Positions 1 through 64,000 of a DNA stretch of 64,000 bases are shown piece after piece. The notes beneath the pieces were generated by a model, which was not told the DNA's origin, did not search any database, and saw only the letters and a program-made list of their open reading frames with translations. The stretch's first letter is position 1; each line of letters starts with the position of its first letter. Origin of the DNA: Polytrichum commune (taxonomy: Eukaryota > Streptophyta > Polytrichopsida > Polytrichales > Polytrichaceae); NCBI GenBank assembly GCA_950295325.1, contig OX485803.1, positions 38,641,554 through 38,705,553 on the forward strand, read 5' to 3'. The position numbers were made by a program, and so were the translations under genes.

Positions 1-28
1 TTGACTCATTGTGAATGATAAGACTCAC

Positions 29-424
29 AATTACACTAAATATGATATTTCATGTCACCAATTCTAATTGTCTTGCTCAAGTACTAATTGTAAACCGCGG
101 TATAGTGTCACCAACACTAAATGTTAACCCAACAGTATTTATCATTCCTTGTAAAAAAAAATTTAAAAGAACAATTGGGGGGATTATAGATTCACATTGT
201 TGCAATTACTGTCACTTACCAAGTGATTTTTCATCCCAATTTCAATCATCCATGACAATATTTCATCACAGGTTTGTTAGGATACAAATTATACCAAACT
301 TTGTTTCAATAAGTGGCATTTGGATGAACTGAAAGGGAGTTGGGATGATAGAAAGTGTCACTGAGAAAGCTACCGCAGTGACGTAAAATGTCATATGGCA
401 CTAAATATCATATTTAGTGTAGTG
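29..424. mobile_element. MITE with palindromic TIRs, copy 1
   Basis: The left end reads TTACACTAAATATGATATTT and the right end reads AAATATCATATTTAGTGTAG, so the ends are inverted and each end is itself nearly palindromic. The interior is clearly related, in opposite orientation, to 52069-52433: both carry the same stretch containing TGTTGCAATTACTGTCACTT. No coding capacity is seen. The target duplication is not certain. Confidence 0.65.
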
Positions 425-1656
425 CGTTCATCACATTCATTTCGATTGAACAAGCATTTATTTACATGTCGTCCCTAAACAATCTTATCAGCTTCTAAAT
501 TTTAATGGCACCAAGAAACTCTTTTGCTTAAAACACCCATAGAGTTTCAACACAAAGCCAAAAGTAAACGATATATGAGGAATCTATCATTGTGAAACTA
601 AAAATGTTGACATGGGCTCGTTTCACCAACTTATTTGAGGACACCAACTAGATCGATGCGATCTTTGAATCAATGTCAACAAGTTTTGTCTCACTAATAC
701 TTTATTTCTTAGCTTGAGACTTTATGGGATAATCAAACACCTTTATTTGAGTGGTATTGTACATGGGTCAGGTCTTGTAGTCAAGAACAAACACCAAAAT
801 AACATTTGTTACAATAAGATTCAAATATGTGGTTCAAATACCAACAACACTTTGGCTTCAATAGTTAACAAAATTGGGAGGACAAGTGTGATCAATTAAG
901 GAGAAAGAGAATCTTTACTTTAACCTCTCATAGTTTTTACATCTCAACTCCAACTTATGAGTTCAAAAGCGTAATTGTGCTTATTCACAATTTGTTACTT
1001 GCATGAGGCAATTCCTGAGCCGCTCCAACGGCCAAAATGAAATAAATGTGGAGTTGCAAGTGCCCACAACTAGGTATGCATACCTTATGAGTTCTTCGAC
1101 ATCATGCTATTTATCATAGTAGAGGCGCCTATTCCCCATCATGACCCCATCGGCAACCTACAAGGTACCGTAATTTCGATCAGGTTGGGGTTCAATTTTG
1201 ATCAAGTTGTAACTAATAGTGCCATGACACATTTATTGGTCTTGACTGCTAAAGTGAGGAGGCATGAGAGGTTATGATAGACTCTCGATATTGATAATAT
1301 GTTTGGGCCAACTTTTGGCTTCAAAAATTTACGATAATCCTAATTTAAGGAATAAAAATACCAAAAAATTTGCAGTCCCCTGATTTCTAGCTTCTTACAT
1401 GAACAAATTTACACCGCCTTATACTTCTTCAAACCTGGCATAAAATCTCTTAAGTGATCGGTTATGGCCCTATGGGCGCCTCTACTCCAATGCTATAAAT
1501 AAGCCTCATGTCGTGCCCCTGCACCAAAAGTTATGCAGATCAGTGAACACTTCTCGACCAACCAAAATCAAAAACTAAAGACAGCAAAACGAAGTGTCAG
1601 GCAATTGCCTAAAAAGGCCACCAACTGAACTGGGTTCCAAATGATGCTGCCAGGTA
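425..1656. other. Gene-free AT-rich intergenic DNA
   Basis: No reading frame here resembles a known protein, and none can be chained through plausible splice sites. No clear inverted repeat or tandem array was seen. Confidence 0.5.
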
Positions 1657-2250
1657 CAGTCTACCCTCTATAAATGTTAACCCTCGGGAGTGGATCAAAG
1701 TTAACATTTATAGAGGTGTTAACCGTTAACGATTATAAAATTACTTTTTTGAGCAATATACAAATCTTAACATTTATAAATATAAGCAATTGTGAAGAGT
1801 CCTTGTGAGAGAATACCATTCATAAAATTGCAAACCTAATCAAAACTTTATTCAATATCAAGTTTACAAATCACGGGTGAAGTATAAATCAATGGTTCTT
1901 TGGTGAGATTCATCTGCATGCACAACTTGCAAATATTTCTCAATCTGCACCAACAAACCCACATACTTGGACACATCACATGAACGTGATTCCATGTACC
2001 TTCTAATGGTACCAAAACTAGATTGCAAGTCACTATAAGATGAACTGGATGTGTAGTTTTTATCATCCATATTATGGTTATATTTCATTCGTTAACATTT
2101 ATAGAGTCAAATTTACAAAGAAGGGAGTACCATTTTGTTAATAATTAACACGTTTAACATTTATAGTGTGCAATATGTGGGGAGTAGAAGAAAGTTAACA
2201 TTTAGAGAGGGTTAACACTTATAGGTGTAACATTTATAGAGGGTGGATTA
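1657..2250 (-). mobile_element. Pogo-like DNA transposon, internally deleted derivative
   Basis: It begins CAGTCTACCCTCTATAAATG after a TA and ends in the degenerate complement GAGGGTGGATTA before TA (2251-2252). It shares both ends and several subterminal GTTAACATTTATAGAG motifs with the larger element at 50954-51923. On the minus strand (about 2042-1864) it keeps only the last ~60 residues of the transposase-like protein seen there (FGTIRRYMESRSCDVSKYVG, then an acidic/aromatic tail). The rest of the protein is deleted, so this is a non-autonomous copy. Confidence 0.75.
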
Positions 2251-2252
2251 TA

Positions 2253-4714
2253 GTCAAGGCTCCTTTTGGCATCCCTCACAAGATGAAAAGAATGGCATAA
2301 TCTTGCTTGTGGAAAGAAAATGGCGGAAATATAAAAAAAATGTCCATCAAATGGAAAGGCAAAAAAAAAACCAGCTCGTCAAAAGAAAGGTCCCCTCAAT
2401 TGTTACTCATCAACTAGATGCCATAACTATGGGCAAACAATGGTGTATCCTATGATATACAAGCCAAGCTTCTACATGATAAATACAAGTCAACTTCTAC
2501 ACTTGTAAGTGTCACCTAACTGAACCCAATTTGAGTTTGTGTTGAGTTATCAAAGTACATGCTCTCTTGGTCTGAGTTTACCCTACACTACCGGATGATA
2601 GTGGAAAGGTACCTAAACCGAATGGAATGGTTGGCGGTTCGATCTCCAGCTGTGAAATTGTCTCTCTACTTAATGGAAACTACCCAAGTGGTCAAGCACC
2701 TCACGTGTCCCCCCCCCCCCCCCCCCCAACAAAAAAAAAGTTGTCACATTATGCGGCATCGGCGTCCACGCCACATCTGGAGGGTTTCATCCATTTAGGA
2801 TGGATGAACCCCAGGAGTTGGAAAGATGCTCTTAAGTCAAGCCTTGTGAGTGAGTGTGTGGAGAGAGCTTGTATGAGGTGAAGATTGCATGTTGTTGCAA
2901 TAAAATCTTGAGTTCTTCTCCGCTTACTTACACTCTTGGATTCTCCCGTGGTGGAGTGAGAGATAATTGGACTCATTGTGTGCATTTGAAGAGAGAGTTA
3001 GAGCTCTTGCTAGGGCTTGACTCTCTTCCCTTCTCTGTGAAGGTGTGTTGTATATATGTGCCTTTGCTATGTTTTAGTTTTAGTCGTTAGTGGTGGTTGG
3101 CACTTGAGCTACAATGACACACAATCGCTCTTTACACAACAAGGCTCTTATGCTTGATTGAACTATATCTATTATGACAAAAATCCCAATTTCCAATCTC
3201 AAACTACGTCCGAGAGATTGCCAATGCATGTGATCACAAACATGAGTTGAACAAAAACATTGGTTCACACATAATTAGTTTTTGTTGGAGGTTCTTGATT
3301 GGAATCAAGTGCATTTTTCAAACACAACTTCAGTTCTGCACACTAACACAATAAGTATTGCAATTTTTTGATATTGCAGCAATTGGATCCACTTAAGATT
3401 CATCGATTTCTCTTTTGAACAGACAATTTTTATGTGGCCACAGACGTAACTTTCAACAGATTTAAAAGGCATGCACAGGAGATGCTTCTAGGAAGTGGTT
3501 GGATAGAGCACCCTCCACCTAAGGTAGTGGCCAGTGACACGTAGTGTGCCAAATGGCAAATAAATACCATGTAGTGGCACATGTGTCACTGGCAAATCCG
3601 ACTGACGACTATAAACACTCCCACATTTAGATCTTGCTTGGAGCTCAAGGCCTCCCAGATTCTGAAACCCAAAGGTGTCCCAGTTTAATAGCAGTTTAAT
3701 AACTGCACCTTTCAATACTGGGAGAGCTGCCACATACAAAAGAACTTGCATGCAACTTAGCACAAGGACGCCAGAGTCATCCACTCATTGGCAATAGTTT
3801 GGATGTCTGGGTTGTCTTGTAATCACAGTGAGTACAAATACTGGGGATTGTTGAATCGACCACACACTGGTTAAAATAAGCAATCAATGTGTAAATGTAT
3901 CCTCTGTACTATGAGAATTCAAAATATGTCAGGTCGCGTGACCGCGCGACGTGACTCTGGTCGCTTCAATAAACTACGTGGTCGACTTACCAATTCCCTA
4001 CATACAATCTTTTGCTTTCTACCCTTTCCAAATCCAGTGTGCCACCTGATAAATGTATGTATCCCGAAACTTTTACGTCAAACAATCTGAATTTCACATC
4101 AGTACAATTTATTCTTGAGGTGTCCATGCACTATCCATACCATTGTCACCTCTCACAACAACTATAACACTTCAGCACCAAGGTCCATTTGCATATGGTA
4201 CAAGGACCTCGATACATGAGAGTTTGAACATTACTTGTACGATAACCGCAATTCAGACATCACTGACGCTTTACAATTAATCTGAAAGATGACTAATGTA
4301 GCACGAAATTCCTGAGCAGTTCCTTGAATAGAACACACTTTGTGACGCAAGGCGCCGACGATGGGTGAGCAGCACAACAGCATTAACATTTCAATGACAA
4401 TATTTTCATACCGCATCCAACAAAAAGCAAATAGAAGATGAGGCAAACCAAGGTGACGAAGGCACACAATCCGAGGAAACTATGAGACTCCTTTCAAAGA
4501 CATAAATCTCCTCTTTTCATTAGAAAATTGTGCAGCATTTAATAAATGCTTATTCTCATCTTGTGACCTCACTATCTCTGCGGATGAGAGTAATGTGCGC
4601 AGAGAATGCATTCACAACTTTCAGGTCAAAAATCACAACGCAGTATATTCTTTAGCCACATCAACCAGCCGACTGCAGAAGCTCAAAAGCAGAGGGTTCA
4701 AATGCATAATCTCT
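2253..4714. other. Intergenic DNA downstream of VDAC
   Basis: No supportable gene. It contains a poly-C tract of about 17 near 2710 and a short hairpin near 3531-3593, whose arms read GCCAGTGACACGTAGTGTGCCA-like sequence and its complement. Several short frames exist but none has recognisable content. Confidence 0.5.
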
Positions 4715-6583
4715 TCAAGGCTTCAGTGCCAAAGCCAACCCAATCTTGGCAGTCTTATCTAGGGCCTTGGTGTCCACCTCTCCAGAAAATGTGATCAACG
4801 ACTTAGGCCTCCATTCATGCTGGAGCAAAGCCGCCAACTTTCCATGGTTGTTCAACCGTGCCTTCACTGTGGTTAGGACATCCAACTCGTAGAGTCCACC
4901 AACAGTAAAAGTGTTTTCATTCTTTGAGAACTTGTGGGCTATCTCTGCTGCAACAGTTGTCCTTGATACAGGACTCACTGTGTGTAGGTAAGATGCTTTC
5001 AACAAGTCTCCCTTCTCAGCCCTGCGTAGAGAGCAACGAGGTCGCATTAGGTCACAAATATTTTTTATGTTCACAACTTGTGCAAGCTTATGGTGTCCAC
5101 GTATACATCGAGATGCACTTCGTATTAAAGGTGGGATATCTTGCAAAGTAGGCTTACAAGATGAGAGAGGCGTTGAAGTCGGGCTTCACAAAGCCAACAC
5201 CAGCATTGTACTTGATGAGAGACCCAGAGGCAGTGTCAAATGCAAGTTCACCACCCACTGAGAAGCCTTCGCTTCCAATAGCTCCGGTAGCCTCAACAAT
5301 TGGAGCAGGTGTCAATCCAATGCTTCCAGTAATTCCGGCATACTCTTGTCGGTACTGAAGCTCAAGCTGCACAGCACAACCAAAAACTTAAACGGGACAG
5401 CTTTAACTTTTGTGATCCTTTACGTTCAATTACTGCTGTCCACGATGTCAATAGCATGCTGTTCTAATGGAGAGCGCTGCGGTACCTTGCCAGACTTGTG
5501 GTCGGGGATAGTGAAACTGAAGATGCTCTTGGCTCCTGGTGCAAACTCATCAACAGTGACAGTCGCAAAGATCTGTAATGCAATGGAGCCCCAACATTAA
5601 TCGTATGACATTCAAATCAGCTCCGAATTAGATCTTAACCCAGAAATCTTGATATTTGCTTCAGAGAAACGCCACAGGATTCAACAGTAAAATATATTGG
5701 AGAAATAATTCATAAGTGGAGAATATTCTATTGATTCCTACGTTTGACTTGGTGTCAACTTTCACGTCAGCTGTTATGTTTTTGTTTTTGAAAGATGTGT
5801 TCACATCGCCAGAAAATCCCTCTCCCCTCTTGGTTCCAGCAGAGGTGAATGCCTGCCACCAACAAGGATTAAACATTAGAGACTGCGATCACAAAGCAGA
5901 ATAGGGTGTTGAAAGAAGTGAACTAGCAAAGAATTGCGCTCGTTACCACAAGCGCATAATCAAACTCTTTAAAACTATCACATTCCAACAAGAGCTCGAA
6001 CCATCATTCAATAGATAATATGCATAACTCCTAAATCCATCCTAGAGGTGGGGTTAAAACCTCACCAATCCAGATTGGGTATTGGTGGTGATCGTAAACT
6101 TCTGGTCATATGTGTAGTCCTTGGAAAGAAGATCTGTGCACAAAAGAAGAGTAAGGCTGTATGAGCCTCAACCCAAGCTCACACAACTCGAGTATGATAA
6201 GCATATGTAATTCCCCTATTTTAAACTAAAATATACTAAGTCTTTATATACAACTTTGACCCCTGAGAAATGTGAATCACAGTCTTTATGTACAATTTTG
6301 ACCCCTCGCTGAGCACTGGCCCAATACATCTTTGAAATGCACTGTGAATAAAATAATATCAACCCAAGAATGAGTAAAGACTCGTGTCTCGCAAGTAGTG
6401 AGACTGTTAATCTACACTTTCCTCTTTTCACTCTGAAGCCACAAACGTAAGCCAGGGCCACATGCCAACCTAGACAATACGTGATACATATAAGTAGAGC
6501 GTGAGACTTCGTGAGGGCTTTCATTAAAACGAACCTTTGGTCTTCTTGCCAATCTCCGAGTAGAAGCCTGGTCCCTTGCCCAT
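4715..6583 (-). CDS. VDAC: Voltage-dependent anion channel (mitochondrial porin)
   Basis: Beta-barrel porin of the mitochondrial outer membrane that passes ATP/ADP and other small metabolites. Six minus-strand exons join in phase: 6583-6535, 6133-6066, 5852-5742, 5572-5486, 5366-5158 and 5021-4715, all with GT-AG introns. They give 276 residues, the usual VDAC length. The N terminus MGKGPGFYSEIGKKTKDLL is the conserved amphipathic helix. TSAGTKRGEGFSGD, the central YNAGVGFVKPDFNASLIL and the C-terminal KIGLALALKP are family hallmarks. The start at 6583 is the first ATG after a spliced leader. No frameshift or lost residue is seen, so the gene appears intact. It is a single gene, unrelated in function to its neighbours. 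Confidence 0.95.
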
Positions 6584-7670
6584 GGCGATCTGCTCTAACA
6601 ATACTCCTGTGCCGACAGGGCAAAGTAGAAGCAAATCCTGCTTTCTGCAAAAATTGTTTTAGTGCATCCATAAGTATGTGGCGTCCAACAAAATATTATA
6701 TCCTTACGCAAAAATAGAAAAATCGAGCAGGAGCTAGTGTGAAATGCGTTTAGCCCTATGTCCCCGACAGATCAGATCTTGCAGCCACACTCATGGAGGG
6801 CATGGCACCAGACAAAGAGAAAATCCTCCAGATGTTCACATACAGCTCCATTGAGACTCAACAGACAGAAATACGCAACCAACAAAAGACAATAAATGGC
6901 AACAAGAAACGACCCAAAAAAATATTATTTAACCAACCAGATTCATTTCGACCTTTCTCAACAGCCAGGACAGACACCAGCCAAATGGCAAGACTGACTA
7001 CACAACATAACAAAATGGAACCGCTCACAAAAGTAAGCCATCCAAACTAAAGGTCCAGAGAAGATTCCACAACCCTGCAATTCCAGAAGCAACCACTACG
7101 CTCACAACTGAACTTCCATCCCTCTTACGAACGGGAGGCCAAAAAAAAAATGTCCTCGACTACAATGACACATTCAGATAGAGACACACACAGACGATGC
7201 AAACATCGGATGTGGGAATCACATCCTCGCATCCCCCAACATCCTCACTCCGCACAAAGCGCACACAACCGAGAGCAGATAGTCCTTTCCGAAGGTGTTC
7301 CTTTCCCCAACAGTACAAACTAAAACACAGAACAGCCATCATCTACACATCCAAGTCGCTGCCAGAACCAACCTCTGGGCGACAGGCAGCGATGACAACA
7401 AAGGCGGGCAGGCAAGGACACCAAATGGCGACTCCGGAGAAAATAACAAGACGAAACCCTCAAGACGCAAAACTGAACCAAACAGCCACGGCGGCGGCTC
7501 ATTCTCACCACAACCGAAAGCGCACGACGTCACAAGCACAAGGAGGCAGGAAAGAGCGATGGAGAGGTAGTAATGTTGCGGCGACGAGAGCACTCACCCC
7601 AAGCAGGCGAGCGACGAAGGGCAGAGGGAGAGGCGCGCAAGGAGGAAGCAAAGCGAGGGAGGAGTGTTAG
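6584..7670 (-). promoter_or_regulatory. Probable VDAC 5' leader: UTR exon, intron and promoter-proximal GC-rich block
   Basis: Just upstream of the VDAC ATG, on the minus strand, the sequence reads TTGTTAGAGCAG then ATCGCC-ATG, a good splice acceptor six bases before the start. About 1 kb further up, a donor GGGGTGAGTG lies at 7600-7591 at the edge of a GC-rich, pyrimidine-rich block (7598-7670), typical of a transcription start. I infer a 5' UTR exon within about 7598-7670 and a UTR intron 7597-6590. The 7200-7660 block has open frames on both strands, but they look like composition effects rather than a protein. Confidence 0.4.
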
Positions 7671-8106
7671 GGTTGGGCGGAGAGCCTCAAGGCTGCATCA
7701 TGGGATGGCATGGGTATCTATCCTTGCCATGGGTATGGGGATGCATGCATGGATGTACATGATGTGTGAATGGCATGCATGAATGTATGTGGTATGTGTA
7801 TGGCATATATGGATGCGGTTCTTCCAGGCTGCCGGGCTGCCCCCAACGCCCGTTCCTGGCTGCCCGGCTCACGTGGCTGCCCGAAAAGGACTGGTCCCCG
7901 CGCCCTGAACTTTATGTAGGATGTGGGGTTTGGAAAACGCCTAGAATATCCTCTCCTTGGCCACCATTTTTAGCTTAGCATCCAATGAACAACATTTTTA
8001 AAACACTTTAAAAGGTGGGTTTAAAACTAGGGCCCAAAGGAACTCCAAAATCAAGCGTTCCAATTGTAGGTTGAGCATGAATTTGAACCCAAGGAGTTCA
8101 AGTTAA
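7671..8106. other. VDAC upstream region with ATG/CAT-rich simple sequence
   Basis: At 7700-7815 the sequence is a degenerate repeat of ATGG/CATG words (ATGGGATGGCATGGG and ATGCATGCATGG type). It is followed by a GC-rich patch at 7815-7920. No gene recognised. Confidence 0.45.
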
Positions 8107-8253
8107 CATAACATTATTCATATCCATAACAATGTTCTATGGGACTGACAGTATTTCACAAAATATTCCCCACATTCAGTCTCGATGTGGGGAATATTAT
8201 GTGGAATATTGCCTATCCCGCAAAACATTGTTATGGACCTGAATAATGTTATG
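8107..8253. repeat. Hairpin (foldback) element
   Basis: Two arms of about 70 bases fold on each other. The left arm begins CATAACATTATTCATATCCA and the reverse complement of the right arm begins CATAACATTATTCAGGTCCA. The arms meet at ATATTCCCCACAT...ATGTGGGGAATAT. A single related arm is present at about 42535-42605 inside a DRC10 intron. Confidence 0.75.
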
Positions 8254-9399
8254 AAGGTTCGACTCCAAGGTTATAAAATAATGAAGTATGCTATGACTCC
8301 AACATCACTTTCTTGTCAAATCTCAACAGTCCCCTCACAAGAAAATACTCTTCTTAGGTTGAGAAATCAATCTCCAAGGTTGGGTCCAATCTTTTGTCTG
8401 AAAGTAAGGGGCATGAAAGGGGTGATTTGAACCCATACCCTGATGTAAAACCACCCTAAGATGTGTCGTTCTATTGTGGACACTTCTAGCTTCGTAAATG
8501 GACTGGAGGTTGAGTTGACTCGTGACTTGTCTTGTTCATTTAACAGTTACAAATTTTAAAGGAGGATATTTTGAATGTTAGAATTGGTTATGAGATGTTA
8601 AAGTTGGAAGAGGTCAAAGTGAAAATTAGTTTATCTCTTCAAATGATCACATAAGCCGTCTCAATGGTTTTGACTAGTGAGCTTATAATGGTTCTAAAAT
8701 TATGATCAAATAGTTCCATCTCGTCATAATACATGTATTGTTGGTGTTTGTGAAAATATGGTTTAGAAACCAAAAGTATGAAGAAAATTATAACTTTTAG
8801 ACTTGGCAAGGTTCATATTATATAAATTGTGTGTGTGTGGGCGGGGGGGGGATGCATTGAGCCCCTTTAGGGTGAACTACAAGTTGGGTTGTATACCATT
8901 AAGATATACGCGTTTGATGACAAAGGCCCATGTATTTTAGGCACTTATGCTTCAATGCTTTCTTTGTACTACCTTTTGGGCTTAAAATAGTGATGAAGTT
9001 TTTGGTTTGGGGAAAGAGGGTTTGGCCATCACAAAGTTGTTGGGCAATATGAAGAGGGTCGGAGGGGAGTGTGTATTGGACAAGTGGGGATTCATGTAAG
9101 GGCCGGTTCACGTGGAATCCCAAGTCCCGACATGGAGGCAATATCCCAACTTCTAAGCCTCAAAGGAACCATTAAAATATGGGTAATTATTATTAAAGTT
9201 GGATCTTTATTATTTTATGCAATAACATTGCGGGATTTGTGTTGAGCGTTGGGTCTAGCTATTGGCTTGATCCAACTCTTAACAAAAGTCCCAAGCTTCC
9301 TCTTCAAAAAGTGTTGTCATGCAGGCATTCATGTCATACTTGGGGATTTTGATTTAAGATCCCATGTGAACCAGCCTTGAGATAGCAATGTGTATTTTA
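8254..9399. other. Gene-free intergenic DNA
   Basis: No coding sequence recognised. It contains a short (TG)n followed by poly-G near 8828-8850. Confidence 0.5.
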
Positions 9400-9786
9400 G
9401 GGCCACTTCACACATGAGATCGAGAGCCCGTGACCAATATACCTCAAGCACTCTTATTGGTGGAAAAAATGGAGTCAGTCCAAGTTTGCTTCATACTACG
9501 CTTGAGGGACCAACAAAGAATGTGAATGCAAGATGGATGTAAAGTCTACATGGATTCCTACATGGCATCGAATCAATCATGTGTTCATGGTCACGTGGAT
9601 TATTTTCAAAAACCCACCTCTTAAAGGTAGGCCTGACACAAAACCGGGAGATCATGCCACTCCGAACGCTCACAACCATTGATTAATTCTATTCTAACAT
9701 GCGCGAGGACCCGCATAAATAGAAATTCGTTGAAATAGCATTTGATTGAGGGCCGGTAACATATGACTTCACATACTCAATACATA

Positions 9787-10197
9787 GCTCTTGTGTCTAC
9801 TCCATTACTGTTTTTTGCTTTTGTGATCTGTTATAAATTATTTCTAAGTATGTTTTTTGCAAAAACCGTTATTTATGTAAAAACATTTTACCTTTGAGTA
9901 TGTTTTTTGCAAAAACCGTTATTTATGTAAAATAGTTTACCTCTGAGTATGTTTTTACATAAATAACGTTTTTGCAAAAAATATACTCAGAGGTAAAGTG
10001 TTTTTACATAAATAGCGGTTTTTGTAAAAAAACATAATCAGAGGTAAAATGTTTTTACATAAATAGCGGTTTTTGCAAAAAACATACTTAGAGGTAAAAT
10101 GTTTTTACATAAATAGTAATTTTTGCAAAAAACATACTTAGAAGTAATTTACAACAGATTACAAAAGCAAAAAAAGTAATGGAGTAGACACAAGAGC
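9787..10197. repeat. Large foldback element with internal tandem repeats
   Basis: The left arm starts GCTCTTGTGTCTACTCCATT and the right arm ends AATGGAGTAGACACAAGAGC, its exact complement. The arms run about 190 bases and are built from repeats of a ~55-bp unit containing TATGTTTTTTGCAAAAACCG then TTATTTATGTAAAAAC. The whole block can fold into one long hairpin. It lies 13 bases inside the left junction of the surrounding retroposon insert. Confidence 0.8.
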
Positions 10198-10589
10198 AAA
10201 AGATGCGAAGTCGAATATCACAATAATGAGGTTGAAGAGGCATGTTCCACCCAACCCTAGGGCTTATATATTACATACAACTATGAGTCAAGATTCCTTT
10301 CAACTGGTAGTTCCAAATATCTTAACCATAGTTGTTTAAATTTGGTTTGCTAAAATATTCAATTAATTATAATTATAATTAATTAATTAAAAGTTGAACG
10401 CAACATGTTCATAACTATATATAATTAAAATTTTCAATAATATAGCTCTCAAGCAACTTGGACACCTTTTTTACCTAATAATTAGTAATTAAAGTATAAA
10501 AAGAAATTACGTAACCCAAAAAATAATAAATTTTAAAATTGGCTAGTGATTAAAGAAGTCATTTAAGAAACAAACATACTTGACTAGAT

Positions 10590-10860
10590 ACATATAATAT
10601 ATGTAACTATAGTTAACATCCACATTAACTTCGAATGGATAACATCCACATTAAAATGGAATGGACCAAAAATTGAAAGAACCAAATAGACCAAGACCTA
10701 GTAACGTATAACTATAGTTAACATCCACATTAAAATAGAATAGAGCCAAAATAGAAAAGACCAAATAGACCAATAACTAGTAACGCATAACTACAGTTAA
10801 CATCCACATTAACATAGAATGGACCAAAGATAGAACCAAATACACCCAAGAACTAGTAAC
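10590..10860. repeat. Degenerate tandem repeat, unit about 80-100 bp
   Basis: Three or four diverged units contain TAACTATAGTTAACATCCACA, an AATGGACCAAAA-like stretch, then GAACCAAATAGACCAA and AACTAGTAACG. Copies begin near 10605, 10708 and 10788. No gene. Confidence 0.6.
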
Positions 10861-11335
10861 GTTCAAGTGTGAACTCAAAGTAGTTAGAAAATTTGCTCTT
10901 GAAACAACGAACTTGATGCATAGTCTCTGATAACATCCTCCCTCAACCAACGGAGGAAACATGACTTGGCAAACACCAACGCCACAAAATCACACCTTAT
11001 AACACCAACAAAACAACAGTAAACGGCTGCCAGCTGCAGCTAGCTTTCTTTATTCGGTTTCTGACTACTATAGTGTCCATCCTCGAAAGGGGAGAGTAGT
11101 ATAGCCCCAATTTCCCTTTGTCCTGTGGGCATCGGGTTATTGGCATTACGAACGGACACTTTATTCACGCCGGCCCCTACCCCAGGGACTGGAGTTTCTA
11201 TCTATCTGACTTCACACTACACTCGAGGGTCCGTGACCACTTTACGTGATTTTGGGATGGCCTTTGGACACTCTCTTTTGGGCTCTCACAATTTCATGGT
11301 CACGGCTCTTGGCTCGTGTGTGAAGTAAGTGGCCC

Positions 11336-14205
11336 TAAACTTGATACACTAGTTGCAAGTGAAGGGTGGGGTAGGTGATGAAAGGTAGGGGGTGTTTTTC
11401 ACTTTTGGGCAACCGGCAAGTGATGGGCCTTGTACCCAACAAATGAAATTCCCAAAATCCATCCTCTCATACTAAAGGCTAGAAGGTACCCTTCAACATA
11501 GAGGTGGGTACCCTCATTTAGGGTATTTCAAATGCCCTCTCAATATCTCAAGAGAAAGAGAGAGATGACACCATCCACTGGGGTTGGCGTGAATAAGGGA
11601 TGCTTTACCTTGTCATAGCCACAAGCTCATATGTGAACCTGAAGTAGGCTGACTAAGTAGGGTAATATCCAAAGGATCGTGATGGTGAAAGATAGTAATG
11701 TTTAGATTTCATATTTATTTAAATGCTCGTGTTAGTTTAAGCCCTAAACACATGAGGGTGTTCAACAAGTTTGAGGGTAGATATAAATAGATAGTTCCTC
11801 TCTATAAGAAAACATAACGTCTTAAGACAAAGTTGTTTGTAAAGTTTCGATTTGAAAATCTATAGAGTTGGCACTTGGGAGGTGTTTTGAGCAATGCTTG
11901 TGACATTTATCCATGCATTTTAAAAAGAGTTTACATTTGAAAACATCTTGTAAACATGAATTGATTTATTATGGATAGATTTCTTTTTCATAATGTCTTT
12001 GTATATATAAGTATGATGTGTTGAAAAAAGTGGCATGGAAAGAGTTATCATATGTGTTAGAGATTAGCATATGTGCCAATATTCCTTGTTAATGGCAACT
12101 CTCACGTTACACTACAAAAAATTGTGATGTCTCTAACTTTGACAAGCCATTACAAGTAACCATTTGATCACATTTGGGTGTGGGATATGCTCAACTACAT
12201 AGAGTGTTGAGCCTTCACCCTACCCCCAACAAAATTTTCAATTGCATCATAAGTACCCTTGAACCGCCAACCAACTTGCCAAGGTGAGGGAGAGACCAAA
12301 AATGCTCCCTTTATTACAAGGTAAGACCCACTTTGATCCTAAGTGGACATTATGTACATTCCGGCAATAACACATATGAAACCCTTATACAATAGTCATT
12401 GAAAACTTTGCTCTTACATACTTAATAACACTTTGTTACACTTTGTTACACTTTGTTACCCTTTGTGTGTGTGTGTGCGCGCAACATTGCACTTGATATA
12501 CTTAGTCACACATCCATATATATATGTCATGGAACCTACCATGTAGCATTTTTATTTCTTAAGATGTTCATTGGTATTGCATGAACAAAATGAAACTATA
12601 TGGTTTGATCATAACCCACTGAAGAAATATTTTGGCAATCAAATGGCTTGACAATTCAATCATGTGAACCGTGAAGGTAAGCCTAAAGATTACACCGACT
12701 GCAAACTTGAGCATCATCGTCCAATTTCTCTATTATCTTTTAACCCTTGACTTCCTAAGATGCCAGTTTCGGCTTATGAATAACTCTTGAAGGCAAGTTC
12801 ATCCAGAAGGAAGGTGCTAGGAAGTTCACAATAGATATTGTTGTGTTCCTCGTGAATTGTTTTTGAAGGCATTTGTAGGCATTCGTAGGCGAGTTTTGAA
12901 GTGAAGTATAAGAATATCTATATGATATTTAATAATTTATAGTGTTTCATGAATATCACCGTTGTGGGCTTTCCCCCAAAAAACTAGGGATACAAAATCC
13001 TCTCTCTTTGTCTAAATTGACTGCCAATCGTTCCTAAATGATTTTGTGCAAGATAATTCAAAGTGGACAATCATCTTTCATTTTTCTTTCCCACACTCAA
13101 GAGGTTGCTTTGCATGCTCTAGAAGTCACCACTTTGCTTTGCAAAAATGTCAACTCTCTGCATATAGAATATTATAAAATGTATTCAAAAGCCAAGCAAA
13201 TATGCTCCATTGCACCAATTTGCTTGGAAGACAAGCCGGCTCCCTATACACATAGAATATAAAGCATCCTCGCCAATGATTTTAAAACATGGCGATCTAT
13301 CTCTAAATTGTGATTTTGAATGATTGTTTTTATGATTTTATTGCCAATTTTTTTAAAGCACATATTTGCATGAAATTGTCAAATTTGAGATGAATATGTA
13401 CAATTTTGGGTGAAATTGCACAAATTTCATTCATATGTGGTTTCGTCACTCCAATGATTATAGCCAATGCTCCTCTATTGAAAATTTGAAAACATAAGCA
13501 AATGATCCTCAAGGTGGGTACGAGCAATAATCGGGGAATAATCGGGGAATAATAATATATTCTCATGTCCAAATGTCACTTTCCAAAAGGAAAACAAGGT
13601 ATAAATATGTTTTTTATAAATGCCACATGTAAAAAGACATGCATGGCTCAAACCCTTTGCACCCCCAAATCCGTTTAAAATATATTTAAAACAAGTTACA
13701 TGCACATAATTGAAGGAAATGCATATTATTCATCAACATTTATCATCATCATGTATCTTACATAATATGAAAACCTAATTTGATCACTCATCTTAGTTGG
13801 ACTCCTATATTTGAGTGGTGTATGGTTAGTTGTGGATTTGAAAGCAATGACCTAAAAGACACATATTTAAAAAGAGATTGGACTACATAATCAAATTTTG
13901 TTAGTAATACTAGTCTTGGTATATGTATGAAATGGGTATTTTTTTTAATCCGCCATGTGGAAACCTAAAGGTTCAACAAGCTTGTCCATACATGGATATT
14001 GTCAAGGTCTTTTTTGAATCGACGTGATGCCCATTTCCAAATTACATGTAAAATTAGACCATAATTCACGTAGGTGGCAACATTGGAGTCGTCTCCTTCT
14101 CTTTGATTTATAATAAACGCCACACACAACATTTTGCTCGAGTTTAAAACATGTGAATGAACCTTACATTGATGGGGCATTGATGAAATACAAAGAGATG
14201 ACGCC
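11336..14205. other. Gene-free AT-rich intergenic DNA
   Basis: Nearly 2.9 kb with no frame that resembles a protein or can be chained through splice sites. A threefold CACTTTGTTA repeat followed by (TG)n lies at about 12430-12482. Confidence 0.5.
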
Positions 14206-14413
14206 AACTACACTAAATATGATATTTAGTGTGACTTATTGTTTGGAGTTACATGTTCATGTATTTTTTTACCAAGTAAAGATGTTAATGTTCTATAGTG
14301 TCCAAACAACCAATTCGACCATAGTTGGTAGAAAATTGAGATGCACAATAGACAACTAAACATTGCGTAATTCCAAATAGTAAGTCACACTAAATGTCAT
14401 ATTTAGTGTAGTT
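14206..14413. mobile_element. MITE with palindromic TIRs, short copy
   Basis: A 208-bp element whose ends are 33-base inverted repeats: the left end starts AACTACACTAAATATGATAT and the right end finishes ATGTCATATTTAGTGTAGTT, with about one mismatch between the arms. Each TIR is itself a palindrome around CACTAAATATNATATTTAGTG. It shares its ends with the copies at 29-424 and 52069-52433. Confidence 0.8.
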
Positions 14414-14854
14414 GTGTTGGGTTATGAAAGATGATTCGCCTTGGTCACAACCTCAATCAAGCTCATATGTGAACATAGGACGAGTTTACGAAGGAAAGCT
14501 ACATGGCAAGTGCTACTACATCATGTTGAAGGTGATCCTTTGTTAACGAAATAAATAATATATGCAATTGTATTAAAACAACCAAACCTCGATCAAACAA
14601 CTTCAAGTGCGATAGCTTTTGCAACATACCTCAACTTTTGAAATATGTAATGTGGGATTCTTGTATTCATGTGTTTCTCCCTAGCACAAGAATTCATCTA
14701 AGCGATTGTGTCCAATTTTAAGGTGCATAAATTCACATCCCAAAATCCCCTAGCATAGGACTAGAAGACTATCTTACCTACTCACTTTCGGTTCACATAG
14801 TTTCTAACACATTTAAATATTCTACATGCATCGGTGATAGATTGGGCATTTTGA
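14414..14854. other. Gene-free intergenic DNA
   Basis: Nothing recognised between the two small transposons. Confidence 0.5.
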
Positions 14855-15356
14855 GGGCCACTTCACACACACATGAGACTGAGAGCCCGTGTCCATTACA
14901 CTTAAGTACTCTCATTGGTGGAAAAGGCGGAGCCGGTCCACGTTCGCTTCACACTACGCTTGAGGGACCAACGGAGTATGTGAATGCAAGATGGATGTAA
15001 AGTCCACATGGATTCCTACATGGCATTGAATGGATCATGTTTCATGGTCATTTGGATTGTTTTCAAAAACCACCTCTTATAGATAGGCCTAACACAAAAC
15101 CGGGAGACCAAGGCACTCCAAATGGTCACAACTGTTGGTTTATTCTATTTTATCATGTGTGAGGACCCGCATGCATAGAAATTTATTGAAATAACATTTG
15201 GTCGAGGGCCCGGTCACATGTGACTTCACACTACACTTGAGGATCCATGACCACACTGCATGATTTTGGAGGTCCCTTGGGACGACCTTTAAACAATTTC
15301 TTTTGGGCTCTCACAATTTCATGGTCACGGCTCTTAGCTCGTGTGTGAAGTGGCCC
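14855..15356. mobile_element. GGGCC-TIR DNA transposon, intact copy
   Basis: A 502-bp element starting GGGCCACTTCACACACACAT and ending GCTCGTGTGTGAAGTGGCCC. It is flanked by TGA on the left and TAA on the right, an imperfect 3-bp target duplication. It is the uninterrupted counterpart of 9400-11335. No coding sequence. Confidence 0.75.
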
Positions 15357-16488
15357 TAAAGCCCTTGAACCCCTAAAGGTTGAACGACATATATTTTTGT
15401 GCAGGCAATCACCATTGCTTGATCATACTAACGCCCACGTTTATGGCCGGAATCATTTGTGAATGATCTTGAATATACAAAGATGCCAGAAGAAGAACTC
15501 CGGTCTCAAAATGAGGCCGAAATGAATAGAATGTTTGTTCGTAAAACATCCTTGGCCACACCCTAACAAAGATGCCATCTGTATATTTTGCTTTGCCACA
15601 AGAAGTGTCATCGACTTTCTTTCATATGATGTTGAATTGGACTTAACCTTTTTTGACGGTTTTGGAAAGCTTCCGCCCTTCAGCCTTAAGGGGCTAATTT
15701 GATACTTTGATTGCGAATCGAATGAGTAGTGATCATAGTCTTTTGACAATAAAACCCCAAATAAGTCAAACTATACAAAAGCTCAATGAAAAGATGCACA
15801 AAAAACGAGTCTTCAACTAAAGAATATTTGTATTGTGCCATGTAGGTGAGTTCGACTCTAATTGTAATATTTTCTAGAATTCCCAAATCGGAAGGTTTAA
15901 GTGTTGGAAAACAATGATGAACTTCAAAGTTATGGAAAAATAACGGTATTGTCCATGTTGGATATTATAATCGATGTATATATTTGGTGCATTTTTGTCG
16001 AATTGGCTTATGTTGTATGACATTTGTTTTTCTCCATTGGCCATGTGCAACCGAGGGACGTGATTTTAGAACACACTTCCCATTTGACACGGGTGGTCAT
16101 TTGAACATGACCTCAAGTACAAGTGGTGAGGTTGATTTGCCACTTGTCATGGTTTGCATTTGAATATTGTCAGTGGGGTCAAGTGCAAATGACAACACGT
16201 GTTAAATGAAAAGTGTGTTCTAGGACCATGTTTCCTAGTACTATCCCACTAGATTTCGTGTTGCTCATTGCTACCAAAATCATTGAAAGTGCAATCCAAC
16301 ATAAGATACATTTCTTATTCGAGTATATAGCGTAGATTACCATTTGGAGTAACATGTTTTTACAAGTTTAGAGTTGTGTTCCAAGGTTACATGTTGGTTG
16401 GAGTTAACCATATTTAAATTATGAAGACATGGATGACCTAGACACTCCATTTGCAAATTCAAAAACTTTAGGAACGTGAACCTAGAAG
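15357..16488. other. Intergenic DNA with one degenerate inverted-repeat element
   Basis: At about 16055-16235 two imperfect arms of ~65 bases are inverted: the left starts GGGACGTGATTTTAGAACAC and the complement of the right starts GGAAACATGGTCCTAGAACA. They share the AGAACACACTT word and TCATTT spacing, and probably mark an old MITE. No gene in the rest. Confidence 0.5.
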
Positions 16489-16578
16489 TTGTTTTGCACC
16501 AAAAGCAATAACAAAACAATAAAAACTCCCTTGAATAAACATACCAAATACCCTATCAAGCACAACAAAGAACACCAT

Positions 16579-17133
16579 ATGGCCTCGGCCTACCGGTCTC
16601 GCCATAAAATAGAACTAACAAGATATATACACTACCACTCCTTCAACCCCATCATCTACCCAATTACAAAACCTATACACCAACATACCAAACCCATACA
16701 CTACCTCTCCAAATACGCACAAAAAACAATACTTGCCCTACCCAATCTATTCACCACAAGTAAATATACCTTAATAAAGTATTATAAAATGATAAAGAGA
16801 AAACCAAAAGTAAAAAAATACCTATGATATCACTTCATCAATAAATTAACTCTATTACAATGTGGAGATATTGAATTTAATCCGGGACCGATGCCAAATA
16901 TACTACACACACACCCAACATACATACAAACGCATAACCACCCACCCCCACCCCATATGATATATGCCATCATTGTAACCATAAATCCCTCAATAAACAT
17001 ATGCAACAATATATTGGCTCAACCTAACGCCTATCACTTTAACATAGAAAGGACTAACACACTAATTAACAAGTTGGCTCACCTCACCAACCCTCCCGAA
17101 AAGGCATATCCTAACGCAACATCCATACACTAG
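16579..17133 (+). pseudogene. LINE N-terminal leader with 2A-like ribosome-skipping motif
   Basis: From the ATG at 16579 (MASAYRSRHKIEL...) one frame runs to 17133, broken by a single TGA at 16825-16827. At 16852-16890 the same frame reads LLQCGDIEFNPGP, a perfect match to the 2A core D(V/I)ExNPGP. In known 2A sequences the ribosome skips the final Gly-Pro bond, so an active ancestor would have released a ~103-residue leader and restarted at the Pro before the Met at 16891. The leader is basic and aromatic with no recognised domain. 2A motifs are known near the N termini of some APE-type LINEs of trypanosomes and animals. Confidence 0.85.
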
Positions 17134-17390
17134 AGTTATTGAAACCTACCAAGACATAATAGAACCTCCGAATTCAATACATAAAGAATTATACACTTTC
17201 ATATATAGTTTCGAAACACTCCCAACTCCAACTGTAATCCAAAGAAAATTTCCATTTTTACCAAATAAATTAATACACGAATCCCTCAGATGTTTTGAAA
17301 CACTAAATGGATATGCCCATCCACCCCCACTCCTAAATATACCCACCCAAACAACTCGAATAAATAACAACACCAATCAGGAAACAAACA

Positions 17391-18720
17391 CAATAACCTG
17401 GAATGCTTCATCACTTAATACAACCTTACCTAACTTACAAAGCCTCATTACCTACACTCAAATAAATACAACAATCATCACCATCCAAGAAACCAAGCTC
17501 ACAGCAACAAAATTCACGAAATATATCCAAAACTTATTTCTACAATACAAACTCATATTTAACAACACACACGCACTCACAAAATGTATCCATCAACAAA
17601 TGCCCTATACATCTGGAAGGGGCGGGTTGCTCACACTTATACACAACAAATATGCATTCCCCGGTAATATCACCAAAATCCCCACACCAGTAAACATTTC
17701 ACCGTACCTCCAAATAATACAAATAAACAACCAACCATTATAATCATGGCTAATCATCCACATGTACATGCCCACACACTTAGGGCCGCTTTACACCTAG
17801 AGGCCGGGCCAATTTCCCTTGAGGCCGATTGCACAAAATTTCAGCCTTTTTTGGGTTGGAGGCCGGCCTCTACTACACATTATAATAAGATTATACCGGG
17901 GGCCAATTTTCCCATATGTAAAGGCCCTCGGGCCAAGAAGCCAAGCTGATTCAAAAAAATTAGCCTAATCCAACGGATGTAGCATAATCTAAGATAGAGC
18001 CTTTAGATTCCACATAATCCAATGGATCTAGTTCACTTTAAAAAATTATACTTTATTTAAGAATATTTTTTTAGTGGAATATGACATTGGCCTCTAGGCC
18101 AAGAATTGGCCTTCCATTTTGGGTGCACCCAATTCAACGAGCTCGGGCCGTGTCATAACATACATTTTTTAATTTAAAAAATCATACCACCAAATCGGCC
18201 CGGCCTCTAGATGTAAAGGGGTTGGGGCCGATTTGAGCCTTTTGACCAATCACAAATGAGGATTTCAAGCCTCTTACACAACGAATTGGCCCGGCCTCTA
18301 AGTGTAAAGCGGCCCTTAGAAGATATTTGATTCATCCTTAACATAAAAACGACAATGACCAGTTAAATCAATGTACACCCATAACACATATACATCATGT
18401 GCAAAGACTTTAACCGAGACATTGCACTTATTGGTAGACAAAACGATAACCTCCACACACCACCACAAGAAGAAGATATACAATGGAGGACCTTTACTAC
18501 ATTCATGAATTTAGAATATATCCCAACAAACACCACATTCTCAAAACAAGGTGGTAATAACTATACTTCCACCAGCTTGATTGATGGTTTTTACATCAAC
18601 TCGCCATATAACAATAAATATTCTTCTACAACGAACACCCATATAGACCTAAATTCAGACCACTATCCAATTACCCTACATATACCATACAACACATTAC
18701 TAACAAGACTCATACTTCCC
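17391..18720 (+). pseudogene. LINE APE-type endonuclease domain, split by a MITE
   Basis: The N-terminal half, 17391-17775, shows TWNASSL, then IQETKL with the metal-binding Glu, and GRGGLLTLI. After the MITE (17783-18315) the domain resumes with KDFNRDIALIGRQN (GDFN motif, the Gly replaced by Lys), SLIDGFYINS and HIDLNSDHYPI, whose Ser-Asp-His is the catalytic end of the fold. This nuclease nicks target DNA to prime reverse transcription. It is dead here because of the insertion, frame changes and altered residues. Confidence 0.85.
17783..18315. mobile_element. GGGCC-TIR MITE nested in the LINE (PIF/Harbinger-like target)
   Basis: The ends are near-perfect ~30-base inverted repeats: the left starts GGGCCGCTTTACACCTAGAG and the right ends AGTGTAAAGCGGCCC. 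TTA flanks both sides (17780-17782, 18316-18318), and this can be read as CTTAG on both sides. It interrupts the APE coding region exactly, which proves it arrived after the LINE. TTA duplications and GG-starting TIRs are typical of PIF/Harbinger MITEs. No coding sequence. Confidence 0.88.
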
Positions 18721-19559
18721 AACAACATTACACAAACTAGGATCCTAAACCCAATACCACCTGAAAACCTCGAACAATTTAATATTAATTTTTCTGAAAA
18801 AACTCCATACAAATCAACGATTTAATCACTCTTTTTGAAAACTACGATCATCTTATAAATAACCAATGGCAAAATGCATGCGACTCACTTGACATCATAA
18901 TAAGAAAAAATTCACAAAACATAGAAGAAACATGTAGTGCAGCTCCAACACCACAACTTACAAACCATACGGCCCAACAAGGCAGCTTCTTACCACGTAA
19001 ACTAGCTAAACCATGGAAAAAACACCTAGCCACGTATCACCAAATTACGAAAACTATATATATTACCAAAAACGACCCGAACTGGCTTACACATCCAATA
19101 CTAAATGAAATATATAACCACCAACATGTACAAATTCCAACCCACCCACAACAAACACCTTACTAAACGAATGGATAAACGAAATAACAGCCATTGCAAA
19201 AATAGCCAAAAAACAAACATGAGCCATTATTACAAAATACACTAAAGAATGCATACTAAAAGCAATATCAAAATATAAACAACTCTATGAGAAAAGTCCT
19301 AAGAAAGTAAACATGAAAGTCTTCAGAAACTCTGAAACTTCATCCCTAGATTCTATCATTGATAGATAAAATAATATCTTAACTAATTCCGAAGACATCG
19401 CAAAAGAAATACACATACAACAATCCATTAATAACCATCCCACAGTTCTTACATGTGAACATCAAACAACACACCCACAACATTGTACGTGTAATGTACG
19501 ACAATACTCATGGTACGACCTCGATGGCTTCACCATAGACCGGCGTGGAGAACCTCAAA

Positions 19560-21145
19560 TTCCATTATATACATACTTCAATCCGGAAACATATGACTTA
19601 TGTCTAAAAAACCTAGGTAATAACAAAGCCCCTGGCCTAGACAGAATTCCCAATTCAATCCTAAAAAACATGCAACTACGTTTTTACAAACTATTGTTTT
19701 TATTCTTCAAACATCGCTATAAACAAAAATAAATTCCTACATCATAGAAAATGAGCCTCACAGTTTTACTTTCTAAGAAATGTAATCCATCACAACTTAC
19801 GAACCACAAACCTATTGCTCTAGCCAATATCATATATAAACTTTACACAAATACTTTGACATCCATCCTCTCGGCCTATAGAGAAACACACCAAATATTA
19901 CACAATAGCCAAGAATGATTCAGAGCAAAAAGATGAACATTCAGACAACTCCAAATACTTATTGCTGCATTGGAAGATGCAAGATTCACATACTATGATA
20001 TATACATTCTATACATAGACTTCAAAAATGCATTTGGCTCTATTGACCACACTAGACTCCTAGTCATATAGAAGGATCTTGGATACCCAAACGATGTCAT
20101 AAACCTAATTGGTAACATATACTCACAATTCACTATCACATTCATTGGATAACACTTTGGTAAAATACAACTCATTCCCATTCAAAGATGAACAATACAA
20201 GGAGACACCCTAAGCCCATACATATTCATCATATTCTTAGAATCCTTCATTAGGTGGTTACAACAAGGAAATAACGGATACACATTTGGAACATCCAAAG
20301 TACAAATCTCCTCAGCAGCATATGCTGACAACTTAGCAGCAATTGCCAACATATTAAAATCACTACAAGTACAAATCAACAAACTTGACAAATTTTGTGA
20401 ATGGGGTGACATGGATCTTGGAATTCCCAAATGCGTAGTCACTGGATGCCCGAACAAATCCAAAGTGAACCCCCTAGCATTCAAAACTCTAATTCAAGCT
20501 ACAAAAATAAACTACATGAACGAACATATACTAGTCTTGAGTCAAAACGAACCATACACATACCTGGGTATAAACCTCGCCCCCTCACTAAAATGGAAAA
20601 CACAAATACACACCACCACCACCAAAGTCATAAAACAATGCAAGGACCTTGTAGCTTGTCCAGCTCCTATGAAACAAAAAATTAATATGGCAGACACAGT
20701 TATACGTGCTGGAATCGCATACATCTTCTACGTTGTACCGTACTCCCTACCTGCCATAAAAAACCTTGACGAAAAGATTATAGCCCTCCACAAAACAATA
20801 TGTGGGCTACCAAAATGCACGTCAAACATAGCCACGCAACTCCATCATGACTTATTTGGAATAGAAGTTTTTTCACTAAAAAATGCCTACTTACGATGTA
20901 TAGGCGAACAACTACAACATGCCCTTAATGACACATGTAGACTTGGGAAAATCTACAACGGACTACTACAATTTATACTAGCAACATTTGGTGGCGCCCA
21001 AGAAATACCTCGTATCAAATATCACCATTGTGTCCGATCACCTATAACTAGAGCACTATTTCTACTTAAAAAAGAAGCCGGAGTTCACCTAAAAAGTATA
21101 ATGGACAACTTCATATTTAACACCTCCCCCTTTGAGAACGTCTGA
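19560..21145 (+). pseudogene. LINE reverse transcriptase domain
   Basis: Ordered RT motifs are visible: NNKAPGLDRIPNSIL near 19620; ILYIDFKNAFGSIDH near 20005 with the first catalytic Asp; IQGDTLSPYIF near 20195; and AYADNLAAI at 20318-20340, the catalytic box normally YADD. Here the second Asp is Asn (GAC to AAC), which should abolish activity. After the box an open frame continues for 244 residues (20411-21145) through PYTYLGINLAPSLKW and the thumb. Several stops sit where Trp would be expected (for example QE*FRAKR*TFRQLQ). Confidence 0.9.
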
Positions 21146-21163
21146 ATGAAATAAGCGCAAAAC

Positions 21164-22603
21164 ATGCATGGCCTAAATCGTAAAACTTCGCTTAAATTAC
21201 TACAAAAGCTACTATTGCACAATATAACTGAACTAAGGCAAATCACTCTACCCAATGGCCTTAATATGATGTGCCCAAATGATTTTAAAAACTATCATTC
21301 CAACCCTACCAAACTAATCAAAAGCGCACTAAACATTGCTCAACAACTATTATATCACCCCTCTTCCCCCCGGCAATGTCAACAACTATGCATGCACCAT
21401 CACTCCCAAAAAATCCTAAAAGACAACTACATCATAATAAACCACAACATTCTGCCCAGACAACCCGATCCTCCAATTCACCCCCCAAACCCACCTCACC
21501 CACACCACCCACCCCCACCAAGAGAAGTTCCTAAAGACCCTAGACAATTCCCTATCCACACAATCATTGACCATAAAAAACGACAATACACTACCTCCAA
21601 TGGAATAACGAAAAACGACACATCATATCTATGCCAATGGATAATAAGAAATAATAACACCTATAACAAATGGCGAACCCAAAGAGACTTATTCCCTTGG
21701 TACGACGCTAACACTTGTGCACATAATACCGGACTACTAACTCAATACTATACCAAAAGACAACACAAACACTTCTCGAACTTAATAAACGCACACTTTA
21801 CCACATAACAACAATGAGATACAAGATATGTTACCCCTGCAACAAGTATCCCATTGGCACATATTTCTATCGATGAATGTAACCCCGAAAGTTATATAGA
21901 AACCACCACCAATACTATCCAAACACACTTTGATATTGCCCACATATATGAAGACAATGGATGGCACCTCACCACCATCCCTAAAACTATACTACATTGG
22001 CTATGGAAACAATACCAACTCGCAAAAAACACCCCACACGGACTAGAACCACCTACACAATCATTTGAAACTGAAATGGTATGGTTATACCAAAGATACA
22101 AATACCGTATTCCTAAAAATGACCCCCTAAAACTAGCCCAATATACAATACCAACTCCAATATTAAACTTTCTCACTACATCATTCAACATCAGCCATTC
22201 ATATTTTTCATCCCCAATCACATGCCCTACACAACTCAATCAATTTTACTCTCCATTCTCACGAGATAAAATATTTGAATCCTTAGGGAAAGCCTTTGAC
22301 CATAAATGGAAAGGAATAGGCTATGCCCACCCCAATAATGCAACAGACCTACAAGAGGCTATACATTGGGCTCATCTTGCTGCCAAAAACGACTCAAGTA
22401 CCATCGCAATACTCATTTCACTTGATACAAATTGGTACCAAAACTTCAACCCACACTCCAGCCCATTCCCATACACACGTATTATCGCCCACTTTGTTGT
22501 AGATACTATCACATATGAAGAACCTACTATACCACTAGAACTTAACATGCCCATGAAAGAACTCTCTACGCTACAAATACTTTGCATACACCACCAAAAA
22601 TAA
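21164..22603 (+). pseudogene. LINE linker region with a possible chromodomain-like segment
   Basis: Two open frames, 21164-21808 and 21854-22603, lie between RT and RNase H. The first contains a proline-rich spacer (about 21470-21530), then IHTIIDHKKRQ, DTSYLCQWI and NKWRTQRDLFPW (21554-21704). The hydrophobic-IID-basic start and the YLxxW-W spacing recall a chromodomain, but I could not test this. The second frame has no recognised domain. Confidence 0.4.
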
Positions 22604-22834
22604 CTACATAGGAACCTATGAACATCTAAATCAACTCGCCCATATTATAAATAATCTCTCAATACCACAACTATATACACAAATTGCCACACATATCCCC
22701 CCCCCAACACACATGTCAATCCCAGCAAAAAGTGGTCCAAACTAACTTATCCCAATATCCCCACACTCAATGAAACACCTATGCCCCAACTACCGGCCTA
22801 CCAAACTAAGTTACCATTAAAATTTTATCCACAA

Positions 22835-23290
22835 TTCAATTATTACACTGATGGTTCATTTTAAAAACCTAAACTAATCTCCCCGGGAGTGTGGAGAAAA
22901 GAAACAGTAGGATATGGCATTTATAGCCCTAAAGGGCTTAGCATAGCCAAAAGACTACATGACTACCAGAATATCCTACGGGCAAAAATGATGGCCATCC
23001 ATAAAACACTATGAATTATCAATACCCTATATCCAAATGAACATGCATACATATTCACCGATAGCCTAAATGTACTATATCTACTAAACACACAAATTAA
23101 ACATCCCATACTACACAATAGTCACCCCGACCAAATCACACTTGCCTCCATGGTACAATTGCTCCAAAACCATTCCCAACCAACCACATTATACAAAGTT
23201 AAAGCACATGTTAACATAGACGGCAACGAACAAGCAAATAAATTAGCAAAAGAAGGACTGGACCTTACCCATAGAAGTGCCATACACATA
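22835..23290 (+). pseudogene. LINE ribonuclease H domain
   Basis: YYTDGSF opens the domain with its first catalytic Asp. RAKMMAIHKTL matches the second motif, but the catalytic Glu is Lys (AAA for GAA). YIFTDSLNVLYLL gives the third Asp. KVKAHVNIDGNEQANKLAKEG is the fourth motif, with Asn for the usual Asp. Two of the four catalytic acids are therefore lost, both by G-to-A changes. The domain would have degraded template RNA during cDNA synthesis. Confidence 0.85.
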
Positions 23291-23334
23291 TAGTAACACG
23301 CCCATGCCACACCTTACTACTACCAAAAAGACAA

Positions 23335-24345
23335 ATGGCCTCCATGATAGACACGCCAGACAAAGGCCCCGTTAGATTTCTAGAAAAACAAATCAAAAAA
23401 TGTGACATAATAAACAACTTAGAAACTATGGCCATACAAACCCCCAATATTTGTAAATGGACAAGCAATGAAGACATTGACAAAGAACTTTCCAATGAAT
23501 TTTGGAATAACCCTACTATTACGGACAAGCAAAATTCATGCCTTATCAAATTTCGCACTAGAACCTATATGGGCCAAGCCAGAAAACAAACTTTCTTTGG
23601 TAGACAAAGATTCCCTATCATCACATGTCCTATTTGTAATTCATACGAACCTGATACATGGCTACATGTACTACTCACATGTAGGCAACAACATATACAC
23701 TCACTACACGTTAAAAGACATAACAAAGAAGTATGGGAAATCAGAAAATTACTAATTTCTTCCGAAAAATCTCGATGCTACACTCTTATGAACGTTGGTA
23801 CCTTTAATGACAACCCCCAAAAAAACACCGTCCCTAACTGGCTATTACCCTGCACATGTAGAATCCAAAGATGCCACTGTAACTCTCGATTTAGACCCGA
23901 CATCCTTTGCATTAAAAGGGTTACCATATCAAAATGAACCCCCCGCAAACATAGACCAAACACTTACCATACAATTCATTGAATTCACATATTGTAATGA
24001 TAGATTCTCACTAGAAACACTAGAAACTGAAGCCAACAAATACAAACCACTGATAGAAAACATTGTTGCTTTAGGCTGGAAAATTGATATGCTCATTGTT
24101 ATTATAGCAAGCGCCAGAGCCGCAACACACATTCCATCAATGAAACTACTTGAAGACAAATTTAAACTACCTATGTCATCCATCCGAAATACATTCAAAA
24201 ACATCAATACCATTGCCATACAATACGCCATGTCCATCCTCCTCCACAAAAGAAAACTAGAAAACCACCAACCTCTACCTCAAATACAAGACCCCCTAGT
24301 CGTACCAAAGTTATATTTGAAAATCATCATCTCCACACAACACTG
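23335..24345 (+). pseudogene. LINE C-terminal CCHC knuckle and PD-(D/E)XK-like nuclease domain
   Basis: At 23626-23682 the frame reads CPICNSYEPDTWLHVLLTC, a C-x2-C-x9-H-x4-C knuckle. Further on come RPDIL (23893 onward), FIEFTYCNDRF, then ETEANKYKPLIENI, GWKIDMLIVIIASARAATH and a helical tail to 24345. This order (zinc knuckle, R/K-PD, acidic residue on a strand, K-Y helix, hydrophobic strand) is that of restriction-like endonucleases of R2-type and dual-endonuclease LINEs. A frameshift separates RPDIL from FIEFTY. The assignment is inferred from pattern alone. Confidence 0.55.
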
Positions 24346-24429
24346 ATGTCTCAACTTCGCACAAAACAAACCTACACCGATTAACCCTTATATATATATA
24401 TGTATATATATGTACTCTATTCTTGTTAC

Positions 24430-24584
24430 TGGTTACTTGTGACTATAGTGTCTACTCTGGAAAGGGGGAAGTAGTTCTTTACTTCTATTCTTATGTCCCG
24501 TGGACATAGAGGTCTAGGGGTGGAATGAACAGACACTTCATTCACGTTGGTCCCTACCCGGGGATCGAAGTTTCTTCTCTTCTC
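24430..24584 (+). repeat. LINE 3' tail shared with SINEs
   Basis: The last ~150 bases of the LINE, from ACTATAGTGTCTACTCTGGA to the TTCTTCTCTTCTC end, correspond segment by segment to the 3' parts of 11071-11206, 41446-41588 and 52851-53003 and to the complement of 50843-50945. Shared blocks are TATAGTGYCYAYYCT, GAAAGGGGRRAGTAGT, GGACACTTYATTCACG and GAAGTTTCT. Such a common tail is what LINE enzymes use to recognise SINE RNA. Confidence 0.75.
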
Positions 24585-24596
24585 TTGTTTTGCACC

Positions 24597-26032
24597 TTTC
24601 AACACTTTGGCCATTATTTGAAGATGTTGATACTATGAACATAATGATGTTGGGAGTGTACGAAGGCATGTTTTATATAGCTCAGATGCCATTCCCTCCC
24701 CATTGCATGTTCAATGCATAATTTTCAAGAACTTTATGGATGGTTTTTTCATTTACAAGATTTCATCAATATTAGGAAACCTCGGTCTTTGAAACCTTAG
24801 TTCTTAACAAGAATAAATTCAAAATTTTCAAGAAAATCAAAACATATGAGAAAATATAATTAAGATCCATTTACATTTAATGTGACATGTGCTTGATGGA
24901 TAACAACGTAGGTGATATGCTAGTGGCCATTGGGTGGACTTGGCTATGTGGTCAACCATCAAATGAATATTATCTTTCAATGACGAAAATGATTATACAC
25001 ATCATTGAAGTGTTTTGCAAACAATGTGTTGGACCATAGGACAAATTTAAAATGGGGTGTGTGTGTTGAAATGTGTGGTTTGCAACATAAACTTCCGGTG
25101 GAGGGCATAATACTCATGTTGGAATTTATGGACTGGATGATCAATGAGAGGAGACTAGATGACTCGCCTCTTTTGCAGCTCATCATCCTCCTCCTCGAGT
25201 TGGGTCATAAACGGGCGCTCTGCCAAGAGCAGAAGGAATATTAGAACTCGTCGTTGAATTCCATCCATAGGGGCATAATATCATAAAATATTCCCAAATG
25301 TTGTCCTTGGGCTGATCAATTATGGACTAGATAACTCATCCAAGAGTAGCAGGGCTATGAGAACTTGTCACAAGATTTCATCCATGAAGGCTTGATGCCA
25401 TCCTAATTCAAAGATTATGTTCATGAGCAGATCAACAATGACAGTTGGCCATCTCGAGTAGGTGGATGACTCGCCACTTTTGCAAGTCTATATCAACACA
25501 CCTTTGACTGTTTATCCAGTCCATAAACAATTCCTCATCCAAGAGTATCAGGATTATCATAAATTGGAGATGATTTCTATCCATAGAGGCGTAATGTCAT
25601 CCACACATTTCAGATTCTGTCCAAAAGTTCATCGGTTATGCTCATATCTACGGATCTACGGGTGGTGAACGAAATCCATCTCACAGGTACATCTTTCCAT
25701 GCGTCCTTTGAATAACTAGTTCCCTCCAAAACGCGCGAATTCCCCGCCATCTAGCTCTCACTTCTTCTTCTCCGACGCCATAGCCAGTAAGGGGAATCAC
25801 TTGCAACACCTGCACGAGATCCCCTCTTCCAAAAGACCACTGTAAGCCCCACCCTACTAGCTCCCCAATCATAGAGCTATCCCCTCGAAGTTGTTGCATT
25901 CACTTTGGTGGAGTGTCGGCCCTGTTCGGTCTTCGTGCCGTTGTCCATTGTTCTCTAGCAACTTTATCTACACCCCGCGAAGGGGAGAGATTGTGGCCTA
26001 GGGTTTGAAGCTCTGCGAGCTGAGCTGACGAG
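24597..26032. other. Intergenic DNA and MCM10 upstream region
   Basis: No gene recognised. Parts of 25120-25680 repeat diverged phrases such as GATGACTCGCC(T/A)CTTTTGCA and TCCATAGAGGCGTAAT. The last ~350 bases become GC-richer and pyrimidine-rich and are the likely MCM10 promoter and 5' UTR. Confidence 0.5.
25739..25748 (+). promoter_or_regulatory. Possible E2F site upstream of MCM10
   Basis: ATTCCCCGCC fits the E2F consensus WTTSSCSS and lies about 290 bases before the MCM10 start codon in a GC-rich stretch. E2F control of S-phase genes is well established in plants. A single match to a short consensus is weak evidence. Confidence 0.3.
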
Positions 26033-29000
26033 ATGGAGAACGAGGATGAAGCGTTGGACTTGCTGCTCTCACTGCAGTCCGAAGAGGCAGTGATTCCAGA
26101 GAGTCCTCGAGGCGCAGCTTTGGAGGACGAATCTGGCGGTACGAGCTCTTCTCCCTACTTCGCGTTTTCACATCTCGTCTCATCCAGAAATTCCGTCTGT
26201 ATATTGACAGAGTCCTTTTGAGGTTGAAGGTTACGGATGAAAGTTGCGAGGTAAGGTTATCTTATCTTACACATATCTATGTGGTTGTTTGTGTTTTGAT
26301 GAGCCACGCTTGCATGCTGATGATTCAGACGGATCAGCGGTGTTGAAAGATACCGAGGAATGCACCGGCATCAGTTTGCACAAGGTCGATGTCATGTCAT
26401 CATCGCCTTTGCTTCCAGCAACGGAAACGGGTTCCAGTTTGCGGCGGCCGCTTTCAATGGAGGTCCTCCCGCAAGTCGGACCTAATATATCTCAGCCGGC
26501 AGAACTCCAGTCAGGTTAATTTTCTTCGCGTCTGAATTATTTCCCGGGAAACAATTTAAGCTAAGAGCTTGTTGGAAGTAATCGTATCGTTGGACATGTC
26601 ATTAAGGTATACCGGTCCGAGATCGGACACTCTTCTGAGGTTTGTATCTACTTTTGGCTGAATTGTAGCACTCACAATTTGAGATACTTGCAAATGTATG
26701 TGGAGAACTCAAAAACAATTGGCGAAGAATTTTTGATTTCATGGATTTTCCCCATACTCAGTAGCTATGTTGCTTAAAATGTGACTCCATGTTGAGCCAT
26801 GCGTTTTGCAATACGGGCACTCAGTCATTCTAAATCCACCATCAAAGAGACATAAAAGTTGGACAACCTTGAGCTGTGTAAAAATAACACTGTCGAAATC
26901 GGATCAAGGGTGGTAGGTGGGGTAACAAGTTTCTTTAACTTATTGGATGCAAAGACTTCCATATTATGAGCACCTCCTTCACAAATACTGCTGTTGAGTC
27001 TCTCTTAATGAAGCATCTTTCTCGGATGATTGTGAACATGGAAGGTCAATGTCACTTTAATGAAATTGTTAGTGCACAACCACCCTAAAGTAAGTAGGTA
27101 TTCACATATTTTCCATGTTGGATTAACACTGGTCTACCTTCCATGCTCGTTAGCCCTGGCTACAATGGGAAGAAGCCACAAGGTGTTCCATGCATAGGAG
27201 GCATTATTGCTTCCAGCTTCTGGCAGCTGTAAAGTAGTGTTTGATGTCAAATTTTCATGAATGTGTGACTTGTGAATCTGTTGCAATTGAATCTTTGGTG
27301 CAGGTTACTGCTCTGACGAGAACTTTGACCTACCTAGACGAAATGTAAGCATGGCAGCCTTCAGGGATGTCGTGAAGGATTCTCTAGAAAAGATTGATAA
27401 CATGGTTCCAGCAAAAGACAATACTACTTCAAGGCCAGGGAGCAAGTTGTTTCCCTGTAACCAGGCAGATGTGGATCAGCATTCGGGTTTGAGAATCAGG
27501 TTAGAATACTTTGTCACTGTGTTTGCCATGTGATGTATGTTTCAGTTATGCTTATAGGTTTTGTCAATTCTCCACAAGGTTTCTTTATGCAAGAAGAAAT
27601 TACCTCCTCATTTGCTGATGAGTACATGGCACAACTGTTTATAGGGATAGGTTGGTTTCGGCTACAACTCTCACCAGCAAGCTCTGTGATCTCAAGTTTG
27701 TGCGGCTGCAGGGCATCAAGTAAGTGATCAAATTTACATCTATTCCCAAATTAGGATCCACAGCAAAATTTGGAGCGAAGCTTCTTGTGTAGAGGATTTT
27801 GTTGATCCCTCTACAAATTGACATCAATACTATTTGAAACTCTGCAGCAACATGTGCACTCATGTTTACATCTTTGTCATCTAAATGTGCTTCCATCCTA
27901 GCAGGCTAGCTGGAATGGTGACCAATTTTAAAGGCTCTTGGGCGACTGTTGGAGTGTTAATTGAGAAAGGCCAGCCCAAAGTGAGTGCCGCAGGCAAGAA
28001 TTTTTCGATTTGGAAATTGGCTTCACTGGATGGTGCTGTCATCAGCATCTTCTTGTTTGGGGCTGCCTACACTCAGCATTGGAAAGAATCAGCAGGAGCA
28101 GTATTTGCTGTATTCAGTGCAAAAGTTCGCCTTGATGAGAGGGTGGGTTTCAACTGATGATCCACAAGATGTTGCACATGGAGTTGTTTTATGCAGCTCA
28201 ATATGTCAGATTTATGAACTTCAGCTTTAAAAGCTGGAACTCTCAGCTGGGTCTTGTGATTTTAAATATAATTCTATTGGAATCAGATCAGACACATTCT
28301 TATCACTTGTGATCTATTTCTAGCTTGCCACCAAAGCATTTGATATGGCACTGATAAGGTTGACTGGACACCCCATATAAGCTGCTGTTTTCATGCCTGC
28401 TATTGATGTTTAATATTTTGCAAGTCCTAATGAGTTTTGCACATAATTATCAGAGCAAGGAGTCGAGCCTCAGTGTCTTCAATGGAGATCAGCTGCTGAA
28501 AATTGGAACCTCAGCAGATTATTTTGTTTGCAAAGGCAATCGTACTGGTGGTGCCCCTTGCACCATGGTTGTGAACAAGTAAGTGACAGATAACTTAGTT
28601 AATGTGAAGGTCTTATCTCATCATATAGGCATTCATAACTTATTGCTATTCCAGGATATCTGGACCCATGTCCCTTGTTGGGGAGCTTGTCATGTCCATG
28701 CTATAGATTATCAAATTGCCTTGCATCCCACTCTTAAGCAACAGTGTGTTTTGGAACTGCAGGAGGCTGCAAGGAGAGTATTGTCAATATCATCTTGGGG
28801 TAAGTCAATGCAACAATTTGTTGCTGTGGTTTTATTTTAATACTACTGCTGGGTGTCCAAGGGATCTTCAATTGTGATAGAGTTGTATGGATTAGTTTCC
28901 ATCCAAGATACGGCTCATTTTCCTCACCACTTGTGTTGCATGGGCATGGAAAGCATATAGTCTATCTACTTCTGCTGTGCTAGATTAGAACCAGTGCTAT

Positions 29001-30594
29001 TGTGGATGATAAACAGTTGGTTGTTGATATGCACAGGCTGCGTATCAAAAAGTTCGAACAAAGCGGGCTGAAATCAGTGGAGGGTAAGGGTCAAGTACAT
29101 TTCCTGCATTCATATGCACTTTGTTAAGCTGTCCTTTATGCACTAAGGACCATCCCTCACTTGGGATTGCTGTAGGTTATGATCCTTAGAATCTAGCACC
29201 CTCATGTGCTTGAGCATCTATGGTCCAGATATGAAATTGCTGTTTTGCAAACCTAGAAACTGTTTCATCCTGGAAACTTAATTCCTACCCAGTGCATCTG
29301 GACAAGGATAGTTGGAATGAGATATATTGATATAGTAGGGCATAATTGCGTTTTTGATACTATCATATGATGTTTTGGTTAATAACACATTCCACAACCT
29401 AATGTTTCTGGTGCATGATTCAGGAATTTGGCCACTGCCTTCTCAGGCCCAGGAACCAAAAGAGCACAAACAGTGCATGTGAATGCAGTAAAATCCCCTG
29501 TAAAGCAAATCAAGTATGGCCGACCAGTAAAGCATTTGAACTCTACTGAGTTGAGGAAAGTACTTAGGTAAAGTAACTTGCATCCATGAGTTACTCGAAA
29601 AATAAAAATAAATTGCTTTGTACTTTCAAAAAGATTTATAATTTCTTCTGTGTGGCCCTAACAGTATTTTGAGGACGCTATGTTCTTCAAGTATAGGTAG
29701 CTCTGTTTTCTTGATAGTTGCTGAATGCTTTTACTGGGAATCTGCTATTGAGGCGTTGGTTGAATGAACAGTACTGCAGATAAGGTGACCTCTAATCCAT
29801 ACTCACAAGGAATGCGGTTTCTGGAGACAAGGTCTCAACAACACTATGGTACATTGTCAACTTCATTCATTTTGAAACATTGATCTTCTGTCTATTTATA
29901 TCTTAATGAAGACAACCTTATGAATTAATTGTCTGCTCATTTATGGTGCACACTTGTGCAGATCAAGAGCAAAAATTACTTTCGGTGAAACAAAAGGCCT
30001 CTACAAAACTTGCTGGTGTACAGAAAAAGGCCAGGTATGTGGAAACAAGTCCATCTGTTACATTGTACTGCTTTTAGAAACTGGATCCATCCTTTTCCAG
30101 TATATTCCAACCCTCATTGTGTGGCATAATTTTGAATAAATTAGATTCTCATCTAACATTGACGACCTGGTCTTTGTCTTACAGGATTCCGCTAGCTGAC
30201 CAACCTGTGAACATGAAGAAATTTGATGTAATGGAACTTGAAATTGATGAGCTTGATGATGACATCGTAAGTGTTTTTTCTGATGACCTTTTCTTGTTGC
30301 AACAAAGTCTTCCTCTTGCTTTGGATAGTTACTCAGATGAGGCCAGCATCTTCATATGGAGAGAACCACAATAATATTTTGAATCTTGCTCCTAAAGCCT
30401 ACTGTTCTGTCAGACTATTGATGTTTGTTATCATTGATTTTTTTTGCAGGAGGATGCAAGAATGTTCTTTACATCAAAAGGTAAAACTTCATGAAGGTCT
30501 CGGATAGACTCATCATTTTAGCAAAGCGGAATGTCATCTGATCTTGCAAAGATGTACATGTTTTGCAGGCTCTGAAGTGCTCAAAGCGAAGTAG
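26033..30594 (+). CDS. MCM10: Minichromosome maintenance protein 10 (MCM10)
   Basis: Nuclear replication factor that binds DNA and helps activate the CMG helicase and recruit polymerase alpha. Fourteen exons join in phase: 26033-26138, 26329-26514, 27304-27499, 27645-27719, 27905-28142, 28454-28578, 28763-28799, 29037-29083, 29424-29567, 29772-29848, 29962-30034, 30185-30266, 30450-30480 and 30569-30594 (480 residues, TAG stop). An acidic N terminus precedes SGLRIRDRLVS and FVRLQGIKLAG. The OB-fold follows (FKGSWATVGVLIEKGQ to AVFSAKVRLDER). The Mcm10 zinc finger is built from VCKGNRTGGAPC and GEYCQYH, giving C-x9-C-x12-C-x2-H. A basic tail ends EDARMFFTSKGSEVLKAK. It appears intact. The ATG is the first in frame after the GC-rich leader. 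Confidence 0.93.
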
Positions 30595-33500
30595 ATACCA
30601 TGGGGGACTGTACATGACAAAAGTAGGCTAGCCCCATCTAAGAGTCATCGACTCTTCTGGAGATTAATTGTACAGCTGGGACCCCAACATGGAAGAATGG
30701 AAGTCCCTTCTTTAGTTTAGGAATGAACTGTCAAAGAGCAGTTCCATTTGTAAGTTTTACCAAGAGTAGAAAATGGTCGACTTGACACCTAGTAAACATG
30801 AGGGTGCATAATAACAAACTTGTGACAGACTCCTTCCCACATGTTCTCCATTTTAAAACTTTTTCTTGCTATGCACTGGTGTTACTGCCAAAGTTGGTTA
30901 CTATTCTCAACATCCAAGTAGATAGACATCATGAATATAAAACTCAAAATGGGTCCTTCTCTATAAATCTCATCCATGAAAATTGTGCACTATGTGTGAC
31001 ATTTATCCAATAAATATGGTTTGTATGGATGTATGCTGAAAGGCTTATCAGTGATGATGACAGATCTATGCAATTCTTTTACATCATAGCTTACACTTGC
31101 AGAAGTGAGAGTTCCCAGATTTGCGTGGAAGAAGATGAGTGGTTGAAAATGCATTTGGGGTTTATAAGACAATTGACATCTGATGTTATCACTATTTGTG
31201 CAATTTCTCATAACGTTTTTCTTAATCAAGAAGAGGCTGATATGGAACTCTTGAATAATGACAATTGAAGTGAAGACGTGGAAGTGGAATCATATGTTGT
31301 GGAAGACGCCGCTTTGAAACTTTAAAAACTAGCTCTGGTGTACTCTTGGAAACTAATCCAAATCTTAATGGTAATTCAATCTTTTACAATTACTATGAAA
31401 TTTGTATTTCACATTGATTCTATTATCTCTTACAAGTATGGCTACTTAAAATTGTGTGTTCTGCCTACATTATTATTATTATTATTATACTTCTTGAAAT
31501 CCTTTTTTGGTAAATGATTGTGGAAAATTCAGACAATCATTTACCAAAAGATACAAACAATGTTCAGATATGAATTTCACTCATTGTTGATTGAATATGC
31601 CTTCTTGTGCAATGCCGTATAATTAGTAAAATAAGGGCTTCAACTGTTATGGGATTCCAATGGAGGAATGATAATTAACAATGCACATGTGGTAGTGGTC
31701 ATTCATGAAGTCCTTTGAATATCATTTAACATGAGAAAATCTTAATAAATCAACCATTTGAGTATATGGAGGACATCCTTGATACAAATTCTCTTGAATT
31801 TGTCTTTCATCATCACCTCAACAACATTTGGAACCCATTCTAATTACTCCCACGACGCGATCATCACCCAAATGGACATTGCATGGAGCAACTATCTCGT
31901 ATGTATCAAATGTGGCCCTATAGAAGTCATGCGTTTCTTTGCTCCCAAACCTATGATCCTCTTACGCTTTGGTATCCTAATATGTTTCACGTTGCATCAC
32001 TTTCTTGAACTCAGATAAACTTTACTATATTTTTGCACCCTAAGTCCACTCAAATCAAATCCTATCAAATGTGTCGTTACACCCACGAACAACTCAAACT
32101 AGTCCCTTTTCAATTCAAATGTGTCATTATACTTTCAAATCATTTAAATCACTTTTAATATCCTCAAGTATATATAATTGTATTCAACCAACTCAAATTA
32201 GCTTTAGATATACTCAATGGAATACTTACAAGCTCCAAATGTATACTTGTATACCTATGATGTTCCGAATCTCCAAACTTCCAAACACCAACCAATGCTA
32301 TAAACTTGCACCAATGCATCTCCAACACAAAAATATTTGAAACGCTCCCAAGCAAAGGTCTATATGTGCATTTATACCTACAATATTTTAAATACTCAAA
32401 CTTCCAAACACCAACCGATGTTTCAAATGTACATCAATGCACCTCCAACATGGAAGTACCCCAAAGGCTCCTCCAAACACTACAATCACTCTAGCTCCAC
32501 TCCCTAATGAACTGGAAACCAAATCTCTAACTCCACAACTTGCATGAGTAGGCCATAACTTAGAACTAGAGATTAGAGTACACAAACATGTACATCTATG
32601 CAAAGACACATGATTAATGCTTAAAGTGAGATGATAACGTTCCTTCCTTGTCTTGTCTTGTCTTTTATTCCAATTCAATTTTTTTGGGTTCATATTGTAC
32701 AATCCATTTGGAATATCTCGACTCCCACTTCCCATAAACCATATGGGATTATGCAAAACCTTATTCACTCATAAAATTTTACCAATCACAACCCTTTGAT
32801 TGAAGAGCAATCTAATGCTCTAACTGCAACATATTGTAATTGTGAAATTGGTACCAATACAACACTAGTACAAATCATGTGTAAAGTGGTTCATATTATA
32901 CTTACTAACTTTTTCATAGACTAGAAAGTACAATATAACAAATGTCATGTTTCTTGACAACTAATTAAAAACTGGTGATTTTTGGAACAATTGTTAAGTG
33001 AATACTGCAAATTAATGTAAAATATTTAGATTAACCTCAACTATCAAACAAACCCTCAAATAGTGTGGATTCCGGGCCCCACAATGGAGAACCAACCTCA
33101 TGAGGCATGTTATGTTACAAAATCTCTCCCTCTCTCTCTATTTATGTTTGATAAATTAACCGTCGTAAACATAGATATACAAAATGTAATAAAAAGGAAA
33201 TTACTTATGTGTTTTAGAGGCGATAAGTAACACTTACCAAAACTGTGGTGAATAATTAGTGTCAACGAATGACACTAAGCCACGTAGGTGGCTGGTGCGT
33301 ACACTTGGCATGCGTGTGTGCTGGCTATGGCGTCACCGCGGTCGCCATGGCCACCACGATTTCTTCTGCACTTTCGACTTCCCACAATCTTCGATGCAAA
33401 TCAACGCTACAATCCTCAAATATTTATTTATTCTCTCTCTTTCAGTCCATCTTCTTCTTCTCATTCTTCCCACTTTCACAAGGTAGACGTCTCCCACTTC

Positions 33501-34120
33501 ATCTTCGTGGCTGTGAAACTTAATTCTGGTGGTGAACATCCGGTTATGAAACAGTCTTAAGCTTCCAGATATCAGACTTCGCGGGGAATCAAGGGAATTA
33601 CTCAGAGAGAATGAGAACGAGACAAATGCTATGTGTATTTCTTAAATCGTAGTGTTGAGAGAAATCGGAAGGATTTTTGGCGCAGCCTGCTGGAGTGGGT
33701 TCTGGACAAATACCATTCCGAGGTGAGAATTGCACTTGTCCAATGCCTTGAATGGTCTCTGTCTGATTTGAATGACTGAATCCTCCATTTGGTATTGTTC
33801 CAAGATTTTTGTGGATTTTGGTTGGGCAAGAAGCTTACAGACGATTTTTCTAGGCGAAGAGTGTAATTGGTAAACACGAGCATATTGCATGCCTGGTGCA
33901 CCGACAGATGCAGTGTAACAAGGTGGGACCTAAGTTAACAAACGTTGGAAATTGGATCACTTTTTCGTGATGTGTCATGTCTCAGATGTCGTAGCAGAAG
34001 GAATTTCAATTATGACCTTCAGGGATATTGATAAACCTCGCGGGGGTTTTGCATCGTTGCTGGAGGACGGGATGACACTCATGCCTTCTTGGGTATGATG
34101 TGGTTGCCTTGTTTTGTCAG
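30595..34120. other. Intergenic DNA between MCM10 and the oxidoreductase
   Basis: The first few hundred bases are MCM10 3' UTR. A (TTA)n microsatellite lies at about 31470-31490. No gene is supported from there to about 33250. At 33288-33490 a short frame (MASPRSPWPPRF..., Ser/Arg-rich, ending FHK before GTAGAC) could be a spliced targeting-peptide exon of the downstream oxidoreductase, since its phase fits an acceptor at 34120. This is speculative. Confidence 0.45.
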
Positions 34121-34135
34121 GCGAGAAAGGGAAGG

Positions 34136-37100
34136 ATGGTGAAAGCAGTGCGTGTGCACACAATTGGTGGCCGCCACCATCTCCAACTGGAGGATGTGGA
34201 GCTGCCTCATCCTGGATGCAATGAAGTTGAAGTCAGGCATACTGCCATCGGGTTGAACTCCCCAGACATTGATGCCTGCAAAGGGGGAGGTCACCACCCT
34301 GCACACTCTACATTCACCCCGGGCTTGAGCGCTGTCGGCGTCATCACAGAACTGGGTATTTTTCTCACCTCGTTGTTCAACCCAATTCCGGGATCTTGTC
34401 AACTGTAAGGACATCAGTTGATAGTTTGCATTTGTTCTGTTGCCAAAGAACTGGGTAAGTCGCACACCTCATTGTTTAACCCAATTCCGGGGTCTTGTCA
34501 AAACATAAGAACATCATTTGATGATTTGCATTTGTTCTGTTGCCAAAGAACTAGATCATCATCTCACACCTCATTGTTGAACCCATTATCCGCGCTCTTG
34601 TGAATTATAAGGACTTCAGTTGATGCTTTACTATTGTTCTGTTGCCAAAGAACTGGATTATTCTCAACCCTCATTGTTTAACCCAATTCTGGGCTCTTGT
34701 GAAACATAAGGACATCAGTCGATGTTTTACATTTGCTTTGTTGCCAAGGCCGAATCATCTCTCAATCGTGAGGATAAAGTTTGAAGGGCTATGAGTTCGG
34801 GAGTAAATCTTATGTTACGTCTATTTATACTCTATCTATTATGGCTGCATCCCTCGATAATATTATATATTTCACTCAGCTGTGAAGAGGATTAAACCGT
34901 ACCCTCTTACTGCGAACAGATTTACTACAGCACATTCAAGATTCATAACATTCTTGATTAATTGATGTGGTCTCCTGGCGCAAATGAGGTAATTTTTAGG
35001 TTTTCTGGATAACCTAAGAATGATACCATGTGGAGTACACCTCTTCAATTGAATCTTGATAGACATGAGAAGGCTTCATGTCTAAAGATAGGTAACAATG
35101 AGGTGTCGACTAAGGGGAGCTTGCCACTTGACTATCCTCGGCAAGAAAAAATATGCTGGAACGTCCTGACAAGGCTTAAGAATGTTATGTTTGAGGGTAT
35201 TCGACATGAATTCTTTGTTTGAATTTTTATGTTCCTGGCTGACGCAACATTGGCCAAATTGTGTCTCGACACCTCTGAGCTCAAATCGCTTGTACCGGCT
35301 GGTCAGGGACTGGAGTGATCAACCACCGAATTGGCCAACGGGTGGGCTACGTGAATGCACCCAACATGGGGGCTTTCAGCGAGGCAATCATAATCCCTGT
35401 GACATGCTTGATTCCGCTACCCGACCATGTAACCGATGAAGAAGCTGCTGCTCTCCTTTTCCAAGGTCTCACAACATGGATGCTCTTGAAGAAGGTCTGT
35501 ACACTCCATCGCGCGGACACGATTTTGGTGCACAATGCTGCCAGTGGGGTTGGAGCCCTGATCTCCCAGTGGGCGGACGCTCTGCGAGCCATTGTCATTG
35601 GAACAGTGGGATCAAGAGACGACGTCGAACGAGCCGAAAAGAATGGATGTAAAGAAGTGGTGCTTCGAACGGACAATGGCCCCTCGGGCTTTGTGGATGA
35701 TGTGAGAGAGCTCACTGGTGGGGAGGGTGTTGCCGTCGTGTTTGACATGGTGGGAAAGAGTACTTTTACTGGATCTCTTGATTGTTTGGCTCCGAAAGGC
35801 TTGTTGATCAGTCTTGGCGCAACAGAAGGGGATGCTCCAGTACTCGACTTCAAGGATGTTGCAGGTGATTGTGTGCTTCAACTACTTTATCTTTCCTTAC
35901 TCGTATGGTTGATTGCAATTCTGCAGTCTTGGCTCTTGCTACTGCTCTATATATGTGTCAACCTACATGTCAACCTACAGTCATTGAGTGAACTGGGTGC
36001 TTGAAAACTGGGATTACATGTGGTTGAAGGCTTCAACTACCTCATCTTCCCTTGTATGATGGATTGAAATTCTGCAGTCCTGGCACTTGCGATTTCTCTA
36101 TCTTGTGTCAACTTACATGTCCCTAGAGTCATTGAGTAGACTGGTTGCTTGGAAATCTGGGAATTGCAGGCGATTGATTACGAGAGTCTTGGCACAGTTT
36201 TCTAATACTTTACATCTGATGTCAACTTACCTGTTCTTAGGAGTCATTGAGTAGAGTGGGTGCTTGAAAGTCTTGGATTACAAAGGTCATCAGGTCATTA
36301 AAATTTACATACAGCAATTGAGTTGTAGGAACGTCTATGGTCTGCATATTTTCTGAAAATTACTGTCATCAGCGATTACACCATGACTTCAAAGAAGAAT
36401 ATAGTCGTATGAACAGTTAATGGATCTAGTATATAGCAAAAATCATACTTGTCATGATAATAGGAGCTTGAGGAACGTATCTTAATGTGTTATTTAATCT
36501 AGTGAATCCATTGAACCACCTGGAGCATCCTGGTTCAATTATGTTACTAATTTCTCAGGTCAAGACTGTATACATTCTCTTGGCTTGTATCGAATTCATT
36601 CACATGAGACGGTCAATACAGAGGTCTATGATGTAGTATGGTCAATATACCCTGCTTGAGCGTAGATCAGCTCCGAAGGTTAGATTACTGGTATGGCGTT
36701 TCGCCCCAAATTACACACCCTTGAAAATCAAATGTCACCTTGTTGAGAAAAGCTCCATCGTGAGATGGAACCTAAGTATAAACTGAATCCTTTCAGAATC
36801 AGCTAAGCATCATGCTTCTGCTAAGCACAAATGCACTGTTTAAGGTTTAAGATTTAGGGTTTATCAAGGATATAGCATTTGACTTTGTTGTCTCTTTGTT
36901 TCATGAACTGTATGTGCTCAAGAATATCATGCAAAATGCAAGGTGAAGTCGCATGAACTCGAAATTGGGTACTCATATTAAATCAGTTCACACCAATGCA
37001 ATGTCTGGAAGTCAGGAGAGGAATCAAGAGAATGACATGCTCATTCTGGTCAACCGGTCCATTGAAAATTTCCTTTATTTTTATAACAAGTTTGTCCTTG

Positions 37101-37487
37101 ACTTCAGGAAGAGGGAGTCTGCTTCTTGCATTCCCAGTGTTGGGAGATTATGTAAGACACCAAGAGGACCTTTTAGAAGGTGCACAAGACCTCTTTGAAC
37201 TTCACAAGGCTGGGAATCTCCGAGTGCAAATTGGAAACAAAGTATGTACTAATACACCTTACCTTGCCATTCTGCTTTCATGAATTTTTCTTACAGTATT
37301 AGCCTAAACTAATGGAGAAATATGAACTCTGTTATATTGATGATTTTCTTATATGTTTTCTCCTGTGCAGTATCCTTTGAGTAATATCCGGAAAGCCCTG
37401 GAGGCTGTGGCCGCAGGACAAGTTTTGGGGTCATCTATCCTCATTCCACCAATCCCCGACCCAAAAAACACTCCACATGGTTCTTAG
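34136..37487 (+). CDS. Zinc-independent quinone oxidoreductase (MDR superfamily, zeta-crystallin/QOR type)
   Basis: NADPH-dependent reductase of quinones or related enones; the true substrate cannot be read from sequence. Four exons join in phase: 34136-34355, 35307-35864, 37108-37241 and 37371-37487 (342 residues). The N-terminal GroES-like part reads MVKAVRVHTIGGRHHLQLED and AIGLNSPDIDACKG, with FTPGLSAVGVITELG across the first splice. The Rossmann part shows ILVHNAASGVGALISQWADA (nucleotide-binding AAxGVG), VVFDMVGKSTFTGSLDCL and a C-terminal QVLGSSILIPP. The Cys/His zinc ligands of alcohol dehydrogenases are absent, as in QOR. The start is the Met of the conserved MVKA; a spliced upstream extension is possible because the frame stays open back to an acceptor at 34120. 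Confidence 0.9.
34349..34748 (+). repeat. Four-unit minisatellite in oxidoreductase intron 1, copying the splice donor
   Basis: Four tandem units of about 100 bases start at 34349, 34448, 34549 and 34650. Each begins with (A/C)AGAACTGG or AAGAACTAG, the last codons of exon 1. Each continues CTCACCTC(G/A)TTGTT, AACCCAATTC, GACATCAGTTGAT and TTGTTCTGTTGCCAAA. Unit 1 contains the real exon 1 end; unit 2 keeps a GTAAGT donor; units 3 and 4 have lost it (GATCAT, GATTAT). Confidence 0.85.
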
Positions 37488-39418
37488 TTTGCCTGTCAAC
37501 TTTTTTGTACTCACCTCTCGTGTAAAATGTTATACGGCAATCTCTTAACGTCAACAATATTGTTTTGTGTGATTGGTGTCAGGTAGATGAGAGGAAGTTG
37601 CAAATCATGGTTCTAGAACTTGAATAATGTCCTGCAAGATGTCTGACTTCTAGGATTCAGTGCAATGTTCAATTAGATTGTGCATTGAGTTTGCCCAAAT
37701 TTTCCATTCATGTCGATCAAAGAGGCTTGGTCCAAGGTTTGAGATTGAGTTAAGAGGATTTGGATCTGACGATTGGAGATTTTAATTTTGACACTCTTTG
37801 ATAATCCAAAAGCAGTAATATATGAGGACAGTCATCTGTCTAAAGGTTAAGGCTAGCAAGGTGTCTGTGATTGCACTGTTTATGGTATTTAGATTCACTT
37901 TCTATTTGGGATTATGCAATGGCATAACATCTTACTATAGTTTTTTTCTTTTTTTTGGCAAAGAAATTACAAGTTAGTTTGGACATTACCGAACATAAAA
38001 GACATTATGCAGTAATAACTCATGTTCTAAGGAAAAAGTTATAGCACTGCATACCACTAAATAGTAAGTGACACTAAACACCATGAGTGGTGTAGTTCTC
38101 ATTCTTCCACCACAACCTTCTGGAAGTGATTGTTGCAATGTGAACCTGAGCTATTTTTTGGGAGTCCTCTGAGCTGTCCTAAGAAGAGAATTCCATGCAT
38201 GACTCTATTCAAGAGCACGAATGCAGAAAGAGTACCAACAGACAGCAAATCTGAAGATTTTCATGCTCTTTGCAAGTTGTAAGCAAAATTTTGAACCTCA
38301 TTACATTGAAGCTTGGTAAGACATCAAGGCAAGGAAGAACAGGCTCCTGTTCACGTTGATGTACAAAAATTACCAATGTTATTTGATTTTGTTTTATTTA
38401 TTGAACCTTGTTTCAGTCATGAGAAGTCCCTATTTATCAATTGATGTTCGAAGACCTGTGCACCTAGTACCATATGAGTACAACTATTGAAGCAAAGAGC
38501 CAGTACAAGAGTTTAGTAGTACACATAAGATGTACACACGAGAAGCAACACTCAAGGAAGACACATTGCACAAACACACAGGTGTGCAATGTGCAGAACA
38601 ATCAAGTGTATGTGATCTAACTTACTCAAGAAGTTCCCTGGTGAAGAAAGACATGGAACTTACAGTGCATTTATTCCACAATGTCCATGTTGACACGTCG
38701 TTTACTGTATAACCAAATATCATCGTTGTAGATAACTAAGTAGTCAATTTTAGATAGTAATGAACAAAGAGACTTAGCTTTTGTGCAACCCACCCACAAA
38801 CAAGCTTTCTGTGGTGGCTGTGGCTCTTTAAAATGTCTTCCTTAGGCCTACACATTCCAAAATGAGATATGTAAATTGGAATGATTGAATCTTGCTGAAA
38901 GCACAAGCACTTAACCATAAGAAATCAAAGTTCCACACCATGTTGAAATTGTTTATCACTTCCAATTCCTCAAGAGAGATGGTGATCTTTTATGCAAGTG
39001 TTCACATCTCAAATTGACAGTATTATCATTTCAAAGTCACGATTACGCTTGCAACTTCCCATCAATCTACAGTGTTTGTAATGTTAGCCATCTATATAAA
39101 ATGTCTCGTCAATGTGATGAAGTTTGAAACTTTGTACTCCTACTGTTTATATGAAAGGATCAAAAATACTTTTTAATATTTCTTACTGTATGGATGTGAT
39201 CATTCAATGGGCCTCACTAGGTGCTACTCTTTCATGAGTGTTCTGAAGAAACCCTCCAAATCGTGACTTTATAATACTGTACACCTTAGGAAATGGTTTA
39301 CCCCCATGCCTCAAGGGTCAGCTACGTACAAGTAATGAATAAGTTACTTCCAAGCCACTGTGTATGGAACAAATGGTGATCTCTAGCAATCCAAGTTGGC
39401 ATAACTTCTTACATCTCT
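37488..39418. other. Intergenic DNA between convergent genes
   Basis: The 3' UTR of the oxidoreductase is followed by AT-rich DNA. A degenerate end of the palindromic-TIR MITE family lies at about 38060-38100 (AGTGACACTAAACACCATGA then TGTAGTT). No gene is supported. Confidence 0.5.
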
Positions 39419-42400
39419 TTATTTCTTCTTCTTCTTTTTGGCCTCAGCTAATCGTTTCTTCTTGAGTTTCTTGAGAACTTTCCTGTAAATCCTGCGAACC
39501 AGATATCCCTTCCATATTCTTTGGATCTTCATCACTGACTTCAAGCTCAACTCCATTTTCCCTTGGTTTGCATAGAAATACTCTAGGTCCTTTCTAGCCT
39601 TCTCTTCTGCTGCAGCTATGTCAGCCATCTCTTTCAAGTATCTGCAAAACTCAAAGAGTGGGCATGAGGTGATGATCAACGATTTGAAAAGACAGGAAAA
39701 GAAACATGGGTGTCTTTACACCGATGTGAATTTGAGCTAGAGTGTACATGGGAGACTTGGGTAGTAGAGTGGCACTATAGGGTTAGTTCTTATTTAATCG
39801 GGGAAGGCGGGCTCAAGTAGACATGTAGGATCATAACAATTATTGCTTCTATAATACACATTTGATGTTCATGTCTCAATTGTGACTTATGCGTTTAGTT
39901 AGGTTTCGTATGGCGGCAATCTACTGGTAGTATTTAGTGAAAGAATATGTCAGGATCAAGTTCCTTCTATCTTCTAGCTAAGATTGGTGGTTTTTATTCT
40001 ATATAATACATAAATTATTCTATGTTGTTATTTGATAGGTGGGCCAAAATCTCTCAAGAGAAAATTAAGAAATTGATGGACACACTGTGGATAAATCCAA
40101 GCAGCAAGTGAGGCTTGTGGTTGCCACCAAAGCTCAATTCCCCCTACCATATTAGTGCATACCCAACTATGGTGGGAATTTCTAGGTAAACTATGCACCC
40201 TAGTTGATCATGTGGGGACGTAAAAGTCACCTTTTTAGGGGAAGATAGGGAAGGCAAGATGTGCTAAAGAAAATGATGGTGTTCACCCCTAACAAAAGTC
40301 ACTACTTGATTAGCCATGTTGTCCAATGAACAAACATTGTTAATACATGTTGGTCCTCAAAGATTTGAATTCTTCTTCTTCTTCTAATTTCAAGTATAGA
40401 TTAAGACATTGCATAACACCAAAAAGATGGTATTCTCATTGAGGTTATTCAAAGTGAAGGCTATGAGACCATACGCGGGTTCAATATTTGCAATCTCCAA
40501 TTGTTTGAGCTTAATTTGAAGCTCCATCCTTTCAATGGACCAATCCAAGCATTGGACATCGTTGTCATGGTTTGTTGTTAAATCCAAAACCTCCTCCCTT
40601 AATGCCATGTTTTGTTTTGCCATGTATTCCATCACTGCAGTATGCACTTTTTTCTCCCTCTACAAACACATTTCCATTCAGTATTTGTTAGCGCATACAT
40701 GGTAGACACAAGGATACGGTCCTCAAACAAACAATGACATTCAATGATTTCTAAAATATAGATACTTATTCAAGTTTACAATGCACCTACTTGGCATGAC
40801 ATCAGTCAAAGTCTATGAGCCCGAGGGGTGGATTCTTCATATAATGTAAAAACTAACGTGAGTGTAAGAAGGGGTCTTATTTGAGGCATTGATGTACATA
40901 GTATACATAAAGGAGAGGTATTTATTTTCTCTAGTGTGTACATTTAGAAAGACTATTATGAATTTTGAAGTAAAGGTAAATGTACAAAATGGGGCCCTAA
41001 GGTTTAGAGAACAATTTCACAATGAATGTGTTAGTTTCATCCAATTCACATTTTCATTCATTATTGTCATATGGTAATAGTCCTTAATGACTACCTTGTT
41101 CATTCTTGTTGGGATTTACATTTGAATTCTAAGTTCTACAAATTGGAGGCTCTTGGAGTGCTCATGAGCTCCCTTGAGTTTTGCTCTTTGGATGGTGACT
41201 AATATATTGTGCTCCTGAGGCACCACGGGCCTTGGCTTGGTGGTTAGGGCTCATGGCCCCCAATGAGGAGGTTGTGGGTTCTATTCCCCATGCCGGCGTG
41301 GTGCTCACCACCTTAGTCCACCCAACTATGGTGGGAGGTCCTTGGACCTTGTTGTATGGGTACCTCAAAGCCCTTTGGGGGGATACCATGTCTGGTATCT
41401 TCAAGGCACTAGTGGCTAGCTAGGAACTAGTATAGTGTGCCACTATAGTGCCCATCCTCGAAAGGGGAGAGTAGTATTGCCCCAATGTCCCCTTGTCCAG
41501 TGGGCATCAGGTCATTGGCATTACGAATGGACACTTTATTCACGCCGGCCCCTTAAAAGGGACTGGAGTTTCTATCTATCTATCTATCTTGTGCTCCTGT
41601 CTTTGTTTGTTTGATGCAATCATTGAGTTACATGTCATGAATGTAAGAACTTTCAATGACTTTCTCATTGGAAAGTGAAAGTGGATTTTATAAGTAATAA
41701 AGACCTATTTAATTCATGATTTTTATCTTGTATTTGTAGTAGATGCATTTATTACACTAAATTCAAAAGTTGAACACAAATACACGAGGCCATTTCCTAG
41801 CATGTTGTTAATATGTATACACTTATTTTTTCTTTATAAACTTCTTGTATGTAAAGGGGTTTAATTTCCTAATGACCCACGCATGTCATTTAGGTTTCCA
41901 ATGAAGTGTCCCCTCCCCGCCCCCCCCCCCCCAAACGCTTGCATGTTTATGAGCACCGCTTCAACAATGCAAAGGATAGTCACCTTGACTCCAACAATAG
42001 CAAGTTAAACCTCGTATTTGCATTTGTTTGTGCCAACATATGCTAACAAGTTTATGAGTAGATGGGCTTAAGCAAAGCAAACCAACATCGATGTCCATTT
42101 GAAGCTAATCCACCTCCAAAAATAGATAAATTGTGTGATTGTGTAAGAACCCATTGGCATGCATACCGCCCATATTGCACCAATTTCAAAGCAAGTAAGG
42201 TACGTATATCCAAAACAATATCATGTATCATAATAACTATGGTTTTGGGAGCTTTGAATGTATGATGGATGATACATATTGTTAGTTATAGGATTTGTGT
42301 TGGTCTTGGATTTGCCTATCTTGGGTCGCATAAGTTATGATCATTTTCTCACATCATGGTATGATTGAATTGAGCATTGGCGGCTCGCTAGAACACTTTT

Positions 42401-45400
42401 GTTTGTTGGGTCATAAGAACTTGCAAATCGAGACTAGTACACTCCCTATTTTCAAAATTCAACTTGTCTACAAATTGGTAGTCATTTACTAGCTACAAAA
42501 TAGTTCACCATAGTTTCACTTCCCCTGTGGATGACATAACATTATTTAGATCCATAAAAATGTTATGTGGACCTGACAATATTCCATGGAATATTCCTCA
42601 CATGCAGACTAAGTCACTTTCAGTGTGAGTAATTGTGTGGCCAAAACCAACACAAGAACATGATCTTACCTCGGAATCCGCCTTCAGCCGGATGTTCTCC
42701 GCTCGAGCAGCTGCAAGTCGCATTTCGCGGTCGCGACGTGCACAATCACCAGTTGCAAGAGCATTGTCCGCCCTACGCTCTCACACCCCCCCCCCCCTTC
42801 ACCCCTTAGTTATTATTCAACAAGGTGCTACCAATGAGTTTATTGATGATTGTTATTTTGTGTAAAAAAACTGCATCAAAGGAGTAGAAATGAGAATCAA
42901 AAGCAAGTAGATGCTAAGTAAATATAGACATATGCATGATATATGTATAACTAGGTCTTCTATCACATAATGTTTTTTATTGTGCTTCAATTCAAATATA
43001 CTTTGGTTCAATACCATCATAGATGATTACATTCCATGTGCATATTCCATCACCTCTGGATATTCCTTGCCGATGATTGATTTAACCATAACTATATTCA
43101 TCAGTATATATATATATATATATAACATGCATGAGCAAACTCACTTGTACTTGTATGCAATCCTTTGTTGCTTTCGCATCTCTTTGAGTTCCTAATGACA
43201 CAAACATGTTGAAGTGTTCTTTGAAATATACATTAATGTCTATTTTCAAGCCAATCGTTAAGAAAGGTTTTTTTATGTTGAATAGATTGCAACATATGTT
43301 GATTGAAATTGAATCATCAAACAAGTAAATGTGTGTGTAGGTGTGTCAACACCTGCTTATGTGTGGTGAGGTTTGTAGCCCATGTTTGGATGGCGTTAAT
43401 ATGAGCATCATCCTCAATCTTAATTTGGATATTTAAATGTTCAGTATTTAATTTAAGAGCTTTGGTGCGCTCAATGGCTGCAGGTAATTCCTTCTCCATG
43501 GCTTCATCCTCTTCCACCACCTACTTGCATCTTAACCCCAACCGCATAAATCATTACAAGTATCACCAAATATCCAAATGTATTTATTAAGAAAGGAATT
43601 CAATCATCAAGCAATGTCATTTAGAATATATGAATGACAATGTTTGCATAGGTTTTTTTGGCTTTTATCAAATGTGCACCCTTGTGAGTATTTTGCTTTG
43701 AAAAGGTAATTAGAGAATGTTTGTGGCATGTAATTTGTTTTACCAGCTATAAACTATAGTTTTTTATGAAATTTGAATGGCTCATGAGTGGTTGCAATTA
43801 TAATAGAGAGTTTAATGATTATCTTCCTGACAAACATTTAAAAAAAATAACAATGAAGTACAAGTTTTCTAACTTTGAATGTGATGTGTAGAAGGTGAGG
43901 TTTGACATACCTTTATCAATGTTTCAAAGGTCCCTTTCTCTTCCATCTGGTCCCTCCATCTTCACCTACAACAAGGTTAGTTGACAAACTCATGCTTCAT
44001 AATTCACAAAAATATACTAAATCTTGAATGAAACATCCTTGCAAGTACTAGGAATTGTTATTGCTTCCCTAGTTGCCATCTTATAACAATGTTGCGATTG
44101 CAAAATTCTCATAATCATAACACTAAACTAATGAGAACCCTATGCAATGTCAATCATATGGAGTGCAAAGATGGTAGTAGATTGTGGGCAAGAATGAGTC
44201 GTCAATGTTTGTAATTGTTTCCTCATGATGCAAGCATTTCATTTAACTAAGATATATGAATATCTTTATAAACCCAAAGGAAGACCTCATGTAGAGTTTT
44301 GGTGAGGACTTCTTCAAGCCATTTTGCCTCAATCTCAAACTTTGATACTTTGATGGGATGGTAGAGGTTGAAGTGGACAAGATTTGCAGCTGCTATGATT
44401 GATTTCTTGGCATGTAACATCTCTTGCTCTTCTGGAATATTCTCAAGGTTTATGCTACTATCAGCCACCTGAATTATTTCAACCTCACCAAGTGAGCCAT
44501 ACCTATATCATTGGTTTTATTTGTAGTGCCATAGGATGCTCCAAGATTTGGGCTTTTCATTATTTAATAAATAGAAAAAAAACTATCTTCTCCAACATAT
44601 GGGTGTCATGATTTGCAAGTGATTCAAACTTCCCACCTCCCAAGTGAGGACATGCCACTAGGCAACACACATGTAAAGTGTTTGCTAGTGCATAGTGAAC
44701 AATTAAATATAAATGCATCAGAATCTCTTGAAATTTAAAGAAAATATCGAACATTCTATTTTTTTAGTATTTTTCCAATCACAAATAGCCGAACCTTGTA
44801 ACACCTTACAATGTGTGATGGTACATACGAAAGACCACAAACTTTACATACCTTACAAGCCTCTGGAAGCGCAATGAGCAATGAAAGGCGTTCAAGAAGG
44901 CCACTCAAGAAACCGATGATTTGGAGCTTATAGAAGGCAACAAGAGACGTGCCATCCGCAAGCTCCCGTAACGACTTGGGACGTTCTCTAACATTCTCAA
45001 GCACAGTCGTAGCACTTGATTCACTGTCATCGGACTCCAATGGGACGGAAGCATTTTGTTCATTGTTGTGTAATTTGATGGCAGTTGCAAGCGCGGGCGT
45101 TGAAGCCCGTGAGCTCCTCGGTGCTTGGGAAATGGAGACACGTGCAAGTTTGAGCTGCACCATAACAAAAAAAAAATTCAACGTAGCTATGCTCATGCTT
45201 GGATGAATGTTGACATGTAACCTAGAACATGTCACCTTGACCAAAGACATTACCACTTTTTACTACAATTTAACCCCGTGTGTCATTTGTACATGAGGCA
45301 TGGGGAATGGCAACAAAATCCAACTTTCTCTCTTTCACATTAGCGAAAGTAAATGTCATCAAACAAATTTGAAGAGCAACTTTGTTGGTGTAAGGATCAA

Positions 45401-46057
45401 TCGACAACGAACTATGACTACAAATGTTTATGGATTAAATGAGATTCAAATGTGGTTGTGATAAAGGGGGAAGTGTCCTATCATTTAAGACAACATTGGG
45501 TTGGCATTGTCCGCCTTTGAGAATCAAAGAGGTGTTGTTGAGCCACAATAAGTGTATGGGATCCAATGTTTCATGTGACCTTATCTACTAGCCTATATTG
45601 TGATGCCAAATTGGAGCCAAACTACACAACATATTTAGAGACATGTGAACATGCCATGAAATTAACAACATTGGGTTCCAACAATCACATATGTAGAACA
45701 ACATTCAAATTTTCCACAAAGCATCCACATCTTTTGGATTTCATGCTTGGCACCAAGTAATTACATAAGTATGTAGAAATCATACATGTATTTATAAAAA
45801 GATGTTATAGAAATAGATAAATAGATAAATAGAAATCATTAAAAGATGTTCCAAAAGAAAGAAAAGAAAAGAAAAACATTCTTTTGCACAACACATATGA
45901 CTTGTTTAAAACACCAAATGATTTTGGTGCATGTAATAGTCACCATAGAGAGTCGAATTTCAGGTGACACCATCGATGAGGTGGTCGCTTTGCGATTGTT
46001 CTCCTTGATATTGTCATCTTCGGTCGAGTCAATATTCGAACCCGTAGGTGTAGCCAT
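39419..46057 (-). CDS. DRC10: Dynein regulatory complex protein 10-like (IQCD), flagellar axoneme
   Basis: Likely subunit of the nexin-dynein regulatory complex that links outer doublets and tunes flagellar beating. Nine minus-strand exons fit in phase: 46057-45944, 45154-44852, 44468-about 44274, 43946-43911, 43520-43353, 43191-43145, 42772-42670, 40659-40475 and 39641-39419, for about 457 residues, close to the animal protein. Exon 2 carries ENVRERPKSLRELADG and a hydrophobic segment. The middle is coiled coil (EEDEAMEKELPAAIERTKAL; ARRDREMRLAAARAENIRLK; MALREEVLDL). The C terminus has one IQ motif, VMKIQRIWKGYLVRRIY, then a lysine-rich tail, the DRC10 layout. The exon 3/4 junction is uncertain. 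Introns hold a SINE and a hairpin fragment. DRC9 is the main alternative. Confidence 0.8.
41218..41588 (+). mobile_element. Complete tRNA-derived SINE in a DRC10 intron
   Basis: An 11-bp target duplication, TTGTGCTCCTG, flanks it at 41207-41217 and 41589-41599. The 5' part has RNA polymerase III boxes: A box TGGCTTGGTGG at 41233-41243 and B box GGTTCTATTCC at 41277-41287, spaced as in a tRNA. The 3' ~145 bases match the LINE tail at 24430-24584 and end (TCTA)n. It lies antisense to DRC10. Confidence 0.9.
42535..42605 (+). repeat. Single arm of the 8107-8253 hairpin family
   Basis: CATAACATTATTTAGATCCA followed by AATGTTATGTGGACCTGACA and ATATTCC matches the left arm of the hairpin at 8107-8253. 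The second arm is missing, so this is a half copy within a DRC10 intron. Confidence 0.6.
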
Positions 46058-46999
46058 TAGTGTCCAATTCTCTCAAAACCCTAAACCATCAACCAAATGC
46101 ATAGCTAAATAATGGAGACCACGTAACCAAATCCCAAGTATCCTTGATAATCATGGAGATGGAGTAGTCTTATAGGCATATTGTGCCCCCTAACTACAAT
46201 ATCATTTTATTATTTATTTTTGTTGCTATAATGCATCATCTCTTACTGCAACCTTATGCCGGATTTACACATGATTTCATTGAGCTTATTTTTATGGCCA
46301 AGAATTAAACGTTTTATATATACCCCAACCCCCAATTGGTGTCATCTCTTTATTTCAATCATCTCTTACTCTACATTCAAATCTTCGAGTTGCCTTCAAA
46401 TTCCATGACCTAATGCTTTGACTTTACTTGAAATGTGAATGCTATGACAATTTAGACCAACCAAAACCAAGAGCAAGAGCAAAGAGCAAGAGAATATGAA
46501 ATATCATACGAAGGGACATCATTGTTGCTAGTTTATGGCAAAGTGACACCGATTGTTCACGGTAAAAGGAAGGCCAAAGGCCAACACACAACCCAAACCT
46601 CAACCGTGATCCGCTTAACATCTTGGACTTGAGGATGAAAGCTTGGATGTGGGCATAGCTATAGTGAATTTGGATGTAGTAGCACAACAAAGTTATAGAA
46701 ATTGAGGATATTTACCTTATGCTCATGTTGTCATACAAATATGTTAATTTGTGTGCAAATTACCACAATGACACATATCCAAACAAATCGAGTTTAAATC
46801 ATTTAATTTTATTAATTTGTAATTAAGTTATGGATCTCTTAGTTCATTCAATGTTATAGGTGAATATGCTTACCTCTTTTTGTAAACAACACGGGGAGTT
46901 CCTCAATGCTTTCAAAACATGGTTGAATAATCCATTAGTAAGTTTATGATGTACATGAATAGTATAGGTAGACAAGATACTTGCGGCTATGATCAAGGT

Positions 47000-47051
<52 letters not shown>

Positions 47052-47485
47052 AATTTAATTGGAGTTGCTTAAACCCACAGCCTTTGCCATGATTCCATGG
47101 GAACTTCAAGGTCAAGTCGTCTAAAGGTGAAACAATACTTATGTGGATTACCATCCTCACACTTGACGTTTTGGTGCACCTTATCACTATGACACACCCT
47201 ATCACAACAGGGGTTTATTGTCATGCCCTCAATGGGAGTAAATTGACATATTGCTTGTGAGAGTGGACCTTGGGGTGACACCCAAATCCCGCAAGGTGAT
47301 GGCCACCCATATGGAGGGGTGGCTAAGCTAAAGAGGTGTTAAGGGACCACACTAAACCTCGAGAAGTCTAAGTGTAAAGATTGTCCTTTAAGGAGCTCAA
47401 TAGTGGTTATTGGCTCCACTTTGGGGTGGATGCTCCAATTTTTTGACGGTGGGGTGGGGGCCATGGACAAAAGATCTTAAGCTTA
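46058..47485. other. DRC10 upstream region and intergenic DNA
   Basis: No further gene. A (CT)n microsatellite of about 48 bases lies at 47002-47049. The DRC10 promoter should lie in the first few hundred bases, but no distinct element is recognised. Confidence 0.5.
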
Positions 47486-47960
47486 GGGCCACGTTACACT
47501 AGAGCTTGAGGCCCCTTGGCCCATGATATAAAAATTATGTGATTGGTTGAGAAGCCGGGGGCGGTTCAAGTTCACTTTATAAGAGACCTTGAAGGCATGA
47601 GGGACCAAAGCAATTCGAATGGATAAGAAATCTATATGGTGTCTCACATGGGAACAAGTGGATAATGTTTTATGGTGTATTGGATATTGTGCCAGGCCTA
47701 TAAAAAAGAGGTGGGTCTAACGCAAAACTAGGGACCGGGGCAATCAATTAAATTCTCATTGGCTCCTATATATATTACATTGCCATAGTAGGAATCCAAA
47801 GTGGAACATGTGTTGCAATCCCTCAACATGGTCCACTAAGCTCGAGGGCCCATCATTTGCAAAACTAATATTATATTTCTCAAGGAACGGCCTTTGGATG
47901 ATCTTCAAGGTTCCACAGATTTTCATGGTCACGGCTCTCGGTCCATGTGTAAAGCGGGCC
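47486..47960. mobile_element. GGGCC-TIR DNA transposon, diverged copy
   Basis: It starts GGGCCACGTTACACTAGAGC and ends CCATGTGTAAAGCGGGCC, imperfect inverted repeats. TTA flanks both sides (47483-47485 and 47961-47963). It shares an internal TTTCATGGTCACGGCTCT stretch near the right end with 9400-11335 and 14855-15356. No transposase. Confidence 0.7.
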
Positions 47961-50842
47961 TTATATGAGTGGGGAAGGGAAGTGAAGTCACAAGGTGGTG
48001 TCCCAAGACTTCCCCCACTCCTAGGACTAGCGTGTCTAGTCCTAGTGAAGCCATTTGGACTCCTTAGCAATCCCAACTGGTAATTAAGGGCATTTCCCAA
48101 ACTCTTGAGAGAGGATCCAAGGCTAGTGAATGGTAATGATAGCTTGCAGGGAGTTCAAGCCACGACCCCAAGACCATGAGTCAAGTGACTCCTCACTCAA
48201 ACCCATATTAGCACTGGGGTCCGAGGTACCTCGTAGCGGAGTGTATTCCACGTGGTTAGGTTTATTGACATAAATGAGATTACTTCATGCGTGGCCTTGG
48301 TTATGCATAGTTTTAGTGGCATCGTGCATCCATTGAATCCTACTTGATGGTTGCCATTGTTACACAACGAGCTACCTTTGAAATAAGTGTATGTTTGGGT
48401 TATGACACTTATCTAAGTGAATTGGAAATTTTACAAGCAACCATCATGGAAACCCAATAGCTCGTCCTCGAGGGAGATAAGTGCATGATGGTTTGCATGT
48501 GTCTGATTAAGATGGTCACCTTTGAAAGGAGGCACTTTGATTTTATGATGCCACACTTTGGAATTATATATAGAGTTAGACCAACTTGAAGATGAAGCAA
48601 CATCGTAGTTGATGTTGGTAAGAACATTGAAGTCCTCTCTCTTTGGAATAGGAAGAATCGCATCATACTATACTCACATTGACATATGTAGTTCTATAAG
48701 TTGAGCAACCCACACAAGTCATGCAAATTCTAGTTGACTAGCTCTACTTTGTTCTTAATCAAGTTTCACAATACAACAATATAATTATCTATTTACATAA
48801 ATAAAACACTTTCAAGTTCTATAACACTAATAAGAATACATTCTATGATCGTCAAACCCACCAAGGAAGGCGTGTGAGAACTCTTAAAGCTCGGTATATA
48901 TGACTTGCATGTGACTCAAAGTGAGAGACAACCAACCTTATGCAATATGATTGTGTCTTGCAAACGAGTGTATTTTGGCATGCATTGTTTGTCCTAACCT
49001 CCATAACCTTCCCATGAGTAGTTGTAAACTAGAAGTTTCTAGTAGTTGAGTATTAAAAAGAACACTTGAGCACAAATTTGGGACACGTTGAAATTAAAAT
49101 TACATGTGATCTATCAGTGGTTCTTCTAATGAAAATGATAGAATAATCACATTCAACATGGAGTGATATCTTTTTGTTGTGGCATGTATGTTGTTGTGTA
49201 ATTTGTGAGAGATACAAATCCACACTAATTCTTGGACCCACATGGCTTCTCAATGTATGTAGAATTAGGGTTCCCATCATAGGATTTTAGCCCTCTCCCC
49301 ATTGAAAGTGGCTTTCAATCTCTCATATGCAACACTTGTTATTTTTGGACAAGTGTTTTTTCTTTAATTAAAGAAATCATCCTAAATCCTAACTTAATTT
49401 GGCTTAGTGGAAATTTTGGTAGTTTTGTGGGAAATCGGTGCTTGATCTTGATTTCATTTTGAGAAGAAAAAAAAAGACTCTTAGCAATATCATTGCATCA
49501 ACCGTTTCTAACAAATTTCATCAAACTATGGACCTATGGTTCAATAACATTCTCATGTAATGGCATCAGAGCTAAACTTTTGCATGGTCAACATATACAT
49601 GAACATGACCTAGTGAACATACCCTTTATCCTTTCAAGTTTGTGATCATGTATAATAGTTTTCTTGGGTACCCCTACGTGTGTTGATGAATTATCTTTGT
49701 TTCTAATTTTGATGTCAAATAATATAGCACCCTAAGAAACGAGATGATTGTCATGCAGTAGTTACACTATTAACACTTATTTGTATGGCTCAATATAGTT
49801 ATGCCATACCATGATGAGACTAGTCAATGTGATTTTGCTTAACCCATGTTGTTTTTAGTATTGTATGTTCAAAAGTAAGACTATGGGATCAATATTTCTT
49901 ACATGAACATGAGATGTTGTGGGTTGAAAATATACAATATCAATAATTGATTCAAAACATCAGTACATCTTTATTTATTTTTATCACATCATCATTTGAT
50001 ATTTGAATATTAATAAGTCGTTGATTCTTAAGCCACTCTAATTTTCAATCCCGCACATAAAAAATACAATGGGCCACCTAGTCCTCAACCCACACTAACT
50101 TCAAACCCACATTAATAGATGTACACGGTGCAATTAGTCTAAGTTATACAATTGAAGATCAAGATTGGGTTGCGTGTTGGATCAAAGGACCATGAACATT
50201 ATAGTTCCACATCATACATATACTGTATTTTTGCATTCCTTTTTATTCCATGTCATTGGCATTCATCCTTCAATCACTAGGATAACATACTATATCATTT
50301 CAAAATGTCTTGGTCTTCCTTGAGCAAGATGTATCTAGCTATATATATGTATTTCCATTCATACCATTGCATATATATACAGAATTTGTGTGTGTGAAAA
50401 AAAAAGAGGCAACACATAGTCAAGACACGATGACCTACCCCACACATTGATCTGTATATCCTTTTATTCGAGGAGGAGGCTTATAAGCCTTTCCCGAAAT
50501 GCAGGCATGTGAGGCGGCCACGTCACTTCAACCACGTTAGGATTAGGGTTAGGGTTAGATTGTGTTTTGGAGATTTTGGAGCCATCAATCTCATTATTTA
50601 TTTATCATGGGTACATGGAACAAGCTAAAAGATAATAAGAGGTGGTGTGGAGAGGTACAAAACATCACTTAGCAATGACATTATGTTTATGGAGCATGGA
50701 AATATAATTTGTAGATTCACAAATATGTGACTCTCTCGATCCGAATCTCATGGTCCACCTACTAAGTTCGGGATACTAATCGACAGTCCAATTGCTTCAT
50801 GGGGACAACTTTGGGGAAAGAGTATGTGCATGCTTTATAAAT
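47961..50842. other. Gene-free AT-rich intergenic DNA
   Basis: Nearly 2.9 kb without recognisable coding sequence. At 49559-49571 ATGGCATCAGAGC resembles the initiator-tRNA primer-binding site of plant LTR retrotransposons (one mismatch to the usual 12-mer), but no LTR pair or gag/pol could be found. Confidence 0.5.
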
Positions 50843-50945
50843 GGAGAGAAGAAACTTCGGTCCCTAGAAAGGGACCGACGTGAATGAAGTGTCTGTTCGT
50901 TCCACCCCTAGACCTATGTCCACAGGACATAAGAATAGATAAACG
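50843..50945 (-). mobile_element. 5'-truncated LINE-tail fragment
   Basis: The reverse complement reads TCTATTCTTATGTCCTGTGG, then ACAGACACTTCATTCACGTC and GACCGAAGTTTCTTCTCTCC, matching the LINE 3' end at 24480-24584 more closely than the SINE version. It is a short truncated copy lying next to the pogo-like element. Confidence 0.7.
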
Positions 50946-50953
50946 GAAACATA

Positions 50954-51923
50954 CAGTCTACCCTCTATAAATGTTAACCCTCAGGAGTGGATCAAAATTA
51001 ACATTTATAGAGGTGTTAACAATTAACAATTATAAAATTACTTTTTTGAGCAATATACCGTACAAATCTTAACATTTATAAATATAAGCAATTGTGAAGA
51101 GTCCTTGTGAGAGAATACTATTCATAAAATTGCAAACCCAATCCAAACTTTATTCAATATCAAGTTTGCAAATCACGGGTGAAGTATGAATCAATGGTTC
51201 TTTGGTGAGATTCATCTACATGCACAACTTGCAAAAATTTCTCAATCTGCACCAACAAACCCACATACTTGGACACATCACATGAACGTGATTCCATGTA
51301 CCTTCTAATGGTACCAAAACTAGATTGCAAGTCACTATAAGATGGAATGGGTTCCACCTCACACTCCTCTTCCTCACAATCATCATCTGTGACATTAGAA
51401 GTCCCACCAATAGAGCCTAAAACATCCCATACATCCTCTTCGGTGACCTCATATGGATTGTTCAAATCAAAGTCTAATTTGTATTGCACATACTCTTGTG
51501 CCTCCATTCTTGAACTTCCATCACTAGAACTATTAGTAGCCAAACTTAGTCTTTCCAAAAGACTAGTTACCTCCTGCAATTCCACTTGAGGATTTGGAAT
51601 GGAAACTTCATTCAAATCAAGTAGTAGGAGCATACCGGTATGTCTCCAACAATGATAAATCACATTAGATGTGACTTTCAACCTCCACGCACATTCTAGC
51701 ATTTTCACCGCTTCATAAACATCAATCTTTGGGTCCTCATTGCTCATTGCTCATTGCTCATTCGTTAACATTTATAGAGTCAAATTTACAAAGAAGGGAG
51801 TACCATTTTGTTAACAATTAACACATTTAACATTTATAGTGTGCAATATGTGGGGAGTAGAAGAAAGTTAACATTTAGAGAGGGTTAACACTTATAGGTG
51901 TAACATTTATAGAGGGTGGACTG
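50954..51923 (-). mobile_element. Pogo-like DNA transposon with partial transposase
   Basis: The ends are inverted repeats: the left starts CAGTCTACCCTCTATAAATG and the complement of the right starts CAGTCCACCCTCTATAAATG. Both sides are flanked by TA (50952-50953 and 51924-51925). GTTAACATTTATAGAG is repeated several times within each end, like transposase binding sites. CAGT-starting TIRs with TA targets are typical of pogo/Tc1-mariner elements. At 970 bp it is too short to encode a full transposase. Confidence 0.85.
51160..51747 (-). pseudogene. C-terminal fragment of a pogo/Tigger-type transposase
   Basis: An open frame of 195 residues begins MSNEDPKIDVYEAVKMLECAW and continues VTSNVIYHCWRHTGML. 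This pattern (a helical 'AxxxLxxAW' segment, then 'I-x-x-C-W/F-R-x-x-G') follows the DDE core in CENP-B/Tigger/jerky-like proteins. The rest is acidic (TDDDCEEEECEVE) and ends in the segment retained at 1864-2042. The HTH and DDE core are missing, because the frame starts next to the terminal repeat. It could also be a domesticated or defective product; assignment is by pattern only. Confidence 0.5.
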
Positions 51924-52068
51924 TAACATACCCGATGATTTAAACAAGAGTACATAAGGCACGGGCCACACCACAAACTTGATGAATCCACTTTGTTATA
52001 TCAATATTTGAGCCTCACTAAATTTGGAATTGAAATCCACAGTTGTTATATGTCAATTTGCATGCTCC

Positions 52069-52433
52069 AAACTGCACTAAATATAATACTTAATGTCATA
52101 TGGTATTTAATGTCGCTATGGTAATTTTTTTTCTTCCTGATGACACTTCTTATGACTAACTATTCTCATGGATGATGGATGAGTTCATCCATTGGCCAAA
52201 ACCCTCCCTTCTCTTGTTAGCAACTTGTGATGATCGGAATTTGAATGAGAAATCACTTGGTAAGTGACAGTAATTGCAACACTGTAAATATACAATCCCC
52301 TGAAATTCTTACAAGGAATGACAAATAATTTTGGGTTAACATATGGTGTTAGTGACACTATGCCGCAGTCTACAATTAGCATTGAGCAAGACGACTAGAA
52401 TGGGTGACACCAAATGTCATATTTAGTGTAGTT
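52069..52433. mobile_element. MITE with palindromic TIRs, copy 2
   Basis: It begins AAACTGCACTAAATATAATA and ends AAATGTCATATTTAGTGTAGTT. Its interior, reversed, matches 29-424, including TTGCAACACTG/AGTGACAGTAATTGCAAC and TTAACATATGGTGTTAGTGAC. About 365 bp, non-coding. Confidence 0.7.
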
Positions 52434-52842
52434 AACTTACTTAACACATTGTGAACTTTTTGGTGGAATACGTACACGAGACTTTCAATCCTACATATAG
52501 GTAGTAATGCTACGCTCCCGCGCCCTATGACATTTTGTATGCAATGACCTCTTGGGGGCCCTTTAAACATAGAAAACCCCCTCAGAAAATAATATGGTAC
52601 CAAGGTCACAATAACATCACGTTTCATCTTCTCAATGAGACACACCCTTCCATGTGACAAGGCACCCGCCATGGTGTATTACCCTTATAACTTGTAAGCT
52701 TGCTTTCTCATGTGGTGTAGTGACCTGCTTACGAAAATTGGTCAAAGAACACCCAAAGCTCCCGAGAGAGGCTACTTTAGCTTTGCGAAAATGGTTGATG
52801 ACTTCTCAAACTTGGTAGGGCATTCAATTGGTCACATGAGTT

Positions 52843-53003
52843 GGTCACTAAAGTGTCTATTCTCGACATGGGAGGGTCATTTTGTTCCAATGACCCTTTG
52901 TTCCATGGGCACTGGGTCACTGGGTCATTAACAACACGAACAAAACATTTTATTCATGCCGGCCTTGAAAGAGGTCCGGAGTTTCTATTTATTTATTTAT
53001 CTT
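52843..53003 (+). mobile_element. 5'-truncated SINE/LINE-tail insertion
   Basis: A 161-bp insert flanked by the 11-bp duplication TCACATGAGTT (52832-52842 and 53004-53014). It contains only the shared 3' tail (TAAAGTGTCTATTCTCGACA, then TTTATTCATGCCGGCC and GGAGTTTCTATTTATTTATT), so reverse transcription stopped early. It sits in a diverged unit of the 317-bp tandem repeat. Confidence 0.85.
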
Positions 53004-53329
53004 TCACATGAGTTACATATGTTAGCCATCAAAACAAAAACCGGAGGTTTACGAACCCCCTATACATACATGGCCCCTTTGAACACATGCAGTAAAGGTG
53101 GGCAAGGGTGACAAGGTGACATCAAAGTTGTGTTTCTACTTCTCACATAACATCACTAAACTCTGTTTGCCACTTACCCTAGGCAAGAGGAGAATCCAGG
53201 CATGCAAGGGCCAAGGAAAAACATGTTGTGATTGTAAGAACAAAGTCTTTATCTAGTGCTATGGCAAGATCCCATTTGAATAATATTTTTTTAATTTTTT
53301 AATTTAGCATGAAACTTAATAATGTTATG

Positions 53330-54180
53330 CAATGAGACCACATCCTTACACATGATAGGGGCACTCACCCTAGTGCATTACCCTATAACATATAAGCCTA
53401 TTTTTTTTCCCTTGTGGAAAAACCCACTGCTTTCAAAAGTTGGTCAAACAACACTCAAAACCCAGTCCTGACTCGAGAGACGAGTTTGGGTTTACGAAAA
53501 TAGTTGACGAAATCCTGAAATTGGTAGAATATAACAACCAATTGAAAGTTCATCCATGGACCCCCTAAACATACACACCCACTTTGGAGTAGTTGGTATC
53601 AAGGTGACAACAACAACAATATGCCATTTTGGGATGTCAACGAACACACACCCTTATCACCTTACACATGATAAGGCACTCACCCTAGTGCATTACCCTA
53701 TTATAATGTATAAGCCTACTTTATCGCATGTGATAAAGTGATTGCTTTAAAAAATGGGTCAAACAACACTCAAGGCTCACTCCTGACTCTAGAGAGGCCA
53801 ATTTGGGTTTACGAGAATGGTTGACGCAATCCCAAAATTGGTAGAATATAACAACCAATTGAAAGTTCATCCATGGACCCCCTAAACATACACACCCACT
53901 TTGGAGAAGCTGGTATCAAGGTGACAACAACAACATGCCATTTTGGGGTGTCAACGAACACACACCCTTATCACCTTACACATGATAAGGCACTCACCCT
54001 AGTGCATTACCCTATTATAATGTATAAGCCTACTTTATCGCATGTGATAACGTGATTGCTTTAAAAAATGGGTCAAACAACACTCAAGGCTCACTCCCGA
54101 CTCTAGAGAGGCCAATTTGGGTTTACGAGAATGGTTGACACAATCCCGAAATTGCTAGGATAGAGAGCCATTTGATTGGT
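53330..54180. repeat. 317-bp tandem repeat array
   Basis: Two close units are offset by 317 bases (for example ATGGACCCCCTAAACATACA at 53556 and 53873), preceded by a diverged unit at about 53330-53545. A still more diverged relative lies at 52620-52840. Units contain CACCTTACACATGATAAGGC, ACTCACCCTAGTGCATTACCC and GGTCAAACAACACTCAA. The short frames inside are repeated but show no protein character. Confidence 0.85.
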
Positions 54181-55046
54181 CACACAGGCGGTGGGGGTTG
54201 TGAATGGGGCTCGACATGGGAGCCATCATGGGACTCGATCTTATACAGGTGGCAGCCACGTAGGAAGGGGCGCTGACCTGGCCCGGCGAAATGGCGGGTG
54301 GGGGAGCTCTGTTTTCCTTCCTTCCCCGAACCCTAATTTCCAGGAAGCTCTTCTGGCTATGGCTGCCGGAACCTACTCCGGGATGACCAATGGGCCTTCG
54401 TCGTTGCTTTTCTTGGTCAAGTCCCCACCTGCAACACTACTGTCCTTGCCACATCGCCCGTCACATGCTCCCTCCCGCTATCGCGTGTCATTTCGATGCT
54501 CTGTAACCCTCGTTTGCTTCCTGGTTGGAAGTGTACGATGAGTTTACACAGCTGTCGAGGTTTGAAGCTCGACAAGCCTGCGGGAGAAGAGGCAACCGTA
54601 GTCCGTTCTGTTGTTGCTGCTGCGGTCTTAGGTTTACGAGAATTTTTCCCATTTCAGTAAGTTAGATTGGAGTGGAGTGGAGTGGAGTGGAGTTGGCGTG
54701 AAGAAAATGAGTGTCATGACCCTTGCTTCGGTGGATCTTCTTGTGAGATAACATCATCCGGAGGTTCGGAGGAGAAGGGTATCTACTATCATCGCAGGCG
54801 GATCGTCTCAATGAGTTCTTACTTGGCGTACACCGAAGGGAAATTAACAGTAGAGTAAAATTAGGAGGAGGGGTGAGAAAGAAAAGGGGGGTACTGTTGT
54901 TGTACGTGAGAAGTGTCAGACAACAACCTCCTGCCTCTCAGAGTTCCAGGTCACAAACGTAGAGAGGAGGAAATACGGGAAAAATATATTCCCGGAGCTC
55001 GTCAAGAAAGAAAGTGTGGGGGATAAGCCTTGTACCGAGAAGAAGC
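54181..55046 (+). promoter_or_regulatory. Upstream region and 5' UTR of the COV-like gene
   Basis: The sequence turns GC-rich from about 54200. An open frame ending at 54541 contains a Ser/Pro/Arg-rich stretch (MAAGTYSGMTNGPSSLL) that resembles an organelle-targeting peptide but joins nothing downstream. GGAGT is repeated at 54668-54692. No TATA box is convincing. Confidence 0.35.
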
Positions 55047-58000
55047 ATGGGGGATGACAAAGCTTCACCATCGCGACCCCCAGGCAGCGACAGGGAGCTG
55101 CTCATGGCGAGCCACGATGAAGATATAGAAGATCCTCCGAAAGCAGGTCCTCCTCCACCTTCGGCGTATCACCAAGGTCGAGTGGTACGAATTCTTGAGT
55201 ACCTATCTTTTTCCCTCCGATTCAATCTAATCTTTCTCTGAACTTCCTCTATGATATGGTCAGTTAGATAGATGATTGTAGTAGTCATATCCTCTCTGTT
55301 TTGCATTTCTTTGATATATTGAGCTTGGATACATGATTTGTTCTACCTTTTTTTCACAAGGGAGAATGAATATCCTCGTTGCACTACTCTTTTGTTCGTT
55401 CCTTTCTATTTGTTGCTCTCAGAAGTTTCTGTTCTGTAAGCTCTCTAGTCTTACTCTAGCGGAAAAAGGCCTTACTGCTCTCGGAAAACCTGCACGTGCT
55501 CGCTGCTGTGTTTTTGATGGCCATGTTTCATTAGAGAGAAACCTTAATGCGAGGGTTTGGTGCAGAGAGAAGTTATTTTGTCACCATTTTTGTTGTTGCC
55601 ATTTGACATAACCTATTGCATAAACAGACTTTTCTTGTGTTCAGTTCCACCGCTTGCTGAATTTTTTGATTACCAGTTTTCATTTGGAGTGGGAGCCCTT
55701 AGTTTATTAGCTCCTTTCTATCCCTATAGAAGACCCTCATGTATATTGGATATTCTGGGTCTTGTGCTTTAGTGAGATATGAAGGATGGTTTTTTGGTAA
55801 CTTCAAACTTGGGAGAGTGCAAGAAGCACTTGATATTCACTTAAGACATGTTGACAAGAAATAAAGCTCTCTCTTCAATAGGTGTGCTGGTTGGTGGAGA
55901 ACGAAGAGTTATTTCTCAATATTCTGTGTAATGCTCTTCGTGAATAACATTATTGCTAATTCAGCTGCCAGACAACGTTACAACAAGTTTCTCAAGTTCT
56001 TAATTCTCAGGAGGGGTTGGTGTTCTGGAGTTGATATGTTGGATTTTCTTAGCAACTGCTGAAAGATTTTGGGTTGCTGTACTTCCAATCAATAAGCTGG
56101 CTAGGACCAGCTGGGGTAATTTAATAAGCTTTCGAATGCTATTTCTTACACAGGTGTAACTTTAGAAGATAGTAACCCTTCACCGAAGATGCTTGCTATC
56201 AGTAAACAAAGCAGAAAGTGGTTGCGCATTTGGCTGTTTATGATCGCGTGGATTGCTGCACTTGATGCAATCTTGATGTCAATAGAAAGAGTTACTTCTC
56301 AATACTTGTATGATTCAATCAAGGAGATGTAGCAAAATACACCTTATGTGTGTATAGATTTTTATAGAGTCTAAGTGGCAAACTAAGAATTAGTAGGCAC
56401 TCTCAAGTGACATTTTCCTCATCTCTAACATCAATCAAGTTTACACGGGAGATAAATTTGAGCATGTAGAATGATGAGAAATTGAAGGAAATCGTTAAAG
56501 TATTTCTGGTAGGAGCTTACGCTTGAGTTAACTGGAGACCTTCAAGATTGAAAGGATGAACAAGAAATCATGTGAAACAACTTATGTGGACATATTTACT
56601 TCACTTGAGACTATTGTTTCAACCATTGACTGGTTGAATATGCTTAACCTTATTACAGCATGGCTGTTAGGGAGAGGGGTGGATTTTCAAGTGGCACCTG
56701 TTATAGCCCTCAGAAGGTGTGCATGTATTTTAAACTCATTCAAATAATATTGACCTCAACCAGTGGGTGATATATGAATAATTGCAAGATAAGGTCGTGT
56801 CACAAGCTTAGAGATCTATCTGAGTTCTTAAACTTGAGTGCTTCTTGGTGGCTGCATCCTTACTTGACTCTTTCATAATATCAATCAGCTGGCCTGTTGA
56901 ACTTTTAATGCTATATTCAAGTATATTGTTATCTGGTCAATTAAATTGTGATAAGCATATTATGGATTATAGAAGGAGCAGAAACGGATTACTTGAAAAG
57001 TATCAGCTAGAATTGCTGAAAACCCAGCTCTTTGAGTGAGGTTCAAACTTGTATAAATTGAAGGTGCATACACTGACAAGTGTTTTGCGTGTGGTCTGTG
57101 TCAGGCTTTCTATGGCTTCCTTTCAAGTTGGGCTTCAAAAAAGTTCATGAGTGGCTGGTAAGTTGTTCCCTATGACTCTGGTCTTCAGAGTGCTTACTTC
57201 ACAACTCCAACAATGCACACACTGACGAAGTTGTAGGATTCTAGTAGAAATGAGAGCCTTCATCATCTTTTCCTTGCTCATGTCCTGTTATGCCACTGGG
57301 TTTTATATTTTAAAATTGTGTGCTGCTCTTGTTGTGCAGTGTAATCCTTCTACCGATTGCAGTCACATTCTATGTCACATGGTGGTTCATCAGATTTTTT
57401 GATGGCTTCTTCTCTCCTATTTACGACTCTCTTGGCATACACGTACTTGGTGAATTATCCAACCACGTACTAAATTTTAGTTGTGATAATAGATGCTATT
57501 TCTCTCCTGCTTTCTTATGTGTATTGCTGGTGCTCTTGGTCATATCCTTTATTTTTTATTGCCATGCTATTTGCAATAAATAATTGTAATGTTACTATGT
57601 CTGTAATGTATGTTTGGCTGCAGGGCTTGGATTTGTAACGTCATTTGTGTTCATCTTTTTGGTGGGAGTATTTGGCTCTTCATGGATTGGATCTTCAGTG
57701 TTACTAGTAGGTGAATGGTTTATCAAGCGTATGCCTCTTGTGAAACATATCTACTCTGCCTCTAAGCAGATCAGTGCAGCTATCTCTCCAGGTACAGGCT
57801 CATTGTGCTGTATGAAGTGGCAAATGCATATTATATTTGAACTATATGAGCATAGAGTTATTTCAGGGACCCACTTGCTTGTTGTCTGGTCTGCTTTGTA
57901 CCCATGATTGCACAATCAGCACTGCATTTTTTTACCTCATTTGGCAGGCAGGGGCGTTTTTGAGCTTTATGACTCAGTTTGCTGCTTGTGGGATTTTTCT

Positions 58001-60128
58001 GGGTCAGCAAACTGAGCTTATTGTTTCTTGCGATAGTGGTGTAATGAATCTCTACATTCAAGAGAGAAGTGTTGGTTTGGAATTCCCTACTGCATGCATC
58101 GTAGGAACAAGTTGAGATCCATAAGTCGAGAATGTTACTGATCTTAAAAGCTGTAAAGTACCAGAAATAGAAGATGTTTTAGAGATGAGCAGGTACACAG
58201 AGGATCAAATTGGTGTTGTCCCTCTTACAGATGTCAAATGTCCTCCATATATGCTCTGTATGATATGTTCGATGTATCTGAGGTGCTGGTGTGTTCGAGA
58301 GACAAACAAGGCATATTATACCACCTGCTAATGTTGTGTGGAGGAGTATGATGGGGATGTAGTGAAGTACAGAGGAGTACCACTGGAGGGAAATGCAACC
58401 TAGATATTACTATCTGTTGCAAATGATGAGCTATTGCAAGTGAAATTTGAACGCACGATTTGGCTCAGGGATGCTCCCCCCACTCCACTCCAGTGGTACT
58501 CCAAATTAATGTTCTTGATGACAATGACCAGGACTGCTTGAGAGGATGCCTTAACAAAGGCCATACCTCTGCATGTATCTGTAGGTCATCACTAGTGTGA
58601 ATCTGTTGTACTATTGCGAAATAGGAAATCCTGAGTTTATGATCCTGCAGGAGTCAACGGCTTTGTCCTTCTTTGAGTAGTTCACCAACCCAGGGTGAAA
58701 GTCGTACTAGTCCACACTATAGCAAGATATTTATGGGTTCAGTTCAAGTCTGGTGAACGCTCAATGCTTTGATGATTGTTGCTTACAAAGACTTTGCCTC
58801 ATTTTGTGTGCAAGTTTTCACTATTCTAGAGGGAATTAGTGATGATGCACTTCCAACATCCCTGAGAGACACTTTGTTAAAATGACTTTCAGAGCAGATT
58901 ATAACAGTCTTGTGAACTATTCTGTTGTGGAGAACACTAGATGAAGTAGTAATTGTAAATGCAGTTTACAAGTTCTCCATTGTGTGGTTTCTACTGGTTT
59001 TTTCCCCGCCCTCCCCTCCCCCTTATTATATATTAAAACAACTATGAGAGCAGCAATCTGAAATGTGGTCTCTTAGCATCTCTAGGTTCCTCCTCACCGG
59101 ATTTGGTACTTATGGTATTCTGCAGACACAATGGCTTGTTGTGAAGTCTTTGGATAAACATCTCCTTCAAGCTTTTGCTTTCCTCTCCTTCCTGGACATG
59201 GGAGTTGGCAGTCTAGGTCTTTGAGTCCTTTTTGTTTTTTTATCTTAATAATTTAAATTCTCCCATATATCCTTTTTCCTATATCAGTGAATTTTTGCTG
59301 CCTAGCTAACTTGTTTGTTTATTTTCTGGATGGTGTAAACAGATCAAAATACACAAGCCTTTCAGGAGGTAGCCATAATTCGGCATCCTCGAGTTGGTGA
59401 ATATGCATTTGGCTTCATCACTTCCACTCTTGTTTTGCAGGTAATTTAAGTTCTCCACACTAAAAATTGTGGGAAATAATTTATGAGTATGGGTTGGTGC
59501 TGTCCTACAAAGTGGAGGTGAATTGGGCAGAGAAGGTGCTGCTGCTATTGTCACAATTTGTTCAAAATGGACATATACTGGCTTCACACAGCACATTGGT
59601 GCTGCTGACACAGGAAATACTGGATTTCAGGATCACTAGATTTGTCCAGATGACTGATTGTTGGATTTCTTCACTGACAGAATGATGTTGGAGAAGAAGA
59701 GCTGTGCAGCATTTATGTGCCTACCAATCACCTTTACATCGGTGACATCTTCCTTGTCAACTCGAAGGATGTTATTCGTCCAAACTTGTCTGTGAGGGAG
59801 GGCATTGGTACGTGTTAGCATTTCTTGTGTTTTTTCATATCAGACTGTCTTGTCATCTCACAGTAAATGTTATTATAGAATTGTACCTATAGCATACCTT
59901 CCCTGCTGATAGGAGTATTCCAGTTCTTGCATTATCAGGTTTCTTGTGTTTATTATGTACTGTAATGTGTATCTAGATTGTCTACATTTTTGCGTTTCTT
60001 GTGGACACCTAACAATAGATTATGCTGTCTGTGCAGAAATTGTGGTCTCTGGGGGAATGTCGATGCCCCAGGTGATTGCACCAAGAGGGATAACATCTCC
60101 AACAAAACAGGCCGTCACATCTATATGA
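55047..60128 (+). CDS. COV1: COV-family (CONTINUOUS VASCULAR RING-like) DUF502 membrane protein
   Basis: Integral membrane protein; the plant COV/LCV proteins act in the Golgi/trans-Golgi and affect vascular patterning and protein trafficking. Seven exons join in phase: 55047-55184, 57105-57157, 57340-57449, 57624-57791, 59343-59440, 59681-59807 and 60037-60128 (261 residues, family length). An acidic Pro-rich N terminus is followed by SWASKKFMSGC. The first membrane segment is VILLPIAVTFYVTWWFIRFF, then DGFFSPIYDSLGIHVLG. The second is TSFVFIFLVGVFGSSWIG, then GEWFIKRMPLVKHIYSASKQ. The C-terminal domain shows EVAIIRHPRVGEYAFGFIT, IYVPTNHLYIGDIFLVN and EIVVSGGMSMPQV. The start is the second in-frame initiator-like codon; the frame is open slightly upstream. 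Introns 1 and 4 are long (1.9 and 1.6 kb). Apparently intact. Confidence 0.95.
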
Positions 60129-62538
60129 AGTATTTCTTGAGGACCCATACATGCATTTTCAATCTAAAATATGCCCAGTTGTTAGTCAACCACAGTGGGG
60201 GATGCTTCCCCATCACTACCCCATCTCAGCCATACCTGGAGTTTTGGGAGCTGCTGAGTGCTCCGCATGTGATTTATGAAGGTACCACCTAGGTGGTCAG
60301 AACTGACCAATTCTATAGCAATAGGCTTAAGGGAAGGGGTTCTTTAGATTTTATGATTACGCCTAGTCGTCCAGAATGTACTCGTCTCCAGATTCCTTGT
60401 ACACAAATCACATTTCTGTTCTCTCTCAAGTTGGTATGCTGTAGGTGAGATAAAGAGACGATTTTGGAACGAGTATGCAGGGTGTTCTACAGTTATTTTT
60501 TCTACCTCTAATTTTATTGAGCAAACATTTTCATTTGCCTGTATGGCCACCACTAGGCCTTAGGTCCTGCACTTCCTCAGGCAATCGGAATTGGTCAGTA
60601 TCTGCATCATGAAAATCCTGGTCATCAGCTTCTGGTGATCTCATCAAGAAGTTGATGCATGCCAGTCTGAGCTTGGGGGCTTTATCAGGCTTAGGTCTTT
60701 GATTGACCATTTTTTTTTGCTGAGAGGGTGTACCTCTTCCAGTGTGAGCAATGTGGGATGTGGCCTAGTTTTTTTGGCACTTCCAGAGTGGTCCTTTAGG
60801 GCCTGTGCAAACATACATCTTGTCCATGCCTTGGATGGTGGAGGGCTTTTTGAGTTGTCTTGATTGGCAACCGAAGGTAGGGACAGGAATATCTTGTCAT
60901 CAAGTAGGCAACCCTTCCGAAATCATATATCAGTGGCTCCTGTTACGGCTGGAAAGGCTCCTTGTCCGTGAATATAACAATTAGGTCATGGGCCCATCCA
61001 ATCTTGACATATGTGTGTCCTATTGTTTTCCAAAAGGTCTGTACAACTTGCAGTTCTAAAATTGATGAATATTAGGAAATCTAGGATATTCTGACATAAC
61101 TTGATAGTGTACTGTCCACTGATGGCCTTGCTTCATGACTATCTCTTGAGATGAATGGAGATTGAACACTCCTTCAAATAGAGTCCAGAAACATGTAGCT
61201 GATGTGTTGCTGAAATACTTTGCGCTTTAGAATGTGTAGAGTCATCATGTATGCACACAAAGATCTCATCATTCTAGAGTTTATATAATTTTGTAGAGCG
61301 GGGGCCTTGCTTACGTGCTGCCCTAAGTGCCGTTTCACATGTCCTGCCCGTGGAGGTTCTTATGGAATGGCATGAGGGGAAAGTAATCAATAATTTGTAA
61401 GCTCTGACCTAAGCCAGCGATAAAAGGTTCATGGTTTTCCAACATGGTGGCTTCCACATTGCTTAAAGAAATTTAAATATTTCCTTCTAGGCGGTCATAT
61501 TTGATGTTCGATACATGCCGTAAACCCTAAACACACCTCATTGGAAACCTGAGTGAGATTGAGCCTAATTTAATTTCTGCTTAGAACTGTTCTGAATTGG
61601 AGTCCTCTGCCTAAGTCAACATCTCTTAGACGTAAACGCCTTTCATCTGATCTAATAGTCGGAGTATATGAGTCGTGGCAACAACATTAGGTGCCGAATA
61701 GCAGAGGAAGCATAAAAGCTTGTGAAAGGAATTGCTGAAGATACAAATATGCTAGGTGAGGTTCTTTCACAGGCTTTTAGTAGAGCTCCTATAGAGAAGA
61801 TTAACCACATAGCTGCAGACAAAATTCTACTTTGGGGTAACTTCAAAATAACGCAGTTTGCCTTCCACCGTGTGAACTGAGGAAATTAGACAAGGTTACA
61901 GATGTTGCTTAAAATGATACGTTTACATGACAACAAAGGGCCAAACTTTGATATGGGACTTGAAAGCAAGAAGGGCATCCCCATCACTTTAGAGCCATGA
62001 AACTAAAGGCACAAAAAGACTAACTACCACCAAAAAAATTCTAATTACGTCCACAAGAGCTGAGATGCAAGTGCAGCTCACGCAAGATTGCAAACATTGT
62101 CCTCAAAATGAGTTGGAGCTCCCTATGCTTATTAAGAGCCACGTGCCATAAGCAAGGCCCAGGAGCCATGATGGATGTCCTTTGAATGAGGATCCATGGC
62201 ATCATCATGTGTATGAAGGTAAGGCTCATCAATGGCTTCCATATAACCTGTGAATTCATGTGATATATTCGATAATAAGTTGACAAATACGAAATGATAG
62301 CTGGGTTGGAGGAGGTCCCAAAAGCACCAGGTGTTTCATTGGTCATTTAACCTTCAAGAAGGGAGCGAGGTGTAGGATAACACTAGCAAATCATGCTTGC
62401 TCGCTTATTGACCATGAATGAACCACTTTAGATGAGATGGACTAATGAGAGGCTAAGTAAAATTTGTCTGAGGCTCAAATGTCTTCAAGAGGCGAGTGTG
62501 ACAACTAGATATCACCAAAGTGTGGCGAGATGAGCACA
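60129..62538. other. COV 3' UTR and intergenic DNA
   Basis: The first several hundred bases are probably 3' UTR. No further gene recognised on either strand. Confidence 0.5.
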
Positions 62539-62928
62539 TAAGGTAGGGGTGGCAATTTCCGTGCGGGTCCTAAAGTCGACCCCTAGGGTCCGAAGCACCT
62601 ATCTAGGTGCTTTTACCTGGGTTTACAAAAGCACCTATCAAGGTGCTTTTACCGTTCACAGCGCTGCCAACATTTCATTGGCTGCCAGCGGTCGGTTTTA
62701 GAAATCCACCCTATGGATATACCACGTACCCTATGTGCGAGTGTTGGTCACTCTACAAGGTTTCTTTTAAAAATTTGTAGGAAATCATAGACATGCTGAA
62801 TTTTTTTGATTTTTTCATAGTTGCTCTTGCACCAACTTTGCGGAGTGCTCAAAATTTATAAAAAAAAAGTTTCAGCATCCCAACTAGGCACATCTGAAAT
62901 TTGGACGGAAATTGCCACCCTTACCTTA
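62539..62928. mobile_element. MITE with ~24-bp TIRs and internal hairpin
   Basis: The left end TAAGGTAGGGGTGGCAATTT and the complement of the right end TAAGGTAAGGGTGGCAATTT differ by one base, and both continue CCGT. Inside, AGCACCTATCTAGGTGCTTTT and AGCACCTATCAAGGTGCTTTT form two small hairpins. 390 bp, non-coding; the target duplication is not clear. Confidence 0.8.
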
Positions 62929-64000
62929 ATGCATGGAGGGAGGCCTGGATAACAGTGTTAAGGGCTTGACGAAGTTTGGACGAAATGACTCCTCAACCGC
63001 TTGATTAATTCTAGCAGTCTTGGTGATGTGCAACCGAGCTTAGTGAACCGCAAGGGGCTGGCATTGAGGCGGAGCTGCCAAAATCAATGTCAATAAAAGT
63101 GTTGGCAAGGAAGTTGTTGCGATCGAATCATGGCGGAGTTTTTGGGATCAAAGATTGTCGCCGAGAATGGAAGTTGTCATTATTGGGCATGGAGCGCCCA
63201 CAAAACTTCTTGTTCATGAAGTAGGTCCGTCACGCCAACATAGACAAATGTTAGGAGGCAATTGTCTCAATGGATCATGCATTCTGATGTAAGCATGTTC
63301 ATGATGAACTAGCAAGGGGATGCATTCACGTAATTGTTGAAGGAAATAGGAACGTTGAACTCCGGGGGGAGGGCGAGTTGGTAGGGAAGCCTTCTTGCCT
63401 GTTCATGTCTTGCATGATATTGCCCAAGAAGTTGTTGGTAATGTATTCAAGTTGGTCCTAGTGGTTAGCTTCGGCCTCGGCACTTGGGTTTAGGGTGAGT
63501 GTGACATCTATCAAACTTGGATCAATCTTCATTTAAGGTTGTTAGCATGTCAAATCTTCACAAGAGGGACCAAGATCCATTAGAGTCTAGTAGTGTAGTG
63601 GGCAAAGATATGCCAGAGGCCAGTCAAATTTTGATGAAGGTTTGCATCATTTAGACCTTCTTATCATCTTTGTGCTATACTATTTGAAGTTCCTTTTTAG
63701 GCCATGATGTTTGGCCATGATGATGATTATTTTCCATGCATTATACAAAGCCATACGAAAGTTAAAGGCTCTTTTGTAGAGGTCGTGTTCTATGCATTGA
63801 CACCATAGGTTCCACAAGTAGCATGCCCTAAGGATCTTCCGAGGAATTTCTTTGGTAACAACAAGTTTAGAGGCATTGGCCCATTTCAAATCCTCCTCAT
63901 TCTAGGATCTTGTCGGTCTGCAAATACGATCTTGACTAATATCGTTCCAACTTTCATAGACGTAGAGTGGTGTTGTTGTCTAAAGGGCATGCAATATGGT
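62929..64000. other. Gene-free intergenic DNA at window end
   Basis: No coding sequence or repeat recognised to the end of the window. Confidence 0.45.

Follow-up and report, generated by a model that had tools for sequence, protein, structure and literature searches.

Our analysis of a 64,000-nucleotide stretch of Polytrichum commune DNA (the window) and of the genome that contains it demonstrates that a plant-lineage genome contains an abundant family of LINEs in which an in-frame 2A motif is conserved. The motif under study, at positions 16852-16890 of the window, is probably the decayed remnant of a StopGo/2A element that served to free a polyprotein, comprising an APE endonuclease, a reverse transcriptase (RT), a PCIF1-like domain and an RNase H, from an expendable leader. 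LINEs that bear a 2A are already known, and it is the host lineage and the order of the domains that look new.

Bases 16852-16890 read CTATTACAATGTGGAGATATTGAATTTAATCCGGGACCG and translate as LLQCGDIEFNPGP, i.e., a full match to the core D(V/I)ExNPGP, as the initial annotation of this stretch had claimed, and this is the only occurrence of NPGP in the six frames of the window. The same annotation placed the motif in frame with the ATG at 16579 save for one TGA, and we find precisely this, with the TGA located at 16825-16827. Its estimate that the motif lies about 100 codons into the element needs correction, since the element begins at 16501, after the target-site duplication, and the 13-residue motif therefore begins 117 codons into the window copy. 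This copy does not have in-frame coding on both sides of the motif, with the TGA lying between the ATG and the motif and a frame change following it, and it cannot itself skip, because of that TGA before the motif and the many stops and shifts after it. The features that we assign to this copy are as follows:

16489-16500, plus strand: 5' target-site duplication TTGTTTTGCACC, a perfect 12-bp repeat with 24585-24596.
16501-24584, plus strand: decayed, 5'-truncated copy of the 2A-bearing LINE, bounded by the duplication and matching in pieces the ORF2 of a related copy, L035.
16579-16887, plus strand: leader frame of 103 codons, one of them the TGA, running from the ATG to the G of NPG; a homologous leader is present in relatives.
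16852-16890, plus strand: 2A peptide LLQCGDIEFNPG/P, with the predicted skipped bond between 16887 and 16888; kept in relatives.
16891-17398, plus strand: ORF2 N-terminal region after the 2A, beginning MPNILHTHP; it then lacks about 40 residues that the relatives have, after which the frame changes.
17399-17782, plus strand: APE endonuclease, first part, from the alignment to L035.
17783-18315, no strand assigned: nested 533-bp TIR element with a TTA duplication, splitting the APE domain; from the inverted repeat pair and the flanks.
18316-18801, plus strand: APE endonuclease, second part (DGFYI...SDHYP), from tblastn with L035 and translation.
19781-20576 (start approximate), plus strand: RT core, with stops; PF00078 in the open part from 20192, and tblastn with L035.
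22046-22339, plus strand: PCIF1-like domain; Pfam match at 22046-22321 (PF12237, E 4.8e-9), followed by YAHPNN where PCIF1 has NPPF.
22832-23254 (ends approximate), plus strand: RNase H region, broken by stops; PF00075 matches L035 (E 4.8e-13) and was mapped by tblastn.
23626-23682, plus strand: CCHC-type cluster CPICNSYEPDTWLHVLLTC, by eye, with a similar cluster in L035 and L047.
24425-24584, plus strand: 3' tail common to other copies; the window copy ends in TTCTTCTCTTCTC.
24585-24596, plus strand: 3' target-site duplication TTGTTTTGCACC, a perfect 12-bp repeat with 16489-16500.

Target-site duplication and 5' truncation are found in the window copy as in APE-type non-LTR retrotransposons. 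Using tblastn with the 2,341-residue ORF2 of L035, we observe that the window copy covers residues 51-2340 (counted after the 2A) at 59-75% amino-acid identity, in pieces and with several frame changes; the match opens with residue 51 at position 16894 and continues in a different frame at 17078. The ORF2 alignment halts at 17782 and restarts at 18316, around the nested TIR element, which we take to be Harbinger-like and in which a related end unit is present again internally at 18192-18221. The RT core residues are YADN in the window copy versus YADD in L035. No ORF1 match was found in the window, and the copy is not full length, its start falling inside the spacer between ORF1 and ORF2 of its relatives. 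An A/C-rich strand skew begins at the 5' border of the element and stops near 24400, ahead of the 3' tail. Three related copies whose 3' ends were read (L035, L044 and L047) all end in (TATC)n, with L035 containing an extra A-run directly after the ORF2 stop and ahead of the tail. In the 3' UTR of these copies, from the ORF2 stop to the tail, the other strand appears tRNA-like by eye (GGTTCGATTCC); ARAGORN identified no tRNA gene in L035, L044, L047 or the window.

The same LINE tail is present in short pieces elsewhere in the window, at 52843-53003, 10932-11207 and 50837-50930 (minus strand), the first of these being a 161-bp insertion with an 11-bp duplication (TCACATGAGTT). A likely SINE at 41218-41588, with a tRNA-like head and A- and B-box-like stretches recognized by eye, is flanked by an 11-bp duplication (TTGTGCTCCTG) at 41207 and 41589, and since its 3' tail is 88.5% identical to the LINE tail, we suggest that the 2A LINE mobilises this candidate.

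Our search of the 407.8-Mb genome identified 267 exact DIExNPGP sites and 5 DVExNPGP sites, with the reversed pattern giving 0 in each case. Of the former, 100 were used for comparison; of the latter, 3 were examined, and all 3 are located in a LINE subfamily like copies L040/L041. Given a broken window copy on a strand of unusual composition, the motif could be regarded as a chance match in an A/C-rich decayed repeat, but an order-2 Markov model of the window gives an expectation for D(V/I)ExNPGP of 3.9e-5 in the window and, with the window composition carried over, of 0.25 in the genome, where 272 sites are found. The genome count and the Markov estimate rule out chance, which we regard as vanishingly improbable.

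To avoid circularity, relatives were also sought using the 199 residues that follow the 2A in L035, i.e., with the motif left out. This search gave 689 first-look candidates, of which 150 were scored and listed; 63 of these 150 are on contigs C1 (of which the window is a part) and C2, and 59 were compared, the other 4 lying beyond the listed motif range. DIExNPGP is present before ORF2 in 45 of the 59 copies (41 at the exact in-frame spacing and 4 displaced by 1-4 nt), and NPGP is kept in 51 of 59. Copies that lack NPGP, or that carry it out of frame, were the outcome that the initial annotation had named as counting against its reading, and the survey went the other way. The 14 copies without an exact DIExNPGP comprise one NIE..NPGP, four DIK..NPGP, one AIE..NPGP, five broken cores (NRGP, NPRP, NP-stop-P, HPGP and KPGP) and three with no readable 2A (L052, L059 and L063, the last ending in EPHPGP after unrelated sequence). 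Six further copies on contigs C3-C7, picked for a high score or a long frame, contain one DIE, four DIK and one DIELNLGP, so that motifs were read in 65 of the 150. A tree was built from 28 copies, 7 short rows having been removed from a set of 35 chosen for bearing the motif; it contains deep branches, for example L040/L041 versus the rest, and many weakly supported forks. No relatives outside this genome were confirmed among the viral contigs and prokaryote contigs scanned.

Examination of 20 ten-kb stretches around motif sites showed that 2, L035 and L047, contain a frame running through the 2A to the end of ORF2. This frame is 2,625 codons long in L035 and 2,919 in L047 (2,348 and 2,341 codons, respectively, from the D of the motif onward), and in the other 18 stretches a stop occurs at most 915 codons after the motif. 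Both copies are open on both sides of the motif, which places the 2A core in frame with both flanking segments, as had been anticipated for other copies of the element. An open frame of at least 2,000 codons is present in 7 of the 150 matches listed, three of them with DIE (L035, L047 and L065), three with DIK (DIKPNPGP) and one with the broken core DIELNLGP (L069). The variant KGGDIKPNPGP, in which lysine replaces the glutamate of the 2A core, is found in six copies (L053, L054, L066, L067, L068 and L070) with listed frames of 1,076 to 2,924 codons, and DIK is found on other backgrounds in L056 and L058.

In view of the DIK and broken-core copies, an ancestral 2A could be disappearing, with recently active DIK subfamilies making a fused protein and the DIE copies being mostly relics. 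The long frames of the six KGGDIKPNPGP copies, the two further DIK copies and L069, where a long frame is combined with a broken core, are as this account would have it, and the core changes reported as active in the available text of PMC12846837 are H at p14 and H at p16, with K at p14 not named there. Long-open DIE copies nevertheless exist, and K at p14 may itself be active; we consider such loss unlikely. A broader proposal, which we put forward tentatively, is that natural StopGo decoding occurs genome-wide in this plant-lineage organism, carried by a clade of LINEs with a PCIF1-like domain that stands outside plant L1 and RTE, and that the shift of the core to DIK provides a series from working to altered motifs within long-open elements.

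The organisation of the element was read from the open relatives. In L047, an APE endonuclease and an RT are present in one ORF, as in APE-type non-LTR retrotransposons, and Pfam recognizes RT (PF00078), RNase H, PCIF1_WW and the endonuclease families PF03372 and PF14529. In L035, Pfam recognizes RT (PF00078), RNase H and PCIF1_WW and, at E 1, none of the endonuclease families; NCBIfam gives a weak exonuclease III match below the cut-off. In the open stretches of the window copy, Pfam recognizes RT and PCIF1_WW. The 2A is located between an N-terminal leader and the APE domain, as in 2A-bearing LINEs. Against PDB, the RT of L035 matches R2 proteins best (106 bits) and 8c8j, which we take to be human L1 ORF2p, at 62 bits, these being match scores and carrying no clade assignment.

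The PCIF1-like domain sits between RT and RNase H, with PF12237 E-values as low as 2.2e-12 (L047), and for the window copy the match to PDB 6irx is weak (E 0.073). The position of NPPF, a motif that is presumably catalytic in PCIF1, reads HPNN, HPHN or HPPN in the LINE copies (window, L035 and L047), and because of this replacement the domain may be inactive or altered. No retrotransposon with PCIF1 was seen among the literature matches listed, and the term "PCIF" is absent from the available part of PMC6338049, which concerns accessory domains in retrotransposons.

Upstream of the 2A frame, L035 contains an ORF1 of 539 residues, counted from the ATG taken as its start, and its end shares a 22-nt overlap with the beginning of the open frame of ORF2. 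By eye, and in L035 only, no canonical slippery site was seen at this overlap, and Rfam, scanned with bases 1-700 of L035, yielded no match. Four ATGs are present in L035 between the ORF1 stop and the 2A, and three of them, including the first, are in the 2A frame, a placement that would suit re-initiation once ORF1 has been translated. The corresponding first ATG of L047 is outside the 2A frame, and there is no conserved start codon for the leader. The initial annotation had envisaged a small basic leader. A leader frame is indeed present, but in L035 it is longer, running to 235 residues when counted up to NPG from the first ATG that follows the ORF1 stop. Its basic make-up derives in part from the A/C-rich strand, as basicity is just as high in one of the two other frames. 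The L035 leader also contains the related units TASAYRPRH...PNLFT and MASAYRPRH...PNLFT, which appear to have arisen by internal duplication; a single unit is present in the window copy. Upstream of the 2A, many copies contain a GC-rich motif (core CTCGGCCTACCGGCCTCG), in the window from 16579, on a strand that is otherwise G-poor; since it recurs in different frames, with two or three occurrences in some copies, a nucleic-acid signal is more probable than a conserved peptide.

The leader, though it stays open in the 2A frame, is under weak selection; selection becomes strong at the 2A and remains so beyond it. From 16 related copies, with 105 of the 120 pairs retained by a divergence filter, we obtained pN/pS values of 0.82, 0.69, 1.11, 0.50 and 0.47 in five leader windows, 0.17 in the interval from -10 to +10 codons around the motif, and 0.17-0.35 over the seven windows that follow. 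In two of the five leader windows, the pN/pS of another frame is below that of the 2A frame, so that protein-level selection on the leader is not established, and with values of 0.47-1.11 we reject strong protein selection throughout it. Over the 100 codons upstream of the motif in 35 copies, there are 36 stops in the 2A frame (frame 0), 245 in frame 1 and 209 in frame 2, and a shortage of stops in frame 0 can be seen from about -240 codons onward. Across 15 representatives, the leader has a median identity of 0.30, compared with 0.65 for the 2A (where the core was pre-selected) and 0.60 for the 30 codons after it. The fixed letters of the core are circular as evidence, because the 35 copies were chosen by the motif, but the free sites, the flanks and the stops are not; among these motif-selected copies p15 is variable (T, P, S, L, A and others).

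These data bear on a further alternative, namely that DIExNPGP causes no skipping and is kept for folding, as an ordinary structural motif within the N-terminal domain of ORF2. The residues P, N, I, L, H and P shortly after the motif are also highly conserved, with pN/pS as low there as at the motif, and the DIK copies retain NPGP without the glutamate, both of which a folding role would accommodate. Constraint, however, begins at the L-rich stretch, the fixed and free sites fit the 2A grammar (a free p15, V/I exchange, and an L-rich stretch followed by C/S-G), and the preceding leader diverges freely yet stays open in the 2A frame, and we judge a purely structural role to be decidedly improbable. 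By eye, the L-rich stretch and the C/S-G that follows it resemble motifs 2 and 6 of PMC12846837, the available text of which reports an L-rich (A/S/C)G upstream class for p12=D in viral StopGo and describes number 6, of its two L-rich motifs, as assayed and active.

Our favoured reading, StopGo/2A release of the polyprotein, predicts the following course in open copies. A ribosome would start upstream in the 2A frame and make the leader; at LL-x-(C/S)-G-D-I-E-x-N-P-G/P, it would fail to join G to P and would release the leader; and translation would then resume to give an enzyme polyprotein starting P-M-P-N-I-L and containing the APE endonuclease, RT, PCIF1-like domain, RNase H and CCHC cluster. 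The sequence of the leader would be of little weight and a freed, defined N terminus of much, and we infer that this N terminus is the probable target of selection. Re-initiation after ORF1 would be one way for translation of ORF2 to start, judging from the sequence of L035.

The plant-lineage host is borne out by LEAFY-family and rbcL matches in the genome. SAM_LFY (PF01698) has 4 matches in the genome versus none in 14 control genomes, a weak control in that those named are prokaryotes, and RuBisCO_large has a full match on a 146,561-base contig. To our knowledge, LEAFY is confined to the plant lineage. According to the available parts of the sources, a 2026 survey found no evidence for natural use of StopGo by plant viruses and reports StopGo motifs only very rarely in cellular coding sequences (PMC12846837), and an N-terminal 2A is functional in plant cells (PMC4981915). 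Hundreds of 2A sites in one plant-lineage LINE family, some of them in very long frames, would constitute a natural plant-side source of 2A sequences; the family raises the questions of why LINEs gain a 2A and what role the freed leader or N terminus has, and the DIK copies offer a natural setting for testing the need for glutamate in the 2A core.

No plant LINE with a 2A was seen among the matches listed from an open-access collection in which the most relevant papers are missing. Known 2A-bearing APE-type non-LTR retrotransposons are L1Tc of Trypanosoma cruzi and elements of sea urchin and other animals (Heras 2006 and Odon 2013, as cited in PMC4981915 and PMC11512398). The L1Tc and sea-urchin elements likewise have the 2A in frame and N-terminal to an APE-RT polyprotein; the Polytrichum LINE differs, as far as the animal elements are known, in its plant-lineage host, in a separate ORF1 before the 2A frame, in the PCIF1-like domain between RT and RNase H, and in a 2A that ends a long, fast-changing leader. 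With viral StopGo/2A, as described in the accessible sections of PMC12846837, it shares the core D(V/I)ExNPGP, the usage at p15 and the L-rich upstream class, and it differs in its retrotransposon setting and in the copies with K at p14, which is outside the active set published there. The N-terminal 2A signal sequences of sea-urchin NLR proteins (PMC4981915, available part) are similar in that a 2A is located near the start of a long protein and releases a leader, but the LINE leader is much longer than a 2A of 26 residues. Plant LINEs are given as L1 and RTE in the available text of PMC9033089, and these land-plant elements likewise have an endonuclease, an RT and often an RNase H, with two ORFs in L1; they end in (A)n or (GTT)n, whereas L035, L044 and L047 have neither end and carry (TATC)n, and the Polytrichum family is further set apart by its 2A and its PCIF1-like domain.
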